A DNA stretch of 64,000 nt from an uncultured Actinomycetes bacterium (GTDB lineage: Bacteria > Actinomycetota > CADDZG01 > WHSQ01): assembly GCA_937863385.1 (NCBI GenBank), contig CALMBW010000008.1, positions 1-64,000 of the forward strand. The letters run 5' to 3'. Numbering within the stretch: position 1 is the first letter of the stretch; the number at the start of each line of letters is the position of its first letter. A program made the translations under genes and the position numbers. Shown in pieces: positions 1 to 64,000 of this stretch. Under the pieces are notes generated by a model that was given only the letters and a program-made list of their open reading frames with translations, was not told where the DNA came from and searched no databases.

Positions 1-260
1 TCCACTCGTATCTGATCCTCCGCTACGCCGAGGGCGACAAGGTCGCCATGAACGTTGGCTTTTATTACATGGCCAATGCCGGCGGGCGACTCATGGGCAC
101 GGTGCTGTCCGGGGCGCTCTACCAGTGGCGGGGGTTGGAGGCATGCCTGTGGGCATCGGTCGCGTTCGTGCTCACGGCTGGCCTCTTGTCGCGTTCGCTA
201 CCCGATGCGACCGCGGCTCGGCTGCGACGTGCGGCAACTCCGCTGGAATCGGGGTCTTGA
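1..260 (+). CDS. arsJ: ArsJ-like MFS exporter, C-terminal fragment
   Basis: Only the last 85 or so codons are inside the window; the gene enters from the left edge in the frame of base 3 and stops with TGA at 258-260. The visible part contains the stretch NVGFYYMANAGGRLMGTVLSG followed by a hydrophobic helix, which looks like the last two membrane segments of a major facilitator exporter of the ArsJ type (export of 1-arseno-3-phosphoglycerate made by a partner GAPDH). The next gene, 35 bp downstream, is an arsenate reductase, which supports an arsenic role. The assignment rests on family memory of a short fragment, so a generic MFS exporter remains possible. Confidence 0.6.
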   Translation, partial: HSYLILRYAEGDKVAMNVGFYYMANAGGRLMGTVLSGALYQWRGLEACLWASVAFVLTAGLLSRSLPDATAARLRRAATPLESGS

Positions 261-294
261 TCTTTCGGGCAGCTTCGACGATGGAGGTGGTGTC

Positions 295-933
295 GTGAAG
301 ACGTATGGCGACTACGGCAACAGTGACGAGATGGTCGAGCACGTCTGCGAACAGCTCGCCAGCGAGTTCACCGGGACGTTCTCTCCCGAGACCGTCCAAC
401 GATTCGTTTCCGAGTCCTTCGACTCGCTCAGCAACGCACGGGTGCAGGCTTTCGTACCGCTGTTCATCCACCGCTTTGCCAAGGAGCGTCTGCGAGCCGC
501 GGGCCAAGCTGAGGGAGTCATCGAGAAAGAGGTTCCCGAGGTCCTGTTCGTGTGTGTCCACAATGCCGGCCGCTCTCAGATGGCTGCTGCTCTGCTCGAT
601 CGGGCGGCCGAAGGCCGGGTGCACGTTCGTTCGGCTGGCTCGACCCCAGCCGATGAGATCCATGAAGGAGTGCGCGAGGCGATGGCCGAGATCGGGGTCG
701 ACATGGCTCAGGAATTCCCCAAGCCGCTGACTGACGAGGTGGTTAGAGCCGCAGACGTCGTAGTGACCATGGGATGCGGCGATGCATGCCCCGTCTACTC
801 CGGAAAGAAGTATCTCGACTGGGAGCTCGACGACCCCACGGGCAAGGCTAGCGAAGAGGTGCGCACGATCCGCGACGAGATCGATCTGCGTGTTCGAGCC
901 CTTCTGGAAGAGCTCTTACCCGTCGTGGCTTAG
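295..933 (+). CDS. arsC: Arsenate reductase ArsC, low-molecular-weight phosphatase type with N-terminal helical domain
   Basis: 212 aa from a GTG at 295, chosen because GGAGGTGG (283-290) sits at the right distance; an upstream in-frame ATG at 55 overlaps the previous gene and is unlikely. Residues 1-80 form a helical extension seen in actinobacterial fusions. Residues 83-212 are the catalytic domain: the P-loop CVHNAGR (Cys87 to Arg93) that binds the oxyanion, Cys161 and Cys165 in MGCGDACP for the thiol relay, and the general-acid Asp in ELDDPTG (179-180). The family reduces arsenate to arsenite using thioredoxin or mycothiol. Lies directly behind the ArsJ-like exporter, so the two probably form one arsenic-resistance transcription unit. 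Confidence 0.9.
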   Translation: MKTYGDYGNSDEMVEHVCEQLASEFTGTFSPETVQRFVSESFDSLSNARVQAFVPLFIHRFAKERLRAAGQAEGVIEKEVPEVLFVCVHNAGRSQMAAALLDRAAEGRVHVRSAGSTPADEIHEGVREAMAEIGVDMAQEFPKPLTDEVVRAADVVVTMGCGDACPVYSGKKYLDWELDDPTGKASEEVRTIRDEIDLRVRALLEELLPVVA

Positions 934-988
934 CGACTGGCAAACTTGACGGTCGCAGAGCAGCTGCGCCGCCAAGCGCACTAGCGAC

Positions 989-1001
989 TACCGTTCCTCA
1001 A
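989..1001 (+). promoter_or_regulatory. Leaderless-type promoter -10 for the MFS gene
   Basis: TACCGT (989-994) lies exactly six bases before the ATG at 1001. The same hexamer-to-start spacing recurs before at least seven other genes in this window, so transcription probably begins at or next to the start codon. No Shine-Dalgarno sequence is present. Confidence 0.5.
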
Positions 1002-2200
1002 TGAGCGAAAGAGACAGCAAGCGGCGCTGGTTGACGGCTCCTGTCAAGGGGATCGCTGCCGCCAGCCTTCTATCGGATGTGGGTCACGAGGTACCCACGT
1101 CGTTGATGCCACGACTGCTCACCTCAACGCTTGGGGCTCCTGCTGCTGCGCTTGGGCTCATCGAGGGGATAGCCGACGCCTTGTCCGGGCTGGCGCGACT
1201 GGCAGGCGGTCCCATCGCTGATGATCCAGAACGACGGCGCAAGGTCGCGATCGGCGGCTATGCGAGTACCGCGATCCTCACGAGTCTCATCGGCACAGCC
1301 ACTGCGGTATGGCAAGTGGGTGTTCTACGAGCGGCCGGTTGGACGGCCCGCGGGCTCAGAACGCCCGCTAGGAACGCGCTGCTCGCTGATTCGGTCCTCC
1401 CTTCCGCTTACGGCAGGGCATACGGGTTCGAGCGCGCGATGGACAACGTGGGTGCCATCCTTGGACCCTTGCTTGCGATCGGCCTCGTCGCGGTCGTCTC
1501 GGTGCGGACCGCGATCCTCATCTCGGTCATCCCAGGACTCCTCGCAGTGGTGGCGATGGCGTACGCCGTCGCGCATATCGAGCGAGCCGAGAATCAGGAG
1601 CACACGCTCCGATTGCAATTCCGGGCGGCGTTCTCATACGTTCGGCCGCTATTCATGTCGATCGGCGCGTTTGAAGTCGGAAACGTCGCGGCGACCCTCC
1701 TGATCCTGCGCGCGACCGAACTTCTAAATCGCGACTGGACGACGTCTTCCGCAACAACCACGGCGCTGCTCCTGTACGTCAGCTACAACGTCGCCGCGAC
1801 GGGTGCGAGTGTCGTCGGGGGGAGATGGCTAGATGCTCGTTCAGCGACGCCCGTCCTGCGTGGTGGGTTCGCTGCGTTCGGTCTGGCCTACGCGCTCTTC
1901 GCCGTGACCGGCCCAAGCGTCGTGCTGCTCGGCTTGGCTTTCGTCCTTGGCGGCGTCGGGATCGGTTTCGTGGAGACGGCTGAACACGCGGCGGTCGCCC
2001 ATGCGGCCCCGATGGACCTTCGTGGTTCGTCGTTCGGACTACTAGCGGGCCTACAAAGCTTTGGCAATCTGTTGGGGAGCGGCATCGCAGGGTTGTTGTG
2101 GACCGTTGCCTCGCCTACGTGGGCGTTCTCTTACTTGGTGGCCTGGATGGTGATTGCGCTGGGCTCAAGCGTGCTCCGGGTAGAGACTCTTAGGCGATGA
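1001..2200 (+). CDS. MFS transporter, 12-helix drug/metal exporter type
   Basis: 399 aa, almost entirely hydrophobic helices, the normal size of a 12-TM major facilitator protein. Seen near the N-terminus: LLSDVGHEVPTSLMP then an acidic/arginine loop DDPERRRK between helices 2 and 3, the usual place of the MFS A-motif, and RAMDNVGAILGPLLA in helix 5 that resembles the exporter-type C-motif. The start ATG at 1001 is preceded by a leaderless-type -10 element and no ribosome-binding site. It sits 67 bp behind arsC, so a role in oxyanion or metal export is a reasonable inference, but the substrate cannot be read from the sequence. Confidence 0.8.
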   Translation: MSERDSKRRWLTAPVKGIAAASLLSDVGHEVPTSLMPRLLTSTLGAPAAALGLIEGIADALSGLARLAGGPIADDPERRRKVAIGGYASTAILTSLIGTATAVWQVGVLRAAGWTARGLRTPARNALLADSVLPSAYGRAYGFERAMDNVGAILGPLLAIGLVAVVSVRTAILISVIPGLLAVVAMAYAVAHIERAENQEHTLRLQFRAAFSYVRPLFMSIGAFEVGNVAATLLILRATELLNRDWTTSSATTTALLLYVSYNVAATGASVVGGRWLDARSATPVLRGGFAAFGLAYALFAVTGPSVVLLGLAFVLGGVGIGFVETAEHAAVAHAAPMDLRGSSFGLLAGLQSFGNLLGSGIAGLLWTVASPTWAFSYLVAWMVIALGSSVLRVETLRR

Positions 2201-2213
2201 TCCAAAGAAGTTT

Positions 2214-2236
2214 CGCTAGTCACGATAAATATGCGA
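2214..2236 (+). repeat. Island repeat, copy a
   Basis: First of four copies of a short sequence with the core CGCTAGT-nCTGATAAATATCGC. This copy is divergent (CGCTAGTCACGATAAATATG) and starts 14 bp after the MFS stop codon. The other copies are at 3061, 3136 and 4774. It overlaps the start of a small ORF at 2231. Confidence 0.6.
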
Positions 2237-2398
2237 TTTCGCTCAGTCATGAGCAGGATGTTTGCTGCTAAGCACAGCGCTAATCCGGATCTAGACAACT
2301 GCTTCGCCGACTACGCGCAGCGAAATGCGAGAGAACTTGCAGAGATGCTTGGACAGCTCACCAACGTACTGATGCCGGAAGCCCCCGAATCTAGCTAG
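2231..2398 (+). CDS. Small ORF of unknown function, 55 aa
   Basis: ATG at 2231 to TAG at 2396-2398, 55 codons, no good ribosome-binding site. The C-terminal half reads HSANPDLDNCFADYAQRN then ARELAEML. The same peptide pattern is found again, decayed, at 3195-3281 (19 of 28 residues identical), which is evidence that this reading frame was once translated rather than random. It contains a single Cys in LDNC and an amphipathic helix rich in Ala/Glu/Leu. No family is recognised. It begins inside repeat copy a. It could be the remnant of the C-terminal end of a longer protein carried by the repeat unit. Confidence 0.4.
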   Translation: MRFRSVMSRMFAAKHSANPDLDNCFADYAQRNARELAEMLGQLTNVLMPEAPESS

Positions 2399-2427
2399 CT
2401 AGCACAGCCAACGTAAGTAGCACGGGC

Positions 2428-2457
2428 TTGCATGGTATCCGTGTAAGCGTGTAAACT
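2428..2457 (+). promoter_or_regulatory. Probable promoter of higBA
   Basis: TTGCAT (2428-2433) and TAAACT (2452-2457) with an 18-bp spacer, placing the transcription start near 2464, just ahead of the GGAGG ribosome-binding site at 2471-2475 of the toxin gene. Confidence 0.45.
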
Positions 2458-2481
2458 ACGGTTCGTGACCGGAGGCATTGC

Positions 2482-2772
2482 TTGATCATCTCGTTCGCCG
2501 ATCAGGCAACTGAGGCTCTCTTTCACGGCGAAACGGGGAAGACGATCCGAGGGATTCCTTCGGACATCCGATCGGTAGCCACAAGGAAATTGGACATGGT
2601 CAATGCGGCCCAGGAGTTGCAAGACCTGAGAGTGCCCCCCGGGAACCGGCTTGAGGCATTGAAGGGAGAGCTGAAGGGGAAACACAGCATCCGGATCAAC
2701 GACCAGTGGAGGGTCGTTTTTCGCTGGGAGAACGGAGATGCGCATGACGTTGAGATCGATGACTATCACTAG
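2482..2772 (+). CDS. higB: HigB-type toxin (RelE/ParE superfamily)
   Basis: 96 aa from a TTG start at 2482 with GGAGG seven bases upstream. The sequence matches the plasmid-killer/HigB family over its whole length: MIISFADQATEALF at the N-terminus, the central LDMVNAAQELQDLRVPPGNRLEAL, and the C-terminal beta strands HSIRINDQWRVVFRW followed by HDVEIDDYH, the region that holds the basic and C-terminal His residues used in ribosome-dependent mRNA cleavage by this family. The partner antitoxin begins 8 bp downstream. Toxin-first order is typical of higBA, unlike most other toxin-antitoxin modules. Confidence 0.92.
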   Translation: MIISFADQATEALFHGETGKTIRGIPSDIRSVATRKLDMVNAAQELQDLRVPPGNRLEALKGELKGKHSIRINDQWRVVFRWENGDAHDVEIDDYH

Positions 2773-2780
2773 GAGTAGCG

Positions 2781-3065
2781 ATGCTGCCTAAGAACCGGAT
2801 CCCAACCCACCCCGGCGAGATCCTCCTTGAGGAATTCCTCAAGCCCTTGGGTGTGAGCCAAGTGGCCCTAGCCGAGCACCTCGGCATCCCTGTTCAGCGG
2901 GTCAACGAGCTCGTGCGTGGGAAGCGAGGCGTTACGTCAGAGACGGCTTGGCTGCTGGCTGGCGCTCTCGGTACGACCCCTGAGTTCTGGATCAATCTGC
3001 AGACGAACCACGACCTTGTGCGAAACCGGCCTCAAAGGAAGGTTCGCCAACTCGCCGCCGGCTAG
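2781..3065 (+). CDS. higA: HigA-type antitoxin (XRE helix-turn-helix)
   Basis: 94 aa, ATG at 2781 with AGGAG nine bases upstream. The N-terminal signature THPGEILLEEFLKPLGVSQ and the helix-turn-helix VALAEHLGIPVQRVNELVRG (about residues 28-48) are diagnostic for the HigA/VapI antitoxin family, followed by the conserved SETAWLLAGALGTTPEFWINLQ. It should bind and neutralise HigB and repress the shared promoter. Its TAG stop codon is part of repeat copy b. Confidence 0.93.
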   Translation: MLPKNRIPTHPGEILLEEFLKPLGVSQVALAEHLGIPVQRVNELVRGKRGVTSETAWLLAGALGTTPEFWINLQTNHDLVRNRPQRKVRQLAAG

Positions 3066-3082
3066 TACTGATAGATATGCCG
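3061..3082 (+). repeat. Island repeat, copy b
   Basis: GCTAGTACTGATAGATATGC overlaps the last codons and stop of higA. It is the shortest clear copy; similarity to the other copies fades after about 22 bp. Confidence 0.55.
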
Positions 3083-3132
3083 CTCTGGAGCGGAGATGAA
3101 GCGGAATAGCGTGTCGGGTTTCCTGGTGAGGT

Positions 3133-3204
3133 GATCGCTAGTGCTGATAAATATCGCTCAACGCTTGGCGGCGACCTGCGAAAACTCGACCTAGCACAGC
3201 GCTG
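3133..3204 (+). repeat. Island repeat, copy c (long form)
   Basis: GATCGCTAGTGCTGATAAAT begins a roughly 70-bp segment that aligns along its whole length with copy d at 4774-4843, including the internal GACCTGCG and a terminal CTAGC-C-GCG. Downstream it runs into the decayed copy of the small ORF at 3195-3281. Confidence 0.6.
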
Positions 3205-3281
3205 ATCGGAATCTAGACAACTGCCACTCCGATTTCGCACAGCAGAATGCGAGAGAACTGGCGGAACTTTTGACACAGTAG
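3195..3281 (+). pseudogene. Decayed copy of the 55-aa small ORF
   Basis: In one frame this reads HSADRNLDNCHSDFAQQN then ARELAELLTQ and a TAG stop, 19 of 28 residues matching the small ORF at 2231-2398. The codon before the first His is TAG (3192-3194) where the intact copy has AAG, so no start is reachable. It appears to be a broken duplicate carried with repeat copy c. Confidence 0.5.
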
Positions 3282-3335
3282 AGATGGGTGTTCGACGCTT
3301 CAAACTTGTCTCACCTCATAGCTACGTTTTGGTGA

Positions 3336-3593
3336 GTGAACACGAGACGGTTGTGGCAGCGAATTCTCCAGGGACACCTTCAGAATGTGAGATTCAGCGA
3401 CTTCCGGCGGTTGCTCGAAGAATTCGGCTGGGCTTTGGATCGGCAGGAGAGCTCTCATCGGGTGTACCGCCATCCATTGGTGGCTGAACGCCTGAGTGTT
3501 CAGCCCGATCGCAATGGGCAAGCAAAGCCCTACCAGATCCGAGAGCTTCGCCGGTACGTTGAGGATTACGATTTGGTTCGGGAGGAGCAATGA
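3336..3593 (+). CDS. hicA: HicA-type mRNA interferase toxin
   Basis: 85 aa from a GTG at 3336. Although shorter HicA proteins start near 3387, the longer form is preferred because a known HicA subgroup has the same N-terminal extension (about 18 residues, here NTRRLWQRILQGHLQNVRFS) before the double-stranded-RNA-binding-like fold. The fold holds FRRLLEEFGWALDR and SSHRVYRHP, with the active-site His of the family, then GQAKPYQIRELRRYVEDYDL. The next gene, hicB, overlaps by four bases (ATGA). There is no strong ribosome-binding site before 3336. Confidence 0.85.
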   Translation: MNTRRLWQRILQGHLQNVRFSDFRRLLEEFGWALDRQESSHRVYRHPLVAERLSVQPDRNGQAKPYQIRELRRYVEDYDLVREEQ

Positions 3594-3820
3594 AGGATTA
3601 CGCGATCAACGTCTTTTGGTCCGACGAAGACGAGAGCTACATCGCAACGGTGCCCGACCTCCGTGGCTGTTCTGCCTATGGGGATTCTCCAGAGGAGGCC
3701 GTAAGGGAGGTCGAGGTAGCGAAGCGCCTGTGGCTCGAATCCGCGCGGGAACACGGGGACCCGATCCCTGAGCCTTCGTATCGACCACCTGACGCTCCCA
3801 AGATCGCGGCGGGTGGATAG
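3590..3820 (+). CDS. hicB: HicB-type antitoxin
   Basis: 76 aa, ATG at 3590 overlapping the hicA stop, with GGAGGAGC just upstream. Residues 1-50 are a classical HicB partial RNase H-like domain: INVFWSDEDESYIATVPDLRG followed by GDSPEEAVREVEVAKRLWLE. The C-terminus is short, rich in Pro, and has no recognisable DNA-binding domain, as in the shorter HicB subgroup that antagonises the toxin by direct binding only. Confidence 0.9.
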   Translation: MKDYAINVFWSDEDESYIATVPDLRGCSAYGDSPEEAVREVEVAKRLWLESAREHGDPIPEPSYRPPDAPKIAAGG

Positions 3821-3957
3821 ATGAAGCCACCGCTAGCCCAGTGGAAGGGTGGGCCGTCCGGTCAAGCTCAAGGATGCCGACCGGGATGTCGGTAGTCAGG
3901 CTTCGCGCCGCCTGACCCTGTCTGCGGATGGTGAGCCATTCAACTGCTACTACAGCT

Positions 3958-4164
3958 ATGCGCAAGAGAACGCGTGCGACCTTGCTGCTCTCTTGGAACG
4001 GTCGGGGCGCCGGTCGCCACGTCTGCTTGCCGATCTGGTGGATCGCGGCAGGCATCGGCATCCGATTGGGTGTGTATCCCTCGGAGTTCTTCCGTCGGTT
4101 GGCAACCGCTGCAGGCCTCATCGAGCCGCAGGAGGCTCAGAGAGAGCCTTCGACCCAGGGATAG
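3958..4164 (+). CDS. Possible small hydrophobic protein, 68 aa
   Basis: ATG at 3958; no ribosome-binding site and no family recognised. One hydrophobic stretch (HVCLPIWWIAAGIGIRLGV, about residues 22-41) preceded by a strongly basic N-terminus would suit a single membrane helix. It may equally be a non-coding frame; the competing frame on the same strand from 3849 is no more convincing. Confidence 0.2.
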   Translation: MRKRTRATLLLSWNGRGAGRHVCLPIWWIAAGIGIRLGVYPSEFFRRLATAAGLIEPQEAQREPSTQG

Positions 4165-4198
4165 ACGGACTTCCCACCGAGGCCCATCCCTGCAGTCT

Positions 4199-4220
4199 GT
4201 ATTACGAAACGTGATACACT
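4199..4220 (+). promoter_or_regulatory. Operator and leaderless promoter of the CopG/MazF-like operon
   Basis: GTATTACG-AAA-CGTGATAC (4199-4217) is an inverted repeat with one mismatch in eight. It overlaps TACACT (4215-4220), a -10 element six bases before the ATG at 4227. A ribbon-helix-helix antitoxin binding here would block its own promoter. Confidence 0.6.
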
Positions 4221-4226
4221 CTCCAC

Positions 4227-4460
4227 ATGGCCAGAGCCATCTCTATCCGCCTTGACGAAGAAGCTGCTCGGGCCCTTTCCCGTCTGGAAGCGTCGGGCAT
4301 GAGTCGTTCCGAGGCCATCCGTGCTGCCCTTGTTGAGTCGGCGAACAACCTCCGCCGCCGACAGGAAGTCGCCGCGGAGGTGGCAGCTTTGGAGGCCGAC
4401 GAAGCTGATCGCAAGGAGATGCAAGAGGTGGCATCCCTCATGGAAAGCCTCCGTGCGTAG
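4227..4460 (+). CDS. Ribbon-helix-helix (CopG-type) antitoxin
   Basis: 77 aa. Residues 3-42 give the RHH pattern: beta strand RAISIRLDEEAARALSRLEA, then GMSRSEAIRAALVESANN, with the SRSEAIR turn typical of CopG/MazE-like antitoxins. The rest is a long charged helix (EVAAEVAALEADEADRKEM) suited to wrapping the toxin. The ATG at 4227 has no ribosome-binding site but a leaderless-type -10. It overlaps the next gene by eight bases, as expected for a co-translated pair. Confidence 0.85.
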   Translation: MARAISIRLDEEAARALSRLEASGMSRSEAIRAALVESANNLRRRQEVAAEVAALEADEADRKEMQEVASLMESLRA

Positions 4461-4770
4461 GGGAGACATCCATGAGCTGCGGTCGCCCCGCGGTAAGAGG
4501 GGCGAGCAGCAAGGCCGGAGGTTCGGCGTTGTCCTCCAAGCAGACGAGTTCCTTCCACGATCCGTCGTGATCGTCGCTCCCACCTCGCAGAGTGCAAGAG
4601 CAGCGACTTTCAGACCTGAGATCGAGGTCAACGATGAGCCAACTCGCGTTCTCGTCGAGCAGCTAGGGGCGGTGGACACGAATCACCTCGGGAAGCTGGT
4701 GGGCCACATAGCTCCCGCGGAGCAGTGGGAGATCGATGATGCTCTTCGGTTGATCTTGGCTCTGGGATAG
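4453..4770 (+). CDS. MazF/PemK-like mRNA interferase toxin
   Basis: 105 aa from GTG at 4453 (VRRGDIHELRSP), with GGAAAG upstream; the reading frame is open further left but overlaps the antitoxin completely. RRGDIHELR, GRRFGVVLQAD, RSVVIVAPTS, then VLVEQLGAVDTNHLGKLVGHI correspond to the conserved strands of the MazF family: RGDI with the catalytic Arg, the second strand where substrate RNA binds, and the Q-x-x-x-VD-x-x-R/L-L-G block. In this copy the usual Arg after VDT is replaced by Asn-His. Probable ribonuclease of a type II module with the upstream CopG-like protein. Confidence 0.82.
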   Translation: MRRGDIHELRSPRGKRGEQQGRRFGVVLQADEFLPRSVVIVAPTSQSARAATFRPEIEVNDEPTRVLVEQLGAVDTNHLGKLVGHIAPAEQWEIDDALRLILALG

Positions 4771-4773
4771 GGG

Positions 4774-4843
4774 GATCGCTAGTCCTGATGGATATCGTTT
4801 CACGCTCAGGACTGACCTGCGCAAGCGCGATCTAGCTCGGCGG
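4774..4843 (+). repeat. Island repeat, copy d (long form)
   Basis: GATCGCTAGTCCTGATGGAT begins four bases after the stop codon of the MazF-like gene and aligns over about 70 bp with copy c. It ends with CTAGCTCGGCG, so the outer ends (CGCTAG and CTAGC) form an imperfect inverted repeat. Confidence 0.6.
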
Positions 4844-4850
4844 GGAGAAT

Positions 4851-4872
4851 CATATCAACGGCTGTTAGTATG
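4851..4872 (+). promoter_or_regulatory. Operator/-10 of the metal-sensing repressor operon
   Basis: CATATCAAC-GGCT-GTTAGTATG is an inverted repeat with seven of nine positions matching. It overlaps TAGTAT (4866-4871), a -10 six bases before the ATG at 4878. ArsR/SmtB-family repressors bind palindromes over the -10, so autoregulation is likely. Confidence 0.55.
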
Positions 4873-4877
4873 TTGGC

Positions 4878-5243
4878 ATGACCCAGGAAGCTGAGGAGTG
4901 CGATCTCCTGTGCCTTGACCTTGGGGTCGCAGAGAAGATCCGGGGCGTTCTCGAACTCACCGAGCAGCTGCAGCGCGCCGCCGGTCGGGCCCAGGCCTTG
5001 GGCGACCCGACGCGGCTGATGGTCGTCAGTGCGCTGGCTCACGGTGAAGAGCTCTGTGTTTGCGACCTTGCTTGGGTGTGCGGGCGGTCGCAGAACTTGG
5101 TTTCGCATCATCTGCGGGTGCTGCGGCACGCGGGTCTCGTCACATCTCGGCGGGACAAGAAGATGGTGATGTACTCGATAACAGCGGAGGGCAGCGCCCT
5201 TCTGGCCGCTCTGTTGGGACATGATCGAAAGGCGACCCGATGA
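4878..5243 (+). CDS. ArsR/SmtB-family metal-responsive repressor (CadC/CmtR-like)
   Basis: 121 aa. Winged helix-turn-helix with the recognition region RSQNLVSHHLRVLRHAGLVT (about residues 76-95) and wing RRDKKMVMYSI. Two metal-ligand candidates are the N-terminal ECDLLCLD (Cys8, Cys12) and ELCVCDL at the start of the alpha-3 helix (Cys55, Cys57); the latter is the CVC site of CadC and ArsR-type sensors of soft metals such as Cd, Pb or As. Leaderless start at 4878. Its stop overlaps the ATPase start by four bases, so the repressor controls the pump. Confidence 0.88.
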   Translation: MTQEAEECDLLCLDLGVAEKIRGVLELTEQLQRAAGRAQALGDPTRLMVVSALAHGEELCVCDLAWVCGRSQNLVSHHLRVLRHAGLVTSRRDKKMVMYSITAEGSALLAALLGHDRKATR

Positions 5244-7297
5244 GCGAGGCCTGCTGCGGCTCGGGCCCGTCGGGATCCATCCCAGGTGGTGAAGCAAACC
5301 GTGCGGGATCCAACTCAGGTGGTGAAGCAAACCGTGCGGGATCCATCCCTCTATGGCGCGTTCGAGAGATCCGGGCTGCTGCCATATCGGGTCTGTTCTT
5401 AGCTGTCGGTTTCAGCCTTCAGAAGATCCAAGGCGATGCAGCCCTTGCTGCGCATGCCGCCGCCATCCTGGTCGGGGGCTCCACCTTCGTTCCCGAGACG
5501 ATCCGGGCTGCGCTGCGGGGCCGAGTCGGCGTGGGCACCTTGATGACGATCGCAGCCGCGGGAGCTGTCGTCTTGGGCGAGGTCGGCGAGGCGGCAACCC
5601 TCGCTTTCCTGTTCTCCATCTCCGAGGGGCTCGAGGGCTACGCCTTGACACGCACCCGGCAGGGGCTGCGCGCGCTGCTGTCACTCGCACCCGCGGAGGC
5701 AACCGTGCTCGAAGGTGGTCGCCAGACGGTGGTGCCCGTCGCCGAGTTGGAACCGGGCATGCGCCTCCTTGTGCGACCGGGAGAACGTATCGCCACCGAC
5801 GGAATCGTCGTGAGCGGACAGAGCGCCGTCGACAACTCTGCCATCACTGGTGAGTCCATGCCGATAGAAGTCGGACCCGATACAGAGGTCTTCGCCGCTG
5901 CGATCAACGGGACCGGGGTGTTGGAAGTCGAGGTCACTCGACGTACCGCGGACAACTCCCTGGCGCGGATCGTGCGGATAGTGGAAGAAGCCCAGGATCG
6001 CAAAGGAGCCAGCCAGCGGATCGCCCAACGTGTCGCGGCTCCGCTTGTGCCGGGGGTCATGATCTTGGCCTTCGCCATCGCTCTCTTTGGATCACTGCTC
6101 GGTTCCCCCGATGTCTGGGTGCACCGCGCTCTGGTCGTTCTAGTAGCAGCGGCTCCATGCGCATTCGCTATCTCGGTCCCCGTCACGGTCGTAGCCGCGA
6201 TCGGTGCCGCAACCCGCTCGGGCGTCCTCATCAAAGGTGGCGCGGCGCTTGAGGCCTTGGGCTCCGTGAGGGCGATCGCCCTCGACAAGACAGGGACGCT
6301 TACTCGCAGCGAACCTCAGGTGATCGAAGTGATCCCGGCAGATGGGATCCGCAGAGACGATCTGCTGGACGTTGCCGTTGCCCTGGAATCCTCGAGCGAG
6401 CATCCACTCGCCGCCGCGATCGTTGCTCACCACCGGACGGGGTTGAAAGCAAACGCGGTCGAAGCGGTCATGGGGAGCGGGGTAACGGGGTCCGTCAACG
6501 GGCGCCCTGCTCGGCTCGGCAAACCCGGCTATATCTCGGTCCGCGAGCTGACCGATGACGTCCGCCGGCTCCAGGAAGCGGGGGCAACGGTGGTCTTGGT
6601 GGAATCGCAGGGCCGTCTTCTTGGCGCGATCGCAGTGCGAGACGAGCTGCGCCCTGAGGCGAGGGATGTCGTCGCGGCCCTGAAGGGGCCGTCGCTCGGC
6701 CTGCTCAAGGTCGCAGTGCTAACCGGCGACAACGCCCGAACGGCTAGTGCGGTCGGGCGGAGCGCAGGGATCGACGACGTGCGCGCCGAGCTCCTTCCAG
6801 AGGACAAGGTCGCGGCGGTCCAGGAGCTCCGACAGTACGGACCCGTCGCCATGGTGGGTGATGGGATCAACGATGCTCCCGCGCTGGCGTCGGCAGATGT
6901 CGGGATCGCGATGGGCGCGATGGGGTCAGACGTGGCCATCGAGACCGCAGACGTCGCCTTGATGGGACAAGACCTGCGGCATCTGCCGGACGCCCTCACG
7001 GATGCGCGCCGCGCACTCTCCATCGCCAAGCAGAATCTGGCTCTGTCCGCTCTGATCCTCGTGACGCTGGTTCCTCTGGCCGCCCTGGGCATCCTCGGTC
7101 TAGCGGCGGTCGTAGCGACACACGAGCTCGCCGAGCTCGTCGTGATCGCCAACGGGATCCGGGCGGGGCGGCGCACTTCGTCCTCGAGCTGGACCCAGAC
7201 GCCGGGATCCGAGCTACCGGTGCTCGCGCCACCGCTGGCAGACGGACAGGTCTCACGGAGTCTTCCGCTGGTCTCATCTGGCCGACCACGGGACTGA
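5240..7297 (+). CDS. P1B-type heavy-metal-translocating ATPase (Cd/Zn/Pb/Co type)
   Basis: 685 aa. All P-type ATPase motifs are present in order: ITGESMP in the actuator domain, DKTGTLT with the phosphorylated Asp, SSEHPLAAAI of the nucleotide-binding domain and GDGINDAPAL. The ion-binding helix reads APCAFAISVP, where most P1B pumps have CPC or SPC. The C-terminal helix has THELAELVVIANG. The N-terminus has no HMA domain, only EACCGSG followed by a 33-bp tandem duplication. About six to eight membrane helices are visible. The upstream, translationally coupled repressor has soft-metal Cys motifs, so export of Cd, Pb or Zn is the likely job; Co is possible. Confidence 0.9.
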   Translation: MSEACCGSGPSGSIPGGEANRAGSNSGGEANRAGSIPLWRVREIRAAAISGLFLAVGFSLQKIQGDAALAAHAAAILVGGSTFVPETIRAALRGRVGVGTLMTIAAAGAVVLGEVGEAATLAFLFSISEGLEGYALTRTRQGLRALLSLAPAEATVLEGGRQTVVPVAELEPGMRLLVRPGERIATDGIVVSGQSAVDNSAITGESMPIEVGPDTEVFAAAINGTGVLEVEVTRRTADNSLARIVRIVEEAQDRKGASQRIAQRVAAPLVPGVMILAFAIALFGSLLGSPDVWVHRALVVLVAAAPCAFAISVPVTVVAAIGAATRSGVLIKGGAALEALGSVRAIALDKTGTLTRSEPQVIEVIPADGIRRDDLLDVAVALESSSEHPLAAAIVAHHRTGLKANAVEAVMGSGVTGSVNGRPARLGKPGYISVRELTDDVRRLQEAGATVVLVESQGRLLGAIAVRDELRPEARDVVAALKGPSLGLLKVAVLTGDNARTASAVGRSAGIDDVRAELLPEDKVAAVQELRQYGPVAMVGDGINDAPALASADVGIAMGAMGSDVAIETADVALMGQDLRHLPDALTDARRALSIAKQNLALSALILVTLVPLAALGILGLAAVVATHELAELVVIANGIRAGRRTSSSSWTQTPGSELPVLAPPLADGQVSRSLPLVSSGRPRD
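5272..5350 (+). repeat. 33-bp tandem repeat inside the ATPase N-terminus
   Basis: Two full 33-bp units (5272-5304 and 5305-5337) plus a 13-bp partial third unit. Each unit is a multiple of three and encodes 11 residues built around GGEANRAGS, so the frame is kept. Units differ at only two or three bases, which implies recent expansion. Confidence 0.85.
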
Positions 7298-7436
7298 CGC
7301 GCAGCTCGATCGAGCTTCAGATCGGCGCGATGACTTCCTTGTTCGGCAGAGATCGTGTGTTCCAGGCTCCGGTTCGAGTTGCTTTGGTGGACGTGGCAAT
7401 CTGCCTATTCCGTCCGGCGCAGGTGGAAGGGGAAGC

Positions 7437-8075
7437 TTGAAGGCTCTGTTGGTCTCGATCGGGGTGCTGGTTGCGCTCGCCGTGGCGGGGGACTCCTTCG
7501 TTAAAAACATGGCGGAGAACCGTGCCGAGACTCAGATCCAGCAAACCCTCGGCCTTGAAGAAGCGCCCGAGGTCGACCTCGGCGGATTCCCCTTCGTGCT
7601 CAACGCTCTTGCCGGCACTTTCGGCGACGTCGAGGTGACCGCGGACGAGCTGACGGTCGAAGGGGTCCGCTTGGACAGGGTTGACGTGCTGATGCGCGAC
7701 GTAGAGATATCGCTCGGGAAACTTCTAGGCGGTAGCTCCGAGTCCGTAAGGACCGGTGGTGGCGAGGGTGAGGCGACGATGTCTGAAGCAGACCTCCGCA
7801 AAGCGTTGCGCAAGCAGGGGGTCGACGCCGGTATCCGCCTCAACGAGGACGGATCGGTGACCATCGACGATCCACGTCTCCCGGTGTCGGTGAGCGGTGA
7901 GATGGCGCTCGAGGGTCGCAGGATCGTCATCAGCGCGAGCGAGGCCCCTGCCGAGTACTCCGTCACCCTCCCCAAGCTCATCGACGGCCTGGTCTACGAG
8001 GAGCTCACCGTCGGATCCTCGATCTTGAAGGTGTCCTTCTCCCTGACCGGAGGAGTATTCAAGGCTCCGCCCTAG
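7437..8075 (+). CDS. LmeA/DUF2993-family secreted or membrane-anchored lipid-binding protein
   Basis: 212 aa from TTG at 7437 with GGAAGGGG upstream. The N-terminus ALLVSIGVLVALAVAGDSFV is an uncleaved anchor or signal peptide. The body has the DUF2993 pattern: AENRAETQIQQTLGLEEAPE, DLGGFPFVLNALAGTFGDVEV, and a repeating beta structure ending VTLPKLIDGLVYEELTVGSS. Family members such as mycobacterial LmeA bind phospholipids in the periplasm and help mannan elongation or envelope maintenance. The gene lies 139 bp after the ATPase and is probably transcribed separately; the gap holds no recognised RNA or promoter. Confidence 0.82.
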   Translation: MKALLVSIGVLVALAVAGDSFVKNMAENRAETQIQQTLGLEEAPEVDLGGFPFVLNALAGTFGDVEVTADELTVEGVRLDRVDVLMRDVEISLGKLLGGSSESVRTGGGEGEATMSEADLRKALRKQGVDAGIRLNEDGSVTIDDPRLPVSVSGEMALEGRRIVISASEAPAEYSVTLPKLIDGLVYEELTVGSSILKVSFSLTGGVFKAPP

Positions 8076-8078
8076 CCA

Positions 8079-8113
8079 GTTACGCGCGTAACCTTTGCGC
8101 TATCCTTGCGCTA
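8079..8113 (+). promoter_or_regulatory. 14-bp perfect palindrome and two TTGCGCTA repeats
   Basis: GTTACGCGCGTAAC (8079-8092) is a perfect palindrome just after the LmeA-like stop. It is followed by TTGCGCTA at 8095-8102 and again at 8106-8113, 11 bp apart (one helical turn). This looks like a binding site for a dimeric regulator and could serve the secreted protein gene downstream. Confidence 0.4.
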
Positions 8114-8162
8114 GACCTGGTCGCAGCCCAAGTGGGATCGGCCGGGTGGGGGAGCACCACCT

Positions 8163-8187
8163 TTAGGGGGCCCGAGGGCCCCCTTTC
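8163..8187 (+). terminator. Intrinsic terminator after the LmeA-like gene
   Basis: GGGGGCC (8166-8172), loop CGAG, GGCCCCC (8177-8183), then TTTCT. The stem can be extended by A8165-T8184. Confidence 0.7.
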
Positions 8188-8282
8188 TCGTGCCCGTTGG
8201 TCTGTTCGTACGGCGAGGGCAGGGACGGCCGGCTCGTCGGCGAAGTATCTGGGCAGTAGCCCAACTCAAGAAGGAAGTGACC

Positions 8283-8807
8283 GTGAAGAAGCTGATGACC
8301 TTGGCTCTGGCTGGGATGCTCGTCGTCGCCATCGTGCCGGGCGCCGCTGAAGCCGGAAAGAAGAAGAAGAAGGCAAAGCCGGTGGTGCAGGAGGTTGAAG
8401 GAAGCGTTCCTCTGCCCGCTCCCTTCACCGACGACAGCGGATGCTATGCAGGCCTCCACCGCCGCGGTTCGATCGTCTCGGGTGGTCAGGTCAATGGTGT
8501 GATCGGATACGAGTTCGACGTCGACAAGGCGACCTGGGGCAAGCCTTTCGCTATGGAGATCACCGGTGGACAGGGCACGGTCGATCTCGACATCTACTTC
8601 TACTCCGAGTTCGGCACTGTGGATGATGTCGTCGGTGACCCGTTGGGTGCAGGGGCTCCTTACACCGTTTCGTTCAACACGCGCGACTCCGAGGGTGAAT
8701 TCGGTGAGGTTCCCGCCGACATGAACAAGGTCATCGTTTGCATGATGGCTGGCGGGTTCGAGGGAACCTTCAAGTACACGGCCGGCGACGGGGTCAAAGC
8801 CCCCTAG
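8283..8807 (+). CDS. Secreted protein of unknown function, 174 aa
   Basis: GTG start at 8283 with AAGGAAG eight bases upstream. Residues 1-25 (MKKLMTLALAGMLVVAIVPG then AAEAG) are a Sec signal peptide with an AEA cleavage site. A very basic tract GKKKKKAKP follows. The mature domain (about 140 residues) is beta-rich, with two cysteines (DDSGCYAGLHRRG and VIVCMMAGGF) that could form a disulphide. There is a pattern of Gly, Asp and aromatic residues like pre-peptidase C-terminal or jelly-roll domains. No enzyme motif is seen. It is a single-gene unit between two intrinsic terminators. Confidence 0.7.
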   Translation: MKKLMTLALAGMLVVAIVPGAAEAGKKKKKAKPVVQEVEGSVPLPAPFTDDSGCYAGLHRRGSIVSGGQVNGVIGYEFDVDKATWGKPFAMEITGGQGTVDLDIYFYSEFGTVDDVVGDPLGAGAPYTVSFNTRDSEGEFGEVPADMNKVIVCMMAGGFEGTFKYTAGDGVKAP

Positions 8808-8824
8808 TACTCCTAAGCACACGA

Positions 8825-8858
8825 ACGAGCCGGGCGGTCCATAGCCCGGCTCGTTTCG
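8825..8858 (+). terminator. Intrinsic terminator after the secreted protein gene
   Basis: ACGAGCCGGGC (8825-8835) pairs perfectly with GCCCGGCTCGT (8844-8854), followed by TTCG. Confidence 0.75.
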
Positions 8859-8886
8859 CGCCGAGGCGATGGAGTCAGATGGTCGG

Positions 8887-8899
8887 TATGGTGCTGCGA
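8887..8899 (+). promoter_or_regulatory. Leaderless-type -10 of the LLM oxidoreductase
   Basis: TATGGT (8887-8892) lies six bases before the ATG at 8899. This selects 8899 over the upstream in-frame ATG at 8869. Confidence 0.5.
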
Positions 8900-9819
8900 T
8901 GGATATCGGCCTTCATCTTCCCAGTGCCGGACCTGGGGTTACCTCCGAGAGCATCAGGACGGTTGCGACGCGCGCCGAGGAACTTGGGTTCGAGACTCTG
9001 TGGTTCTTCGATCACCTTTTCACCCCGAGCGATCTCGATTCGAAGTATCCGTACTCGCGTGACGGCTCTTACGCGGTAAGCCCCAACGATCCGTTCTTCG
9101 ACCCGCTCGGCCTGTACGGCTACCTTGCCGGCGCGACATCCTCGATCAAGATGTGCTCGGGGGTCCTGATCCCTGCCTACAGGCATCCGATCGTTCTCGC
9201 TAAGACGCTGGCGACGATCGAGAACCTTGCCCCGGGCCGTGTCGTCCTCGGGGTGGGCACCGGTTGGATGCGCGAGGAGTTCGACGCCGTCGGTGTGGGG
9301 TTCGACAAGCGCGGCGCCCGGCTGGATGAATACATCCAAGCACTGCGAGCCATCTGGTCACCAGAGCCGAGTGCCTTCGAGGGTGCCTTCTACTCGTGGC
9401 CAAGGGGTGGATTCTTGCCTGCACCTACGACCAAGATCCCCATCGTCGTCGGGGGCCACAGCGAACGGGCACTGCGCCGGGCAGCCCGGCTAGGTGACGG
9501 ATGGGCGGGCGTCACCGGAAAAGGACAAGGTTCCGGCCTCGATGCCCTAGCGGCGCGGATAGAGACCCTGGACGGCTACCTGAGCGGCTACGGGCGTTCG
9601 CGCGATGGGTTCACGATCAGCTACCAGAACGTCTTGTGGTTCTCCGACGATGTGAACCCCAAGCTTCCGTTCACGGGTCCTCCCGAAGCCATCGCGAGCG
9701 CCATCGAGCGCGCTCAAGAGATCGGCGTGACGATGCTCGATCTCGTCGTGTTCGGTCCGCCCGACCTCATCGTCGAGACGGCCGAGCGATTCATGAAGGA
9801 AGTCAAGCCCCTGCTGTAG
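8899..9819 (+). CDS. LLM-class F420-dependent oxidoreductase
   Basis: 306 aa, the usual size for a luciferase-like TIM-barrel monomer. Seen: MDIGLHLPSAGPGVTSESI at strand 1, GFETLWFFDHLFTP, KMCSGVLIPAYRHPIVLAKT, LGVGTGWMREEFDAVGV, RGARLDEYIQALRAIW, and PIVVGGHSERALRRAARLGDGWAG, which are the standard blocks of the F420 subfamily (substrate-facing GTGW-x-x-EF; GG-x-S-x-x-A-L-x-R cofactor loop). It should use reduced F420 for hydride transfer; the substrate is unknown. It stands alone and is convergent with the HAD gene, which ends directly at its stop codon. Confidence 0.88.
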   Translation: MDIGLHLPSAGPGVTSESIRTVATRAEELGFETLWFFDHLFTPSDLDSKYPYSRDGSYAVSPNDPFFDPLGLYGYLAGATSSIKMCSGVLIPAYRHPIVLAKTLATIENLAPGRVVLGVGTGWMREEFDAVGVGFDKRGARLDEYIQALRAIWSPEPSAFEGAFYSWPRGGFLPAPTTKIPIVVGGHSERALRRAARLGDGWAGVTGKGQGSGLDALAARIETLDGYLSGYGRSRDGFTISYQNVLWFSDDVNPKLPFTGPPEAIASAIERAQEIGVTMLDLVVFGPPDLIVETAERFMKEVKPLL

Positions 9820-10647
9820 CTAGAGACCCATCCTCTGCTTGAGCGCCCCTAGCCCCGAGGGCGGTCCGGAGCGCCTTCGTTCTATCGCGATGCCTATCGC
9901 TAGCCCCGCGGCGAACAGTGCGACGCCGCCGACGCCGGCCGGGATACCGATGAGAAGAGCCTTGCGACGGGTCCTGAGTTCATGGACGCGCCAACCTCGA
10001 ACGCGAGCTATCCGTTTGAGCTCGTGTTCTGGATTCACCGCGTGTGGGTCGCCAACGGACTCCAGCAGAGGAAGGTCGTTTATCGAGTCGCTGTAGGCCG
10101 AGCAGTCGGCCAGATCGATGCCGTACCCGGCAGCGACCTCGGCCACCGCCTTGGCCTTGGCGGCACCGTGCATGACATCTCCGGCGAGGCGGCCGGTGTA
10201 ATAGCCCGCTTCATCGACCTCGGAGACCGTCCCGATCGCTTGGGTCATGCCTAGCTCGTCGGCGATCTGCGAGGCGAGTTCGATCGGAGCTGCCGTGACG
10301 AGGAAGGTCAGGTCGCCGCGCTGCTGGTGAGCTTCGATCACTCGAACGATGTCTTCGTAGACCCTGGGGATGATCCGTTCTTCGACGATCTCTCTACCCA
10401 TCGCGATCAGTTCGCCTTGGCTGCGACCCGTGACGAAGCCGAGGGTTGATTCACGGGACATGTCCATCCCGCCTTGACTCTCTCCGCGAAGCTGGAACAT
10501 CACTTGGCCGTGGGCGAAACGAAGGAGATCGCGCACCCGGAACATGTCGCGCTCGTACGCACCTCGCGCCAACAGGAACAGGCTCGAGCCGGGGATCAGC
10601 GTTCTGTCCAGGTCAAAGAACGCGGCGCGACTTGGCTTCTCACTCAT
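9820..10647 (-). CDS. HAD-superfamily phosphatase with C-terminal membrane segment (HAD-IB type)
   Basis: 275 aa reading leftward from ATG 10647, chosen because it forms an ATGA overlap with the upstream nitroreductase stop and has GGAGGGG ahead of it; ATG 10653 and 10662 are alternatives. Motif I is FFDLDRTLIPGSS (nucleophile and acid/base Asp), motif II the VTAAPIELA stretch, and motifs III/IV are KAKAVAEVAA and YSDSINDLPLL. This is the SerB-like subclass IB pattern, also used by phospholipid phosphatases. After about residue 220 comes a hydrophobic helix (KALLIGIPAGVGGVALFAAG), suggesting a membrane-tethered enzyme. The substrate is unknown. Confidence 0.85.
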   Translation of the reverse strand: MSEKPSRAAFFDLDRTLIPGSSLFLLARGAYERDMFRVRDLLRFAHGQVMFQLRGESQGGMDMSRESTLGFVTGRSQGELIAMGREIVEERIIPRVYEDIVRVIEAHQQRGDLTFLVTAAPIELASQIADELGMTQAIGTVSEVDEAGYYTGRLAGDVMHGAAKAKAVAEVAAGYGIDLADCSAYSDSINDLPLLESVGDPHAVNPEHELKRIARVRGWRVHELRTRRKALLIGIPAGVGGVALFAAGLAIGIAIERRRSGPPSGLGALKQRMGL

Positions 10648-11204
10648 CCCCATCCCCTCCATTCGGTGATGTCTTCCACGGGGGTTCGTCGGGTTGGCGC
10701 ACGGTCGTCGTCTTCAAGTGGATAACCGACGTAGATGAAGCCGGCGATGTACTCATCGTTCGAGACTCCGAGCAACTGCCTTACCTCTTCGAATTCTCCG
10801 GCTTTTCCCGTACGGATCATCGCTCCCAGCCCTTCGCTGTGAGCGGCCAGAAGGATGTTCTGCATCAAGGCGCCGATGGCGTGGTGTTCCTCGATGTCGA
10901 CAACCTTGGGCAAATGAGACTTGGGATGGGCGATCACCGTGATGATGACTGGAGCTCTCAGCGGCTTGCCTCGGACCGACTCGGGATCTTTGCCTTGAAC
11001 CCGTATCTCTGCGGCGGCCCATGCATCCCCGAGCTCCTTACGTGCGTCACCAGTTAGGACGACGAAACGCCAGGGCTGCGTCAAGTGGTGCGTGGGTGCC
11101 CGCACGCCGGCCTCGAGGAGCCGCACGATCTGGTCTTGCGGGGGACGGTTCTCGCCCACCTTCGGCACCGACCGGCGCGTGAGTATCGCTTCGTAGGTCT
11201 CCAT
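10644..11204 (-). CDS. Nitroreductase-family FMN protein
   Basis: 186 aa. Start ATG at 11204 is preceded on its strand by TATCCT seven bases upstream, a leaderless-type promoter. Pattern of the nitroreductase fold: ILTRRSVPKV at the N-terminus (FMN phosphate contact RRS), APTHHLTQPWRFVVLTGD, EEHHAIGALMQNILLAAHSEG and GLGAMIRTG near the middle. The C-terminus has FIYVGYPLEDDDRAPTRR, which supplies the last FMN contact. Size and motifs resemble the YdjA-like short nitroreductases. Translationally coupled to the HAD phosphatase. Confidence 0.87.
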   Translation of the reverse strand: METYEAILTRRSVPKVGENRPPQDQIVRLLEAGVRAPTHHLTQPWRFVVLTGDARKELGDAWAAAEIRVQGKDPESVRGKPLRAPVIITVIAHPKSHLPKVVDIEEHHAIGALMQNILLAAHSEGLGAMIRTGKAGEFEEVRQLLGVSNDEYIAGFIYVGYPLEDDDRAPTRRTPVEDITEWRGWG

Positions 11205-11248
11205 GGTCGCAAGGATAGTTGCCCGGAGGCCGCCTCAGCTTCGGCCCT

Positions 11249-11261
11249 TACTATGGCTAGA
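11249..11261 (+). promoter_or_regulatory. Leaderless-type -10 of the TIM-barrel isomerase gene
   Basis: TACTAT (11249-11254) six bases before ATG 11261; divergent from the nitroreductase promoter at 11212-11217. Confidence 0.5.
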
Positions 11262-12040
11262 TGCTTGTAGGTGCGATGAACTTCCCCGGACGTTCGGTGA
11301 TGAAGGAGCTTCACCGGATCTCCGAAGACGGCTTCGACTTCTGCGACCTAACGCTGGAGCCACCTGCCACTTGGCTCCCTGATGGCAAGGAAGTAGGGCG
11401 CTTGGCCGGTGACCTCGGGCTCGGGCTGATCGGGCACACGGCTTGGCATCTTCCTATCGCGTCACCGTTCCCGGAACTCCGCAAGACGGCGCGAGATCTT
11501 TACCGTCGTGGGCTCGACTGCTTCGCCGATGCGGGCGTGGAACTGGTCAACGTGCATCCGGATCAACGGGTTCCTCTGCACTCCAAGGATCAGGTTCGCC
11601 AGATGAACGCGGAAGCGATCGGTACTCTGGCGGAAGACGCGGCAGGACGGGGCATCACCCTGATGGTCGAGAACCTCGACCGCCTCTTCGCCCGGCCTGA
11701 GGACCTTGCCCCGATCCTTGATGCCAACCCTGGTGTCGGTCTGCATCTCGACGTCGGTCACGCCAATCTCAACCTGGGCCTGGGCGTCCCGAATCGAACG
11801 GCAGCCTTCATCGAAGCTTTCGGTGACCGCCTCGAACACGTGCACGTATCGGACAACCGCGGTGGGCCGGATGATCTACACCTTCCCCTGGGTGCGGGAA
11901 CCATCGATTGGCGCGCTACGGTTCGGGCACTGAAAGACATCGGATACGACAAGACCGTCACCCTCGAGGTCTTCTCGCGAGAGCGCGACTATCTCCGGGC
12001 CTCTCGCGGTTTCTGGTTGCGACTCTGGTCCTCTGACTGA
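11261..12040 (+). CDS. Sugar phosphate isomerase/epimerase family protein (AP endonuclease 2-type TIM barrel)
   Basis: 259 aa. The xylose-isomerase-like barrel shows its metal ligands at the expected strands: MVENLDRLF (Glu), LHLDVGHANLNLG (Asp and His), HVHVSDNRGGPDDLHLPLG (His and Asp) and VTLEVFSRERDYL (last Glu). The substrate cannot be told from the sequence. It overlaps no neighbour and is divergent from the nitroreductase gene. Confidence 0.85.
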   Translation: MLVGAMNFPGRSVMKELHRISEDGFDFCDLTLEPPATWLPDGKEVGRLAGDLGLGLIGHTAWHLPIASPFPELRKTARDLYRRGLDCFADAGVELVNVHPDQRVPLHSKDQVRQMNAEAIGTLAEDAAGRGITLMVENLDRLFARPEDLAPILDANPGVGLHLDVGHANLNLGLGVPNRTAAFIEAFGDRLEHVHVSDNRGGPDDLHLPLGAGTIDWRATVRALKDIGYDKTVTLEVFSRERDYLRASRGFWLRLWSSD

Positions 12041-12082
12041 TCGGTCGTCGTACTTCGGCCCGGAACGTGATTTCTTAGTCGG

Positions 12083-12670
12083 GTGGCAGAGATCCAGCGA
12101 CTCCTGCAAGACGATGAAGAGCTCCTTTACCTAGCGCGAAAGCATCCTTCGGTTCTCTATCGGGATGTGTTCGTGTTTGTCATGGCTGCGCTGCTTGGTG
12201 CTATCGCGGGGTTCGCTTTCGACCCCGGGGCCGGCAACGACATCGTCGATCGTGTTGCAGGCATCGTCGTCGCTGCATTCGCCCTTCGGACCGGCCTCCG
12301 CGTTGCCCGTTGGGGGGCAGAGAGGGTTGCCCTCACACCCCGGAGGTTGATCGTCACTTCCGGACTGGTTCGACGGCGCGTGACCACGGTGCCGCTGAAA
12401 AGGATGCGGGATGTCACGTTGGAGCGAAGCTTCTGGGGGCGCTTGCAACGCTATGGGGATGTGATCTGCGAGGTGGGGGAGCACGGCGTGATCGAGATCC
12501 GCCATGTTGCCCGGGTGAGGGCGTTCTACAGGGATCTGACCGACGCTTTGCAGGGTCCGAGCGAACGCTTCGACACGCCTGTGAGCCGGTCGAAGCTGCC
12601 GTCAAGGCTCGATGGTCATGACACCGAGGGGGACGATGACACTGGACCGCTCCCACGGGTCGTTCTCTAA
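12083..12670 (+). CDS. PH-domain (YdbS/bPH2-type) membrane protein
   Basis: 195 aa from GTG 12083. Two hydrophobic helices (VLYRDVFVFVMAALLGAIAG and VDRVAGIVVAAFALRTGLRV, about residues 26-75) are followed by the bacterial PH-like strand pattern VALTPRRLIVTSGLVRRRVT, TVPLKRMRDVTLERSFWGRL and GDVICEVGEHGVIEIRHV. The C-terminal 40 residues are acidic and probably disordered. Members of this family sit in the cytoplasmic membrane; their function is unknown. Confidence 0.82.
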   Translation: MAEIQRLLQDDEELLYLARKHPSVLYRDVFVFVMAALLGAIAGFAFDPGAGNDIVDRVAGIVVAAFALRTGLRVARWGAERVALTPRRLIVTSGLVRRRVTTVPLKRMRDVTLERSFWGRLQRYGDVICEVGEHGVIEIRHVARVRAFYRDLTDALQGPSERFDTPVSRSKLPSRLDGHDTEGDDDTGPLPRVVL

Positions 12671-12753
12671 CGCCTACGTAGCTTGCGCAACGCAGCTGCT
12701 TATGCAGGGGGCCGGGCATAGGCTGACCCTCCGGGATATCGAGGAGGGTTCGG

Positions 12754-14601
12754 TTGCGTAGATCTGTCATCGTTGCTGCGGTCATGTGCTTGCTGGGATC
12801 GGTGGTGATCTCCACCAACCCGGCCCCAGCCTTGGGGGCCTCCAAGCCACTCAGGTGTAAGACCGAGACACTGCAAGGCAAGAAGTTCCGCTTCTGCCGT
12901 GGCCTGGTGAAGTCCAAGGACAAGACAGTCGTTCTGGATACAGACGTGACGCTTCCGGCAAGGGGAGACGGCCCCTTTCCTGTGATCGTGATGCTTCACG
13001 GGCTCGGCGGCTCCAAGACCTCTTACGAGGTTCGTTTCGAGAGCGATCCGCAGCACGATCCCGCCAAGGACACGATCGAGGGTGTTGGGGGCCGCTACAG
13101 ATACAACAACGTCTGGTTCGCGTCTCGCGGCTATGCCGTTATCAACTACACGGCCCGCGGGTGGCACGAGGACGAATGTCTCGATGACACCGTGATGTCT
13201 TCGGACGCGCGCCCCGACTATGCCGACAGTCCCGCCTGCATGATCCAGCTCAATCACAAGGAGTACGAGATCAAGGACACGCAGTACCTGATCGGCAGAC
13301 TGGTAGACCAGACCCTGCTGTCGGCGGACGTATCGGTCAATCGCAAGCGGATCGGGGCGACCGGGGTTTCCTATGGGGGTGGGCACACCTGGATGCTGAC
13401 CCGCGACTCCAGATGGACCTCCCCGAAGGGCCGATCGATAAAGCTGCGCGTCGCTGCGCCACTCATCGGCTGGACGGACATGCTCGATGCGCTCGCTCCG
13501 AACGGGACGACCCATGCGAACCTGATTCCACCAACCGATGTAGCCGAAAGGGCGGCTCAGCGGCCTGGAGTGATCAAGCAGTCCTACATCAACCGCTTCT
13601 GGACCGGGTTGAACATCTATTCGGCGACGCAAGGTGATCTGCCCGACTACCTGAATGCGTGGCGGGACCGCGCACTTGACGGCGAGCCCTACAACGACGA
13701 GACCTACACGCACCTCGTCGATTCGATGTTGAGAAATCGATCCGCCTTCTATATGGAGAAGGAGGCGATCGTGCCGACGGTCTCGGTCCAAGGGTGGACC
13801 GATCACATCTTCCCCGCGGTCCAGTCCCTCGGGATGGTCAACCGCTTGTGGGCCGAGAACCCCGAGCATCCGCTCAAGGTGCTCCTGAACGATTTCGGCC
13901 ACCCGATCGCCCAGAATCCCGCGGATGTCATGACGTACGGCAGCAACCTGATCAATGACTGGCTCGACTTCTATCTGAGAGGCAAGGGACAAAAGCCGTC
14001 CAGCGGAGTGGAGTCCTTCGAGACCGTTTGCAACGAGGCGGGCGAACAAGAGATGTCGAACTACGTCGCCGGCAGCTTCGACGCCCTTCAGAGCGGAACC
14101 CAGAGTTTCGATATGAGCCTGCTGACCGGAACCTTGGACTCGTCGGTCAACGATCCTCATGCCTCGGCCCTCGACCCCTTCCCCTTGGCGCCCGTCTCGG
14201 GGTGCCGCGACACCGATACGGCTGTCGCTCAGGGCAACCTGGCGGCCACCGTGGCTCTGCCCGAGGGTTTGGACATGCTCGGGCTGCCGACCGTTAGTTT
14301 CGAGGCAGATCCTGAATTCGCGGACATGTACGTGGCGTTCAGGCTCTGGGACGTGTCGGGAGATGTTCAAGTCTTGGTCGACCGGGGAGTGGTGCGGCTC
14401 GGCAGCGACGAAGCCCAAACGGTTATCACTCGACTTCAGGGCAACAACTACGAGTTCCAGCCGGGGCATTCCTTGAAGCTCGAGCTGACCGCCAACGACT
14501 CGCCTTCCTTCCGTTCTTCCAACGCGCAGGGGACGATCGATATCTCGGATGTGATGTTCGAGGTTCCGGTAGCGAACGACGCAGCGCGCGCTCAGGGGTA
14601 G
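12754..14601 (+). CDS. Secreted alpha/beta hydrolase of the X-Pro dipeptidyl-peptidase S15 / CocE-NonD family
   Basis: 615 aa from TTG 12754 with GAGGAGGG upstream. Signal peptide: RRSVIVAAVMCLLGSVVIS ending at PALGA (about residue 29). The hydrolase core has the oxyanion HGLGGSK near residue 82, the RGYAVINYTARG strand with the S15 tyrosine region, and nucleophile Ser206 in GVSYGGG. The acid is probably the Asp in VQGWTDHIFP and the base the His in LNDFGHPIAQ. The last 200 residues form a jelly-roll-like C-terminal domain as in CocE. Four or more cysteines in the mature protein suggest disulphides. Likely an extracellular esterase or peptidase. Confidence 0.87.
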   Translation: MRRSVIVAAVMCLLGSVVISTNPAPALGASKPLRCKTETLQGKKFRFCRGLVKSKDKTVVLDTDVTLPARGDGPFPVIVMLHGLGGSKTSYEVRFESDPQHDPAKDTIEGVGGRYRYNNVWFASRGYAVINYTARGWHEDECLDDTVMSSDARPDYADSPACMIQLNHKEYEIKDTQYLIGRLVDQTLLSADVSVNRKRIGATGVSYGGGHTWMLTRDSRWTSPKGRSIKLRVAAPLIGWTDMLDALAPNGTTHANLIPPTDVAERAAQRPGVIKQSYINRFWTGLNIYSATQGDLPDYLNAWRDRALDGEPYNDETYTHLVDSMLRNRSAFYMEKEAIVPTVSVQGWTDHIFPAVQSLGMVNRLWAENPEHPLKVLLNDFGHPIAQNPADVMTYGSNLINDWLDFYLRGKGQKPSSGVESFETVCNEAGEQEMSNYVAGSFDALQSGTQSFDMSLLTGTLDSSVNDPHASALDPFPLAPVSGCRDTDTAVAQGNLAATVALPEGLDMLGLPTVSFEADPEFADMYVAFRLWDVSGDVQVLVDRGVVRLGSDEAQTVITRLQGNNYEFQPGHSLKLELTANDSPSFRSSNAQGTIDISDVMFEVPVANDAARAQG

Positions 14602-14605
14602 CCGA

Positions 14606-14618
14606 TAGCCTGAGGGTG
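14606..14618 (+). promoter_or_regulatory. Leaderless-type -10 before the small membrane protein
   Basis: TAGCCT (14606-14611) six bases before GTG 14618. Confidence 0.45.
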
Positions 14619-15049
14619 TGACTACTGGGATCGTTGCTGCTGCGGTCGCCATACTGACCTGGGTCTTCGTGGAGGCTCTGGGTCACTACTACCCGTCGCC
14701 GGCGACCTGGCGCAAGTTGCGCCGCGTGCGCGGCCGCAGGCATGTTCGGCGCATGCGGGAGCGGTTCGCAGAAGCCGGCGAGCGCCGCAGCGGACGCAAG
14801 CTCGCCCTGGTCCTCATCGCACTCGTTGCCATATGGGTCGGGGCTTCGGGATGGCTCGACAAGAAGTGGTACGAGGTCGTTGCCGACGCGGCCCCCTCGC
14901 TGGTGGTGCTGCTCAGCCTTCTGCGCTTGCCGGCTTCGCTCAGAGCGATCGCCGCTCGGATGATCGAGTACGAGAGGGCCGCAGGTGAGGACCCCGATGA
15001 GCCTTTGAGCGAAGAAGGCGGCGACGGCCCAGAGGTCCTGGCCCTATGA
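14618..15049 (+). CDS. Membrane protein of unknown function, 143 aa
   Basis: GTG 14618. Helix 1 is IVAAAVAILTWVFVEALGHY, followed by a strongly basic cytoplasmic segment (RKLRRVRGRRHVRRMRERF), then LALVLIALVAIWVGASGW and a third weaker hydrophobic stretch. The C-terminus is acidic. No family recognised. It ends 13 bp before thiE and may be cotranscribed with it. Confidence 0.6.
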   Translation: MTTGIVAAAVAILTWVFVEALGHYYPSPATWRKLRRVRGRRHVRRMRERFAEAGERRSGRKLALVLIALVAIWVGASGWLDKKWYEVVADAAPSLVVLLSLLRLPASLRAIAARMIEYERAAGEDPDEPLSEEGGDGPEVLAL

Positions 15050-15062
15050 GTAGGACCGGTAG

Positions 15063-15701
15063 ATGAGCGCGATCGATTGGAGCGAGGTATCGCTGTATCT
15101 GGTGGCCCCGGCGCGCCTTCGTGCCGGGCCGCTCGATGAGCTGGTGCCGGATCTGGTCGCCGCGGGAGTGGGAGCGATCCAATTACGCGAGAAGCAGATG
15201 GAGGCCGCCGATGTGCTTCGAGTGGCTCGTCCCATCTTGGAGCGGTGCAACGAGGCAAGAGTGCCTTTCGTCGTGAACGACCGGCCTGATATCGCGGCGG
15301 CGCTCGAAGTGGATGCGGTGCACCTGGGCACCAATGATCTCCCGACGAGGTTCGCGCGCTCGATCTTCGACGGCGACGTCGGTCGTTCGACACATTCGAT
15401 ATCCGACATCGCCGTTGCGCTGAACGAGCAGGATCCGGATTACATCGCGGTCGGGCCGGTCCACGCCACCCCCACCAAACCGGGTCGCCCGGCAGCAGGG
15501 ATCGATCTGATCAGGTACGCCGCGCGGTCGGTGGGGATCCCTTGGTTCGCCATCGGTGGCATCGATGAGGGCAACCTCGACGAAGTGCTAGAGGCAGGCG
15601 CGCGGCGGATCGTGGTGGTGCGAGCGATAACGGGATCGCCCGACCCCGCCGCCGCTGCGGCTCGGCTTCACGAACGTCTCGTGGGGGCCGGGCCGCGGTG
15701 A
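15063..15701 (+). CDS. thiE: Thiamine-phosphate synthase
   Basis: 212 aa. The ThiE barrel shows [29 protein letters not shown] (pyrimidine diphosphate site QLREK), [22 protein letters not shown] (metal-binding Asp and the VHLG strand), [28 protein letters not shown] (the GP-x-x-x-T-x-TK block that binds the thiazole phosphate) and [12 protein letters not shown]. It joins HMP-pyrophosphate and the thiazole phosphate to make thiamine monophosphate. No TPP riboswitch is visible upstream, and no other thi gene is in the window. Confidence 0.92.
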
Positions 15702-15748
15702 AGGTAGTGTCCCAGGCACCTTGAAGCCTTTCCAATAGGAGTTCGCAC

Positions 15749-16600
15749 TTGCCACGAGCTATCGATTTCCACACGCATGTTTCGACCAAGGAGTGGATGA
15801 CGGGGTCGCTCGGCCCGATGTTGGAGAACACCGCCAAGTACTTCAGGTCGGAGGTGCGGATACGCACGGTCGAGGACATGGCCGACGAGTACAAGCAGTG
15901 GGATCTGCTCGGAGTTCTGCTGGCATGGGACGCGGAGACCGCTACGGGGTTGGCGCCGCTGACCAACGATTTCGTCGCCGGCATCTGCAAAGCCTTTCCC
16001 GAGCAGTTCGTCGGCTTCGCTTCGGTCGACCCGCACAAGCCGGATGCGGTTGAAGAGCTCGAACGTGCGGTCACGGAACTGGGTCTGAAAGGTCTCAAGA
16101 TCCATCCTCAAGTACAGCGCTTCTATCCGAACGACCCTCAGTGGGATCCACTGTGGGACAAGTGCGAAGAGCACCAGCTTCCGATCGTGGCCCACGTGGG
16201 TCAGACCGGGCTGGGCGCCGGGGTGCGCGGCGGCTCGGGCATCGCTTTCGATTACGGCCGGCCGATGCTGATGGACATGGTCGCGGCGAATCATCCCGAG
16301 TTGACGGTCGTTATGGCGCACTTCGGCTATCCGTGGCATCTGGAGGTGCTCGCCTCGGCGATGCACAAGACCAACGTGTGGGTCGATCTCTCGGGATGGC
16401 GTCCCAAGTACATCCCCGACGAAGTGAAGCGTGACTGCCGGGGCAGACTGAACTCCCGCTTCGTCTGGGGCAGCGACTACCCGATGCTGGACCCGGGCCG
16501 GATCCTCGACGAGTTCGACGAGATGGGACTCGAGGGCGAGAAGCGCGACAACGTCCTTTTCGCCAACGCCGCCGGGTTGCTCGGGCTGCCCTGGGACTGA
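15749..16600 (+). CDS. Amidohydrolase-2 family metal-dependent hydrolase/decarboxylase
   Basis: 283 aa from TTG 15749 with AGGAG upstream. IDFHTHVSTKEW supplies the first metal-ligand pair (His-x-His), GLKGLKIHPQVQRFYPNDPQ the lysine-strand region, VAHVGQTGLGAG and VVMAHFGYPWHLEV the His ligands, and VWGSDYPMLDPG the catalytic Asp. This is the ACMSD/4-oxalomesaconate-hydratase-like branch (PF04909), which acts on aromatic-degradation intermediates among other substrates. The exact reaction is unknown; the neighbours give no hint. Confidence 0.85.
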   Translation: MPRAIDFHTHVSTKEWMTGSLGPMLENTAKYFRSEVRIRTVEDMADEYKQWDLLGVLLAWDAETATGLAPLTNDFVAGICKAFPEQFVGFASVDPHKPDAVEELERAVTELGLKGLKIHPQVQRFYPNDPQWDPLWDKCEEHQLPIVAHVGQTGLGAGVRGGSGIAFDYGRPMLMDMVAANHPELTVVMAHFGYPWHLEVLASAMHKTNVWVDLSGWRPKYIPDEVKRDCRGRLNSRFVWGSDYPMLDPGRILDEFDEMGLEGEKRDNVLFANAAGLLGLPWD

Positions 16601-16640
16601 GCTGGGGCTGACCTGGGAAGGAACCCGACTCCGGGCGCGT

Positions 16641-16653
16641 TACCCTGGGTGTA
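16641..16653 (+). promoter_or_regulatory. Leaderless-type -10 of the MIP18 gene
   Basis: TACCCT (16641-16646) six bases before ATG 16653. Confidence 0.5.
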
Positions 16654-17033
16654 TGAGCGAAGAAGCCATCCCAGAAGCGAGCGCCGACGAGCAGGCCTCT
16701 CAGGTTGTCGCCGACGAGGCCCCCACCCAGGACGAGATCAAGGAAGAGGTCATCGAGGCCCTCCAGACCGTCAACGACCCCGAGCTTGGTATCGACATCT
16801 GGAACCTCGGTTTGGTCTACGACATCGCTATCGATGACGGCAACAACGTCAAGGTTGAATTCACCCTCACCACGATGGGGTGCCCGATCGGCCCGATGAT
16901 CGACGAGCAGATCAAAGCCTCCACTGCCTACATCGACGGCATCGGCGACGTGACGACCGAGCTCGTAATGTATCCGCCGTGGACGCCAGAGAAGATGAGC
17001 CCCCTAGCCCGCTCCGCCCTCGGCTTCGTCTAA
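16653..17033 (+). CDS. MIP18/DUF59-family iron-sulfur assembly factor (SufT/PaaD-like)
   Basis: 126 aa. The first 30 residues are acidic and disordered; the domain itself starts at DEIKEEVIEALQTVNDPELG and continues IDIWNLGLVYDIAID, VKVEFTLTTMGCPIGPMIDE with the conserved Cys of the family, and VTTELVMYPPWTPEKMSPLA. Family members help mature cytosolic Fe-S proteins. The usual suf operon context is absent here. Confidence 0.88.
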   Translation: MSEEAIPEASADEQASQVVADEAPTQDEIKEEVIEALQTVNDPELGIDIWNLGLVYDIAIDDGNNVKVEFTLTTMGCPIGPMIDEQIKASTAYIDGIGDVTTELVMYPPWTPEKMSPLARSALGFV

Positions 17034-17039
17034 CCCCTG

Positions 17040-17090
17040 CGTTCTGTTAACAGATCCGGCCAACGGTTGGCGGTTTTCGTTAACAGAACG
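17040..17090 (+). promoter_or_regulatory. Nested inverted repeats before threonine synthase
   Basis: CGTTCTGTTAAC (17040-17051) and GTTAACAGAACG (17079-17090) are a perfect 12-bp inverted repeat. Between them lies CCAACGGTTGG (17060-17070), itself palindromic. Each outer arm also contains a GTTAAC palindrome. It could be a terminator-like RNA hairpin or a pair of operator sites 39 bp apart; the ATG follows at 17100. Confidence 0.5.
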
Positions 17091-17099
17091 AGATCTTTT

Positions 17100-18257
17100 A
17101 TGCAGTCACTGATCTGTGCTCGCTGTTCGAGCGAGTATCCCGCCGACGAGCTTCACAATCGATGCGAGTGCGGCGGAACGCTGCTGGTCGGCTACGACCT
17201 CACCGGTTCCGTCGACCTAGCGGGGGTGCGCCAGCGACCAGGGGGCATGTGGCGCTACCGCGAGTTGCTGCCCATAGTCGGCGAGCCGGTGTCGCTGGGC
17301 GAGTCCGAGACCCCGCTGCTGTTCCTTCCTCGCATCTCGGAACGCTTGGGTGTCGAGACCTACCTGAAAGACGAGGCACCCTTGCCTTCGGGCACCTTCA
17401 AAGCACGCGGTGCGGCCGTCGCTCTGACCCGGCTCCTGGAGCTCGGCGTCGAATCGGTGGTGATGCCCAGCGCCGGTAATGCCGGCGGAGCGTGGTCGCT
17501 GTACGCGGCGCGGGCAGGTGTTCCGATCTCGGTGACGATGGCCCGAACCGCTCCGGCCATGAACCAGACCGAAACGCGTCTTGCGGGGGCCGAGTTGATC
17601 CTGGTCGACGGCTCGATCGCGGATGCCGGAGCGAAGGCCAAAGAGATCGCGGCGGCCACCGGTGCCTACCTGGCGTCCACTTTCAACGAGCCCTACAGGG
17701 TCGAAGGCAAGAAGACGGCGTGGCTCGAAGTCTTCGATGCATCGGGCCGCGCCGCGGGCTCGGACAAGATGTCGCTGCCCGGCTCGATCATCACCAGCGT
17801 GGGCGGGGGAGTAGCAGCAGTGGCGGCAGCCAAGGCCGCTACAGAGGTGACGGCACTCGGATGGGCCGATGGCCCCGTCCCGCAGATCATCGGCGTGCAG
17901 GCGGCGGACTGCGCTCCGGTCGTTTCGGCTTTCGAAGCCGGAGACGATGAGACCAAGCCGTGGCCCGAGATACCGGGCACCATCGCCGCGGGGTTGAGGG
18001 TCCCCGCTCCGAGCGAGGGATACCTGGTGCTGCGAAGCGTCAGGTCGAGCGACGGAACGATGGTCGCGGTGACCGAAGACGAGATCCGTTCTGCGATCGC
18101 CACGCTGGCTTCGTTGGAGGGCTTGTTGGTGTGCCCGGAGGGTGCCACCGCCCTGGTCGCGGCCGAGAGGCTCGCAGCGAGCTTGCGTCCTCCGGTCGTG
18201 CTCTACAACACGGGCGCAGGCATCAAGTACTTGGAGATGCTGGCCGGAAGGGCTTGA
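17100..18257 (+). CDS. thrC: Threonine synthase (PLP-dependent, with N-terminal zinc-ribbon)
   Basis: 385 aa from ATG 17100; an earlier in-frame TTG at 17067 lies inside the inverted repeat and is less likely. The N-terminus CARCSSEYPADELHNRCECG is a Cys4-like ribbon seen in threonine synthases of this branch. PLP chemistry: the Schiff-base Lys in PSGTFKARGA, the substrate/cofactor loop MPSAGNAGGAWS, the phosphate cup SVGGGVAAVAAAK and the C-terminal LYNTGAGIKY, whose Thr/Gly contacts the pyridine nitrogen. It converts O-phosphohomoserine to threonine. A threonine/serine dehydratase-like relative cannot be fully excluded. Confidence 0.85.
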   Translation: MQSLICARCSSEYPADELHNRCECGGTLLVGYDLTGSVDLAGVRQRPGGMWRYRELLPIVGEPVSLGESETPLLFLPRISERLGVETYLKDEAPLPSGTFKARGAAVALTRLLELGVESVVMPSAGNAGGAWSLYAARAGVPISVTMARTAPAMNQTETRLAGAELILVDGSIADAGAKAKEIAAATGAYLASTFNEPYRVEGKKTAWLEVFDASGRAAGSDKMSLPGSIITSVGGGVAAVAAAKAATEVTALGWADGPVPQIIGVQAADCAPVVSAFEAGDDETKPWPEIPGTIAAGLRVPAPSEGYLVLRSVRSSDGTMVAVTEDEIRSAIATLASLEGLLVCPEGATALVAAERLAASLRPPVVLYNTGAGIKYLEMLAGRA

Positions 18258-18298
18258 CCTAAGGACCGGGTTCGATCTACACTCGAACATACGTTCGA
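18254..18298 (+). promoter_or_regulatory. SOS promoter with LexA box
   Basis: TTGACC (18254-18259), 18-bp spacer, TACACT (18278-18283), and a perfect actinobacterial LexA box TCGAAC-ATAC-GTTCGA at 18283-18298 overlapping the end of the -10 and the expected start near 18290. LexA bound here would block initiation. It drives the DUF6504 gene at 18486 and possibly dnaE2 beyond it. Confidence 0.8.
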
Positions 18299-18400
18299 CT
18301 GTAGGCATCCGGGCCATCTCCCCGATCGTCCGGCTCGATGGAGCTAGGTTCCCCGGCCTCCTCCCATCAACCGGATCCTCGCTCGAACGTTAGGGCCTGA

Positions 18401-18433
18401 CGGCTGGTTCGCACGACCAGCCGCCGGGCCCCC
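18401..18433 (+). terminator. Hairpin in the SOS leader, possible attenuator
   Basis: CGGCTGGT (18401-18408) pairs perfectly with ACCAGCCG (18416-18423), followed by a GC-rich tract and CCCTTT. It lies in the roughly 195-base untranslated leader between the LexA box and the DUF6504 start. The T tract is weak, so termination is uncertain. Confidence 0.4.
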
Positions 18434-18485
18434 TTTGGTTGCAGTCCGAGGTCGCGAAAAGACATAGCGAGAGGTAACGAGGAGC

Positions 18486-18827
18486 GTGGCGGTCCCCACG
18501 GTGACCAAGCGATACGACGAGCCCATCGAAGTCACCGATGCCCCCTTCAAAGAGGCTCCGCCGGTCGCGTTCAGGTGGCGGGGACGCAGCTACCACGTGG
18601 ACGAACCCCTGGCCCAGTGGCGCGAGACCTCTTCTAACTGGGACCCCGAACGACGTCGCGACAGGGACTACCACCGCATCTTGGCGCGGCCTGCCGGTAG
18701 TTCGTTCTCGGGCGATATCGATGCCGACGGTTTCCTGCAACGAGACAACGTCGAGAACAGTGCGGTGTTCGATCTCTACGAAGATCACGTGCGGGGTGGG
18801 TGGAGGATCGCTCGCGTATGGGACTGA
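18486..18827 (+). CDS. DUF6504-family protein linked to translesion synthesis
   Basis: 113 aa from GTG 18486 with GAGGAG upstream. Conserved-looking blocks: YDEPIEVTDAPFKEAPPVAF, FRWRGRSYHVDEPLAQW, RDRDYHRILARPAG and a C-terminal FDLYEDHVRGGWRIARVWD. Proteins of this type are found in actinobacteria beside ImuB-like polymerases and DnaE2; no biochemical function is known to me. The perfect LexA box upstream supports a DNA-damage role. Small, acidic and aromatic-rich, it may be an adaptor. Confidence 0.75.
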   Translation: MAVPTVTKRYDEPIEVTDAPFKEAPPVAFRWRGRSYHVDEPLAQWRETSSNWDPERRRDRDYHRILARPAGSSFSGDIDADGFLQRDNVENSAVFDLYEDHVRGGWRIARVWD

Positions 18828-18853
18828 GCACGGCCGCCACTAAGGGCGATGTC

Positions 18854-19270
18854 TCAGGCCGGAGTGGGAAGCTCGGTGCCCGAAGCCTTGGCGATCAGCG
18901 TGCCGTCTTCGGTGGTTATCTCGGCCTCCACGAAGATCACCCGGCGTCCGTTCTTGAGGACGCGTCCGGTGCCGGTGATCGTCGTGCCTGCGGGGGCCGG
19001 GCGCATGATCGAGATCTTCATCTCGGCCAGCGCGGGATAGTCGGACTCGTCCATGAACACCGCGCAGGCGGCTCCAAGCACCGAGTCGGCGAAGGCAGCC
19101 AGCACCCCACCCTGGAGGTTGCCGGCGGTGTTGCACAGCGCTTCGGGCACCTTCCACTTGAAGGTCACCCCTTCGCTCGGGGTGTGGACCGGGACGATCT
19201 CGAACCCCAAGGCATCGTTGACCGGAACGGTGATCCTCTTAGAGGCGATGGCCTCCCATCGGTTGCCCAT
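18854..19270 (-). CDS. PaaI/hotdog-fold thioesterase
   Basis: 138 aa reading leftward. ATG 19270 is preferred over GTG 19279 because TAGCGT lies seven bases before it (leaderless type). Hotdog blocks: LCNTAGNLQGGVLAAFADSV, with the Asn/Gly-Gly catalytic helix of PaaI-type thioesterases and the Asp of FADS, then AEMKISIMRPAPAGTTITGT and RRVIFVEAEITTEDGTLIAK. It probably hydrolyses acyl-CoA. It lies on the opposite strand between the DUF6504 gene and dnaE2, interrupting what would otherwise be one SOS operon. Confidence 0.85.
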   Translation of the reverse strand: MGNRWEAIASKRITVPVNDALGFEIVPVHTPSEGVTFKWKVPEALCNTAGNLQGGVLAAFADSVLGAACAVFMDESDYPALAEMKISIMRPAPAGTTITGTGRVLKNGRRVIFVEAEITTEDGTLIAKASGTELPTPA

Positions 19271-19299
19271 GACCGTCACGCTACCCGAGGCACCGCCCG

Positions 19300-22200
19300 G
19301 TGAGCTTCGTCCACCTGCACTGCCATACGACCTGGTCGTTGCTCGACGGCGCGATCCCCGCCGAGCGATTGCCTTTCGCTGCGGCCGAGAAGGGCTTCAC
19401 TGCGGTTGCGATGACCGACCATGACGCTTTGACGGGGGCGGTGCGATTCACGAAAGCCTGTCGCAAGGCGGGTATCAAGCCGATCTACGGCGCCGAATTG
19501 ACGACCGACCGGGGCCATCTAACGGTGATCGCGCGAGATGAACGTGGTTACGCGAACCTCTGCCGGTTGATCTCGAAAGCCCATCTCGGTAACGAGCGGG
19601 GCGAGCCGAGACTCACGGTCGATGACGTTATCGAGCGGTGCGATGGGACCTTCGTTCTCTCGGGATGCACCCGGGGCGAAGTCGCCAGGTTGGCGGCGGC
19701 GGGCCGCATGAACGAGGCAGTGGCAGCAGCGACCCGGATGGCGAAGGCAGTGGGGGATGGTTACCGGATCGAGGTCTTCGATCATCGCGGCTATGGGCAT
19801 CGGATGTTGCGGGACAGGCTCCTGGCGATCGCCGAGGCAGTGGGCGTGCCGGCCGTTGCCACCAACAACGTTCACTACGAAAGCAGTAAGCGATCGGTCG
19901 CGCACGACGTTCTCCACGCGATCAAAGAGATCGCTCCTTTATCGGCAACCCAGAGCCTGCGTGAGAACTCCGAGTACTTCCTGAAATCTCCGCAAGAGAT
20001 GCGTTCGTTGTTCGCAGACCGGCCCGATGTCTGCGACGAGACCTTGCGAATCGCCGAAGCTTGCGAGTTCGAGTTAGACCTCGGTCGCTATCACTTCCCG
20101 CGCTGGGGTGGTTCTTGGGCCCAGGAACGGAAACCGCCCCACGCCATCCTCAGGCGAAAGTGTTACGAGGGGGCCGCTCGCCGTTTCGGGGTCATCGGTG
20201 ATCAGGTGACCGAACGCCTCGAACACGAGCTCGAGATGATCGTGCATGGCGCGGCCAAGTGGGCGGATGACCCCAGTGGGTTCTCTGCTTATTTCCTCGT
20301 GGTCGCCGACATCGTGGATCACGCCCGCCGGGAACTCGGCATCCGATGTGCGTGCCGGGGAAGTGCTGCCGGCTCTCTCGTCTGTTACGTGTTGGGCATC
20401 TCGGACGTGGACCCCGTTCGCTACGACCTGTTATTCGAGCGGTTCATGAACGCTCGTCGTGAGGAGCTTCCCGACATCGACGTCGATGTCGAGAGCCATC
20501 GCCGTGACGAGATCCTCACCCACATCTCCGAGGCCTATGGATCCGAGCAGTCGGCGATGTGTTGCATGGTTGATACCTTCCGGGCTCGCATGGCGATCCG
20601 TGATGTGGGCAAGACGATGGGCCTGCCTCCCGACGAGATCGATGTCGTGGCCAAGGCCTTTCCCAGGATCAGGGTGTCCTCGATCCCTGCCGCGCTCAGG
20701 TCGCTGCCCGAGCTGCGCAACTCGAACCTGAACACCGGCCGGTTGGCTCGGTTGTTCGAGCTCTGTTACGAGATCGACGGTTATCCCCGGCATCTGGCGT
20801 TGCATCCCTCGGGCGTGATCCTTAGTTCGCCCGATCTTGCCGACCGGGTGCCCATGCAGAGCTCCTACGGCGGGTTCACGATGCTGCAGGCCGACAAGCA
20901 CGACGTCGAAGACCTGGGGTTGGTGAAGCTCGATGTTCTGGGGGTCAGGATGCTGTCTTCGATCGCGCATGCCCTCGATGAGGTGGAAAGGGTCAAGGGG
21001 GTACGCCCCGATATAGACGGTCTCAGCCACGATGACCCCAAGACCTTCGAGCTGATGAGGTCATCGAGCACGATCGGTTGTTTCCAGATCGAATCCCCGG
21101 GTCAGCGCGATCTCTTAGCTCGCCTGCAGCCCCATCGGTTCGAAGACCTGATCGTCGAGATCTCGCTCTTTCGCCCGGGTCCGGTCAAGTCCGACATGGT
21201 CAACCCGTTCCTTCAACGTCGCCACGGTTTCCGTGGTCAGCGGAGCCTCCCCGCCACCTTGCGCGAGATCCTGGCCGAGACCAACGGCGTGATCGTGTAT
21301 CACGAGCAATTGATCAGGGTGATCGCAGCAGTGACCGGTTGTTCGCTTGCCGACGCCGATTTCGTTCGCCGTCATCTGGATTCCGAAAGACCGAGCCTTC
21401 CGGGTGACCCCACCTCTTCTCCGGCCCGGAGCCCGTTCGACCCACCATTGCGGGCGACCGGTGAGGACAACGAGGTGGGCAGATGGTTCCGGCGGTTGGC
21501 CGTTGCGAACGGTTTCTCGGCTGCAGACGCTGCCGAGTTGTGGCACGAGGTGTTCGCTTTCGCCAGCTTCGGTTTCTGCAAGGCACACGCTGCGGCTTTC
21601 GCTTTGCCTACCTACCTCTCGTCGTGGCTGAAAGCGCATCATCCCGCCGAGTTCTATGCCGGGCTCCTGACCCATGACCCCGGCATGTATCCGCGCCGGT
21701 TGGTAGCGGCCGATGCTCGCAGACACGGGATCGAGATCCTGCCGGTCGATATCAACGCATCGTCTCGCGACTATCGGGTCGAGGGCAGGAACGCCGTTCG
21801 CCTTGCCCTCGCCGACATCAGAGATATGTCGGCCGCAGAGGTTTCTGCCATCGAGACAGAACGCGCCAGGGGAGGGCCATTCAGATCGCTCGAGGACCTG
21901 TGGCGGCGATGCGACCTGTCACGCCCGGTGCTCGAGAACCTGATCCATATCGGTGCCCTGGACACCATCAAGGGGTCCCGTAGCCGCCGTGAGTTGATCT
22001 GGCAAGCGGTCGAATTGTGCGAGAGACCCCGGCCCCAGATCGGCACCCAGCTCTCGCTCACCTTAGAAGAAGGGATAGGGCAGTCGCTTGTGGGACTGGC
22101 TCCTTACTCTGCAGCCGAAGAGACCCAGGCCGAGATCGAGATCGGCGGTATCGATGCTCGCCGCCATCTGATGGAGCTGTACGAACCGCTCTTGGTGAAA

Positions 22201-22671
22201 CTCGGTTGCCTTTCGCTCGACGAGCTACGGGCGACCCGCAACGATTCCGAGGTGTGGGTGGCCGGCGTGAAGGTCTCCAGCCAGACGCCTGCCATCCGCA
22301 GCGGCCAGCGCATCATCTTCCTGACGCTTGATTGCACCAGCGGCCCCCTCGACGTGACGGTGTTCGAACGGGTCCAGCCCTGGTGCTCACAGGTGGCCTT
22401 CCACTCCTGGCTGCTGCTGGTCAAAGGGGTGCTGCGCAAGCGAGGAGGAGCTTCTCGCACCTACAGGACCAAGGCGGGCGACGTGGCTCTGACGATCGTG
22501 GCCGAAGAGCTCTTCGACCTCGGCGAGATCGCCCGCGACGAGGCCTCGGGCAAAGATGTTGCCGCGGCGGTCACCGCCCAAAGAGCCCGGCTCCGCCACG
22601 GCCTTTCGATCCCCACCGAGCAGCCCCGAGCCCGCCTCTGGCACGCTTCCGGGGGCTCCGCAGGCCGCTGA
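19300..22671 (+). CDS. dnaE2: Error-prone DNA polymerase DnaE2 (ImuC)
   Basis: 1123 aa from GTG 19300. PHP domain at the N-terminus (HLHCHTTWSLLDGA, then MTDHDAL). The polymerase III alpha core has the catalytic aspartates in PDIDVDVESHRRDE (Asp392, Asp394, Asp396), the form typical of DnaE2 rather than DnaE1. Fingers and beta-binding regions follow, with CKAHAAAFALPTYLSSWLKA near residue 775. The C-terminal OB domain (KVSSQTPAIRSGQRIIFLTL) ends the protein; the large tau-binding extension of DnaE1 is missing. DnaE2 performs mutagenic lesion bypass together with ImuA'/ImuB, which are not in this window. No LexA box lies directly before it. Confidence 0.93.
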   Translation: MSFVHLHCHTTWSLLDGAIPAERLPFAAAEKGFTAVAMTDHDALTGAVRFTKACRKAGIKPIYGAELTTDRGHLTVIARDERGYANLCRLISKAHLGNERGEPRLTVDDVIERCDGTFVLSGCTRGEVARLAAAGRMNEAVAAATRMAKAVGDGYRIEVFDHRGYGHRMLRDRLLAIAEAVGVPAVATNNVHYESSKRSVAHDVLHAIKEIAPLSATQSLRENSEYFLKSPQEMRSLFADRPDVCDETLRIAEACEFELDLGRYHFPRWGGSWAQERKPPHAILRRKCYEGAARRFGVIGDQVTERLEHELEMIVHGAAKWADDPSGFSAYFLVVADIVDHARRELGIRCACRGSAAGSLVCYVLGISDVDPVRYDLLFERFMNARREELPDIDVDVESHRRDEILTHISEAYGSEQSAMCCMVDTFRARMAIRDVGKTMGLPPDEIDVVAKAFPRIRVSSIPAALRSLPELRNSNLNTGRLARLFELCYEIDGYPRHLALHPSGVILSSPDLADRVPMQSSYGGFTMLQADKHDVEDLGLVKLDVLGVRMLSSIAHALDEVERVKGVRPDIDGLSHDDPKTFELMRSSSTIGCFQIESPGQRDLLARLQPHRFEDLIVEISLFRPGPVKSDMVNPFLQRRHGFRGQRSLPATLREILAETNGVIVYHEQLIRVIAAVTGCSLADADFVRRHLDSERPSLPGDPTSSPARSPFDPPLRATGEDNEVGRWFRRLAVANGFSAADAAELWHEVFAFASFGFCKAHAAAFALPTYLSSWLKAHHPAEFYAGLLTHDPGMYPRRLVAADARRHGIEILPVDINASSRDYRVEGRNAVRLALADIRDMSAAEVSAIETERARGGPFRSLEDLWRRCDLSRPVLENLIHIGALDTIKGSRSRRELIWQAVELCERPRPQIGTQLSLTLEEGIGQSLVGLAPYSAAEETQAEIEIGGIDARRHLMELYEPLLVKLGCLSLDELRATRNDSEVWVAGVKVSSQTPAIRSGQRIIFLTLDCTSGPLDVTVFERVQPWCSQVAFHSWLLLVKGVLRKRGGASRTYRTKAGDVALTIVAEELFDLGEIARDEASGKDVAAAVTAQRARLRHGLSIPTEQPRARLWHASGGSAGR

Positions 22672-22906
22672 CTTGGATCTTTCTGGCAATACAAGCAGGA
22701 AACGCGTGTCCGATATGCAACTTTCCGTGTTGGTAGTGCATCTACCAGGCATAATGTGCTGGGCCGATTCAGAAGGCGGACGGCCTAGGTGGGAAATGGC
22801 GGCTGCGAAAAGAACTGTGAGGTCGCGCTGTCGTTCTAGATACAAGAGCCTAAGTCCTTGTTGGGTTGAGGCTAGCTGGTCGTAGACGAGATGGAGGTCA
22901 TCACCC
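22672..22906. other. 235-bp region before the first RTX-like gene
   Basis: A short hairpin GGTAG-TGCAT-CTACC lies near 22734-22748. GGAGG at 22894 serves the downstream GTG start. No other feature is recognised. Confidence 0.4.
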
Positions 22907-25900
22907 GTGAGATCGATGGTTGGACGCACCCTGAACCCGCTGGCCGCCGCCCTTGCCTTTTCGCTGATTTCAGCGCTCGTGGTCGTTGGGGCCATACCCG
23001 CCAAGGCGAACCACACCCCTCGGACACTTGAAGTCACTCCGGAGACGTCCTCGGTTCCCTTCGGGTCCGTGTCGACGACGCTCACGGCGGTGCTGCAGGG
23101 TGGCCCGGCCGACACCACCTCGGGTCCGATCAACATCGACTGGGAGAACGAGAACGACGCCGACGGGGCCTCCCATTCGACGCCGGACGCAACGTGTTCG
23201 GTTCCGGTCGGTCAAACGGAGTGTTCGATCACGGCGACCGGGTCTGGGACCGACTACTGGCGAGTCTGGATCGACCACGACAACGTTCAGAGCACGGTCG
23301 AGGCAGACCTGAACGAAGAGCGGATCTCAGATCCGGGAACCGACTGCAATCAGGCTCAGGACGAGGCGGCCGACTGTGAAGAAGACCCGATCTTCGGGGA
23401 CGCTACGAACCCGGGAACCGGGTGTGCGCTCGCTCCGAGCGCTACAGAACCGGATTGCACCGACGTGGTCCGTGTCAGCTTCACCAGCGAGGCTGCATCT
23501 GCAACCTTCCTTGACTGTGACGATGCGACCGGTCCCGACACCGAGCGAGAGACCAACCCCGACACGTCTGACCGGCCCAACTCTGTCGATGACCCGGAGG
23601 CGGACCAGCCCTCGACCGAGGACTACAGCTGTTCGGTCAGGGACCAGTTCGGCAACCGCATGTCCGGGCAGACGGTCCGGGCCGAGATCGAGAACGGTAT
23701 CAATGATCCCGACCCGAACAACGAAGAGAACGTTCCCTCTTATACGACTCCCGACTACAGCTGTACGACGGGTTCGATCCCATTTCTAGGGGCGCAGCCT
23801 TGCACGATCGCGGTGACCCAGGCCGAGAACGAGCTCGGGACCGCCGAGATCTGCTTCTGGGTGGAGGACAATAACCCGTTGACTAATGAAGGCCAGACCC
23901 TTTGTGCGTCGGAGCCGACCAACGAGGCTCAACTGGCAGACGGTTCGGACAGCGGCAACGATCTGGCCGACCAAACGGAACTGACCTGGGAGAAAGAGGA
24001 GAACTTCATCCTCGATTGCACCCCTGAAACGGACACCAATCCCGCAGGGACCGCCCACAAAGTGACCTGCACCGCAACCTCTCCCACCACTGGACAAAGG
24101 GTGAGCGGCACCCTTGTGAGAGCCGAGGCAACTGGCGCGAACGATCCCGATACTTCCAACTCACCACAGGTCTCGGACTTCAGTTGCACGACCGATTCCA
24201 GCGGCTCGTGTACGTTCACCCATGGCCCTGGAGGGACCGGGTCCACGACGGCCAAGGGCACGACGACCTACCGGGCATGGATCGATGACCGTAACCCAGA
24301 GCCCACCGGCAACGATGGGATCGATGAAGATGTCGACACCGGCGAAGGTCGCAACGAAGCGACTGCTCCTGGCGACCGGCAAGAGCCCGACAACACGGAC
24401 GTGGTCGAGAAGGAGTGGACGGACGCTCCATCCAAGTTGACGATGACGCCCGAGAGTGACACGGCGAACGTGGGGGAATGCAACCCCTTCACCATCACTG
24501 TTACGGACGCTCAGGACCAACCTCTCGCCGGTTTGACGATCGATGTCGAGCAGGTTCACGACCTCGCCGCTAACAACACAGCGAGCGACGAGCCCGATGT
24601 CGGCTTCTGCGTTCCGAGCACTGGACCGAACCCATCGGGGGTCGACGAGAGTAAGGGCGACCGCCAGCCGGCGGCCGATCCGAACCAGCAGAACGCTGAC
24701 GAAGAAGACCCGGACAACGCGGGGACGGCTGGTGGCGAGACCGCCCAGACGACCGACTCGCAGGGCAAGGTGACGATCGGTGTGAACATCACTGCCGCGA
24801 ACAACTCGAACGGTGGCGGCAATGTGACGGTGACCGCTTTCTTTGACCCCAATGACAACGATGATCCCGATTCGGGCGAACCGAAGGACACGTCCACCAA
24901 GACGTGGACACCGGCCGCCCCGGCGGGGGGTAGGACGATCGACTGTGAACCTGAGGCTGCGACGACCCCCACGGATGAAGATCACACCGTGACATGCACG
25001 GTCCGCGACTCTGCGGGCCAACCCGATCCGGGCGAGGAGGTCACGTTCACTGAAACCGGTGCCGGGACGCTCGCTTCCTCACCGCAGGTGACGACGAATA
25101 CTCTGGGGCAGGCGACCGTGACGGTCACCTCCGATGAGGCCGGCACTCAGAACATCACGGGAACGCTGACGAACTCCACTCAGAACGAGCCGGATACCGA
25201 CGAGTGCCAGAAGGCTGCGAACGACCCCCAGGGTGCTCCTGCCGGACAGTGCTCGGACGAGGTCACCAACACCTGGGAAGAGGTTCAACAGCCCCAGTGC
25301 TCTGATGGTGAGGACAATGACGGAGACGGGGACATCGACGATGCCGATGACGGCTGCTCATCTCCCGAGGACGATGATGAATCTGATGATCCGCCTCCTC
25401 CCCCCGCCAAGTGCCCGGGCTATGAGAACGATCCTCGGAACCAGATCGTAGGCACCGAGAACGGCGAATCCCTCGAGGGCACGGAAGGTGACGACATCAT
25501 CTGTGGTCTCGGAGGAAACGACACGATCGACGGCAAGGGCGGCAATGACCTGATCCTCGGTGGCGACGGCAATGACGATCTCCGTGGTGGTGACAACGAC
25601 GATCAGATCTACGGAGAAGGCGGAAACGATGTGATCCGTGGCGACTCCGGCAACGACCGACTCTTCGGCGGTGACAACAACGACACCATCAAGGGCAACT
25701 CGGGCAACGACAAGCTCGGAGGCAACGGCGGCAAGGACGTCCTGATCGGTGGCAGTGGGGATGACAAGCTTGCCGGCGGCGCTGGAAACGACACCCTTAG
25801 GGGTGGCGGCGGCCGTGATCAGCTCCGTGGTGGATCTGGTCGGGACACCCTGCGAGGTGGCCGTGGCCGTGACGAGTTCTACGGAGGCAGTGGGAGGGAC

Positions 25901-25942
25901 AGCTGTGATGCAACGAGGAAAGAGAAAGCCAAGAGCTGCTGA
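22907..25942 (+). CDS. Large secreted cysteine-rich Ig-like protein with C-terminal RTX calcium repeats (paralog 1)
   Basis: 1011 aa from GTG 22907 with GGAGG upstream. Signal peptide: LNPLAAALAFSLISALVVVG with cleavage near AKANH. Residues 40-790 form successive beta-sandwich modules of about 100-150 residues, each starting with an L/D-x-x-x-PE-x-D/T pattern (LEVTPETSS, FILDCTPETDT, LTMTPESDT, RTIDCEPEAAT) and holding Cys pairs; the last resembles bacterial Ig-like domain 1 (GEEVTFTETGAGTL). A linker DGEDNDGDGDIDDADDGC and EDDDESDDPPPPP follows. The last 170 residues carry about a dozen GG-x-G-x-D nonapeptide repeats that would bind calcium. No sortase signal, hydrolase motif or type I secretion gene is present. 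Probably a surface or extracellular adhesin-like protein. Confidence 0.85.
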   Translation: MRSMVGRTLNPLAAALAFSLISALVVVGAIPAKANHTPRTLEVTPETSSVPFGSVSTTLTAVLQGGPADTTSGPINIDWENENDADGASHSTPDATCSVPVGQTECSITATGSGTDYWRVWIDHDNVQSTVEADLNEERISDPGTDCNQAQDEAADCEEDPIFGDATNPGTGCALAPSATEPDCTDVVRVSFTSEAASATFLDCDDATGPDTERETNPDTSDRPNSVDDPEADQPSTEDYSCSVRDQFGNRMSGQTVRAEIENGINDPDPNNEENVPSYTTPDYSCTTGSIPFLGAQPCTIAVTQAENELGTAEICFWVEDNNPLTNEGQTLCASEPTNEAQLADGSDSGNDLADQTELTWEKEENFILDCTPETDTNPAGTAHKVTCTATSPTTGQRVSGTLVRAEATGANDPDTSNSPQVSDFSCTTDSSGSCTFTHGPGGTGSTTAKGTTTYRAWIDDRNPEPTGNDGIDEDVDTGEGRNEATAPGDRQEPDNTDVVEKEWTDAPSKLTMTPESDTANVGECNPFTITVTDAQDQPLAGLTIDVEQVHDLAANNTASDEPDVGFCVPSTGPNPSGVDESKGDRQPAADPNQQNADEEDPDNAGTAGGETAQTTDSQGKVTIGVNITAANNSNGGGNVTVTAFFDPNDNDDPDSGEPKDTSTKTWTPAAPAGGRTIDCEPEAATTPTDEDHTVTCTVRDSAGQPDPGEEVTFTETGAGTLASSPQVTTNTLGQATVTVTSDEAGTQNITGTLTNSTQNEPDTDECQKAANDPQGAPAGQCSDEVTNTWEEVQQPQCSDGEDNDGDGDIDDADDGCSSPEDDDESDDPPPPPAKCPGYENDPRNQIVGTENGESLEGTEGDDIICGLGGNDTIDGKGGNDLILGGDGNDDLRGGDNDDQIYGEGGNDVIRGDSGNDRLFGGDNNDTIKGNSGNDKLGGNGGKDVLIGGSGDDKLAGGAGNDTLRGGGGRDQLRGGSGRDTLRGGRGRDEFYGGSGRDSCDATRKEKAKSC

Positions 25943-25979
25943 TCGACGTACTCGATCCCAGCGATAGATGAGATTGAGG

Positions 25980-26012
25980 GGAGGGGTCGGCCATGCTGAC
26001 CCCTCCTTACTT
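25980..26012 (+). terminator. Hairpin between the two RTX-like genes
   Basis: GGAGGGGTC (25980-25988) pairs with GACCCCTCC (25998-26006), followed by TTACTTCT. Probably ends or reduces transcription from paralog 1 before paralog 2. Confidence 0.65.
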
Positions 26013-26041
26013 CTAGGGCGTAACAGGACGGAGGTAGACAG

Positions 26042-29000
26042 GTGATGCAGCGATTGGTTCGGGGTCGACTAACGACGTTCTTCGTCGTTCTAGCGATGAT
26101 GATGTCTGTGGTGCTGGTCGTTACCCCGAGGGCCGAAGCCGTTCACGGAGACGCCTGTCTGGACGTCACCCCGGAGACCGACACGAACATGACGGGCACC
26201 ACCCACACGATGACCGCCACGCTAAAAACGGCTACACCAGTCCCTCCGTCATGTGGCGGCGCTGATAAGACGGCCGGGGCCGGAGGCGTCACGGTTGAAT
26301 TCGAAGTAGTGGGTCCCAGGAATGCCGAGGCCGGTTCCTGCGACATCCCCGCTGGACAATCCTCATGTCAATTCGGCTACGTGGACAGACAGGATGGCAG
26401 TGACGGGACACAGGCAACCGACACGATCCGGGCATGGATCGACGGTCATGAGGATCCAACTGAAACGCCCAATGAGTCTGAGCCCCCGGAGGTGTTGACG
26501 GAGCCGGATGGCGCGGACGCGGTCACCAAGACCTGGGCCACGCCGAGCTCGATCGATTGTGACGACCAGAGCGGGGACGATACCGAGACCAACCCGCTGA
26601 CCGCGCCGAACAACACGGAGACGTACACGTGCACGGTGCAAACGGGCACCGGCAGCACCAAGACCGCCCTCGGCAACGCATCGGTGTATGGGGAGAACGA
26701 GAACGGGATCAACGACCCCGACGCTACCGATGGGGCGAGCTACGCCTCGCCGGACTATTCCTGCACCACAGGCAACGACGGCACCTGTCAGATCACCGTG
26801 AGTCCTTCTGAGTCCGAGACCGGCACCGCCGAGATCTGCTTCTGGGTCTCCGATACGGCGGGCAGCCCGGCTGATGGAGCAACGGTTTGCGGCTCCGAGG
26901 CGACCGACGATACCGAGAATGATGACAGGGCCGATCAGGTAGAGAAGACCTGGCAGGCGAGAGCGGCCACTAGCGGCGGGCTCGATGCAGAACCCGAATT
27001 CGACCGGGAGGCAACCGGGACAAACACCCTCGTCGACGTCACGGTCTACGACCAGTTCGGTGATGCATTCTCGGGGAGCACCGGCGTGGCGCTCGAGTTC
27101 TTCGAGGGGTCGGCCGTCGATACCGATGGGAACAGCCCCTCATCTCCCGACAAGACTTGCACCACATCAGGCTCTTCGACCTGTTCGATCCAGTACACCT
27201 CGAACAACCCTGGTAAGGACCGGATGTGTGTATGGATCAACTCAGATCCGGCGATGAGCGGTAACCGTGACAACGGCACCTGTGACGGAGAGAGTCTGTC
27301 TGACGGCGACGATGCCGCCAACGAGTTTGACGCACCCTCGCCTCCGAGCGACGACGTTGACGTCATAGAAAGGGAATGGTTCACGCCTGCTGCGACTACG
27401 GCGACCCGTCTTGACTGTGAACCCGAGTCGGATACCAACCCAACGGGGACCGGTCACACGGTCACCTGTACCGCACGGGATGGCCAGAACAACCTCATCG
27501 GTGGAGCGAACATCGACGCGGAGGCGACGGGGACGAACGATCCGGATAACGGCGAGACCTTCCAGACCCCAGATTTCTCGTGTGTCACCACGACCCAGGG
27601 CACCTGCTCGTTCACTCATGGCCCCGGAGGGCAGGGCCAGACGAACAACGCTGGGAACACGGTCTACCGGGTTTGGATCGACCGGGATGGCGAGGATCAG
27701 ACGATCACCGAGATCGATCAGGCGGAGACCAGGACCCAGGTTGACAACGACGGCACCGATGTGGTCGAGAAGGCGTGGACTGCGAACCCTGCCTCGTTGA
27801 CCATGACCCCGGACGCGGACACCGCGACGGTGGGCGAGTGCAACCCGTTTACGGTCACGGTTCGGACCTCAAACAACCAGCCGGCACAAGGTGCAGTTAT
27901 CGACGTTGAGCAGGTCCATGCTCGAGCGTCCAACGGGACGAACAATGACGAGCCCATCGTTTCCTTCTGCACCCCCACGACCGGACCAAATCCCTCCGGG
28001 GTCGATACCACCAAGGGCGATCTGAGTTCGCCGAACGAGAACCCGGATAACGCCGGCACCGCAGGAGGCGAAACCGAGAAGCAAACGGATGGGAACGGTC
28101 AAGTCACCTTCGGGATCCGTGTCTCCGCGGCGAACGGAGCCGACGGCAGCGGTCAGGTGACCGTCAATGCTTTCTTTGACCAGGACGAGGACGACGATCC
28201 GGATTCCACCGAACCGCGGGATTCAGCGATAAAGACATGGGAAACGGCCGCCTCCGGCGGACGGACCATCGACTGTGTGCCCGAAACTGCTACCACCGAG
28301 ACGGACGACCAGCACGTCGTGTCCTGCACCGTGCTTGGTAGTGACGGGCAGCCTGACTCCGGCATCTCCGTGACGTTCACCGAGACCGGTCCCGGAACGT
28401 TCGTGAGCGAGAGCCAGACCAGTACTAATACGGCTGGACAGGTCTCGGTGACCGTTGGTTCGGCGGAGCTGGGTACGCAGACGATCACCGGGACGATCAC
28501 GAATTCAACGCAGAACGAGCCCGACACGGATGAGTGCGACCGAACGGCCAATGACCCGTCTGGCGCTCCTTCTGGGGTTTGTTCTGACTCAGTCACCAAT
28601 ACGTGGACCGAGCCCGAGCCAGAGCCAGAGCCTGCGCAGTGCGACGACGGGCTGGACAATGACAACGACGGAGACGCCGACTTCCCGGCCGATGAGGGCT
28701 GCGACTCGACTACCGACGATGACGAGAGCGACGACCCTCCGGTCGACGAGAAGTGTCCGGGCTACGAGAATGCGCCGGGGAACCATGTCGTTGGAACCGA
28801 GGGTCCGGACATCTTGGTGGGCACCGAGGGTGATGACATCATCTGCGGTCTGGGTGGCAACGACCAGATCGATGGACTCGGTGGCAACGATGTGATCACC
28901 GGAGGATCGGGTAACGACACCGTCGATGGTGGTGATGGCGCCGACGACATCTTGGCCCAGGATGGCGATGACACGGTCTCCGGTAACGAGGGCAACGACG

Positions 29001-29323
29001 AGATCATCGGTGGTCCCGGCGATGACGAGCTTTCGGGCAACGGAGGCAAAGACGTGCTCCTCGGTGGCGGTGGCAACGACGTTCTCAAGGGCAATGCCGG
29101 GAACGACTTCGCCAACGGCGCCGGTGGTAACGACCGTCTCAATGGTGGTTCCGGTAACGACAACCTGAAGGGCGGAAAGGGCAACGACGCCATAAAGGGT
29201 GGACCGGGCAACGACACCATCAACGGCGGTAGAGGTAAGGATGGCTGCCATGGCGGCGGCGGCAAGGACACCATCAAGAACTGCGAGGGTGCCTCTAGCG
29301 CCACCCGGCGCCGCTACTTCTAG
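26042..29323 (+). CDS. Large secreted cysteine-rich Ig-like protein with C-terminal RTX calcium repeats (paralog 2)
   Basis: 1093 aa from GTG 26042 (ATG 26045 is equally possible) with GGAGG upstream. Signal peptide: LTTFFVVLAMMMSVVLVVTP with cleavage near AEAVH. The module order matches paralog 1 with one extra module; blocks such as VGECNPFTVTV, IDVEQVHA, TGPNPSGVD and ITGTITNSTQNEPDTDEC are almost the same in both. A Glu-Pro run (EPEPEPEPAQC) and a thrombospondin-type-3-like DGLDNDNDGDADFPADEGC precede about a dozen GG-x-GND repeats, ending GGGGKDTIKNCEG. Compared with paralog 1 the lineages have clearly diverged, so the duplication is not recent. Confidence 0.85.
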   Translation: MMQRLVRGRLTTFFVVLAMMMSVVLVVTPRAEAVHGDACLDVTPETDTNMTGTTHTMTATLKTATPVPPSCGGADKTAGAGGVTVEFEVVGPRNAEAGSCDIPAGQSSCQFGYVDRQDGSDGTQATDTIRAWIDGHEDPTETPNESEPPEVLTEPDGADAVTKTWATPSSIDCDDQSGDDTETNPLTAPNNTETYTCTVQTGTGSTKTALGNASVYGENENGINDPDATDGASYASPDYSCTTGNDGTCQITVSPSESETGTAEICFWVSDTAGSPADGATVCGSEATDDTENDDRADQVEKTWQARAATSGGLDAEPEFDREATGTNTLVDVTVYDQFGDAFSGSTGVALEFFEGSAVDTDGNSPSSPDKTCTTSGSSTCSIQYTSNNPGKDRMCVWINSDPAMSGNRDNGTCDGESLSDGDDAANEFDAPSPPSDDVDVIEREWFTPAATTATRLDCEPESDTNPTGTGHTVTCTARDGQNNLIGGANIDAEATGTNDPDNGETFQTPDFSCVTTTQGTCSFTHGPGGQGQTNNAGNTVYRVWIDRDGEDQTITEIDQAETRTQVDNDGTDVVEKAWTANPASLTMTPDADTATVGECNPFTVTVRTSNNQPAQGAVIDVEQVHARASNGTNNDEPIVSFCTPTTGPNPSGVDTTKGDLSSPNENPDNAGTAGGETEKQTDGNGQVTFGIRVSAANGADGSGQVTVNAFFDQDEDDDPDSTEPRDSAIKTWETAASGGRTIDCVPETATTETDDQHVVSCTVLGSDGQPDSGISVTFTETGPGTFVSESQTSTNTAGQVSVTVGSAELGTQTITGTITNSTQNEPDTDECDRTANDPSGAPSGVCSDSVTNTWTEPEPEPEPAQCDDGLDNDNDGDADFPADEGCDSTTDDDESDDPPVDEKCPGYENAPGNHVVGTEGPDILVGTEGDDIICGLGGNDQIDGLGGNDVITGGSGNDTVDGGDGADDILAQDGDDTVSGNEGNDEIIGGPGDDELSGNGGKDVLLGGGGNDVLKGNAGNDFANGAGGNDRLNGGSGNDNLKGGKGNDAIKGGPGNDTINGGRGKDGCHGGGGKDTIKNCEGASSATRRRYF

Positions 29324-29337
29324 TCAAGAACCGAACA

Positions 29338-29373
29338 GAAGCGGCCCCCGGAGAATCCGGGGGCCGCTTCTCT
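29338..29373 (+). terminator. Strong intrinsic terminator after paralog 2
   Basis: A 15-bp perfect stem, GAAGCGGCCCCCGGA (29338-29352) with TCCGGGGGCCGCTTC (29356-29370), three-base loop, then TCT. Confidence 0.85.
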
Positions 29374-29454
29374 ATGCGAGATCCGAGCAATGGATCGCAA
29401 GGGTTGGTGCAGGACGGATCATTCGTTCTACATCCAGATGTCCCTGGTCAGGGG

Positions 29455-29483
29455 TTGTATATCGAACAGACGTTCGATATAGT
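29455..29483 (+). promoter_or_regulatory. SOS promoter with LexA box in the spacer
   Basis: TTGTAT (29455-29460), 17-bp spacer, TATAGT (29478-29483). The LexA box TCGAAC-AGAC-GTTCGA (29462-29477) fills the spacer and extends to perfect 9-bp arms ATATCGAAC / GTTCGATAT (29459-29480). Start of transcription would be about 29490, three bases before the ATG at 29493. Confidence 0.85.
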
Positions 29484-29492
29484 GGTCAGCGT

Positions 29493-30746
29493 ATGCAGAA
29501 GACGCCCACGCAGCTCAGTGATGAACTTCGATCAGATCGGCTGGCCCTCAGAGAGGGCATGGAGGCTTCGATCGTCGCTTCAGGTGCCGCCGATCGTGCC
29601 AAGCTTCGATGGGCGCGTCGTTGCGATCAGGCCGAACTGTGGCGCTCGGAGGGAGCCCGCAACATGGCCGATTGGCTTGCAACTATCCACGGGATCTCAC
29701 GGTGGAAGGCCTCACGCTGGGTTGCCGCAGGGCATGCCTTAGAAGGATTGCCTCGCATAGCGGCTGCCTTGGAGTCTGGGGCCTTATCCCTGGACAAGAC
29801 CGTCGAGCTCTGTCGCTTCGCCACCCCCTCTACCGAGGCCAAGTTGCTCCGATGGGCTCGGCGTGTGTCTGTGGGTCGTATCCGAGAGAGGGGAGACGAG
29901 GAAACGCGCCTCCCGCTAGATGAGACCAAGAAAGCCTACGAGGAGCGCCACCTCCGCTGGTGGTGGTACCAGGATCGAACGATGATGGGATTCGAAGGAG
30001 CACTTCCCACAGAGATGGGCGCGCAGTTCATCGACACGATCGATCGCATGGCCGGCGAACTGCCTCCCCCTCCCGGGCCCGAGACAAAGACGGAACTAGA
30101 AGGTCAAGCAGCCGATCAGCTCATCGATCAGCGACGGGCGGATGCGCTGTTCTTGCTAGTCGCAGAGAACGAGCTTCCCAAGGAAGCGACGCCACGCGCA
30201 GAGCTGGTCCTGCACGCACCGATCGAGAAGCTCGTTGATGACGACGCCGCGTCTTCCTTCGGTGGAGGCATCCTCCATTCAGAGACCATGCGTCGACTCG
30301 CCTGTGATGCCCGCATCCAACTCGCCCTACACAACCCGGAAGGCGCGGTAGTGGGGATCGGCGACCGCTCCCAGATCACCCCGCGGTGGCTGCGGCGGGC
30401 CGTGGCCCATCGAGATGGACACCGATGCGCATTCCCCGGCTGCGAGGCACGACGTTTCCTCACTCCGCATCATGTCCAACATTGGGTGCGAACGCATGCA
30501 ACCGACGAGCCCAACCTGGTGATGGTGTGTTGGCATCACCATCTATTGGTGCATGAATTCGGGTGGAGCGTGACTCTGGATGACGAGTCATTGCCCGTCT
30601 GGTTCCGGCCCAGCGGGAGGGTTTACGACCCTGGACCGGCACCGCCCGAAGAACCCCCCGAACCAGTGCCACCAGATCCGCCGTCCTTAGCGAGCGCGGC
30701 TGGTTACTCGCGCCTGTTTGATGCACTCCCTGCCCTCACCGCCTGA
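29493..30746 (+). CDS. DUF222 / HNH endonuclease-domain protein, SOS-controlled
   Basis: 417 aa from ATG 29493. The N-terminal two thirds is helical DUF222 (13E12-type): QAELWRSEGARNMADWLATI, SRWKASRWVAAGHALEGLPR, ALSLDKTVELCRFA, VGRIRERGDEE. The C-terminal domain (about residues 305-355) is an HNH nuclease with zinc-ligand cysteines: CAFPGCEARRFLTPHHVQHW then LVMVCWHHHLLVHEFGW. A Pro-rich tail follows. The leaderless promoter with a perfect LexA box immediately upstream and dinB 23 bp downstream mean both respond to DNA damage. LexA control is known for 13E12 family members of mycobacteria; the cellular role is not established. Confidence 0.88.
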   Translation: MQKTPTQLSDELRSDRLALREGMEASIVASGAADRAKLRWARRCDQAELWRSEGARNMADWLATIHGISRWKASRWVAAGHALEGLPRIAAALESGALSLDKTVELCRFATPSTEAKLLRWARRVSVGRIRERGDEETRLPLDETKKAYEERHLRWWWYQDRTMMGFEGALPTEMGAQFIDTIDRMAGELPPPPGPETKTELEGQAADQLIDQRRADALFLLVAENELPKEATPRAELVLHAPIEKLVDDDAASSFGGGILHSETMRRLACDARIQLALHNPEGAVVGIGDRSQITPRWLRRAVAHRDGHRCAFPGCEARRFLTPHHVQHWVRTHATDEPNLVMVCWHHHLLVHEFGWSVTLDDESLPVWFRPSGRVYDPGPAPPEEPPEPVPPDPPSLASAAGYSRLFDALPALTA

Positions 30747-30769
30747 GATCTACCCAGATCACACAGTTC

Positions 30770-31960
30770 GTGGGCAACAATGGGGCAGTGGAAACAACCC
30801 CGATCCTGCATGTGGATATGGATGCGTTCTACGCCACTGTAGAGGTTGCCAAGGATCCATCGCTCAAAGGCAAGCCCGTCATCGTGGGTGGGCAGGGGGG
30901 CCGCGGCGTGGTCACTTCGGCGTCGTACGAGGCCCGGGCGTTCGGGGTCACCTCAGCGATGCCGATGGTCAGAGCCAAGCGACTCTGCCCCCATGCGGAG
31001 TTTCGCTCCAACGATTTCGAGGCGTATCAGGACTACTCGAGCAAGATCCGGACGATCTTTGATTCCTACACGCCTCTGGTCGAACCCCTGAGTCTCGACG
31101 AGGCCTTCCTGGACGTATCAGGCTCGGTCAAGATATTCGGCCCGCCGGTGGAGATCGCTCGCCGGATCAAAGCCGACGTCGCTTCTCTGGGGCTCGCCTG
31201 CACGGTGGGGGTGGCTCCGAACAAGTTCCTGGCCAAGCTGGCGAGCAACGCAGGAAAGCCAGACGGACTATTGGTGGTTCCGCATGACGATGTTCAGAGG
31301 TTCTTGCACCCCCTTGACGTTGGGGCCTTGTGGGGTGTGGGCGAGAAGACCGCCGAGGTGTTGCGCCGATTGGGGCTGAAGACTGTCGGTGATATCGCCA
31401 ACCTTCCTCGCAGGACGCTGGAGCGTGCCGTAGGCGACGCGGTGGGTTCCCATCTATGGCATCTGGCGAACGGCATCGACGAGCGTGCGGTTACCCCCCA
31501 CGAGCCGAACAAGCAGGTCGGCTCCGAAGAGACATTCGCCAGCGATCTCGATGCCCGGGAAGAGATCCTGCGCGAGATCCTGCGCCTCTCCGACCGCACG
31601 GCTAGCCGTCTGCGTTCCAAGGCGATGTGTGGGCGCACGGTGACCTTGAAGGTGCGGTGGTCGAACTTCAAGACGATCACCCGCTCGCGAACGCTGGATC
31701 ACCCTATCGATACCGCGGCCGAGATCTATTCCGTAGCCAGGTCGCTCTTCGAGGACCTCGACCCCGAGCGCCCCCGCATCCGGCTGCTGGGCGTGGCGAT
31801 GTCGGGCCTGGCCGACGGTAACCCCGTCAAGCAGCTCCAGTTGGGTGAAGACGACTCTAAGCCCGGGTGGAACGACGCCGCCAAGGCGGTAGATGACGTG
31901 AGGCGTCGCTTCGGGGACGAAGCCCTTGGTCCGGCGACCCTTCTGGACGAACCGGGCTGA
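30770..31960 (+). CDS. dinB: DNA polymerase IV
   Basis: 396 aa if started at GTG 30770; GTG 30788 is also possible and has a better purine tract upstream. Y-family motifs: HVDMDAFYATVE (catalytic Asp16, Asp18), VTSASYEARAFGV, and SLDEAFLDV (Asp110, Glu111). The thumb has GLACTVGVAPNKFLAKLASN and HPLDVGALWGVGEKT with the helix-hairpin-helix. Little-finger domain follows, and a possible clamp-binding sequence KQLQLGEDD near the C-terminus. Follows the HNH gene by 23 bp and should be cotranscribed from the LexA-controlled promoter. Performs translesion synthesis. Confidence 0.93.
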   Translation: MGNNGAVETTPILHVDMDAFYATVEVAKDPSLKGKPVIVGGQGGRGVVTSASYEARAFGVTSAMPMVRAKRLCPHAEFRSNDFEAYQDYSSKIRTIFDSYTPLVEPLSLDEAFLDVSGSVKIFGPPVEIARRIKADVASLGLACTVGVAPNKFLAKLASNAGKPDGLLVVPHDDVQRFLHPLDVGALWGVGEKTAEVLRRLGLKTVGDIANLPRRTLERAVGDAVGSHLWHLANGIDERAVTPHEPNKQVGSEETFASDLDAREEILREILRLSDRTASRLRSKAMCGRTVTLKVRWSNFKTITRSRTLDHPIDTAAEIYSVARSLFEDLDPERPRIRLLGVAMSGLADGNPVKQLQLGEDDSKPGWNDAAKAVDDVRRRFGDEALGPATLLDEPG

Positions 31961-32000
31961 TGCATATCTTCAAACGCCTCTCATAGAGGCCAAGCATGGC

Positions 32001-32013
32001 TAGGATTTCCTCA
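32001..32013 (+). promoter_or_regulatory. Leaderless-type -10 of the DUF3040 gene
   Basis: TAGGAT (32001-32006) six bases before ATG 32013. Confidence 0.5.
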
Positions 32014-32381
32014 TGCCCCTATCCGAGCGCGAACGTCGCATCCTCGAAGAGATAGAGAAGGGCCTCAACAAAGAGGACCCCTCATTCGCTCGCGGGGTCA
32101 GACGACAAGCTCCGCGTGCGGCCGACAGGAGGCGGGTCAAGACGGGTGCGGGCTTGGTGGTGGCGGGTCTTTTGGTTCTGGTGGCGTTCTTTGTTTCCGG
32201 TGCGATCGTCATCGGAGTGGTGGCTTTCGCGCTGATGGTCGCAGGTGTCGTGATGATAGCGGGGTCGCTCCTGGGATCTTTGGCTCCTAGGCGACCTCCC
32301 GGGCCCGGGATAAGAGGCAGGGCGGAGGCGCTGCGAGACTCCGTTCAAGACAACATCAAGCGGCGCTATAGGCGACACTGA
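32013..32381 (+). CDS. DUF3040 membrane protein
   Basis: 122 aa. The N-terminal MPLSERERRILEEIEKGL followed by EDPSFARGV is the DUF3040 signature. Two adjacent membrane helices (GAGLVVAGLLVLVAFFVSG and AIVIGVVAFALMVAGVVMIA) and a basic C-terminal tail follow. This small family is restricted to actinobacteria; its role is unknown. Confidence 0.88.
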   Translation: MPLSERERRILEEIEKGLNKEDPSFARGVRRQAPRAADRRRVKTGAGLVVAGLLVLVAFFVSGAIVIGVVAFALMVAGVVMIAGSLLGSLAPRRPPGPGIRGRAEALRDSVQDNIKRRYRRH

Positions 32382-32491
32382 TCGCCTTCACGGCAACCGT
32401 TCTTCGAGCTTGTGCGAAAAAACATCTAACGTTTTCGCGGGTTACGGCCATTAGCGGTTGCCGCGCCCCAAGGCTCGGAGTTAGGGTGCGG

Positions 32492-32571
32492 GGATGCATC
32501 CAAGGCGGGGGAGAAACAACGAAAGTTTCAATACACCAAGGATGCATCCACGACGGTCTTTCTCACGTCGT
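32492..32571 (+). promoter_or_regulatory. Twin GGATGCATCC palindromes and an ACGACG/CGTCGT inverted repeat
   Basis: The perfect 10-bp palindrome GGATGCATCC occurs at 32492-32501 and 32540-32549, 48 bp apart. Next to the second, ACGACG (32550-32555) and CGTCGT (32566-32571) form an inverted repeat. All lie in the 238-bp gap before the MerR-type gene, as operators would. A further inverted pair GCGAAAA / TTTTCGC is at 32414-32438. Confidence 0.45.
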
Positions 32572-32619
32572 TAAGTGTCTAGCGAGTAGTTCTTACAAAC
32601 TGGAGGTTCGCGCGCTTCG

Positions 32620-33147
32620 ATGGAGGGATTCACTGCGGCTCAGGCGTGCTCGTATACGGGATGCACACCCCATCAACTTAGATACTGGGACAGGATCGGT
32701 CTGGTTCGACCTTCTATCCAAGCGACCGGTGGACGCCCCGGTGTTAGACGTCTCTATGACTTCCGCGATCTCGTTTCCTTAAAGGTCGTTTCTTCACTTC
32801 TCGAGAAGGGCATGAGCCTTCAACGTGTGCGCAGGGCTTATGACTACCTCCGTCGTAAGGCACAACTCGACGTTCACTTCTCGGAAGTGAGACTCGTTTC
32901 AGACGGTCAGAGCATCTTCCAGCTCTACCGTAACGATGGCGAACTCATCGATCTCCTGCGAGAGGGCCAGCTTGCCTTCTACCTGGCGATCGACTCCGCT
33001 GCCGACTCGCAGCCCGGTCGCAACGCTGCCCACCTCTACGACCGTGAGGACTTCATCAAGGTCCTGCACGACGTCGAGGACGAGGTCTCCAAGCAGCTTT
33101 CCCCCAAGGTCAGGGAGAGGGTCTACCAGAGCAAGGCCGCGGTCTAG
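32620..33147 (+). CDS. MerR-superfamily transcriptional regulator
   Basis: 175 aa from ATG 32620. Winged helix-turn-helix: FTAAQACSYTGCTPHQLRYW then DRIGLVRPS (about residues 4-32), wing RPGVRRLYDFRDLVSLKVVS. The central region GMSLQRVRRAYDYLRRKAQL replaces the long dimerisation coil of classical MerR. The C-terminal 90 residues (FSEVRLVSDGQSIFQLYRND) form a domain I do not recognise, with no metal-binding Cys pattern. The upstream gap holds two identical palindromes suited to autoregulation. Its target is unknown. Confidence 0.82.
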   Translation: MEGFTAAQACSYTGCTPHQLRYWDRIGLVRPSIQATGGRPGVRRLYDFRDLVSLKVVSSLLEKGMSLQRVRRAYDYLRRKAQLDVHFSEVRLVSDGQSIFQLYRNDGELIDLLREGQLAFYLAIDSAADSQPGRNAAHLYDREDFIKVLHDVEDEVSKQLSPKVRERVYQSKAAV

Positions 33148-33169
33148 CCCTGTTGCCCGCTACCCGGCG

Positions 33170-35464
33170 CTAGGCGGTCAGGCGGCGGGGAGAGAACAAC
33201 CGGACGGCCCGGTCCCACCAGCCGGCTTGATGCCACAACTGCGTACGCAGGGCCCGGGCCAGGCGGCGCGCCTCCTCGGCGAGTTCGGGACTGATGTCTT
33301 GCGCACCGTAGGCGGCAGCCTCATAGATCTGGGCGAGCCTCAAAGCGGTGCGATCGGCCACCCGTTTCGCCGTCGCCATCCGCAGGCAGTAGGCCAGGGC
33401 AGACTCGCTCGGACGTCGCGGCTCGGCCAGTTCGGCGGCTTCCTCGGTGAACTGCGTGAAGGCTGCAGCCGCGATGCCATCGGGCCCCGACGCCTCGGTG
33501 TAGCGCTTTCGGATGCGGCGCTCCTTGATCAAGGGAACGAAAGCCAGGAAGATCAGCGAGCAGGTGCCCAGGAACAGCAGCAGGCGGGCGAACGTCTTCT
33601 GCCACTCTGGGGTCCCGCGCCGAGCATTGGTTCCGGCACCACCTTCCGTAGAAGCGCCCGGGTCCACTTCCACCCGTCCTTCGCCACCACCGACCTCCGA
33701 GATCGCTTCTCCACCTCGGCCGGGCCCCCCTTCCTCTGGGTCCGAGAATGGGTTCTGGAAGAGCGGGCTCTCCGTGCCGCCTTGAGGATCGGACGGTTCC
33801 AGGGTGTAGTCCGGAGTGAACGACTCGCCGCGCGGCGTGGGCTCGAAACGGACCCATCCGTAAGCGTCGAAGTAGACCTCGGGCCAGGCATGAGCATCGG
33901 TTCCCCGCACCGAGTACGACCCGCCGGAGACGTCACTGGAGCCGGCGAGGAAACCGACCGAGACGCGCGAGGGGTAACCGAGTTCCCTGGCGATCACGGC
34001 GAATGCCGTTGCGAACTGTTGACAGAATCCGGCCCTCACGTTCACAAGGAAATCCGAGACGTAGTTGCCCGTGGGCAGGTTCGGTTCGAGCGTGTACTCG
34101 AACTCGCGTAGACGTTCCTGGATCGCGACCAATTCCTCGAAGGGGGTCTTCGCCTTGCGCGTCCATCGCTGGATCATCTCGATGGCTTCGGGATCGAACG
34201 CCTGGGGGAGCTCGAAGTAGACGTCATCGAACTGACCTGGGCTCGGCAGCGAGCTATCGACCAGTTCTTCGTATTCGAGGTCCGGGACGTTGGAACGTAC
34301 GCGGAAGGTGTCGCCTTCCTCCAGCAGGTCGTCCAACAACACCGCTCCTGAATCGGGGTCGTAGTCGATCCCCGCCACGGCCTCGGCATCGTCTACCCCC
34401 ATGCGTCTGACCTCGACCGGCGTCAAGGCGGCCGGGAGGAACTCGCCTTCCAACCCGACGATCGTGATCTCTTGGACCAGCTCTCTGGTCGCGGTTATCG
34501 GGGCCGACGGCCCGCCGATGGCCCCACCCTCGGCCGGAACGCGTCGTCGCTCGGACTCGTGCCAGGCCGTCCCGTCGAAGGTTTCCAGGCTTGCCACCCG
34601 CCAGTAGTCGCCCTCACCGGCGGAGACCCGGAAGAGCTCGGCTTCGGTTTGGTTGGGAAGGTCGGGGATGATCGATACCCACGGGTTCAACCGGCTACCC
34701 CCCGAGCCGTCTCCAGGACCATCACCGATGCCGGTGCGCCACCTGAAGATGCCGTCCTCGATCGCGGGCAGGAACAAAGGAGAGATCACCGCACACATGA
34801 TGGCTGCGGCCCCCAGCCGCCTGGCCAGATCGCCCGTCAAGGAGTCGGGGGCCGCGTCCTTCTGGTGGCTCCACGCCGACACCCACCGGCCCCAAGATCT
34901 CAGCCGGTGAGCGGACTCCAGCCCCCAATAGGTAAGGAGGGCGGCCAAGAAGACCGCGACCAGGGCGGGGGCCGCAGTCCCCGTGCCGGTGGTGAGAGCG
35001 ACAGAGAACAGCACGATGGGAAAGAGGCTTGCGAGAAGGGGGCGACGCCACCGGAAGGTGGCTACCTCTCCTAACGTGGTGGCGACCCACAAGGCGCCCA
35101 CTATCAAGAGCGCGTAGCCGGGTCGCAGCGGCACCGGCGCGAAGTCGACCCGGCTGTGCTCGACCGCTCGTTGCACCGAGTTCACCAGACCCGTGATCGA
35201 ATCCGGTGTGGGGAGCCCCCATAGCGTTCGCGGTGCTTGGAAGACCAAGCTCAGATAGGTGACGAGCCCGGCGGTGGAAACCAAGAAGGTAAGGCTTGCA
35301 CCTAGTCCCAGCCGGCGGCATCCCACGGCGAGGCCGGTGGCGATCAACATCCCGAGCATCGCCGGCCCCGGATAGTCGCCAGTGGCGAACAGTTGTTGAT
35401 AGCTGAAAAGGGCGATCGACAACAAGAACCAGAGGCCTACACGCGCTCTTGCTTCAGAGCCCAC
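33170..35464 (-). CDS. TgpA-type transmembrane transglutaminase-like protein
   Basis: 764 aa reading leftward from GTG 35464, overlapping the upstream DUF58 gene by 28 bp. Architecture: N-terminal cluster of membrane helices (about residues 1-240, DUF3488), an extracytoplasmic region with the transglutaminase core (catalytic Cys near 480 in RAGFCQQFATAF, His near 525 in TDAHAWPEVYFDAYGW and the following Asp), a Pro/Gly-rich linker, one more helix (FARLLLFLGTCSLIFLAFVP) and a DUF4129-like helical C-terminus. Members act on the cell envelope, but the reaction is not established. Operon with DUF58 and MoxR, the standard arrangement. Confidence 0.88.
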   Translation of the reverse strand: MGSEARARVGLWFLLSIALFSYQQLFATGDYPGPAMLGMLIATGLAVGCRRLGLGASLTFLVSTAGLVTYLSLVFQAPRTLWGLPTPDSITGLVNSVQRAVEHSRVDFAPVPLRPGYALLIVGALWVATTLGEVATFRWRRPLLASLFPIVLFSVALTTGTGTAAPALVAVFLAALLTYWGLESAHRLRSWGRWVSAWSHQKDAAPDSLTGDLARRLGAAAIMCAVISPLFLPAIEDGIFRWRTGIGDGPGDGSGGSRLNPWVSIIPDLPNQTEAELFRVSAGEGDYWRVASLETFDGTAWHESERRRVPAEGGAIGGPSAPITATRELVQEITIVGLEGEFLPAALTPVEVRRMGVDDAEAVAGIDYDPDSGAVLLDDLLEEGDTFRVRSNVPDLEYEELVDSSLPSPGQFDDVYFELPQAFDPEAIEMIQRWTRKAKTPFEELVAIQERLREFEYTLEPNLPTGNYVSDFLVNVRAGFCQQFATAFAVIARELGYPSRVSVGFLAGSSDVSGGSYSVRGTDAHAWPEVYFDAYGWVRFEPTPRGESFTPDYTLEPSDPQGGTESPLFQNPFSDPEEGGPGRGGEAISEVGGGEGRVEVDPGASTEGGAGTNARRGTPEWQKTFARLLLFLGTCSLIFLAFVPLIKERRIRKRYTEASGPDGIAAAAFTQFTEEAAELAEPRRPSESALAYCLRMATAKRVADRTALRLAQIYEAAAYGAQDISPELAEEARRLARALRTQLWHQAGWWDRAVRLFSPRRLTA

Positions 35465-36708
35465 GGGTCACCTCCCGTCTGCTCGCCGGGGGCACCCCAC
35501 ACACTCCACAAGGCAGCCCACGCCGTGGCGAGCGATGCGCCCGGCTTGAGGACGAGTGATTTCACTCCCGCTCGCCGCAGCAGGGTGGCAACGGCTTCGG
35601 CAGCAGCGGTGTCACGCGGGCCGGACCCTGCTGCGGGAACCGCGACCGCGACGACCATCTTGAATCTCCGCGCCGTCCGAGTGAGGGCATGAGCTTGCTC
35701 GACCGAAGCAGCGCCGATCACAGTGATGAGGACTCCTTCGATCGAGGAGTGGCTTTCGATCGCACTCAACCGCTTCAGTAAAGGGTCCATGCCGCTCGTT
35801 GCCTCCGATGGCTCGATCGTCGCCAGGACGTCGAGACAACGGTGCAGGTGTTCCGCTCCACGGCCCGACGGCACTCCGTGTCCGATGCTCGGCGTTAGGC
35901 GGAAGGCATAGCCGGATCGGTGGTACAGGTCGCACATAGATGCGGCAACCTCGACGGCGCGTTCCCATCCGGCCGCCGTGTAGGCACCGGTGCGGTCATC
36001 GAGCAGGATCGTCGCTCTGGCGTGCCACGGGGTCTCCTCTTGCCGGATCATGTACCGGTCCCGCTTGGCGGTCGCCGGCCAGTGGATGCGTCGCAGGTCG
36101 TCACCCTCTGCGTACTCGCGCAGCGTGTAGAAGTCCTCGCCTTGGTTGCCGGTGGGTTGACGCCGGGCCGAGGCAGTGATGGTCCGGCGTGACCCGGCGT
36201 CTTTTGGGAGGATCAAACGCTCGGTACGCGGGAATGCGAGGAACTCGCTCGTCTCCGATCCCGACGAAGTAAGTCGCGCGACACCGAAGGGATCCGTGAT
36301 CGTGATCTGCAACGGGCCTGCTTGGTAACGACCGCGCTTGGGCGGGCGTAGCTCGTAAGAGATGCTTCTGGCGCCGCGTGCCTCGATACCTCTGACGGCG
36401 AAACGTGCTCTTGAGGACAGATCGCTACCCGCCCGGTCTTCGAGCAACAGCAGGGGAGCAGATCCGCGGCCCTTGTTGTGAAGATGCAGTCCGACCGTGA
36501 CCGGACGGCCTGCTTGTGCGCGCTGTGGCGTGATGGTGCGAGTGACGGAAACATCGTGCTTGCCCATGCGCACGACGAGGACCGAGATCACCACCAAGGC
36601 CAGCAGGCCGAAACCGAGTGACGCGAGAGCGTCTGCACCCAACGCGCTGCTGGTGACCCACAGGCCAACGCCTGCTGCGACAACGAGCCAGCCCCTGGGC
36701 GTCGGCAC
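35437..36708 (-). CDS. DUF58 (vWA-like) protein
   Basis: 423 aa. Two N-terminal membrane helices (GWLVVAAGVGLWVTSSALGA and ASLGFGLLALVVISVLVVRM), a beta-sandwich region and the DUF58 core GNQGEDFYTLREYAEGDDLR followed by RIHWPATAKRDRYMIRQEE, then a von Willebrand A-like fold beginning ATILLDDRTGAY. It is encoded between MoxR and the transglutaminase-like protein and presumably partners with both. Confidence 0.88.
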   Translation of the reverse strand: MPTPRGWLVVAAGVGLWVTSSALGADALASLGFGLLALVVISVLVVRMGKHDVSVTRTITPQRAQAGRPVTVGLHLHNKGRGSAPLLLLEDRAGSDLSSRARFAVRGIEARGARSISYELRPPKRGRYQAGPLQITITDPFGVARLTSSGSETSEFLAFPRTERLILPKDAGSRRTITASARRQPTGNQGEDFYTLREYAEGDDLRRIHWPATAKRDRYMIRQEETPWHARATILLDDRTGAYTAAGWERAVEVAASMCDLYHRSGYAFRLTPSIGHGVPSGRGAEHLHRCLDVLATIEPSEATSGMDPLLKRLSAIESHSSIEGVLITVIGAASVEQAHALTRTARRFKMVVAVAVPAAGSGPRDTAAAEAVATLLRRAGVKSLVLKPGASLATAWAALWSVWGAPGEQTGGDPWALKQERV

Positions 36709-36717
36709 GCGGTGCCT

Positions 36718-37701
36718 CTATCCGGGTGTCGGTACCGGGATGCGATCCAGGATCGCCCCCAGCACGTCTTCGCTGGAAGCACCGCGCATCTGAGCCTCGG
36801 GGGCGAGAAGGATCCGGTGTGCCAACACCGGCATCGAGATCTCCTTGAGATCATCGGGGATCACGTAGTCACGGCTCTTGGTCGCCGCTACGACGCGGGC
36901 GGCTTTGAGCAGGTAGAGGGAGGCACGTGGACTTGCACCGAGGTAGACGTCCGGATGGTCTCGCGTGGCCTCGCAGATGTCGACGATGTAACTCTTGAGC
37001 TGCGGTGCGACATGCACCTCGCGAGCCATCTTGATCAGCAGGATCACGCTTTGGGCGTCGCTCACCGATTCGAGGTCTTCGAGTGGGGAGTGATCCCCGT
37101 GTCGCTCGAGAACCTCAAGTTCGGCGCTGCGCCCCGGATATCCCATCGACAACCTCATCATGAAGCGGTCGAGTTGGGACTCTGGAAGCGGGTAGGTGCC
37201 TTCGTGCTCGATCGGATTCTGGGTCGCGATCACCATGAAGGGTTCTTCGAGGTGATGCGTGGTCCCATCTACCGTCACCTGACGTTCTTCCATGCACTCG
37301 AGCAAGGCAGATTGCGTCTTGGGGGACGCCCGGTTGATCTCGTCACCCAGGACGATGTTGCTGAACACGGCGCCATGTTTGAACTGGAACTCGCCGGTGT
37401 TGCGGTCCCATATCGACACTCCGGTGACATCTGTGGGGAGCAGGTCGGGGGTGAACTGGATCCGCTGCCAGGTCGAGCCCACGGAGCGGGCGATGGACTT
37501 CGCGAGCATCGTCTTGCCGACCCCGGGAACGTCCTCCAGCAAGAGATGACCCTCGGCGAGCAGCGCCACCAGGGACAGGCGGATGACATCGTCCTTGCCC
37601 TGGATCGTCTTGGAGACGTTGCCTACGATGCGTTCGAAGGAAGCCTGGAACTCTGAGAAATCCCCAGCTTGCAGGGCGTTGCCCGAAACGGCCTCGGCCA
37701 T
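36718..37701 (-). CDS. MoxR-family AAA+ ATPase
   Basis: 327 aa. Walker A is DVPGVGKTMLAKS, Walker B IVLGDEINRASPKTQ, followed by ECMEERQVTVDG and sensor 1 FMVIATQNPIEHEGTYPLPE, then the RFMMRLSMGYPG arginine-finger region. MoxR proteins act as chaperones for vWA-domain partners, here the DUF58 protein 10 bp downstream. The promoter must lie in the 187-bp divergent gap shared with the ABC transporter. Confidence 0.93.
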   Translation of the reverse strand: MAEAVSGNALQAGDFSEFQASFERIVGNVSKTIQGKDDVIRLSLVALLAEGHLLLEDVPGVGKTMLAKSIARSVGSTWQRIQFTPDLLPTDVTGVSIWDRNTGEFQFKHGAVFSNIVLGDEINRASPKTQSALLECMEERQVTVDGTTHHLEEPFMVIATQNPIEHEGTYPLPESQLDRFMMRLSMGYPGRSAELEVLERHGDHSPLEDLESVSDAQSVILLIKMAREVHVAPQLKSYIVDICEATRDHPDVYLGASPRASLYLLKAARVVAATKSRDYVIPDDLKEISMPVLAHRILLAPEAQMRGASSEDVLGAILDRIPVPTPG

Positions 37702-37811
37702 GGATCCCCTTTCGAACGACGTCTTTGGTTGTCCCCCCGCACGAACCAGCGTAGCAGCGGGCCGCCGATAGATGGCCGTGCACGGCCACCCCCCGCTAGC
37801 CGTGCTCAGAT

Positions 37812-37847
37812 TACTACTAGTGTAGTAGTGCCTCCAGTGCGTATACT
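37812..37847 (+). promoter_or_regulatory. Operator and -10 before the ABC importer
   Basis: TACTAC-TAGT-GTAGTA (37812-37827) is a perfect inverted repeat. TATACT (37842-37847) is a strong -10, 42 bases before the ATG at 37889. A regulator bound to the repeat would cover the -35 position. Confidence 0.5.
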
Positions 37848-37888
37848 CCGCGGGTTCAACAATGGCTAGACCGGGGGAGGGTGGCTAC

Positions 37889-39559
37889 ATGCGTAGATCC
37901 GTGAAGTTGTGGGCGCTGTTGATGGCACTCATGTTGATAGCTGCGGCATGCGGTGGGAGTGACGACGCTGGCACCGGCGATGGCGACAACGGTGACGGCG
38001 CTGCCGAGGGGGCAACGCTCGTATTCGGAACGTCGGCCGATCCTGTTGTCTTGGACGGCGCGCTCGTATCCGACGGGGAATCGCTTCGTGCCATCGACCA
38101 GATGTTCGAAGGTCTCGTTACGCTCGAACCTGGTACCACCGAAGTCGTTCCCGGCCTCGCTGAAGACTGGGAGATCTCCGATGACGGTCTCACCTACACG
38201 TTCAATCTCCGAGACGGTGTGACCTTCCACGACGGGACCGAGTTCAACGCCGATGCCGTGTGCTTCAACTTCGAGCGTTGGTACAACTTCGAGGGGACCT
38301 TCCAGAACCCGGCCGCCTCCTACTACTGGCAGACCGTGTTCGGTGGCTTCAGCGACGGAAAAACCCCATCTCTGTACAAGGGATGCACGGCCACGGATGA
38401 CCTGACCGCCGTCTTGGAGATCAACAATCCCTCTGCTTCGATCCTGGGTGCGCTGGCTCTGACGAGCTTCACGATGGCAAGCCCGGAGGCGCTCGAGCAG
38501 TACGACGCTGATTCGGGCAAGGTCGACGCCGACGGGATCTTCAGCCCGACCGGCACCTATGCCACCGAGCACCCGACGGGCACCGGCCCCTTCATGTTCA
38601 AAGAGTGGGTCCGCGGCGACCGCCTGACGATGGTCCGCAACCCGGACTACTGGGGTGAATTCGAGGGCAATATCGACGAACTGATCTTCCGTCCCATCGC
38701 GGACCCCGCCGCTCGTCTGCAGGCGCTGCAGGCTGGTGACATCCAGGGCTTCGACCTCGTCGATCCGCAGGACTACGAGACCATCGAAGGTGACGATTCG
38801 TTGCAACTGCTGAACCGTCCTGCCTTCAACGTCGGGTACGTCGGTTTCAACCAAGCCGTCAAGCCACTGGACAACCTAGCCGTGCGCCAGGCGATCGCTC
38901 ACTCGATCAACCGTCAGGAAGTCGTAGACGCTTTCTATGCGGGCCAGGGTGTCGTTGCGACGCAGTTCATGCCGCCCGAGGTGGTTGGCTACGCGGATGA
39001 CGTGACGACCTACGACTACGACCCAGAGCTAGCTGCCCAGATCCTCGAGGACGCCGGCGTGCAGACTCCGGTGCAGATCGACTTCGCCTATCCCACAGAT
39101 GTGGAGCGTCCGTACATGCCGGACCCGCAGGCGAACTTCGAGGCGATGGTTGCGGACCTCGAGGAGTCCGGATTGTTCGAGGTCGAGCAGAAGAACGCGA
39201 CATGGTCGCCGGACTATCTGGACAACGTCGATAACGGCCGGTACGGGCTATACCTACTCGGCTGGACCGGTGACTACGGGGACCCCGACAACTTCGTGGG
39301 TACGTTCTTCCAGACCGAGCAACCCGCCTGGGGCTTCAACAACCAGGAGATCTTCGACGCTCTTGATGCCGCCGAACAGGAGACCGACCCAACCACGAGG
39401 GAGCAGATGTACCAGGAGGCCAACCGCCTGATCATGGACTTCCTGCCTGGTCTTCCCTACGTGCACACCGAGCCGGGCCTCGCGTTCACTGCGAACGTCG
39501 AGGGCTACACGCCGTCACCGGTGTCCCTCGAACCTTTCTCGGTCGTAACCGTCAACTGA
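37889..39559 (+). CDS. ABC importer solute-binding lipoprotein, family 5 (peptide/nickel type)
   Basis: 556 aa from ATG 37889, chosen over an upstream GTG-like extension because GGGAGGGTGG sits just before it. Lipoprotein signal: VKLWALLMALMLIAAAC with the lipid-anchored Cys21, then an Asp/Gly linker. SBP_bac_5 blocks: EVVPGLAEDWEISDDGLTYT then FNLRDGVTFHDGTEFNADAV, GTGPFMFKEWVRGDRLTMVR and NPDYWG. The first gene of a five-gene operon whose other members are two permeases and two ATPases. Substrate class is probably oligopeptides or similar, but is not certain. Confidence 0.9.
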   Translation: MRRSVKLWALLMALMLIAAACGGSDDAGTGDGDNGDGAAEGATLVFGTSADPVVLDGALVSDGESLRAIDQMFEGLVTLEPGTTEVVPGLAEDWEISDDGLTYTFNLRDGVTFHDGTEFNADAVCFNFERWYNFEGTFQNPAASYYWQTVFGGFSDGKTPSLYKGCTATDDLTAVLEINNPSASILGALALTSFTMASPEALEQYDADSGKVDADGIFSPTGTYATEHPTGTGPFMFKEWVRGDRLTMVRNPDYWGEFEGNIDELIFRPIADPAARLQALQAGDIQGFDLVDPQDYETIEGDDSLQLLNRPAFNVGYVGFNQAVKPLDNLAVRQAIAHSINRQEVVDAFYAGQGVVATQFMPPEVVGYADDVTTYDYDPELAAQILEDAGVQTPVQIDFAYPTDVERPYMPDPQANFEAMVADLEESGLFEVEQKNATWSPDYLDNVDNGRYGLYLLGWTGDYGDPDNFVGTFFQTEQPAWGFNNQEIFDALDAAEQETDPTTREQMYQEANRLIMDFLPGLPYVHTEPGLAFTANVEGYTPSPVSLEPFSVVTVN

Positions 39560-39565
39560 CGAACC

Positions 39566-39592
39566 GGGGCGGGACCTGAAAGGTCCCGCCCC
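39566..39592 (+). promoter_or_regulatory. Perfect 12-bp hairpin between binding protein and permease genes
   Basis: GGGGCGGGACCT (39566-39577), loop GAA, AGGTCCCGCCCC (39581-39592); no T tract follows. Such hairpins after the binding-protein gene commonly stabilise or partly terminate the mRNA so that the binding protein is made in excess over the permeases. Confidence 0.6.
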
Positions 39593-39605
39593 ATCCATCA
39601 CCTAC

Positions 39606-40613
39606 TTGCTTCGCTTCGTAGTCCGGCGTCTGCTCCAGCTGATCCCGATATTGCTCGGGGTCTCGATCCTGCTGTTCGCTTTCGTCAGAGCCTTGCCCGG
39701 GGGACCGGCCATCGCTCTGCTCGGCGAACGCGCCACGGAGGAGAGCGTCGAACGGATCGAGACCGAGCTTGGGCTAGACCAACCCATCTACGTCCAGTAC
39801 GGCCGGTACGTCCGCAACCTGGTTCAGGGGGACCTGGGTACCAGCACCCGGAGCCGTCAGCCCGTGCTCGAGGAGTTGAAGCAGAAGTTCCCCGCCACCG
39901 TCGAGTTGGCTTTCGCCGCGATGCTGTTCGCGATCATCCTTGGTATCCCCTTGGGGTTCCTCGCAGCCAAGAGGTACCTGGGTTTCCTCGACAACGCAAG
40001 CCTTTTCGTGTCGCTCATCGGGATCAGCTTCCCCGTGTTCTTCCTGGCACTTCTGTTGAAGTACGTATTCGCGATCAAGTTGGGTTGGCTTCCAACCGTA
40101 GGGCGCGTCGATGTGACGCGCTCGATAGAGCACCCAACGAACTTCTATCTGCTAGATGCTGTCCTGACGCGCGACTGGGAAGGCGTTGTCGACGTACTGA
40201 AGCATCTCGTTCTACCGGCGATCGCACTCGGCACGATCCCTCTAGCCATCGTGGCGCGTATCACCCGCGCGGCGGTTCTCGACGTTCTGAATGAGGACTA
40301 TGTCCGCACAGCGCGTGCAAAGGGTTTGGACCCGTCTGTCGTGGACCGCCGGCATGTGATGCGCAATGCGATGCTCCCGGTCGTGACGGTGATCGGCTTG
40401 CAGACGGGGTTGCTTCTGACGGGTGCGGTGCTCACCGAAACGGTGTTCGCATGGCCGGGGATGGGCTCATGGATGTTGGAGGCGATCCGATTCCGGGACT
40501 ATGCCGTGATCCAAGGAGGGATCCTCTTCTTCGCGCTGCTGGTGTCACTGACCAACCTCGCCGTCGACGTTAGTTACGCGTATCTCAATCCCAAGATCAG
40601 GTTGAGCCGATGA
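39606..40613 (+). CDS. ABC importer permease, DppB/OppB type
   Basis: 335 aa from TTG 39606. Six membrane helices; N-terminal FVVRRLLQLIPILLGVSILL and ALPGGPAIALLGERATEESV are typical of DppB. The ATPase-contacting EAA loop reads EDYVRTARAKGLDPSVVDRR, and the C-terminal ETVFAWPGMGSWMLEAIRFR is a conserved family block. No clear ribosome-binding site lies before the TTG; translation may depend on the upstream hairpin region. Confidence 0.92.
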   Translation: MLRFVVRRLLQLIPILLGVSILLFAFVRALPGGPAIALLGERATEESVERIETELGLDQPIYVQYGRYVRNLVQGDLGTSTRSRQPVLEELKQKFPATVELAFAAMLFAIILGIPLGFLAAKRYLGFLDNASLFVSLIGISFPVFFLALLLKYVFAIKLGWLPTVGRVDVTRSIEHPTNFYLLDAVLTRDWEGVVDVLKHLVLPAIALGTIPLAIVARITRAAVLDVLNEDYVRTARAKGLDPSVVDRRHVMRNAMLPVVTVIGLQTGLLLTGAVLTETVFAWPGMGSWMLEAIRFRDYAVIQGGILFFALLVSLTNLAVDVSYAYLNPKIRLSR

Positions 40614-41506
40614 GTCTTGCTCAGGCCGAAGCTCATGAGCTAGAGCTCGAACAACCTGCGGGGCTTTGGAAAGACGCCGTCCAGCGCCTCAAGCGCAATC
40701 CCGGGGCGATCATCGGTGCGCTGCTGATCTCGATGTTCGTCTTCCTGGCGTTGTTCGCCGATGTCATCACCTCTTACGGTCCGGGCGAACAGGTTGGGAG
40801 TCTGGGAGGCAACGGCTCGCCGCCCAGCTCGGAGTTCTGGTTCGGGTTGGACAAGCAAGGTCGTGATTACTTCTCGCGCGTCGTATATGGAGCCCGCCTC
40901 TCGCTGCTTGTGGGCGTCGTTTCGGTAAGCGTGGGTCTCTCCATCGGGCTCGTGCTCGGCTCGATCGCCGGTTACTTCGGGCGGTGGGTCGACGGCCTGC
41001 TGATGCGGATCATCGACATCATGCTGGCGATCCCAAGCTTCCTACTGGCCATCGGGCTGGTGACGCTGCTGGGCCGAGGCCTGGTTCAGGTGATGATCGC
41101 CGTTGGGGCAACCCAGGTTCCGCTTTTCGCCCGTTTGCTGCGCGGCGGCATCCTGGCGCAGAAGGAGTCTGACTACGTCCTGGCCGCGCGATCATTAGGA
41201 GCGCCGGGCCCGCGCTTGCTCTTACGTCACATCATCCCGAACTCCCTGTCACCGGTGATCGTCCAAGCGACGTTGTCCATGGCGACGGCGATCATCGAGG
41301 TCGCTGCGTTGAGTTTCGTTGGTCTGGGGCCGTCGCAACCAGGCCTTCCGGAATGGGGTCTGATGCTGGCAGACAGCGCATCCCGGCTAGAGCAAGGCCT
41401 CCATCTGGTGCTGTTCCCCGGCATAGCCATCGTCCTTAGCACGCTCGGCTTCAACATGGTCGGAGACGGCCTGCGCGAAGCGCTAGACCCGAAGTTGAAG
41501 AGCTGA
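40610..41506 (+). CDS. ABC importer permease, DppC/OppC type
   Basis: 298 aa, ATGA overlap with the previous gene. N-terminal cytoplasmic stretch followed by IIGALLISMFVFLALFADVI, LGLDKQGRDYFSRVVYGARL-like DppC signature (here FGLDKQGRDYFSRVVYGAR), and the EAA loop SDYVLAARSLGAPGPRLLLR HIIPNS. Forms the heterodimeric channel with the DppB-type subunit. Confidence 0.92.
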   Translation: MSLAQAEAHELELEQPAGLWKDAVQRLKRNPGAIIGALLISMFVFLALFADVITSYGPGEQVGSLGGNGSPPSSEFWFGLDKQGRDYFSRVVYGARLSLLVGVVSVSVGLSIGLVLGSIAGYFGRWVDGLLMRIIDIMLAIPSFLLAIGLVTLLGRGLVQVMIAVGATQVPLFARLLRGGILAQKESDYVLAARSLGAPGPRLLLRHIIPNSLSPVIVQATLSMATAIIEVAALSFVGLGPSQPGLPEWGLMLADSASRLEQGLHLVLFPGIAIVLSTLGFNMVGDGLREALDPKLKS

Positions 41507-42516
41507 TGAGCGAACCTCTCCTCTCGGTGACCGATCTCGAGGTGCGTTTCAAGAGCAGGCGCGGAACGATCCACGCCGTCAACGGGATCAGCTTCGATCT
41601 TCGAGCCGGCGAAACATTGGGCATCGTGGGGGAGTCGGGGTGCGGCAAGAGCGTTACGTCCTTGGCGATGCTCGGGATCCTTCCACGGCAGGCCTACCCG
41701 GCCGATGGCAGCGTGATGTTCGGGGGCCGCGATCTGCTGCGGTTGAAAGATCAAGAGATGCGCGAGGTGCGCGGCAAGGACATCGCGATGATCTTCCAAG
41801 ACCCCATGACCTCGCTCAACCCGATCCTGACGATCGGACGGCAACTCACCGAGTCTCTTCGCAGGCACCTCAAGATGGACAAGGAGACGGCGCGTGAGGA
41901 GGCGGTCTCGCTTCTCGACCGGGTTGGTATCTCCGACGCGGGGGACCGGCTCAGGTCATACCCTCATCAGTTCTCGGGCGGTATGCGACAACGCGTGATG
42001 ATCGCTATGGCTATCTCTTGCCGACCCAAGATCTTGATCGCAGATGAGCCGACCACGGCGCTCGACGTCACGATCCAGGCTCAGATCCTCGAACTATTGA
42101 AGCGATTGGTGTCTGAGGAGCAGATGGCTCTCATCCTGATCACTCACGACCTGGGAGTCGTCGCGGGGGTATGCGACCGCACCAACGTCATGTATGCGGG
42201 GGGCTTCGTCGAGACTGGAGCGACCGAGTCGTTGTTTGCAACGCCTCGCCACCCGTACACCGCCGGGCTGCTCGATTCGGTGCCGCGCCTGGATGCCTCG
42301 GGTAAGCAGAGGCTCGTGCCCATCCCCGGAACGGTCAAGACGCTCATGGAGAAGCCGACGAGTTGCGCTTTCGCCCCGCGGTGTATGTACGCGGTCGACG
42401 AGTCTCGGCGCGAGGTCCCTCCGCTTCGGGAGATCGCGCCGGGTCATCACGTCGCCTGCTTCAACCCGGTGCCGGAGTCTGACCTGCCGCAGGGCGCGAT
42501 CACGGAGGCACGATGA
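41506..42516 (+). CDS. ABC importer ATPase, DppD/OppD type
   Basis: 336 aa, one-base overlap with the permease. Walker A GESGCGKS, signature [15 protein letters not shown], Walker [17 protein letters not shown], and the C-terminal oligopeptide-importer extension with [20 protein letters not shown], whose cysteines are part of the conserved C-terminal Fe-S/zinc-like motif of this family. Confidence 0.93.
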
Positions 42517-43544
42517 GCTTGCCACTGGTCGAAGTCACCGATCTGAAGGTCTATTTCCCGATCCGCTCGGGCCTTGTCGTCGAGCGCCATGTGGGTGACG
42601 TCAAGGCTGTTGACGGGGTGTCCCTCACGATCTTCAAAGGCGAGACTCTCGGCTTGGTAGGGGAGTCCGGGTGTGGCAAGACGACCGTGGGCCGCACGAT
42701 CCTCCGCCTCTACGAACCAACCTCTGGCCGGATCGTCATCGACGGCAAGGACATCACGGACCTGCCCGAGCGCGAGCTGAGGCCCCTGCGCGACAAGATG
42801 CAGATGGTTTTCCAGGACCCGTATTCGTCGCTCAACCCGCGGCAGAACGTCGGCAGCATCGTCGCCGAGCCGCTGCTCATCCACGGGATGGAGCGCAAGG
42901 AGGTTGACGCGAAGGTCCGGCATCTGATCGAGGTCGTGGGACTTCCGCATGACGCGGCGAACCGCTACCCACATGAGTTCTCGGGTGGCCAGCGACAGAG
43001 GATCGGTCTAGCGAGGTCGCTCGCGCTGAACCCTGCCCTGATCGTCGCCGACGAGCCCGTGTCGGCGTTGGATGTGTCGATCCAGGCCCAGATGATCAAT
43101 CTGCTGGAAGACCTTCAGGATGAGTTCGACCTCACCTACCTGTTCGTCGCCCACGACCTTGCCGTGGTCCGTCACATCAGCGATCGCATCGCAGTGATGT
43201 ATCTCGGCAAGATCATGGAGATCGCTCCTTCACAAGAGCTCTATACCGCTCCTTCGCACCCTTACACCAAGGCTTTGCTGTCGGCCGTCCCGATCCCGGA
43301 CCCTAAGGTGGAGCGGAGCCGCGAGCGCATCATCCTCAAAGGTGATCTGCCCTCACCGGTTAACCCTCCGCCGGGATGCCGCTTCCACACTCGCTGTCCC
43401 TATGTTCAAGAGACCCGTTGCCGTACCGAGGTCCCGGAACTGCGCGCGATGAAACAAGGGCAGGTCGTCGCGTGTCACTTCGCCGAAGAGATCGCCGACG
43501 GCAAGATCACTCCTCGAAGCGAGATGGTGGGTCTGGCTCCCTGA
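42513..43544 (+). CDS. ABC importer ATPase, DppF/OppF type
   Basis: 343 aa, ATGA overlap with DppD-like gene. Walker [14 protein letters not shown], signature [17 protein letters not shown], Walker [18 protein letters not shown]-terminal [19 protein letters not shown]. Completes the importer; last gene of the operon. Confidence 0.93.
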
Positions 43545-43566
43545 ACCGGGTGTGCCGGGTGTTCGG

Positions 43567-43782
43567 TTAGAGACCGGTCTCTTCCCGCAGCCCCTCTACG
43601 TAGCGGTGGAAGGCCAGGTGGTCCGAGGTGATCGACTGCTCGCTGCCGTCCTTGCTCAATTTCACCGTGTCGCTCGGCCCCCCAGCAGCGTCCGGGTCTT
43701 CCTCGATGGCCGTGACGGTCCAGCCGTCTTCGATCAGATCTCTCAGCTTCTCGAGTTCGGGATCGTCTCCCCATCCAGCCAT
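43567..43782 (-). CDS. Small conserved-looking acidic protein, 71 aa
   Basis: ATG 43782 with AGGAG upstream on its strand; the frame is open further but the Shine-Dalgarno selects this start. The sequence MAGWGDDPELEKLRDLIEDG and WTVTAIEEDPDAAG followed by ITSDHLAFHRYVEGLREETG gives a mixed alpha/beta fold of acidic charge. No family is recognised. Convergent with the ABC operon. Confidence 0.55.
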   Translation of the reverse strand: MAGWGDDPELEKLRDLIEDGWTVTAIEEDPDAAGGPSDTVKLSKDGSEQSITSDHLAFHRYVEGLREETGL

Positions 43783-44155
43783 CGGGCGGCTCCTTTTCGT
43801 TGTGGTCTTGGGTCTGGTGCTCGGCGGTTCGATCGCAGTCATCGGTAGCTCTGCTCGCCACAGGATAGGGCAGCGACCGGCGGAGCCAGAGGACCAAGTG
43901 AACAAGTGAATGTTGTGGATGGTGCAGAGATTTCGCGCACTCGATATGTGGGAGTCGCTGAAACGTCCCCGTAAGCCCGGCATCGAGGCCGACCACCGAG
44001 CCGGTCCATCTGCTTGCAAGAGTTAGCAGGTCCGCTACCGTGATCGGGCGTCACCCATTCGCGGAGGTGACGGCCGCCCTGGGTCCGTCTGGATCGGCGG
44101 CAGTGGTGGTGGCACGCCATCACGGCAAGCAGTCTGACAACTGAGAGGAGACGCG
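43783..44155. other. 373-bp region between the small protein and the RlpA-like gene
   Basis: Contains a hairpin GTCACC/GGTGAC around 44050-44072 and AGAGGAG before the ATG at 44156. I checked for a c-di-AMP riboswitch, which often precedes such genes, and could not support one. Nothing else recognised. Confidence 0.4.
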
Positions 44156-45073
44156 ATGACGCGCCGTCCTAACGGCAACCGACGCGCCCTGGTGGGGCTC
44201 GTCCTGGCTACGGTGTTCGCCGTACCGGCGATCGCCTACGCTCAAACGCCGGCCCCCCAGCCGGTGATCGATTCAGCTCCGGAGCGCGTTGCGTACGCCA
44301 GCAACGTGACCATCAAGGGTCACGTCGAGAACGCGACACCCGGCGATGAGGTGCGCCTGCAACAACAGCGCGGCGACATGCAATGGCGCACCGTTGCTAC
44401 CCGTGTGCTTGACGACGAGACGACGTTTCGCTTTCGACGAGGTGACGTCCGCAAGACCACCAGGTATCGGGTTGCCCACGCCGGTGTGAGCGATGTCGAG
44501 ACCTTTAGCCAAGCAGTCAAGGTCCGTGTGAAGCCCAGGATCACCCTGCGGGTGCGTCCGCGTGACATCTTCCAGGGCCGTCGCGTGAAGTTGGCAGGCC
44601 GCGTCTACCCGGCTGTAGAGGGGCGAGAGATGCTGTTGCAACAGAAGGTGCAGGGAACGTGGCACACGATCCAGCGCGTGAACGTCGGCGATGGTGAATT
44701 CCGCACCAAGTTCCGGGCCCGCCACAGAGGCCAGCGCAAGGTGCGGGCGGTCTTCGCCGGCGACACACTGAACGACGGGGCCAAGGTTACGAAGCCATTC
44801 ACGATCTACAACCCGGAGCTCGCTACCTGGTACGGCCCCGGCTTCTACGGGAACTCGACCGCATGTGGCAAGACCTTGACGACCGAGACACTGGGCGTTG
44901 CGCACCGCACCCTGCCCTGTGGAACCAAGGTGAGTCTCCTCTACCAGGGCCGCACCATCACCGTCTCGGTGATCGACCGCGGGCCTTACACGGACGCCGA
45001 CTGGGATCTCACTCAAGAGACCGCCGAACGCTTGGGGTTCTCAGGCACGGACGAGGTTGGAGTCACACACTAG
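44156..45073 (+). CDS. Secreted protein with Ig-like repeats and C-terminal RlpA/double-psi beta-barrel domain
   Basis: 305 aa from ATG 44156 with GAGGAG upstream. Signal peptide: RALVGLVLATVFAVPAIAYA with cleavage at AYA-QT. Residues 35-215 make two beta-sandwich modules (VAYASNVTIKGHVENATPGD and PRDIFQGRRVKLAGRVYPAV). Residues 220-300 are RlpA-like: ATWYGPGFYGNSTACGKTLT, GVAHRTLPCGTKVSLLYQGR, and VSVIDRGPYTDADWDLT. The two Cys probably pair. The DPBB Asp in VIDRGPY marks the lytic-transglycosylase-like site, so binding or cleavage of peptidoglycan is expected. Confidence 0.87.
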   Translation: MTRRPNGNRRALVGLVLATVFAVPAIAYAQTPAPQPVIDSAPERVAYASNVTIKGHVENATPGDEVRLQQQRGDMQWRTVATRVLDDETTFRFRRGDVRKTTRYRVAHAGVSDVETFSQAVKVRVKPRITLRVRPRDIFQGRRVKLAGRVYPAVEGREMLLQQKVQGTWHTIQRVNVGDGEFRTKFRARHRGQRKVRAVFAGDTLNDGAKVTKPFTIYNPELATWYGPGFYGNSTACGKTLTTETLGVAHRTLPCGTKVSLLYQGRTITVSVIDRGPYTDADWDLTQETAERLGFSGTDEVGVTH

Positions 45074-45089
45074 CCGGCTGGTTTCAAAG

Positions 45090-45116
45090 CCGCCCGGCCG
45101 TGACGGCCGGGCGGAT
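45090..45116 (+). terminator. GC-rich hairpin after the RlpA-like gene
   Basis: CCGCCCGGCCG (45090-45100), loop TGA, CGGCCGGGCGG (45104-45114); no T tract, so a weak or Rho-assisted terminator. Confidence 0.55.
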
Positions 45117-45157
45117 ACCACGTTGGGGCACGGGGCTCGATATAGGATTGGGCCACC

Positions 45158-45673
45158 TTGGGCAGAGCGTTGGTGTTGAACGCCTCTTACCAGCCGCTGT
45201 GCGTTGTGCCGGTACGGCGGGCGCTGGTCCTTGCCCTGAAAGAGAAGGCCGATGTTCTCCACACCAACGGTGCGATCTTCAGGTCGGCGGATCTCGAGTA
45301 CAGAGCCCCCACGGTCGTGAAGCTCAGATACTTCGTCAAAGTGCCATACCGGGCACGTGCTTCCATGTCGCGGCGGGCGGTCTTCGTCCGGGATGACTTC
45401 GAGTGCCAGTACTGCGGCCGGCCCGCCGAGAACGTCGATCACATCGTCCCTCGCAGCAAGGGTGGGGGACATACCTGGGACAACGTCGTTGCCGCATGCA
45501 GGCCGTGCAACTCCCGCAAGGAGAACCATCACCTCGGTGACGTGGGCATGAAGCTGAGGCGGCCCCCCCTCGCCCCTCATGACAGTGTGTGGATCCGGGT
45601 CGCGGTCGAGAACGTAGACCCCACCTGGGAGCAGTACCTCGAGATGACCAAACGCCGCCACGCCTTCGCGTAG
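45158..45673 (+). CDS. HNH endonuclease-family protein
   Basis: 171 aa from TTG 45158, with a -10-like TAGGAT at 45143-45148. The N-terminus RALVLNASYQPLCVVPVRRA and the HNH motif ECQYCGRPAENVDHIVPRSK then WDNVVAACRPCNSRKENHH define a family common and usually single-copy in actinobacteria. The two Cys-x-x-Cys pairs (CQYC, CRPC) bind the structural zinc and DHIVPRS gives the catalytic His. Target DNA and function are unknown. Confidence 0.88.
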   Translation: MGRALVLNASYQPLCVVPVRRALVLALKEKADVLHTNGAIFRSADLEYRAPTVVKLRYFVKVPYRARASMSRRAVFVRDDFECQYCGRPAENVDHIVPRSKGGGHTWDNVVAACRPCNSRKENHHLGDVGMKLRRPPLAPHDSVWIRVAVENVDPTWEQYLEMTKRRHAFA

Positions 45674-45835
45674 CGACCTTTGGAGGTGCTTAACTCGTAG
45701 CATGGCGCCGTAGGGGTCTTTGAGTGCGGCGCTACTGCTCTGTGGTACCAGCTACAGCAAGCTGAATGATCGCCCAGCAAGGTCCGACGGAGCAACTCAG
45801 GGAAACCTCCACCTGCCGCCTAGTCACCGCCCTTG

Positions 45836-46288
45836 CTAGACATCCCGGCGCCCCACCGTCGCCAGGTTTTGAAGGTCGTCCTCGGGGATCATCGATTCGA
45901 TCAACGGGAACAACTCTTGTTCTTCGAACCGGACATGTTCGGTGAGGAGCGTCGCAACGCGATCGAGGAGTTCGGGATCGACATCGCCGGAGGAGAGCTG
46001 GCGCTTGACGGTGCGTATCATCGCGTGCAGCCGTAGGTGATCGCTTACGGCGCGCAGTATCAGATCGCGCGCTTGCTCCTCGTCTACCAGGGGAGCGAAG
46101 AACAACTCCTCTTCCTCGTGGAAGTGCCGGATCGCACGTCCGAAGTAGAAGTTGACGAAGTCATTCACCGTATTCCGCGCTGCGGCCTCGTCCTCAAGTT
46201 TGGCGACATCCTTGAGCCGCCGCGCTTGAGCGAGTGCGTGGTGATGATCGTGTGTGAGGGGGGTGAGTGCATCGTGTCGGCGAGGCAT
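45836..46288 (-). CDS. Hemerythrin/HHE-domain protein
   Basis: 150 aa reading leftward from ATG 46288. The four-helix iron-binding pattern is present: LTHDHHHALAQARR, IRHFHEEEELFFAPL, SDHLRLHAMIRTVKRQL and LTEHVRFEEQELFPLIES, giving the His/Glu ligands of a di-iron site. May bind oxygen or nitric oxide. It is divergent from the molybdoenzyme operon, which would make sense if that operon makes or uses nitrogen oxides. Confidence 0.9.
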   Translation of the reverse strand: MPRRHDALTPLTHDHHHALAQARRLKDVAKLEDEAAARNTVNDFVNFYFGRAIRHFHEEEELFFAPLVDEEQARDLILRAVSDHLRLHAMIRTVKRQLSSGDVDPELLDRVATLLTEHVRFEEQELFPLIESMIPEDDLQNLATVGRRDV

Positions 46289-46524
46289 TCCCTTGATCTC
46301 CTATCGCTCGTTGGCCGTCGGTTCCAAGCTTTCGTGAACGTCGTCGTTCCCTCTTGGTTCCCTATGCCCGTGATATCCGACACCGTTCCGGCCGGTCAGG
46401 GCCGGATGGCCCCCCTGATGCATTGCCCACGGCCCATGGAGCGCGGCCCTCATCTCGGGATGATGGCCGTTGGAGTTGCCCCCAGGGAGCCGTTGTTCGG
46501 TACCCTGACGGCTATGGAGGAGGC

Positions 46525-47577
46525 GTGAAGCGCCGGGCCCGGCCTCAGGGCTGGCTGAGCGATGTAGACCCCACCGCCAGCGCGATCGGATCTACTGCTG
46601 CCGTCCTTCTCACGGCTGCCATCTATGCGGGCAGCAGGGGTTTGCGGAATTTCGATGCAGCACTGATCGGGTACGCGACCGCGACGATCTTCCTCGCGTT
46701 CGGGGTCACCTACAGGTACGTCGTCTGGGTGCAGAGCCCCCCGACCCGTCGCTACCTCGTGAAGGGATGGAAGGCGTTCCTCTCGTGGCGTAACTTCCGG
46801 CGCTTCCCGACCTTGGTGCCGAAGGCCGTCGTGTCCAACCTTGCGTTTCAGACCTTCATCAAGGAGCGGGGTATGGGGAGGTGGGCCGCCCATCAGGCGC
46901 TCTTCTGGGGAGTTGTCGGAGCGACCTTGATCACGTTCCCGTTGACGTTCGGCTGGATTCACTTCCGGTCTGCTGCGGGAACGGAGAGCCACTACGAGAT
47001 GTACATCTTCGGCATCAAGACGGTCACGTTCGACGCCTTGTCCTGGCTGGGTTGGCTCACGTTCCGCGGGCTCGACATCACCGCCGTGTTGGTCATAGCT
47101 GGATGTGCCTATTTCCTGTGGCGAAGGTTCCGAGACCGCGAGGCGATGACCGGCCAGCACCTCGCCCATGACCTGATGCCCCTGATCGCGCTGGTGGCGA
47201 TCTCGGTGACGGGATTGCTGCTGACGTTCTCTAGCGCGCTGTTGAAGGGTCGCTACTACGATTTCCTCGCCCTACTGCATATGGGGACCGTCGTGTTGAC
47301 GCTCGTGTTCATCCCCTTCGGCAAGTTCTTCCACGTGATCCAACGCCCGGCCAGCATCGGGGTTCAGATCTACAAGCGCACGAGTCTCGAAGACAAGGGC
47401 CCTTTCCATTGCAAGCGATGTGGTGCCGCCTTCGAAACGCAGACCTATGTCGAGGATCTGGAGGAGACGATGAGCGAACTGGGTCTCGGCTTCGAGGGTT
47501 GGGCCGAGCACTGTCCGCGCTGCAAGCGGGTCGAGCGAGGTATCGCATACCGCGCGCACGTGAAGGAAGGCTTTTGA
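46525..47577 (+). CDS. Membrane cytochrome b-like subunit with C-terminal Cys4 motif
   Basis: 350 aa from GTG 46525 with GGAGGAGG upstream; an upstream extension lacks coding character. Six membrane helices. The His residues near helix ends (WAAHQALF, FGWIHF, GQHLAHDLMPL, LALLHMGTVVLTL, FGKFFHVIQRP) resemble the two-heme b arrangement of NarI/HdrE-type subunits, and IPFGKFFHVIQRP is close to the C-terminal NarI signature. The cytoplasmic tail has CKRCG and CPRCK, a probable zinc or Fe-S site. First gene of the redox operon; it overlaps the molybdoenzyme gene by one base. Function is inferred. Confidence 0.7.
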   Translation: MKRRARPQGWLSDVDPTASAIGSTAAVLLTAAIYAGSRGLRNFDAALIGYATATIFLAFGVTYRYVVWVQSPPTRRYLVKGWKAFLSWRNFRRFPTLVPKAVVSNLAFQTFIKERGMGRWAAHQALFWGVVGATLITFPLTFGWIHFRSAAGTESHYEMYIFGIKTVTFDALSWLGWLTFRGLDITAVLVIAGCAYFLWRRFRDREAMTGQHLAHDLMPLIALVAISVTGLLLTFSSALLKGRYYDFLALLHMGTVVLTLVFIPFGKFFHVIQRPASIGVQIYKRTSLEDKGPFHCKRCGAAFETQTYVEDLEETMSELGLGFEGWAEHCPRCKRVERGIAYRAHVKEGF

Positions 47578-49865
47578 TGAAAGGGTCGCGCAGAGGGACG
47601 ATCGAGAAGGCCCCAGGCATCGGCGATTTCCGCCAGGCGGGCGCCCAACCGGCGGCCGGATGGACGACCCACGAGAAGGATGAGCGGCTCGTCCCCACCC
47701 ATTGCTGCTTCTGTGGGGTGCAGTGCGGCATGTATCTGCGGGTTTCGACCGATGGGCGCGTCTTCGGGGTCGAACCACGCGACCACGACATCAACAAGAT
47801 GAAGCTTTGCCCGAAGGGTGTAACCGCCTACCAGCAGGTGAACCACCCGGACCGTCTCACGCAGCCGCTGATGCGATCGCAACGCGGGGAGCCGCTGCGC
47901 CCGGTGTCCTGGGATGAGGCTCTCGATCGGGTGGTATCGGAGATCCGCAGGATCCAGGAGACCTATGGGCACGACGCGTTCGGTGTGTATTCAGGCTCAA
48001 GCATGACCACGGAGAAGACCTATCTCGTAGGCAAGTTCGCGCGGGTGGCTCTGGGGACCGCAAACGTCGATTACAACGGGCGGCTCTGCATGGTGTCGGC
48101 GGGCGCAGGCAACAAGAAGGCTTTCAATGTGGACCGCGCCGCGAACCCGTGGTCCGACATGCTGCTCACCGACGTCATCTTGGTTGCGGGAGCGAATGTG
48201 GCTGAGTGCTTTCCGGTGATGACCCAATACTTCTGGGCGGCACGCGACCGCGGTGCCAAGCTGATCACCGTCGACCCCAGGGAGACCGCCCTGGCTCGCA
48301 CCGCCGATATCCACGTGGGTCTGAGACCGGGCACGGATGCTGCCTTCTTCAACGGGGTGTTGCACGTGATCGAGCGGGACGGCCTGATCGATGAGCGCTT
48401 CATCGCCGAGCGCACGGTTGGTTGGGACGAGGTGCGTGACGTGGTGGCCGATTACACCCCGGAACGTGCCGGCAACATCTGTGGGCTCGATCCGGCTCTC
48501 ATCGAGAAGGTCGCCCGGATGTGGGGAGAGGCCGATAAGGCGATGGCGTTCCACGCTCGTGGTATCGAACATCACATCCAGGGCGTCGGCAACGTCCTTA
48601 CGGTTATCGATCTGGTGCTGGCCACGGGTCAGATCGGTGCCCCGGGCAAGGGCTACGGGACCATCACCGGTCAAGGTAACGGTCAAGGGGGCCGCGAGCA
48701 CGGGCAGAAGTGCGATCAGTTGCCGGGCCAACGCTCGATCGATGATCCGGAGGCGCGGTCCTACGTGGCTCAGGTATGGGGGATCGATGAGAGCGAACTG
48801 CCTCAGAAGGGTCTCACCGCGGTCGAGATCATCCACGCTGCAGAAGCGGGTGACGTAAAGGGCCTCATCGGGTTGTGCAACAACCCACTCGTGTCGATGC
48901 CGAAGGGGAACCGGATCAGGCGCGGCTACGATGCGCTCGAGTTCCATTGCCAACTGGACTTCTTCCTGTCGGAAACCGCCGAGCGAGCTGATGTCGTTCT
49001 GCCCACAACCGCGTGGGCCGAGGACGAGGGTGTCACCACCAATGCCGAGGGGCGGATCGTCAAGCACAACAAGGCGACGGAGCCACCCGAAGGAGTGCGC
49101 ACGGACTGGTGGGTCATCTGCGAGATAGCCCGCCGCCTCGGACGACATGCCGACAAGTTCAGCTTCGATTCACCCCGGGCGATCTTCGAAGAATTACGTG
49201 TCGCCTCCAAAGGAGGCTTCGCCGACTACCACGGGGTCACCTATGAGCGTATCGAGGAGACCGGAGGGATCTTCTGGCCGTGTCCCTCGGAAGATCACCC
49301 CGGCACACCGCGCCTGTTCGAGGACCGCTTCTTCCATCCTGACGGCAAGGCCCGCTTCACCGCGGTGAAGTGGATACCCCCGGCCGAAGAACCTGACGAG
49401 GAGTTCCCCATGCGTCTGACGACCGGCCGCACCGTTGCTCACTACCTGTCGGGCAACCAGACCCGGCGGATCGGAGCTCTGGTGGAGCAGGCCCCCCGCC
49501 CGTGGGTCGAGATCCACCCCTCGCTCGGCTTCGCGAACGGTGATCCGGTAAAGGTGGTAACCAGGCGCGGCGAAGTCACCTATCCGGCCCTCGTCGTATC
49601 GACGATCAGACCCGATACCGCCTTCGTCCCGTATCACTGGGCGTCTCCGGCGGCAGCGAACGATCTCACGGTCGACGATCTCGACCCCACTTCCAAGATC
49701 CCCGAGTTCAAGGTGTGCGCCTGCCGTTTGGAGCAGGGGGCCGAGGTCACGGTGGTCCCGTTGCCCCCGGTCGAACCTGGTAAGACCCCCTACTCGGATG
49801 AGATGGGCTCGACCGACGACCGGCGGCCGCCGACCGCCCCTCAGGGCAGGGGGACCGCGCGATGA
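47577..49865 (+). CDS. Molybdopterin oxidoreductase, assimilatory-nitrate-reductase-like
   Basis: 762 aa from ATG 47577, which overlaps the TGA of the previous gene. N-terminal [4Fe-4S] motif HCCFCGVQCGMYLRV with LCPKG (residues about 40-85). Mo-bis-MGD core: the probable Mo-ligand Cys in NGRLCMVSAGAG, GANVAECFPV, TGQIGAPGKGYGTITGQGNG, QKCDQLPGQRSI, the C-terminal molydopterin-binding domain RLTTGRTVAHYLSGNQTRR and PAAANDLTVDDLDPTSKIPEFK. The overall pattern is closest to NasA/NarB nitrate reductases, but the usual FAD/ferredoxin partners are replaced by the Rieske and four-cluster ferredoxin. Substrate not proven. Confidence 0.85.
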   Translation: MKGSRRGTIEKAPGIGDFRQAGAQPAAGWTTHEKDERLVPTHCCFCGVQCGMYLRVSTDGRVFGVEPRDHDINKMKLCPKGVTAYQQVNHPDRLTQPLMRSQRGEPLRPVSWDEALDRVVSEIRRIQETYGHDAFGVYSGSSMTTEKTYLVGKFARVALGTANVDYNGRLCMVSAGAGNKKAFNVDRAANPWSDMLLTDVILVAGANVAECFPVMTQYFWAARDRGAKLITVDPRETALARTADIHVGLRPGTDAAFFNGVLHVIERDGLIDERFIAERTVGWDEVRDVVADYTPERAGNICGLDPALIEKVARMWGEADKAMAFHARGIEHHIQGVGNVLTVIDLVLATGQIGAPGKGYGTITGQGNGQGGREHGQKCDQLPGQRSIDDPEARSYVAQVWGIDESELPQKGLTAVEIIHAAEAGDVKGLIGLCNNPLVSMPKGNRIRRGYDALEFHCQLDFFLSETAERADVVLPTTAWAEDEGVTTNAEGRIVKHNKATEPPEGVRTDWWVICEIARRLGRHADKFSFDSPRAIFEELRVASKGGFADYHGVTYERIEETGGIFWPCPSEDHPGTPRLFEDRFFHPDGKARFTAVKWIPPAEEPDEEFPMRLTTGRTVAHYLSGNQTRRIGALVEQAPRPWVEIHPSLGFANGDPVKVVTRRGEVTYPALVVSTIRPDTAFVPYHWASPAAANDLTVDDLDPTSKIPEFKVCACRLEQGAEVTVVPLPPVEPGKTPYSDEMGSTDDRRPPTAPQGRGTAR

Positions 49866-50431
49866 TGAACAGGACGCTGTTCATCGACCCGGGTCGTTGC
49901 ATCGGGTGTCAAGCTTGTGTGGCGGCCTGCCGCGAGTGCGATTCCCATCGCGGTCGAACCATGATCCACCTCGACTACGTCGATGAGGGCAACTCCGCAG
50001 CCGCCATGCCCACGGTCTGCATGCATTGCGAGGATCCGGTTGCCCCGTGCGCCCAGGTGTGTCCTGCCGACGCCATCCCGGTTGGACCCGACGGGATCGT
50101 GCACACTGCTGCTAAGGAGCGTTGCATCGGGTGTGAGAACTGCGTGCACGCGTGCCCCTTCGGAGTGCCGAAGTTGGACCTGACCGAGATGCTTCAGTAC
50201 AAATGCGACATGTGCTACGACCGCACGTCCCGAGGCTTGTCGACGATGTGTGCCACGGTCTGCCCCACCGGAGCGATCTTCTACGGTTCCTACGAGGAAC
50301 TCCTCGCCGACAGACCGCATTCGCGCGCATCCGATCTGTTCGGCTTCAGCGACTCCCTGGTGCAGACGGGATGCGCGATGGTCGTGCCGGCGGGTCGTGA
50401 ATCAGTATCCGTCCCGGGCGGCTACGTCTGA
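49862..50431 (+). CDS. Four-cluster [4Fe-4S] ferredoxin-type electron-transfer subunit
   Basis: 189 aa, ATGA overlap. Sixteen cysteines in the DmsB/NrfC pattern: CIGCQACVAACREC, CMHCEDPVAPCAQVCP, CIGCENCVHACPFG, CDMCYDRT with CATVCP. It passes electrons to the molybdoenzyme. The C-terminal 40 residues extend beyond the ferredoxin fold. Confidence 0.92.
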   Translation: MMNRTLFIDPGRCIGCQACVAACRECDSHRGRTMIHLDYVDEGNSAAAMPTVCMHCEDPVAPCAQVCPADAIPVGPDGIVHTAAKERCIGCENCVHACPFGVPKLDLTEMLQYKCDMCYDRTSRGLSTMCATVCPTGAIFYGSYEELLADRPHSRASDLFGFSDSLVQTGCAMVVPAGRESVSVPGGYV

Positions 50432-50910
50432 TGAGAGACGATCATGCCCACAGACGACTCCTCGATCGCATCCGCGAGGACCGGTTGGTTACGCGGCGGG
50501 ACTATCTGCGCTTGTTGGCAACGGTCTCGGGAGGTCTGCTGGCGGGAACGGCAGCGGTGGCGTCGGGGATCTTCAGACGGCGCGGGTCGGGAACGACAAC
50601 GGAGAAGAAGGTCGCGGATTCCGTCGAGCCGGGAGACTCGTTCACTTTCGATTACCCGGGTGAGGATGACCCGGCGATCGGGGTGCGGTTGGCCGATGGC
50701 TCGATCGTTGCCTATTCGTCCGTGTGCACGCATCTTGCGTGCGCGGTCCTGTGGATCAAAGAGAAGAACGAGCTCGAATGTCCGTGTCACGATGGCATCT
50801 TCAACGTTCGGACGGGCGAGGTCGAAGCGGGTCCACCCCCTCGTCCGTTGCCCAGGATCGCCTTGGAGGAGCGCCCTGACGGAATCTATGCGGTGGGAGT
50901 GATCGAGTGA
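50431..50910 (+). CDS. Rieske [2Fe-2S] protein with TAT-like signal
   Basis: 159 aa. N-terminal VTRRDYLRLLATVSGGLLAG is a twin-arginine-like signal or anchor. The Rieske cluster is held by CTHLAC and CPCHDGIF (C-x-H and C-x-x-H), then PLPRIALEERPDGIYAV. Overlaps the ferredoxin gene by one base. It should sit on the outer face of the membrane and connect the cytochrome to the FeS/Mo subunits, or receive electrons from them. Confidence 0.9.
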   Translation: MRDDHAHRRLLDRIREDRLVTRRDYLRLLATVSGGLLAGTAAVASGIFRRRGSGTTTEKKVADSVEPGDSFTFDYPGEDDPAIGVRLADGSIVAYSSVCTHLACAVLWIKEKNELECPCHDGIFNVRTGEVEAGPPPRPLPRIALEERPDGIYAVGVIE

Positions 50911-51152
50911 ACCGGAGCCGCGGCCGACTCGATGCTCGTGAGAACGCAAGGGATCATTCGGATCTCGCCGCCTCGCTCAACGCCCGCATCGCTATCGTTG
51001 CCTTCATCATCGTGTGCCAGCTGTGGGCTTTGACGGCCGCGCTCGATGCGTGGCTCGGAGCTTCTCCAGCAGAGGTGTGGTTGCTCCTGGGCTTCCAGGT
51101 GCTGGCGTTCCTGTCTGTGCTGTTGATATCTCGATCTTCGCCGAAGGAGTAA
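50907..51152 (+). CDS. Small two-helix membrane protein of the redox operon, 81 aa
   Basis: ATGA-type overlap with the Rieske gene (GTG 50907). Helices: IAIVAFIIVCQLWALTAALD and VWLLLGFQVLAFLSVLLIS. N-terminus is charged. Members of this type (DUF6755-like by memory) recur in similar operons. It could be an accessory or anchor subunit. Confidence 0.65.
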   Translation: MNRSRGRLDARENARDHSDLAASLNARIAIVAFIIVCQLWALTAALDAWLGASPAEVWLLLGFQVLAFLSVLLISRSSPKE

Positions 51153-51158
51153 CCCGTT

Positions 51159-51773
51159 ATGCCTCGTGACCCGCGCTATCCGATCGGTGGGGAGATGGCC
51201 GACGTACTGCGTGGGCTGCTGGAGCGGCTCCGTCTGGCGGCCCTCACCGAGCGCTTCGGCACGAGAGCCGTACTCGGCGTCTTCGCTTTCATCAACGGGC
51301 TGTTGTCGATCGGGATCATGTCGGCGGCTGCGGTGATCACCGGTCAACCGCTGATCTTCCCGTCGCTCGGCCCTACCGCCTTCCTGCTGTTCTACACGCC
51401 TCGAGCCCCCGCGGCGTCGCCCCGTAACACCGTGATCGGTCACCTGATCGGGGTCATCGCCGGCTATCTCTCCTTGGTGGTCTTCGGTCTCACCGATAGC
51501 GGACCGGCCTTCCAGGAGGGGGTTACGTGGGCCCGAGTGGGAGCGGCCGCTCTGTCTCTCGCCTTGACGTCGGGGTTCATGGCCTGGCTCTTGGCTCCGC
51601 ATCCTCCCGCCGGGGCGACCACCTTGATAGTGAGCCTCGGCATCATGCCGAGACCCTCGCAGCAAGCCTTCCTCATGCTCGCGGTGATCCTGCTGGTGCT
51701 TCAAGGTCTGATCATCAACCGAGCAGCGGGCGTCGACTACCCACTGTGGCGCGCTGAGGCCTCTCAGCACTGA
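51159..51773 (+). CDS. HPP-family integral membrane protein
   Basis: 204 aa from ATG 51159 with AAGGAG upstream. Four membrane helices with the HPP pattern: ITGQPLIFPSLGPTAFLLFY, APAASPRNTVIGHLIGVIAG, and LLAPHPPAGATTLIVSLGIM, which holds the His-Pro-Pro motif. Plant and cyanobacterial HPP proteins transport nitrite, which supports a nitrogen-oxyanion role for the operon. Last gene before the first 122-bp repeat. Confidence 0.87.
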   Translation: MPRDPRYPIGGEMADVLRGLLERLRLAALTERFGTRAVLGVFAFINGLLSIGIMSAAAVITGQPLIFPSLGPTAFLLFYTPRAPAASPRNTVIGHLIGVIAGYLSLVVFGLTDSGPAFQEGVTWARVGAAALSLALTSGFMAWLLAPHPPAGATTLIVSLGIMPRPSQQAFLMLAVILLVLQGLIINRAAGVDYPLWRAEASQH

Positions 51774-51795
51774 CTGGGATCCCCCGTGCCACCTA

Positions 51796-51917
51796 CCGGT
51801 CGGGTCCGTCGTTGGGACTAGGCGCGGCCCCCCGGTAGGACTATTTCTGTCGGCGTCCGTGAGCGCTACCGATCGGTGGGGGGTCGCGGCTGGTTGGGGC
51901 ATCGACACGGGGGCGAA
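51796..51917 (+). repeat. 122-bp structured direct repeat, copy A
   Basis: Matches copy B (53029-53150) at 121 of 122 positions; the only difference is A51905 against G53138. Starts 22 bp after the HPP stop. Predicted pairing: CGCGGCCCCCC (51823-51833) with GGGGGGTCGCG (51878-51888), then GGTA/TACC and GGAC/GTCC inside. No protein-coding frame is supported. Confidence 0.85.
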
Positions 51918-52009
51918 TGAGCGCCAAGGTTGGAGCACATGTGGACAATGATGGGGCAGAGTATGGGACCGTTAGTTGTAGCGAGATCTACTTCCGGAGG
52001 ATTCGTTAG

Positions 52010-52900
52010 GTGCCTCTGAGACTCTGTTTCGCTCTCGTCCTGGCCCTTGCGTCCTGCAACGGCGCCCAAAGTGAGCCAATCTCAGAACGACCTCATCAAG
52101 ATTCAGAGAGTCTGGACTTGCCGATCCTTTTCGGGTCCGATCAAGATGTTTGGCGGATGAGCAACGATGGGCTGATCGCCCAAGCGATCAGCGAGACGGA
52201 CGCCCTCGAGTTGAATCCTGAGTGGTCGGCTGACGGAGAACAGGTGGTGTTCGAACGCCTGCCTAACCCCGACGCAGCGTCCGAGTACGACATCTACCGG
52301 ATGGATGCCGACGGGACAGATGTTCAGCTAGTGGCAGACGTGGCAGACAGAGAGTTCAATCCAAGTTGGTCTCCTGACGGGGAGTGGATCGTCTTTCAAG
52401 TCGAAAAGCGTGAGCAGTTGGATCTTTTCGTTGTCCGACCTGACGGATCGGACCTGAAACGACTTACCAAGAGCCCGTCTTCCGAATCGAACCCACAATG
52501 GTCGCCGGATGGGCGGCTTATCGCTTTCACTTGCACAGGGAGGAAGAGCAACATCTGCCTGATGAGGGCCGATGGAAGTAGGAGACGGAAGATCACATCT
52601 GGGCCCGGTTCGAGCACGGTCGCGTCTTGGAGTCCGTCGGGCAAACGATTGGTGTTCGGGTATTACCCGCCTCATGATGGGCTGCCGCGGTTACGCATCA
52701 TCAGCAAGGATGGTTCCGGACTTCAGCCTGTAGGTAGGAGGAGTGACCAGTTCCCGATCTGGGGGCCCGATGGCTCGATCATGTTCCACACGGTTGGAAC
52801 CGATGGTGTCCCGCAGGGGATCTGGGTGATGAAGCCGGATGGAACCGCCAGGAAGCAGATCAGAACCACCGGGATAGCTACGGATTGGCTGGAGGACTAG
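52010..52900 (+). CDS. TolB-like beta-propeller lipoprotein
   Basis: 296 aa from GTG 52010 with GGAGGA upstream. Lipoprotein signal: LRLCFALVLALASC with lipid-anchored Cys16. Then at least five PD40/TolB repeats of the form N-P-x-WS-x-DG-x-x-I/V-x-F: NPEWSADGEQVVFE, NPSWSPDGEWIVFQ, NPQWSPDGRLIAFT, VASWSPSGKRLVFG, FPIWGPDGSIMFHT, giving a six-bladed propeller. No enzymatic domain. It is bounded by the two 122-bp repeats and has no functional link to either side. Confidence 0.88.
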   Translation: MPLRLCFALVLALASCNGAQSEPISERPHQDSESLDLPILFGSDQDVWRMSNDGLIAQAISETDALELNPEWSADGEQVVFERLPNPDAASEYDIYRMDADGTDVQLVADVADREFNPSWSPDGEWIVFQVEKREQLDLFVVRPDGSDLKRLTKSPSSESNPQWSPDGRLIAFTCTGRKSNICLMRADGSRRRKITSGPGSSTVASWSPSGKRLVFGYYPPHDGLPRLRIISKDGSGLQPVGRRSDQFPIWGPDGSIMFHTVGTDGVPQGIWVMKPDGTARKQIRTTGIATDWLED

Positions 52901-52960
52901 AGCCCTGCACTAGCCGCTGTGGGTGTGCTCCGTCCCGCTCGCTCAGTTCGATTGGGTAAA

Positions 52961-53020
52961 GCCCCTCAGATCCCGAGCGTGACGCCGTCACGGATCTCGG
53001 CCACGAATATCCCGAGGGGC
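52961..53020 (+). ncRNA. Multi-stem foldable element next to repeat copy B
   Basis: GCCCCTC (52961-52967) pairs with GAGGGGC (53014-53020). Inside are CCGAG (52973-52977) with CTCGG (52996-53000), and GTGAC (52979-52983) with GTCAC (52987-52991) closing a GCC loop. No coding frame. Absent before copy A. Confidence 0.4.
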
Positions 53021-53028
53021 CAACACTT

Positions 53029-53150
53029 CCGGTCGGGTCCGTCGTTGGGACTAGGCGCGGCCCCCCGGTAGGACTATTTCTGTCGGCGTCCGTGAGCGCT
53101 ACCGATCGGTGGGGGGTCGCGGCTGGTTGGGGCATCGGCACGGGGGCGAA
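53029..53150 (+). repeat. 122-bp structured direct repeat, copy B
   Basis: Second copy, 1233 bp from the first. Stem CGCGGCCCCCC (53056-53066) with GGGGGGTCGCG (53111-53121, one G-T wobble); inner GGTA/TACC (53067-53070 with 53100-53103) and GGAC/GTCC (53071-53074 with 53088-53091); ACCGATCGGT bulge. The copy runs straight into an intrinsic terminator, so this copy could give a small RNA or a riboswitch-like leader. Confidence 0.85.
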
Positions 53151-53170
53151 GCCCGGCGTGACGGGCTTTT
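53149..53170 (+). terminator. Intrinsic terminator directly after repeat copy B
   Basis: AAGCCCG (53149-53155), loop GCGTGA, CGGGCTT (53162-53168), then TT. Copy A has no such hairpin. Confidence 0.75.
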
Positions 53171-53272
53171 CGAGTGTTCGAGCCGACTTGCAGCGGCTAT
53201 CGCACGCAAACTCAAGCATTAACAACAACAACACCAGTAACTAATCACAAAGTTGTAATTCACATCCATTTG

Positions 53273-53301
53273 TTGACTCCGGGGGGCGGCCGGGCTTTAC
53301 T
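53273..53301 (+). promoter_or_regulatory. Promoter of the dcw operon
   Basis: TTGACT (53273-53278), 17-bp spacer, TTTACT (53296-53301); start near 53308. Confidence 0.75.
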
Positions 53302-53312
53302 TTGCTTCGAAG

Positions 53313-53347
53313 TGGAGCGAAATGGAGCGTTATGGAGGACAAGGGAG
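53313..53347 (+). promoter_or_regulatory. mraZ: MraZ boxes: four TGGAG-type repeats with 10-bp period
   Basis: TGGAG at 53313, 53323 and 53333, and GGGAG at 53343, each exactly one helical turn from the next and just downstream of the transcription start. This is the arrangement of MraZ operator sites (TGGGN repeats with 5-bp gaps in E. coli), so MraZ probably represses its own operon by binding here. Confidence 0.75.
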
Positions 53348-53381
53348 TCTTCCGGAGCTCGGGCCCAACAAGGGGAGTGCA

Positions 53382-53813
53382 GTGGTCTTCACCGGGGAGT
53401 ACCGGCACACGATCGACGCGAAGGGACGCCTCATCGTCCCGTCGCGGCTGCGCGACCAGCTGGGCGAGAACGAAGTGATGCTCACGATCTGGCCCGAGGG
53501 CTGCATCTCGGTCTGGTCCGGTGAGGAGTGGGACAAGTTGTACGCCCAGCTCCAGGAGCAGCGCCGCAGCGAGAAGGGCAACCGCAAGCTGCAGCGCCGC
53601 CTCTACACGCAGGGCCGGTGGGACCGGGTCGACAAGCAGGGGCGTATCACCGTCCCCGAGCACCTCAAGCAGTGGGCCGGTATCGGCAAGGAAGTGGTGA
53701 TCGCAGGGGTGGGAGACCACGTCGAGATCTGGGAGCCGTCCAAGTACGACGCCGACCAGGGAGACATCGACGAGCAGGGCCTGATCGAACTGTTCGACCA
53801 GTTGGACATCTAA
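53382..53813 (+). CDS. mraZ: Transcriptional regulator MraZ
   Basis: 143 aa from GTG 53382, with AGGGGAG upstream; the ATG at 53322 lies inside the operator repeats and would add a non-family extension. Two SpoVT/AbrB-like halves: FTGEYRHTIDAKGRLIVPSR and RWDRVDKQGRITVPEHLKQW, each with the DKGR-like signature. MraZ forms octameric rings that bind direct repeats and repress the dcw operon. Confidence 0.95.
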   Translation: MVFTGEYRHTIDAKGRLIVPSRLRDQLGENEVMLTIWPEGCISVWSGEEWDKLYAQLQEQRRSEKGNRKLQRRLYTQGRWDRVDKQGRITVPEHLKQWAGIGKEVVIAGVGDHVEIWEPSKYDADQGDIDEQGLIELFDQLDI

Positions 53814-53827
53814 GCAGGAGGGGACAG

Positions 53828-53971
53828 ATGTTGCGCAAGGAGAGGGTTTCGACCGTAGGAACGCTGTCGCGAGAGCTCGGACAAGGCATCTTGTTGCTGG
53901 CCATCTCGGGTTCCACCGTTGGTGGACTGCTGGGGATGGTCTCCATCGCTACGCGGGCACTGGGGCGCTGA
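53828..53971 (+). CDS. 47-aa small protein in the dcw operon
   Basis: ATG 53828 to TGA 53969-53971, with AGGAGGGG six bases upstream. The sequence begins MLRKERVSTVGTLSRELGQG and continues with one hydrophobic segment (ILLLAISGSTVGGLLGMVSI) then ATRALGR. It sits between mraZ (14 bp before) and rsmH (22 bp after). A strong ribosome-binding site, tight spacing and a membrane-helix pattern support it as a real gene. No family recognised. Confidence 0.6.
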   Translation: MLRKERVSTVGTLSRELGQGILLLAISGSTVGGLLGMVSIATRALGR

Positions 53972-53993
53972 TCGTGGCGTCGGGGGAGATGAC

Positions 53994-54947
53994 GTGGAAC
54001 ACGATCCGGTTCTCGTCGCAGAGGTCACAGGGTTCCTTGGACCTGCCTTGGAGCGCGGTGGCGTCGTGGTCGACGCCACGCTCGGGCGAGCCGGGCACGC
54101 CGGTGCACTTCTCGAAGCGTTCCCAACCATCTTCCTCGTCGGCATCGATCGGGACCCGGTCTCCCTGGAGGCGGCTGGGACCCACCTCGCCGCGCATCAA
54201 GGGCGCTTTGCTCTCGTACGAGACAACTTCTCGGACCTCACGTCCATTCTGGAACGACTCGGGATTGCGTCGGTTCGGGGAGTCCTTCTCGACCTTGGTG
54301 TTTCCTCACCCCAACTGGATGAGGCGCATCGTGGGTTCTCCTTCAGAGACCCCGGCCCCCTCGACATGCGCATGGACCCAGACGCCGATCTCTCAGCCAA
54401 CGAGATCGTGAACACCTACGCGCAGGCTGACCTCGAAGCGGTGATCCGCGACCTCGGCGAAGAGCGTTTCGCCCGTCGTATCGCGCGCTCGATCGTTAGC
54501 CGGCGTCCGGTCACCTCTACCACCGAGCTCGCAGACATCGTCAAAGAGGCGATCCCGGCAGCTACCCGCCGAACCGGTCCCCATCCGGCGCGACGCACCT
54601 TTCAAGCACTGAGGATCGAAACCAATGCAGAGCTGGCGGAGCTCGATGCCGTTCTGCCGGCATCGATGGACGCGTGCGAACCGGGTGGGCGCATAGCTGC
54701 CATCAGCTATCACTCCCTGGAGGACCGTCGAGTGAAGCGGTTCTTCGTCGACGAGGCGCGCGGCTGCGTGTGTCCCGTCGAGCTTCCGATCTGTGCGTGT
54801 GGCGCTGAGGCGAACCTCAAACTCGTCACGCGCAGGCCCGTTACCCCTTCAGAAACCGAGATCCAACGCAATCCCCGGGCTCGTTCGGCCAAGCTCCGTG
54901 TGGCCGAACGGACCTCGGCTGTTTCCCCGGAGGGTGCATCCGCATGA
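53994..54947 (+). CDS. rsmH: 16S rRNA (cytosine-1402 N4)-methyltransferase
   Basis: 317 aa from GTG 53994 (GGGGGAG upstream). Blocks: HDPVLVAEVTGFL, VDATLGRAGHAGALLEAFP, GVLLDLGVSSPQLDEAHRGF and SFRDPGPLDMRMD (SAM-binding and catalytic loop), GPHPARRTFQALRIETNAEL and AAISYHSLEDRRVKRFF. The Cys-x-Cys segment CVCPVELPICACG lies near the end as in other actinobacterial copies. Confidence 0.95.
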   Translation: MEHDPVLVAEVTGFLGPALERGGVVVDATLGRAGHAGALLEAFPTIFLVGIDRDPVSLEAAGTHLAAHQGRFALVRDNFSDLTSILERLGIASVRGVLLDLGVSSPQLDEAHRGFSFRDPGPLDMRMDPDADLSANEIVNTYAQADLEAVIRDLGEERFARRIARSIVSRRPVTSTTELADIVKEAIPAATRRTGPHPARRTFQALRIETNAELAELDAVLPASMDACEPGGRIAAISYHSLEDRRVKRFFVDEARGCVCPVELPICACGAEANLKLVTRRPVTPSETEIQRNPRARSAKLRVAERTSAVSPEGASA

Positions 54948-55438
54948 GCTCTCGAGCCTCCCAAGTGCGCCACGCCAAGCATGCCAAGAGTGGCAAGCAG
55001 GGCGCACATCGTCAGCTCAAGGTGGTGCGTTCCGGTAATCGCCGCGGCCTCATCAAACGTGGGGCTTCACGGCGAGTAGCTCCCGTGATCGTCGTTGGCG
55101 TCATCATGTTCGCCGCGACGATCTTCGGGGTGCTTCTGATGCAGGTGGTCCTTGCTCAGACCGGGTTCAAGATGGCCACGATGCGCGAGCAGACGCTCAA
55201 GGCAGAGGCCGAGAACGCCCGGCTGGTGCTAAGAGCAGCGAAGCTCGCCAACCTGGAACGTATCGAGCGTGTCGCTAAGAGTCGTCTGGGGATGGTCTCA
55301 CCCGACCCCGCACAGGTTCGCTACATCGTTGCGGATATCAAGACCCGAGGATATGACTACGTGGCTCAGGAACCCGATTCACCCGATCTGTTGCCGGACG
55401 TGGGAACGGCAGCCGGGCTAGGAGAGGCAACTCCTTGA
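54944..55438 (+). CDS. ftsL: Cell division protein FtsL
   Basis: 164 aa; ATGA overlap with rsmH. Basic N-terminus of about 45 residues, a single membrane helix VAPVIVVGVIMFAATIFGVL, then a coiled-coil-like MREQTLKAEAENARLVLRAA and LANLERIERVAKSRLGM, the leucine-zipper and VAKSRLGM block of FtsL. Should join FtsB and FtsQ in the divisome. FtsL diverges fast, so identity also rests on position. Confidence 0.85.
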   Translation: MSSRASQVRHAKHAKSGKQGAHRQLKVVRSGNRRGLIKRGASRRVAPVIVVGVIMFAATIFGVLLMQVVLAQTGFKMATMREQTLKAEAENARLVLRAAKLANLERIERVAKSRLGMVSPDPAQVRYIVADIKTRGYDYVAQEPDSPDLLPDVGTAAGLGEATP

Positions 55439-57306
55439 GCTCAGGCAACAGCAGGGGCAACGGCCGGGGGTCGAACAGAGGGGCATCTCGAAAGAGGGTT
55501 GCCCCTTCTTCTCGCCGGGAGTCATCTCGCCGGTTGCAGCCCGTCGCCGATGGCCGCAGGACAGCCTCGCGGTCCCCGGGGCGGCTCATCTTCATGTTCT
55601 TTCTCACCATCTTGCTGTTCGGCGGGATGCTCGCACGCTTGTTCGTCTTGCAGATCGTGGAAGCTCCCGAGTACGCCAAGCTTGCCGCGGACCAAAGGGA
55701 ACGAGACATCACCTTCGCAGCGCGCCGGGGCACGATCTTCGATAGGGGTGGGGACCCACTTGCGATCTCGGTGGACCTGAAGACCATCTTCGCCGACCCT
55801 GCTCACGTGACAGATGCACTCGACGGGGCGCGCAAACTGGCCGGGGTCCTGGACCTGAAAGAGTCCGAGCTCCTCGAGAAGCTTCAGGGGTCGGCACCCG
55901 GATCGCGCTTCGAGTACATCGCCCGGCAGGTGTCTCCCTCGGTAGCGCGCAAGGTCCGGCAGCTGGATGTCTCCGGTGTGTACATGAGGGACGAGTCCAA
56001 GCGCTATTACCCGGGTGGCCGCTTGGCCAGCCACGTGCTCGGCTTCGTGAACATCGATCAAACCGTGCGGGCCGGGATCGAAGCGCAGTACCAGGAGATC
56101 CTCGAAGGCAAGCCTGGCAGGATGACGCTCGAGCAAGACCCGATGGGACGCGCCCTGCCTCAGGCGGAATTCACCTACGAGCCGCCGGCCCCAGGCCGCT
56201 CGCTGTTCCTTACCATCGACAAAGAGTTGCAGTACTTCACCGAACTGACACTCGCGGATGCGGTGAAGCGTTACAGCGCTGATGCCGGTACCGCGATAGT
56301 CATGCGCCCCGGGACGGGCGAGATCCTCGCGATGGCGAACGCCCCAGACTTCGATCCGAACACATACTCCGTCTCGGAACCCGAAGCTCAGCGCAACCGG
56401 GCGCTAACGGACATGTACGAACCTGGTTCGGCCTTCAAGATCGTGACCATGGCAGCTGCACTCGAAGAGGGCGTCGTAACGCCCGATTCCACCTTTACCG
56501 TACCCGACGCCTTCCAGTACTACGACCGGGTCTTCAACGACTCGCACAGCCACCCGACTGAGACGATGTCTGTCGCTCGGATCCTCCGTGACTCGTCCAA
56601 TGTTGGAACGATCAAGGTCGGATTGGAGTTGGGCGCAGACAAACTCGACGAATGGATCAAGCGTTTCGGTTTCGGGCAAGAAACCGGTCTGGACTTCCCT
56701 GCGGAAGCTCCCGGGATCATGCTGCCGCGCAAGCTGTGGTCCGGAACGACCGTCGCCACCCTGCCGATCGGGCAGGGGATAGCGGTAACCCCGATGCAGA
56801 TGGCCACGGCTTACGCGACGGTCGCCAACGGGGGTGTTTGGGTCGAGCCGAAGCTGCTTCATTCGACGATGGACGAGTCGGGAAAGATGCATCCGGCGAG
56901 CCGCCCGGCATCACGCCGGATCTTTTCGCAGAGAACCGCCAGGCAGCTTTCCAAGATGCTCCAAGAAGTGGTGTCGTCCGGCACGGGCTTGGAGGCACAG
57001 GTTCCTGGATACAAGGTCGCCGGCAAGACGGGCACGGCACAGAAGCCCCTGTCAACGGGGGGCTATGGACGCTCCTACATCGGGTCGTTCGCCGGTTTCG
57101 CTCCGGTCAAAGACCCCCAGATCGTCGTTCTGGTCGTCCTGGACGAACCCAAACCGATCTGGGGTGGCGCAACGGCTGCCCCGACCTTCAAGACCATCGC
57201 AGAATTCGCTCTCCGCTACCTGGGTGTCGCTCCCCAAGGCAACGCGGAGCGGGCCGCGGAGGTCATCGAGACCGAACAGGCAGAGAGCCTGCCTGTCTAC
57301 GACTAG
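55435..57306 (+). CDS. ftsI: Penicillin-binding protein FtsI (PBP3-like, division)
   Basis: 623 aa from TTG 55435 overlapping the ftsL stop. Basic tail, one membrane helix (LIFMFFLTILLFGGMLARLF), non-catalytic pedestal, and a transpeptidase domain with SAFK (Ser332 to Lys335), SSN (387-389) and KTGT (531-534). Cross-links septal peptidoglycan with FtsW. Confidence 0.95.
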   Translation: MSSGNSRGNGRGSNRGASRKRVAPSSRRESSRRLQPVADGRRTASRSPGRLIFMFFLTILLFGGMLARLFVLQIVEAPEYAKLAADQRERDITFAARRGTIFDRGGDPLAISVDLKTIFADPAHVTDALDGARKLAGVLDLKESELLEKLQGSAPGSRFEYIARQVSPSVARKVRQLDVSGVYMRDESKRYYPGGRLASHVLGFVNIDQTVRAGIEAQYQEILEGKPGRMTLEQDPMGRALPQAEFTYEPPAPGRSLFLTIDKELQYFTELTLADAVKRYSADAGTAIVMRPGTGEILAMANAPDFDPNTYSVSEPEAQRNRALTDMYEPGSAFKIVTMAAALEEGVVTPDSTFTVPDAFQYYDRVFNDSHSHPTETMSVARILRDSSNVGTIKVGLELGADKLDEWIKRFGFGQETGLDFPAEAPGIMLPRKLWSGTTVATLPIGQGIAVTPMQMATAYATVANGGVWVEPKLLHSTMDESGKMHPASRPASRRIFSQRTARQLSKMLQEVVSSGTGLEAQVPGYKVAGKTGTAQKPLSTGGYGRSYIGSFAGFAPVKDPQIVVLVVLDEPKPIWGGATAAPTFKTIAEFALRYLGVAPQGNAERAAEVIETEQAESLPVYD

Positions 57307-57376
57307 TGCTCACTCGCACGGGTAGCGCCATGTTGGTGGTTGGGCGAGGGGGCACTAGTGTGCCAGCGATGATGCC

Positions 57377-58876
57377 ATGACCGACCCGAGTCCCACCCTT
57401 GAAGATCTCGCAGCAGCCGCGCCAGAGCTCGTGGTGGCTATCAACGGCGACCCGGCCACGCCCGTCTCAGGGGTGGCTCATGACAGCCGCGCTGTGGTCC
57501 CCGGCGACCTCTTCTTCTGCGTCGTCGGGGCAAAGGTAGACGGACACGAGCTGGCGGGCGCGGCGAAGGAGTCGGGAGCAGTAGCTCTCTGCGTGCAACG
57601 CGAGACACGGGCCGGATTACCCGAGATCGTCGTATCGGAAGTTCGTACAGCCATGCCGTTGCTGTCGGCTGCTGCCCTCGGCTTTCCCGCGCGCGATCTG
57701 CAGATGCTCGGAGTGACCGGGACGAACGGGAAGACGACCACCGCTTTCGTGATCGAATCGATCTTGCGGGCCGCGGGTCGCAAGCCGGGCCTTGTCGGCA
57801 CCATCGAGACCCATATCGGTGATGAGGTCCGCCCGGGTATCCGCACCACTCCCGAGTCACTCGATCTCCAGAAGTTGCTCGCCGAGATGAGAGATGCATC
57901 TGTTGATTCGGTAGCGATGGAAGTCACGAGTCATGCACTCGTTCTTCACCGCGTGGATGGCGTCTTCTACGATGCGGTCGCCTTCACGAACCTCACCCAG
58001 GACCACCTTGATTTCCATCCATCGATGGACGACTACTTTGCAGCCAAGGCGATGCTCTTCACGCCAGAACGCGCTGGGGCCGCGGCGGTCAATCTCGACG
58101 ATCCGTATGGTCAGAAGCTGATGGAACGCGCTGCGGTTCCTACGATCGGTTTCGGGAGTACGGAGGGGGCCGAGGTCCGCGCCGTCGACATCGAGCTGGA
58201 GCTCAGCGGCAGCAACTTCGTGATCGTGACCCCGTTTGGTGAAGCCAAGATCCACACCGGCCTTGCGGGTCCTTTCAATATCTCGAACTGTCTCGCAGCC
58301 GCGAGCGTTGCTTTGCAGGCTGGGATCGGCATCGAGGCTGTAGCGACCGGTATAGGAGAGCTTCGAGCTGTTCCTGGACGTTTCGAGTCGGTGGACGCCG
58401 GTCAACCTTTCTCCGTGATCGTCGACTACGCACACACTCCCGACTCCCTAGACAACATCCTCGTCGCGGCTCGACGTTTGGCCCTGGCATCCGGGGGGCG
58501 CCTCATCACCGTCTTCGGGGCAGGGGGGGATCGCGATCGCAGCAAGCGGCCTTTGATGGGTATCGCTGCAGCGAAAGGGAGCGATCTTGTCATCGTGACC
58601 TCTGACAATCCGCGCTCGGAGCCACCGGAGGCGATCATCGCTGAGATCGTTGAGGGAGTATCCACGGTTCGGGCTGATGGTCCCGATGTCGTGTGCGTCG
58701 ATAGAGCAGAGGCGATCGATATCGCGGTGACGCAAGCCGCAGTGGGCGATGTAGTTGTCATCGCCGGTAAGGGTCACGAGACTGGACAGGAGTTCGCAAC
58801 AGAAACGATCCCGTTCGACGATCGCGCGGTGGCAACCGAAGCCCTCGCGCGCCACGATTGGCGAGGTGATGCGTAG
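57377..58876 (+). CDS. murE: UDP-MurNAc-L-Ala-D-Glu--meso-diaminopimelate ligase
   Basis: 499 aa from ATG 57377. ATP loop GVTGTNGKTTT, substrate loop TTPESLDLQKLLAEM, EVTSHAL, and DNPR (410-413), which is the signature for diaminopimelate rather than lysine. Closes the 70-bp gap after ftsI with no obvious promoter. Peptidoglycan of this organism is therefore inferred to be of the meso-DAP type. Confidence 0.95.
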   Translation: MTDPSPTLEDLAAAAPELVVAINGDPATPVSGVAHDSRAVVPGDLFFCVVGAKVDGHELAGAAKESGAVALCVQRETRAGLPEIVVSEVRTAMPLLSAAALGFPARDLQMLGVTGTNGKTTTAFVIESILRAAGRKPGLVGTIETHIGDEVRPGIRTTPESLDLQKLLAEMRDASVDSVAMEVTSHALVLHRVDGVFYDAVAFTNLTQDHLDFHPSMDDYFAAKAMLFTPERAGAAAVNLDDPYGQKLMERAAVPTIGFGSTEGAEVRAVDIELELSGSNFVIVTPFGEAKIHTGLAGPFNISNCLAAASVALQAGIGIEAVATGIGELRAVPGRFESVDAGQPFSVIVDYAHTPDSLDNILVAARRLALASGGRLITVFGAGGDRDRSKRPLMGIAAAKGSDLVIVTSDNPRSEPPEAIIAEIVEGVSTVRADGPDVVCVDRAEAIDIAVTQAAVGDVVVIAGKGHETGQEFATETIPFDDRAVATEALARHDWRGDA

Positions 58877-59922
58877 TGACCTCGATATTCATCGCGGGGA
58901 TGGTCGGGTTGATGATCTCGCTGTTCGGAACTCCGTGGGCGATCCGACGGATCCGAAAGCGCGGATGGGGCCAGCTGATCCGCGAGGAAGGCCCCAAAGC
59001 ACACTACGAGAAGCGAGGAACCCCGACGATGGGCGGACTCGTGATCCTCGTGGCGGCGGTTGCCGGGTACTTCCTGGGCCACCTTGAAACGGGGGGCTTC
59101 ACGGTCCCGTTCAGAGACAGCGGGCTGCTGGCGATAGGCGCCATCGTGGCCCTCGGTCTCTTGGGCTTCATCGATGATTTCATCAAGGTCTACAAGTCTC
59201 GCTCGCTCGGACTTCAGAGCAGAGCGAAGTTCCTGGGCCAATTGATCATCGCCCTCGGGTTCGCATTCCTGGCGACAGAAGTTGTTGGCATCGGAACCGA
59301 CCTTTCGTTCTTCCGTTCCACGGCGATCGACCTTGGCGTCGTTTTCTACCTGTGGGCCTTCATCATGATCGCTGCATCCTCGAATGGGGTGAACCTCACC
59401 GACGGGATGGACGGCTTGGCAGCAGGCACCGCGGCCCCCGTCTTCGGTGCTTACGTGATCATCGCCTTCTGGCAATTCCGGAATCAAACCTTCTACGACA
59501 TCGGCCAAACAGGATCCGATCCATTCGACATAGCGCTAGTCGCGGCGGCTCTGTTCGGAGCTGTAACCGGCTTTTTGTGGTGGAACACAGCTCCGGCGAA
59601 GATCTTCATGGGGGACACGGGGTCGCTGATGCTGGGTGGAGCGATGGCCGTGTTGGCCATCCTTCTGGACACCCAGATGCTGCTGCTTCTGCTCGGTGGC
59701 CTCTATGTAGTGGAGACCCTTTCCGTGATCATCCAGGTACTCGTTTTCAAGAAGACCAGGAAGCGAGTGTTCCTCATGTCTCCTATCCACCATCACTTCG
59801 AGCTCGCGGGATGGCCGGAATTCACGGTCATCGTCAGGTTCTGGGTCCTGTCGGGTCTTTCGGTCGGGGTGGGCCTCGGCCTCTTCTATGCAGACTTCAT
59901 CTACAAGGATCTCTTCCGATGA
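58876..59922 (+). CDS. mraY: Phospho-N-acetylmuramoyl-pentapeptide transferase
   Basis: 348 aa from GTG 58876, one-base overlap with the murE stop. About ten membrane helices; MraY motifs GPKAHYEKRGTPTMGGL, GFIDDFIKVYKSRSLGL with the paired Asp, NLTDGMDGLAAG, and FMGDTGSLMLGG, then SPIHHHFELAGWPE. It directly follows murE, where most bacteria have murF. Confidence 0.95.
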   Translation: MTSIFIAGMVGLMISLFGTPWAIRRIRKRGWGQLIREEGPKAHYEKRGTPTMGGLVILVAAVAGYFLGHLETGGFTVPFRDSGLLAIGAIVALGLLGFIDDFIKVYKSRSLGLQSRAKFLGQLIIALGFAFLATEVVGIGTDLSFFRSTAIDLGVVFYLWAFIMIAASSNGVNLTDGMDGLAAGTAAPVFGAYVIIAFWQFRNQTFYDIGQTGSDPFDIALVAAALFGAVTGFLWWNTAPAKIFMGDTGSLMLGGAMAVLAILLDTQMLLLLLGGLYVVETLSVIIQVLVFKKTRKRVFLMSPIHHHFELAGWPEFTVIVRFWVLSGLSVGVGLGLFYADFIYKDLFR

Positions 59923-61283
59923 AATTCGCGGGGCAGCGTGTACTCGTTGCAGGCTTGGGAGTTAGTGGCTTCGCCGCGGCGCGTTGTCTCCTCACTCTCG
60001 AAGCGAAAGTGAAGGTGACCGAGTCCGGGGCTTCGCCCGAGCTAGCAGAACGGGCTGACCGGCTTCGGTCTTTAGGGGCAGAGGTTGAGCTTGGCGGGCA
60101 CGACCTGTCGGATCTGGACGCGGACCTTGCCATCGTCTCTCCCGGCATCCCCTTGACGTCAGAGCTGTTCAAAGTGCTGAGTGAACGCGGCGTGCCCGTA
60201 TGGAGTGAGATCGAGCTTGCATACCGCCTCGCTGAATGTGAGTTCTTGGCGGTGACGGGGACCAACGGCAAGACGACTACTACGAGCCTGCTGGCATCGA
60301 TCCTCGAGCGGGGAGGTGTGCCCTCACTGGCCGCAGGGAACATCGGGTTGCCGCTGGTGGAAGCGATCGCGTCGGTTCCCCAAGGAGGGGCCATCGCACT
60401 CGAGGTGTCCTCGTTCCAGTTGGCAACGATCGACACGTTCGCCCCGCGCGTTGCCGTCTTGCTCAACGTTGCCGAAGACCACATGGATTCGCACGGGTCC
60501 ATGGCGGGGTACATCGCAGCGAAGGCACGGATCACCGAGAATCAAGGTCCATCCGACGTGCTTGTCTTCAACGCGGACGACCCCATCTGTGTCGAGATCG
60601 CAGCGCGATCCTCAGCGCGCAAGCTCCCATTCTCGGCGGCGTCACTTTCGGTTCGAGGCGCCGGGATCAAAGAGGGCTGGATAGTGGTGGACGAGAGAAG
60701 GGTGATCGAAGCCGACGCGCTGCCGTTGCCGGGGCGAGCCGGGATCGAGGACGCGATGGCGGCAGCCGCCGCAGGACTCGTCTTCGGTGTGGAACTGGAA
60801 GCCGTGAGGGGGGCCTTGAGTGATTTTCGCCCCCTGGGCCACCGCCTGGAAACGGTTGCCTCTGTGGATGGGGTGTCTTTCATCGACGACTCGAAGGCCA
60901 CGAATCCACATGCCACGCTTGCTGCGGTTAAGGGTCTGAGCGACGTGGTGCTGATAGCGGGCGGGCGGAGCAAGGGGATCGATCTGAGCCCGCTCGCGTC
61001 GACGGTTCCGCCGGTGATCGCGGTGATCGCGATCGGCGAAGCGCGCGGCGAGGTCGTCGACGTGTTCTCGGGCCTCGTGGATGTGCAGGTGGCGGACAAT
61101 ATGCGCGAGGCGGTTTCTCTGGCGATGAGCAGATCTATCCGCGCAGGATCCGTCTTACTTTCGCCCGGTTGTGCGAGCCTAGACATGTACGAGAGCTATG
61201 TCGCGCGCGGGGAGGACTTTGCCCGCTGCGTGCGCGAGCTGATAGACGACGGGTTCAGGAGGGGTGAGAGTGGCGACTCGTAG
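59919..61283 (+). CDS. murD: UDP-N-acetylmuramoylalanine--D-glutamate ligase
   Basis: 454 aa from ATG 59919, ATGA overlap with mraY. Motifs: VLVAGLGVSGFAAARCL, SPGIPLTSELF, VTGTNGKTTTTSLL, LEVSSFQLATI, NVAEDHMDSHGSM, FIDDSKATNPHATLAAV and LLSPGCASLDMY. Overlaps ftsW by 14 bp. Confidence 0.95.
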   Translation: MKFAGQRVLVAGLGVSGFAAARCLLTLEAKVKVTESGASPELAERADRLRSLGAEVELGGHDLSDLDADLAIVSPGIPLTSELFKVLSERGVPVWSEIELAYRLAECEFLAVTGTNGKTTTTSLLASILERGGVPSLAAGNIGLPLVEAIASVPQGGAIALEVSSFQLATIDTFAPRVAVLLNVAEDHMDSHGSMAGYIAAKARITENQGPSDVLVFNADDPICVEIAARSSARKLPFSAASLSVRGAGIKEGWIVVDERRVIEADALPLPGRAGIEDAMAAAAAGLVFGVELEAVRGALSDFRPLGHRLETVASVDGVSFIDDSKATNPHATLAAVKGLSDVVLIAGGRSKGIDLSPLASTVPPVIAVIAIGEARGEVVDVFSGLVDVQVADNMREAVSLAMSRSIRAGSVLLSPGCASLDMYESYVARGEDFARCVRELIDDGFRRGESGDS

Positions 61284-62472
61284 CAGCGCGATCGGAGCCA
61301 GGGCACGCGACCGTGCCCGTGGTCGGTCCCGCACGCGCTCCAGGCTGCACTTCGGCCACCCCGCAGTGTTGCTGGGCATCGTCACCGCTGTTCTGGTGAT
61401 GCTCGGCCTGGTGATGATCCTGTCGGCAAGCTCGGTTCAGTCCTTCGCTACTAACGGATCCTCGTTCACGTTCTTCAGACGGCAATCGATCGGGGCCGCG
61501 CTGGGCCTGGTGTGCTTCTTCGCTTTCGTGAAGCTCGATTACCACCGCCTGCGCAAGCTCGGCTACCTGATGTTGGTGGCTTGCTTCCTGTTGCTTGTTG
61601 CCGTCCTGATCCCCGGGGTGGGGACGGTGGCCGGCGGTAGTGCGCGCTGGGTCCCTCTGGGCCCATTTTCCTTCCAACCATCCGAGGCGGCCAAGCTGGC
61701 GATCATCTTGTTCATGGCCGATGTCTTCGCCCGCAAGAAGGAAGAAACACTGCAGGAGCTTGGTCATACCTTGGTGCCGATCCTCCCAGTGGTCGGAGCC
61801 TTCGCCACTCTGATCATGTGGCAACCAGACCTGGGTACGACGCTTCTCATCGGTGGCATCTCGATGGGCATGCTTTTCGTTGCAGGCGCCCCGCTGCGCT
61901 ACATCATCCCGATGGGAGCCGTTGGCGGAGGGCTCGCCACGGTTGCGGCACTGATCGAGCCTTACCGTCGCGCGCGCGTGTTGGCCTTCCTCGATCCTTG
62001 GTCGGATCCACTGCGCAACGGATATCAAACGATCCAGGGTTTGATCGCGCTCGGTTCGGGCGGATGGCTGGGAGTGGGTCTTGGAGCCAGCCGCCAGAAA
62101 TGGATGTACGTCCCGAATGCGCATACCGACTTCATCTTCGCCATCTTGGGTGAGGAGATGGGCCTGATCGGCACATTCATGGTCGTTGGGCTCTTCATGT
62201 TCCTCACCTACCTCGGTGTCAAGATCGCCCAGCGAGCACCGGATCGGTTCGGCATGTTGGTGGCGTCCGGGATCACGCTGTGGATGGCTCTTCAGGCCCT
62301 TGTCAACATGGGTGCCGTGACCGCTTCACTTCCCATCACTGGTGTCCCACTTCCTTTGGTTTCCTTCGGCAGCACCTCTCTGGTCATCTCCCTGGTAGCG
62401 ATGGGGATCTTGGTGAACATCGCTTTGCAAGGACGCCACCCGGTTCCCAAAAACGCGAACCGAGGTCGATGA
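61270..62472 (+). CDS. ftsW: Lipid II polymerase FtsW
   Basis: 400 aa. GTG 61270 is chosen because AGGAGGGG (61257-61264) is correctly spaced; GTG 61264 is too near. Basic N-terminus, ten membrane helices, GSARWVPLGPFSFQPSE, WQPDLGTTLLIGG with the conserved Asp, LDPWSDPLRNGYQTIQGLIA, GEEMGLIGTF, GVPLPLVSFGSTSLV. Works with FtsI in septal glycan synthesis. Confidence 0.95.
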   Translation: MATRSSAIGARARDRARGRSRTRSRLHFGHPAVLLGIVTAVLVMLGLVMILSASSVQSFATNGSSFTFFRRQSIGAALGLVCFFAFVKLDYHRLRKLGYLMLVACFLLLVAVLIPGVGTVAGGSARWVPLGPFSFQPSEAAKLAIILFMADVFARKKEETLQELGHTLVPILPVVGAFATLIMWQPDLGTTLLIGGISMGMLFVAGAPLRYIIPMGAVGGGLATVAALIEPYRRARVLAFLDPWSDPLRNGYQTIQGLIALGSGGWLGVGLGASRQKWMYVPNAHTDFIFAILGEEMGLIGTFMVVGLFMFLTYLGVKIAQRAPDRFGMLVASGITLWMALQALVNMGAVTASLPITGVPLPLVSFGSTSLVISLVAMGILVNIALQGRHPVPKNANRGR

Positions 62473-63557
62473 AGGTCGTCCTCGCAGGGGGCGGCACGGC
62501 CGGCCACGTGAATCCCGCCATCGCCGTTGCCGACGCCTTGACGGGGGCCGAGGTCACGTTCCTGGGGACCGAACGGGGCGTTGAATCCAAACTCGTGGCT
62601 GCAGCCGGATATCCCTTGCGCACGATCGAGGTCAGGGGGTTCGACCGCTCGCGCCCGTGGACGGTCGCTGCGACCGGTGTGAAAGCGGTGGGTGCGATCT
62701 TGCAGGCCAGGAGGCACCTGTTCTCACTGGGTGCTGATGTGGTCGTCGGTATGGGTGGCTACGTGAGTCTTCCCGCGGCATATGCAGCCCGTTCGCTGAA
62801 GATCCCCGTCGTTCTCCACGAACAGAACATCGTCCTCGGGCTAGCACATCGGGCCTGCCGGGGCTTCGCCAGGCGAGTGGCGGTTTCCTTCAAAGAGACC
62901 CTGAAAGAGGCTGGTCGTCGGAGCATCTACACGGGCAACCCCATCCTGGGTCACCTCTTGCAGCAGGATCGTGCGAGTGCGCGCGCCGAGGGTTTCGATC
63001 GATTCGAACTCGATCCCGGTCGGAGAACCCTTCTTGTTTTCGGAGGGAGCCTCGGAGCACGCTCGATCAACCGGGCTGTGTCCGGCTTCGCTGAGATGTT
63101 CCATGATCGATCTGACCTGCAGATCCTCCATGTCACCGGCAATTCGGACCTGGCCTTGGTGACCGGATCGCTTCCCGACGAAGGATCGCTCATCTACCGG
63201 GCCGTCCCTTACGTCGAGAACATGGGGCATGCGTACGCGGTTGCCGACCTGGCGATATGCCGGGGAGGTGCAACCACCGTTGCTGAGGTATGTGCGCTGG
63301 GCGTGGCCTGCATCATCGTTCCCTATCCCCATCATCGTGATCAACAACAGCTCAAGCATGCTGAGGTGCTTCAGCGCCATGGAGCAGCCATCGTGGTCTC
63401 TGATAGCGCGGCAACGACAGACAACCTTGGACGCCGTTCGATCGGTCTCCTTGAGGATGCGGAAGCTCTTGCCAAGATGCGGGCGGCGGCCTTGGCTCTG
63501 GGGCGCCCGCACGCAGCGGTCGATCTTGCGGCCGTGATCGAGGAGGCCTCCCGATGA
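62469..63557 (+). CDS. murG: UDP-GlcNAc:lipid I GlcNAc transferase
   Basis: 362 aa from ATG 62469, ATGA overlap with ftsW. GT-B fold with GGGTAGHVNPAIAVA, GTERGVESKLV, GMGGYVSLPAAYA, LHEQNIVLGLAHR, FGGSLGARSIN, and the UDP-GlcNAc site CRGGATTVAEVCALG. Confidence 0.95.
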   Translation: MKVVLAGGGTAGHVNPAIAVADALTGAEVTFLGTERGVESKLVAAAGYPLRTIEVRGFDRSRPWTVAATGVKAVGAILQARRHLFSLGADVVVGMGGYVSLPAAYAARSLKIPVVLHEQNIVLGLAHRACRGFARRVAVSFKETLKEAGRRSIYTGNPILGHLLQQDRASARAEGFDRFELDPGRRTLLVFGGSLGARSINRAVSGFAEMFHDRSDLQILHVTGNSDLALVTGSLPDEGSLIYRAVPYVENMGHAYAVADLAICRGGATTVAEVCALGVACIIVPYPHHRDQQQLKHAEVLQRHGAAIVVSDSAATTDNLGRRSIGLLEDAEALAKMRAAALALGRPHAAVDLAAVIEEASR

Positions 63558-64000
63558 CACTGTCTTCGGGCCGCGTGCACTTCGTGGGTATCGGGGGGGC
63601 AGGGATGTCGGCGATCGCGAAGGTTCTCATCGAGCGGGGCACGGAAGTTTCGGGTTCGGATCTGAAGGGTTCGCGAGTCGCGACGATGCTCGAAGCCATG
63701 GGGGCAGACATCCACATCGGTCACGATGCCCGGCTGGTTCACGGAGCTCAGACCGTCATCGTTTCGTCTGCGATCCCGCCTAGTAATCCCGAGTTGACTC
63801 AGGCGATCCAGATGGGGATAGACGTTCTTGGTCGCGGAGCTGCCCTGGCCGCGATCTTGCAGGGGCTCAGCAGCATCGTCGTCTCGGGGACCCACGGGAA
63901 GACGACGACCACCTCGATGATCGCGACGGTGCTTCGCGAGGCGAAGTTAGACCCCACATATCTGATCGGCGCGGGCTTGAACGACATAGGGACGAACGCT
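63554..64000 (+). CDS. murC: UDP-N-acetylmuramate--L-alanine ligase, 5' part
   Basis: First 149 codons, running off the right edge; ATGA overlap with murG. HFVGIGGAGMSAIAKVLIER, GSDLKGS, SSAIPPSNPEL and ATP loop GTHGKTTTTSMIA identify MurC. Confidence 0.95.
   Translation, partial: MTLSSGRVHFVGIGGAGMSAIAKVLIERGTEVSGSDLKGSRVATMLEAMGADIHIGHDARLVHGAQTVIVSSAIPPSNPELTQAIQMGIDVLGRGAALAAILQGLSSIVVSGTHGKTTTTSMIATVLREAKLDPTYLIGAGLNDIGTNA

Follow-up and report, generated by a model that had tools for sequence, protein, structure and literature searches.

A TolB-like gene between two near-identical non-coding repeats upstream of mraZ: a probable case of recent gene insertion

The repeat pair and its gene neighbourhood

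A 122-bp sequence, called the element here, is present in two direct copies on the plus strand of the window, the whole 64-kb stretch of DNA that was analysed. Copy A (51796-51917) begins 22 bp past the stop codon of a gene for an HPP membrane protein (PF04982; 51159-51773, plus strand), is not followed by a terminator, and separates this gene from a TolB-like gene. Copy B (53029-53150) starts 128 bp past the end of the TolB-like gene and lies between it and mraZ. The copies are identical at 121 of 122 bases with a start-to-start spacing of 1233 bp, and a repeat finder extended them to 125 nt (51793-51917 and 53026-53150) with two mismatches (123/125). The earlier note on this DNA had described such a pair, non-coding and flanked by HPP, TolB-like and cell-division genes, and this setting was confirmed: Pfam identified the neighbours as HPP, PD40/TolB-like and MraZ, the copies overlap no credible gene, and the minus-strand ORFs that cross them had no Pfam match. 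Both copies are non-coding.

The pair is also unique in its genome. A search of all 2.77 Mb (27 contigs, E ≤ 10) returned copies A and B and otherwise short chance matches, and no other direct repeat of similar length and identity was found in the 64-kb window. Within the window, 20 bases where the HPP gene starts (51173-51192) also matched the element (E = 0.02), which we attributed to chance.

Between the copies lies 1111 bp of DNA unrelated to them (51918-53028). Its GC content is 57.8% compared with 62.6% for the window, low enough to rank among the bottom 1.4% of same-size segments, and by tetranucleotide distance it falls within the top 6%. This insert carries a single TolB-like gene (52010-52900, plus strand) encoding a PD40 beta-propeller protein of 296 aa with a lipoprotein-type signal (LALASC). 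The GC3 of the gene is the ninth lowest among 46 ORFs ranked, one of the lower values belonging to mraZ read out of frame, so that both GC and GC3 of the gene are low, though not extreme for the window. Close homologues were absent from the samples searched. None at E ≤ 1e-30 was present in the other 295 genomes of the phylum sample, the gene was not found in viral contigs, matches on plasmids were distant PD40 proteins below 60% identity, and the insert DNA gave marginal short matches only against 24 genomes of the class. The source genome itself carries further PD40 proteins that are 27-41% identical to the TolB-like protein.

A terminator-like hairpin (53149-53170, plus strand; AAGCCCG-gcgtga-CGGGCTTTT) stands directly 3' of copy B. 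The proposal that copy B runs into an intrinsic terminator and copy A does not was thus upheld for a hairpin whose short U tract has four T only and which was absent from the output of a consensus terminator scan. Just 5' of copy B we observed a nested inverted repeat (52955-53030; GCCCCTCAGATCCCGAG...CCCGAGGGGC) with a fold z-score of -2.2 and no T tract. Past the hairpin comes a region that is conserved upstream of mraZ in family relatives (53195-53381, plus strand) and contains a palindrome, a -35-like GTTGACT and TGGAG boxes; we refer to it as the ancestral mraZ control region. It leads into mraZ (53382-53813, plus strand). The longest mraZ ORF opens with the ATG at 53322, which lies within the TGGAG boxes; alignment with relatives suggests that the likely start is GTG 53382 instead.

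Predicted folding and RNA readings

The copies had been called strongly foldable, and this part of the original observation, unlike the repeat and its setting, was not borne out by shuffled controls. The RNAfold energy of copy A was -59.8 kcal/mol compared with -56.5 ± 4.0 kcal/mol in dinucleotide shuffles (z = -0.83), and copy B together with the terminator-like hairpin gave z = -1.2, so that the energies (z about -0.8 to -1.2) lie within the shuffle range; the minus strands gave -0.1 and +0.9. The long stem that had been pointed out is present, and with G-U pairs allowed it reaches 12 bp, yet it is unremarkable because the GC content of the element (about 71%) accounts for it. A stem of this length was equalled by 12.6% of shuffles.

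A structured small RNA or riboswitch at two loci had been put forward as one explanation of the pair but is not supported. No Rfam 15 covariance model reached its gathering score in the window, and none matched up to E = 5 over 51600-53500; the fold does not exceed that of shuffles, and no homologue was found in relatives. A riboswitch aptamer is placed in a 5' leader, and only copy A precedes a gene in this way (the TolB-like gene, by 92 bp), so that the arrangement does not fit both copies. A riboswitch is also unlikely because copy B is followed by the terminator-like hairpin and then by mraZ, which has its own conserved promoter region.

A different RNA reading would make the element a structured 3'-UTR, a small RNA or a transcript-stabilising hairpin that ends two transcripts and whose identity selection or gene conversion has preserved. 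In its favour, both copies sit 3' of a gene that shares their strand, most of the element is enclosed by the predicted fold, and the terminator-like hairpin comes directly after copy B. We nevertheless consider this reading unlikely given the Rfam result up to E = 5, the folding equal to shuffles, the lack of any homologue beyond chance among 100 relatives and among 396 genomes of the phylum, and the absence of the element 3' of the HPP gene in two genomes that share this gene (G007 and G014, see below).

Searches for homologues of the element

Searches of about 500 further genomes and of phages, plasmids, viral contigs and Rfam gave no homologue of the element beyond chance matches; several of these collections may omit the source genome or its near neighbours. 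The four best matches among 100 relatives were short (E 0.0045-0.008), and the element was wholly absent from the family relatives. The 396 phylum genomes (E ≤ 1e-4) yielded a single 32-base match, in genome L044. Of the weak matches, which include others in L010, L012 and L013, we inspected those in L044, L069 and L011. The L044 match falls within ORFs on both strands and was rejected as chance; the 600-aa plus-strand ORF over it resembles, by eye, an RNase II/R-type protein. The matches in L069 and L011 lie inside long ORFs and were likewise rejected. Phages and plasmids contained no copy, and viral contigs contained no exact 20-mer of the element. One exact 18-mer was found among genome contigs, in a Treponema MAG, where it lies inside ORFs and was also dismissed as chance.

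A further possibility is that a small mobile repeat, a non-coding hairpin of the MITE or REP type, inserted once on each side of the TolB-like gene. Like such repeats, the element is short, non-coding, sharply bounded and roughly palindromic throughout, and both of its copies lie in non-coding DNA. MITE and REP sequences occur as multiple dispersed copies, however, whereas here there are just two in 2.77 Mb, neighbouring at 1.2 kb and in the same orientation, and none in other genomes. Terminal inverted repeats and target-site duplications were not clear by eye in the flanks. We regard a twice-inserted mobile repeat as improbable.

A lineage-specific block separates the HNH gene from mraZ

In family relatives, a gene for an HNH-endonuclease-like protein adjoins mraZ. 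This gene is present in the window on the minus strand (45041-45703), where it forms the left border of a block that is specific to this lineage, the ancestral mraZ control region forming the right border. The block spans 45704-53194, from the HNH gene to the mraZ side. The gap between the HNH gene and mraZ is 224-587 bp in seven family genomes (measured between protein matches) and 7.7 kb in the window; the relatives compared at this locus are related to the source at the level of the family, and none belongs to its genus. Where the family loci reach far enough, moxR, DUF58 and TgpA-like genes lie beyond. In one genome (G004), the gap is occupied by an IS transposase gene.

Most of the block is a module (45836-51773) that contains a hemerythrin gene, a 407-aa ORF and a gene for a Nas/Fdh-like molybdopterin oxidoreductase, followed by genes for a 4Fe-4S protein, a Rieske protein, an 81-aa ORF and, as the last gene, HPP. 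HPP proteins are reportedly nitrite transporters, going by the title of one published work. The module genes are together in G014, but away from mraZ, with identities of 81% for HPP, 82% for the oxidoreductase, 78% for the 407-aa ORF and 57% for hemerythrin; MraZ of the same genome is 46% identical. At least the last genes of the module are also present in G007, whose HPP is 82% identical. Neither the element nor a TolB-like gene follows HPP in either genome.

Homology to the DNA upstream of mraZ in relatives resumes at about 53195, 45 bp past copy B. Because this homology restarts just past copy B, both copies mark the right edge of the island. The left and right borders of the block share short direct repeats at chance level only, and there is no tRNA in the window that could serve as an attachment site. 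Among genome contigs, 25 matches to an MraZ pattern were retrieved, none of which could be confirmed as a relative with tblastn.

The TolB-like gene and both copies may have come with the whole island, the copies being arranged as they were in the donor. Their position inside the block, at its mraZ-side end, is consistent with this, but the module in G014 and G007 lacks both the TolB-like gene and the element after HPP, and we think such an arrival quite unlikely. The block resembles a genomic island at a recurrent gap in that its genes look transferred and an IS sits in the corresponding gap of G004. It differs from such an island in that there is no tRNA in the window, no integrase among the annotated genes of the block, and repeats that bracket the last gene only, not the whole block.

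A proposed gene insertion with duplication at the right end of the island

Taken together, the repeat pair is real, though probably ordinary, and it has the appearance of a scar left by a recently inserted gene, not of a riboswitch or other known RNA. Our preferred reading, to which we give about an even chance, is that the lower-GC TolB-like gene was inserted in a way that duplicated the right-end sequence of the island, probably by recombination at the element. In this scenario, the hemerythrin/molybdopterin-oxidoreductase/Rieske/HPP block would first have occupied the short gap between the HNH gene and mraZ, and the original right end of the island, past the HPP operon, would have consisted of the 122-bp element and then the terminator. 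Further DNA, bringing the gene for one TolB-like lipoprotein together with a single copy of the element, would then have joined at this right end. The simplest route would be for a circular molecule to integrate at the element by one homologous crossover, which would produce the order HPP, element, TolB gene, element, terminator, mraZ. We infer this order of events and the circle and crossover step from the present arrangement; a circle, a recombinase gene or a donor molecule for the insertion was not found. The element itself would be untranslated 3'-end DNA that has no conserved function.

Single-crossover (Campbell-type) integration similarly leaves a near-identical homologous stretch, in the same orientation, on each side of a foreign-looking segment. 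Unlike products of that kind, the 1111-bp insert holds no replication, transfer or recombinase gene, and neither donor nor circle was seen.

The earlier note had also envisaged recombination or att-like sites that let a TolB-gene cassette insert between the HPP gene and the dcw operon. The insertion finds support in outline, with a lower-GC insert that lacks a close homologue in the sampled relatives and stands at the right edge of the island; the att-like sites do not. An integron-like cassette system, in which the unit would be a gene plus its downstream repeat and the element its site-specific recombination site, can be compared directly. One gene followed by one imperfect palindrome of about 120 bp (here 122 bp) is cassette-like, and the length falls within the 57-141 bp of attC sites (PMC3053210). 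In attC sites, an RYYYAAC inverse core site and a GTTRRRY core site bound a palindrome (PMC3053210), whereas neither motif occurs on either strand of the 170-bp stretches around both copies. No integron integrase exceeded the curated cut-off: TIGR02249 gave 16 matches in the source genome, all of them below it and attributable to generic tyrosine recombinases, and 14 control genomes also match below the cut-off. There is, moreover, a single gene-plus-repeat unit and no array. An integron-like origin is accordingly very unlikely.

It is more doubtful still that the element represents a new type of recombination site that captures single genes without an adjacent recombinase, at an island edge upstream of the cell-division cluster. 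In rough order of likelihood, the remaining rivals to the insertion are a conserved RNA, a small mobile repeat, arrival with the whole island, and a new recombination site. As to the argument that near-perfect identity in non-coding DNA demands either recent duplication or strong constraint, recent duplication suffices and strong constraint need not be invoked.

If the insertion took place as proposed, the locus would be one more case of a foreign-looking gene held within direct repeats, of use chiefly as a sign of recent gain. It would also be a predicted site of spontaneous gene loss, where RecA-type recombination between the copies would be expected to delete the TolB-like gene, so that a single copy remains. 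Researchers of the dcw cluster may take an interest in the differing insertions that this family carries between the HNH gene and mraZ, a 7.7-kb block in the window and an IS in G004.

Other observations in the window

Eight family relatives share, in alignment, the palindrome upstream of mraZ (WATYACA-N4-YGTRATT; 53243-53260), with only a partial match in one. Of 24 class genomes, 18 contain the pattern, with at most three matches per strand, and a reversed-pattern control gave no match. Nine other sites of the palindrome, viewed with the ORFs around them, have various genes as neighbours; judged by eye from protein starts alone, one site precedes ParA/ParB-like genes and another lies near a histone-like gene. 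Elsewhere in the window, two large adjacent ORFs (22907-25942 and 26042-29323) encode RTX calcium-binding repeats and Big_1 Ig-like domains.
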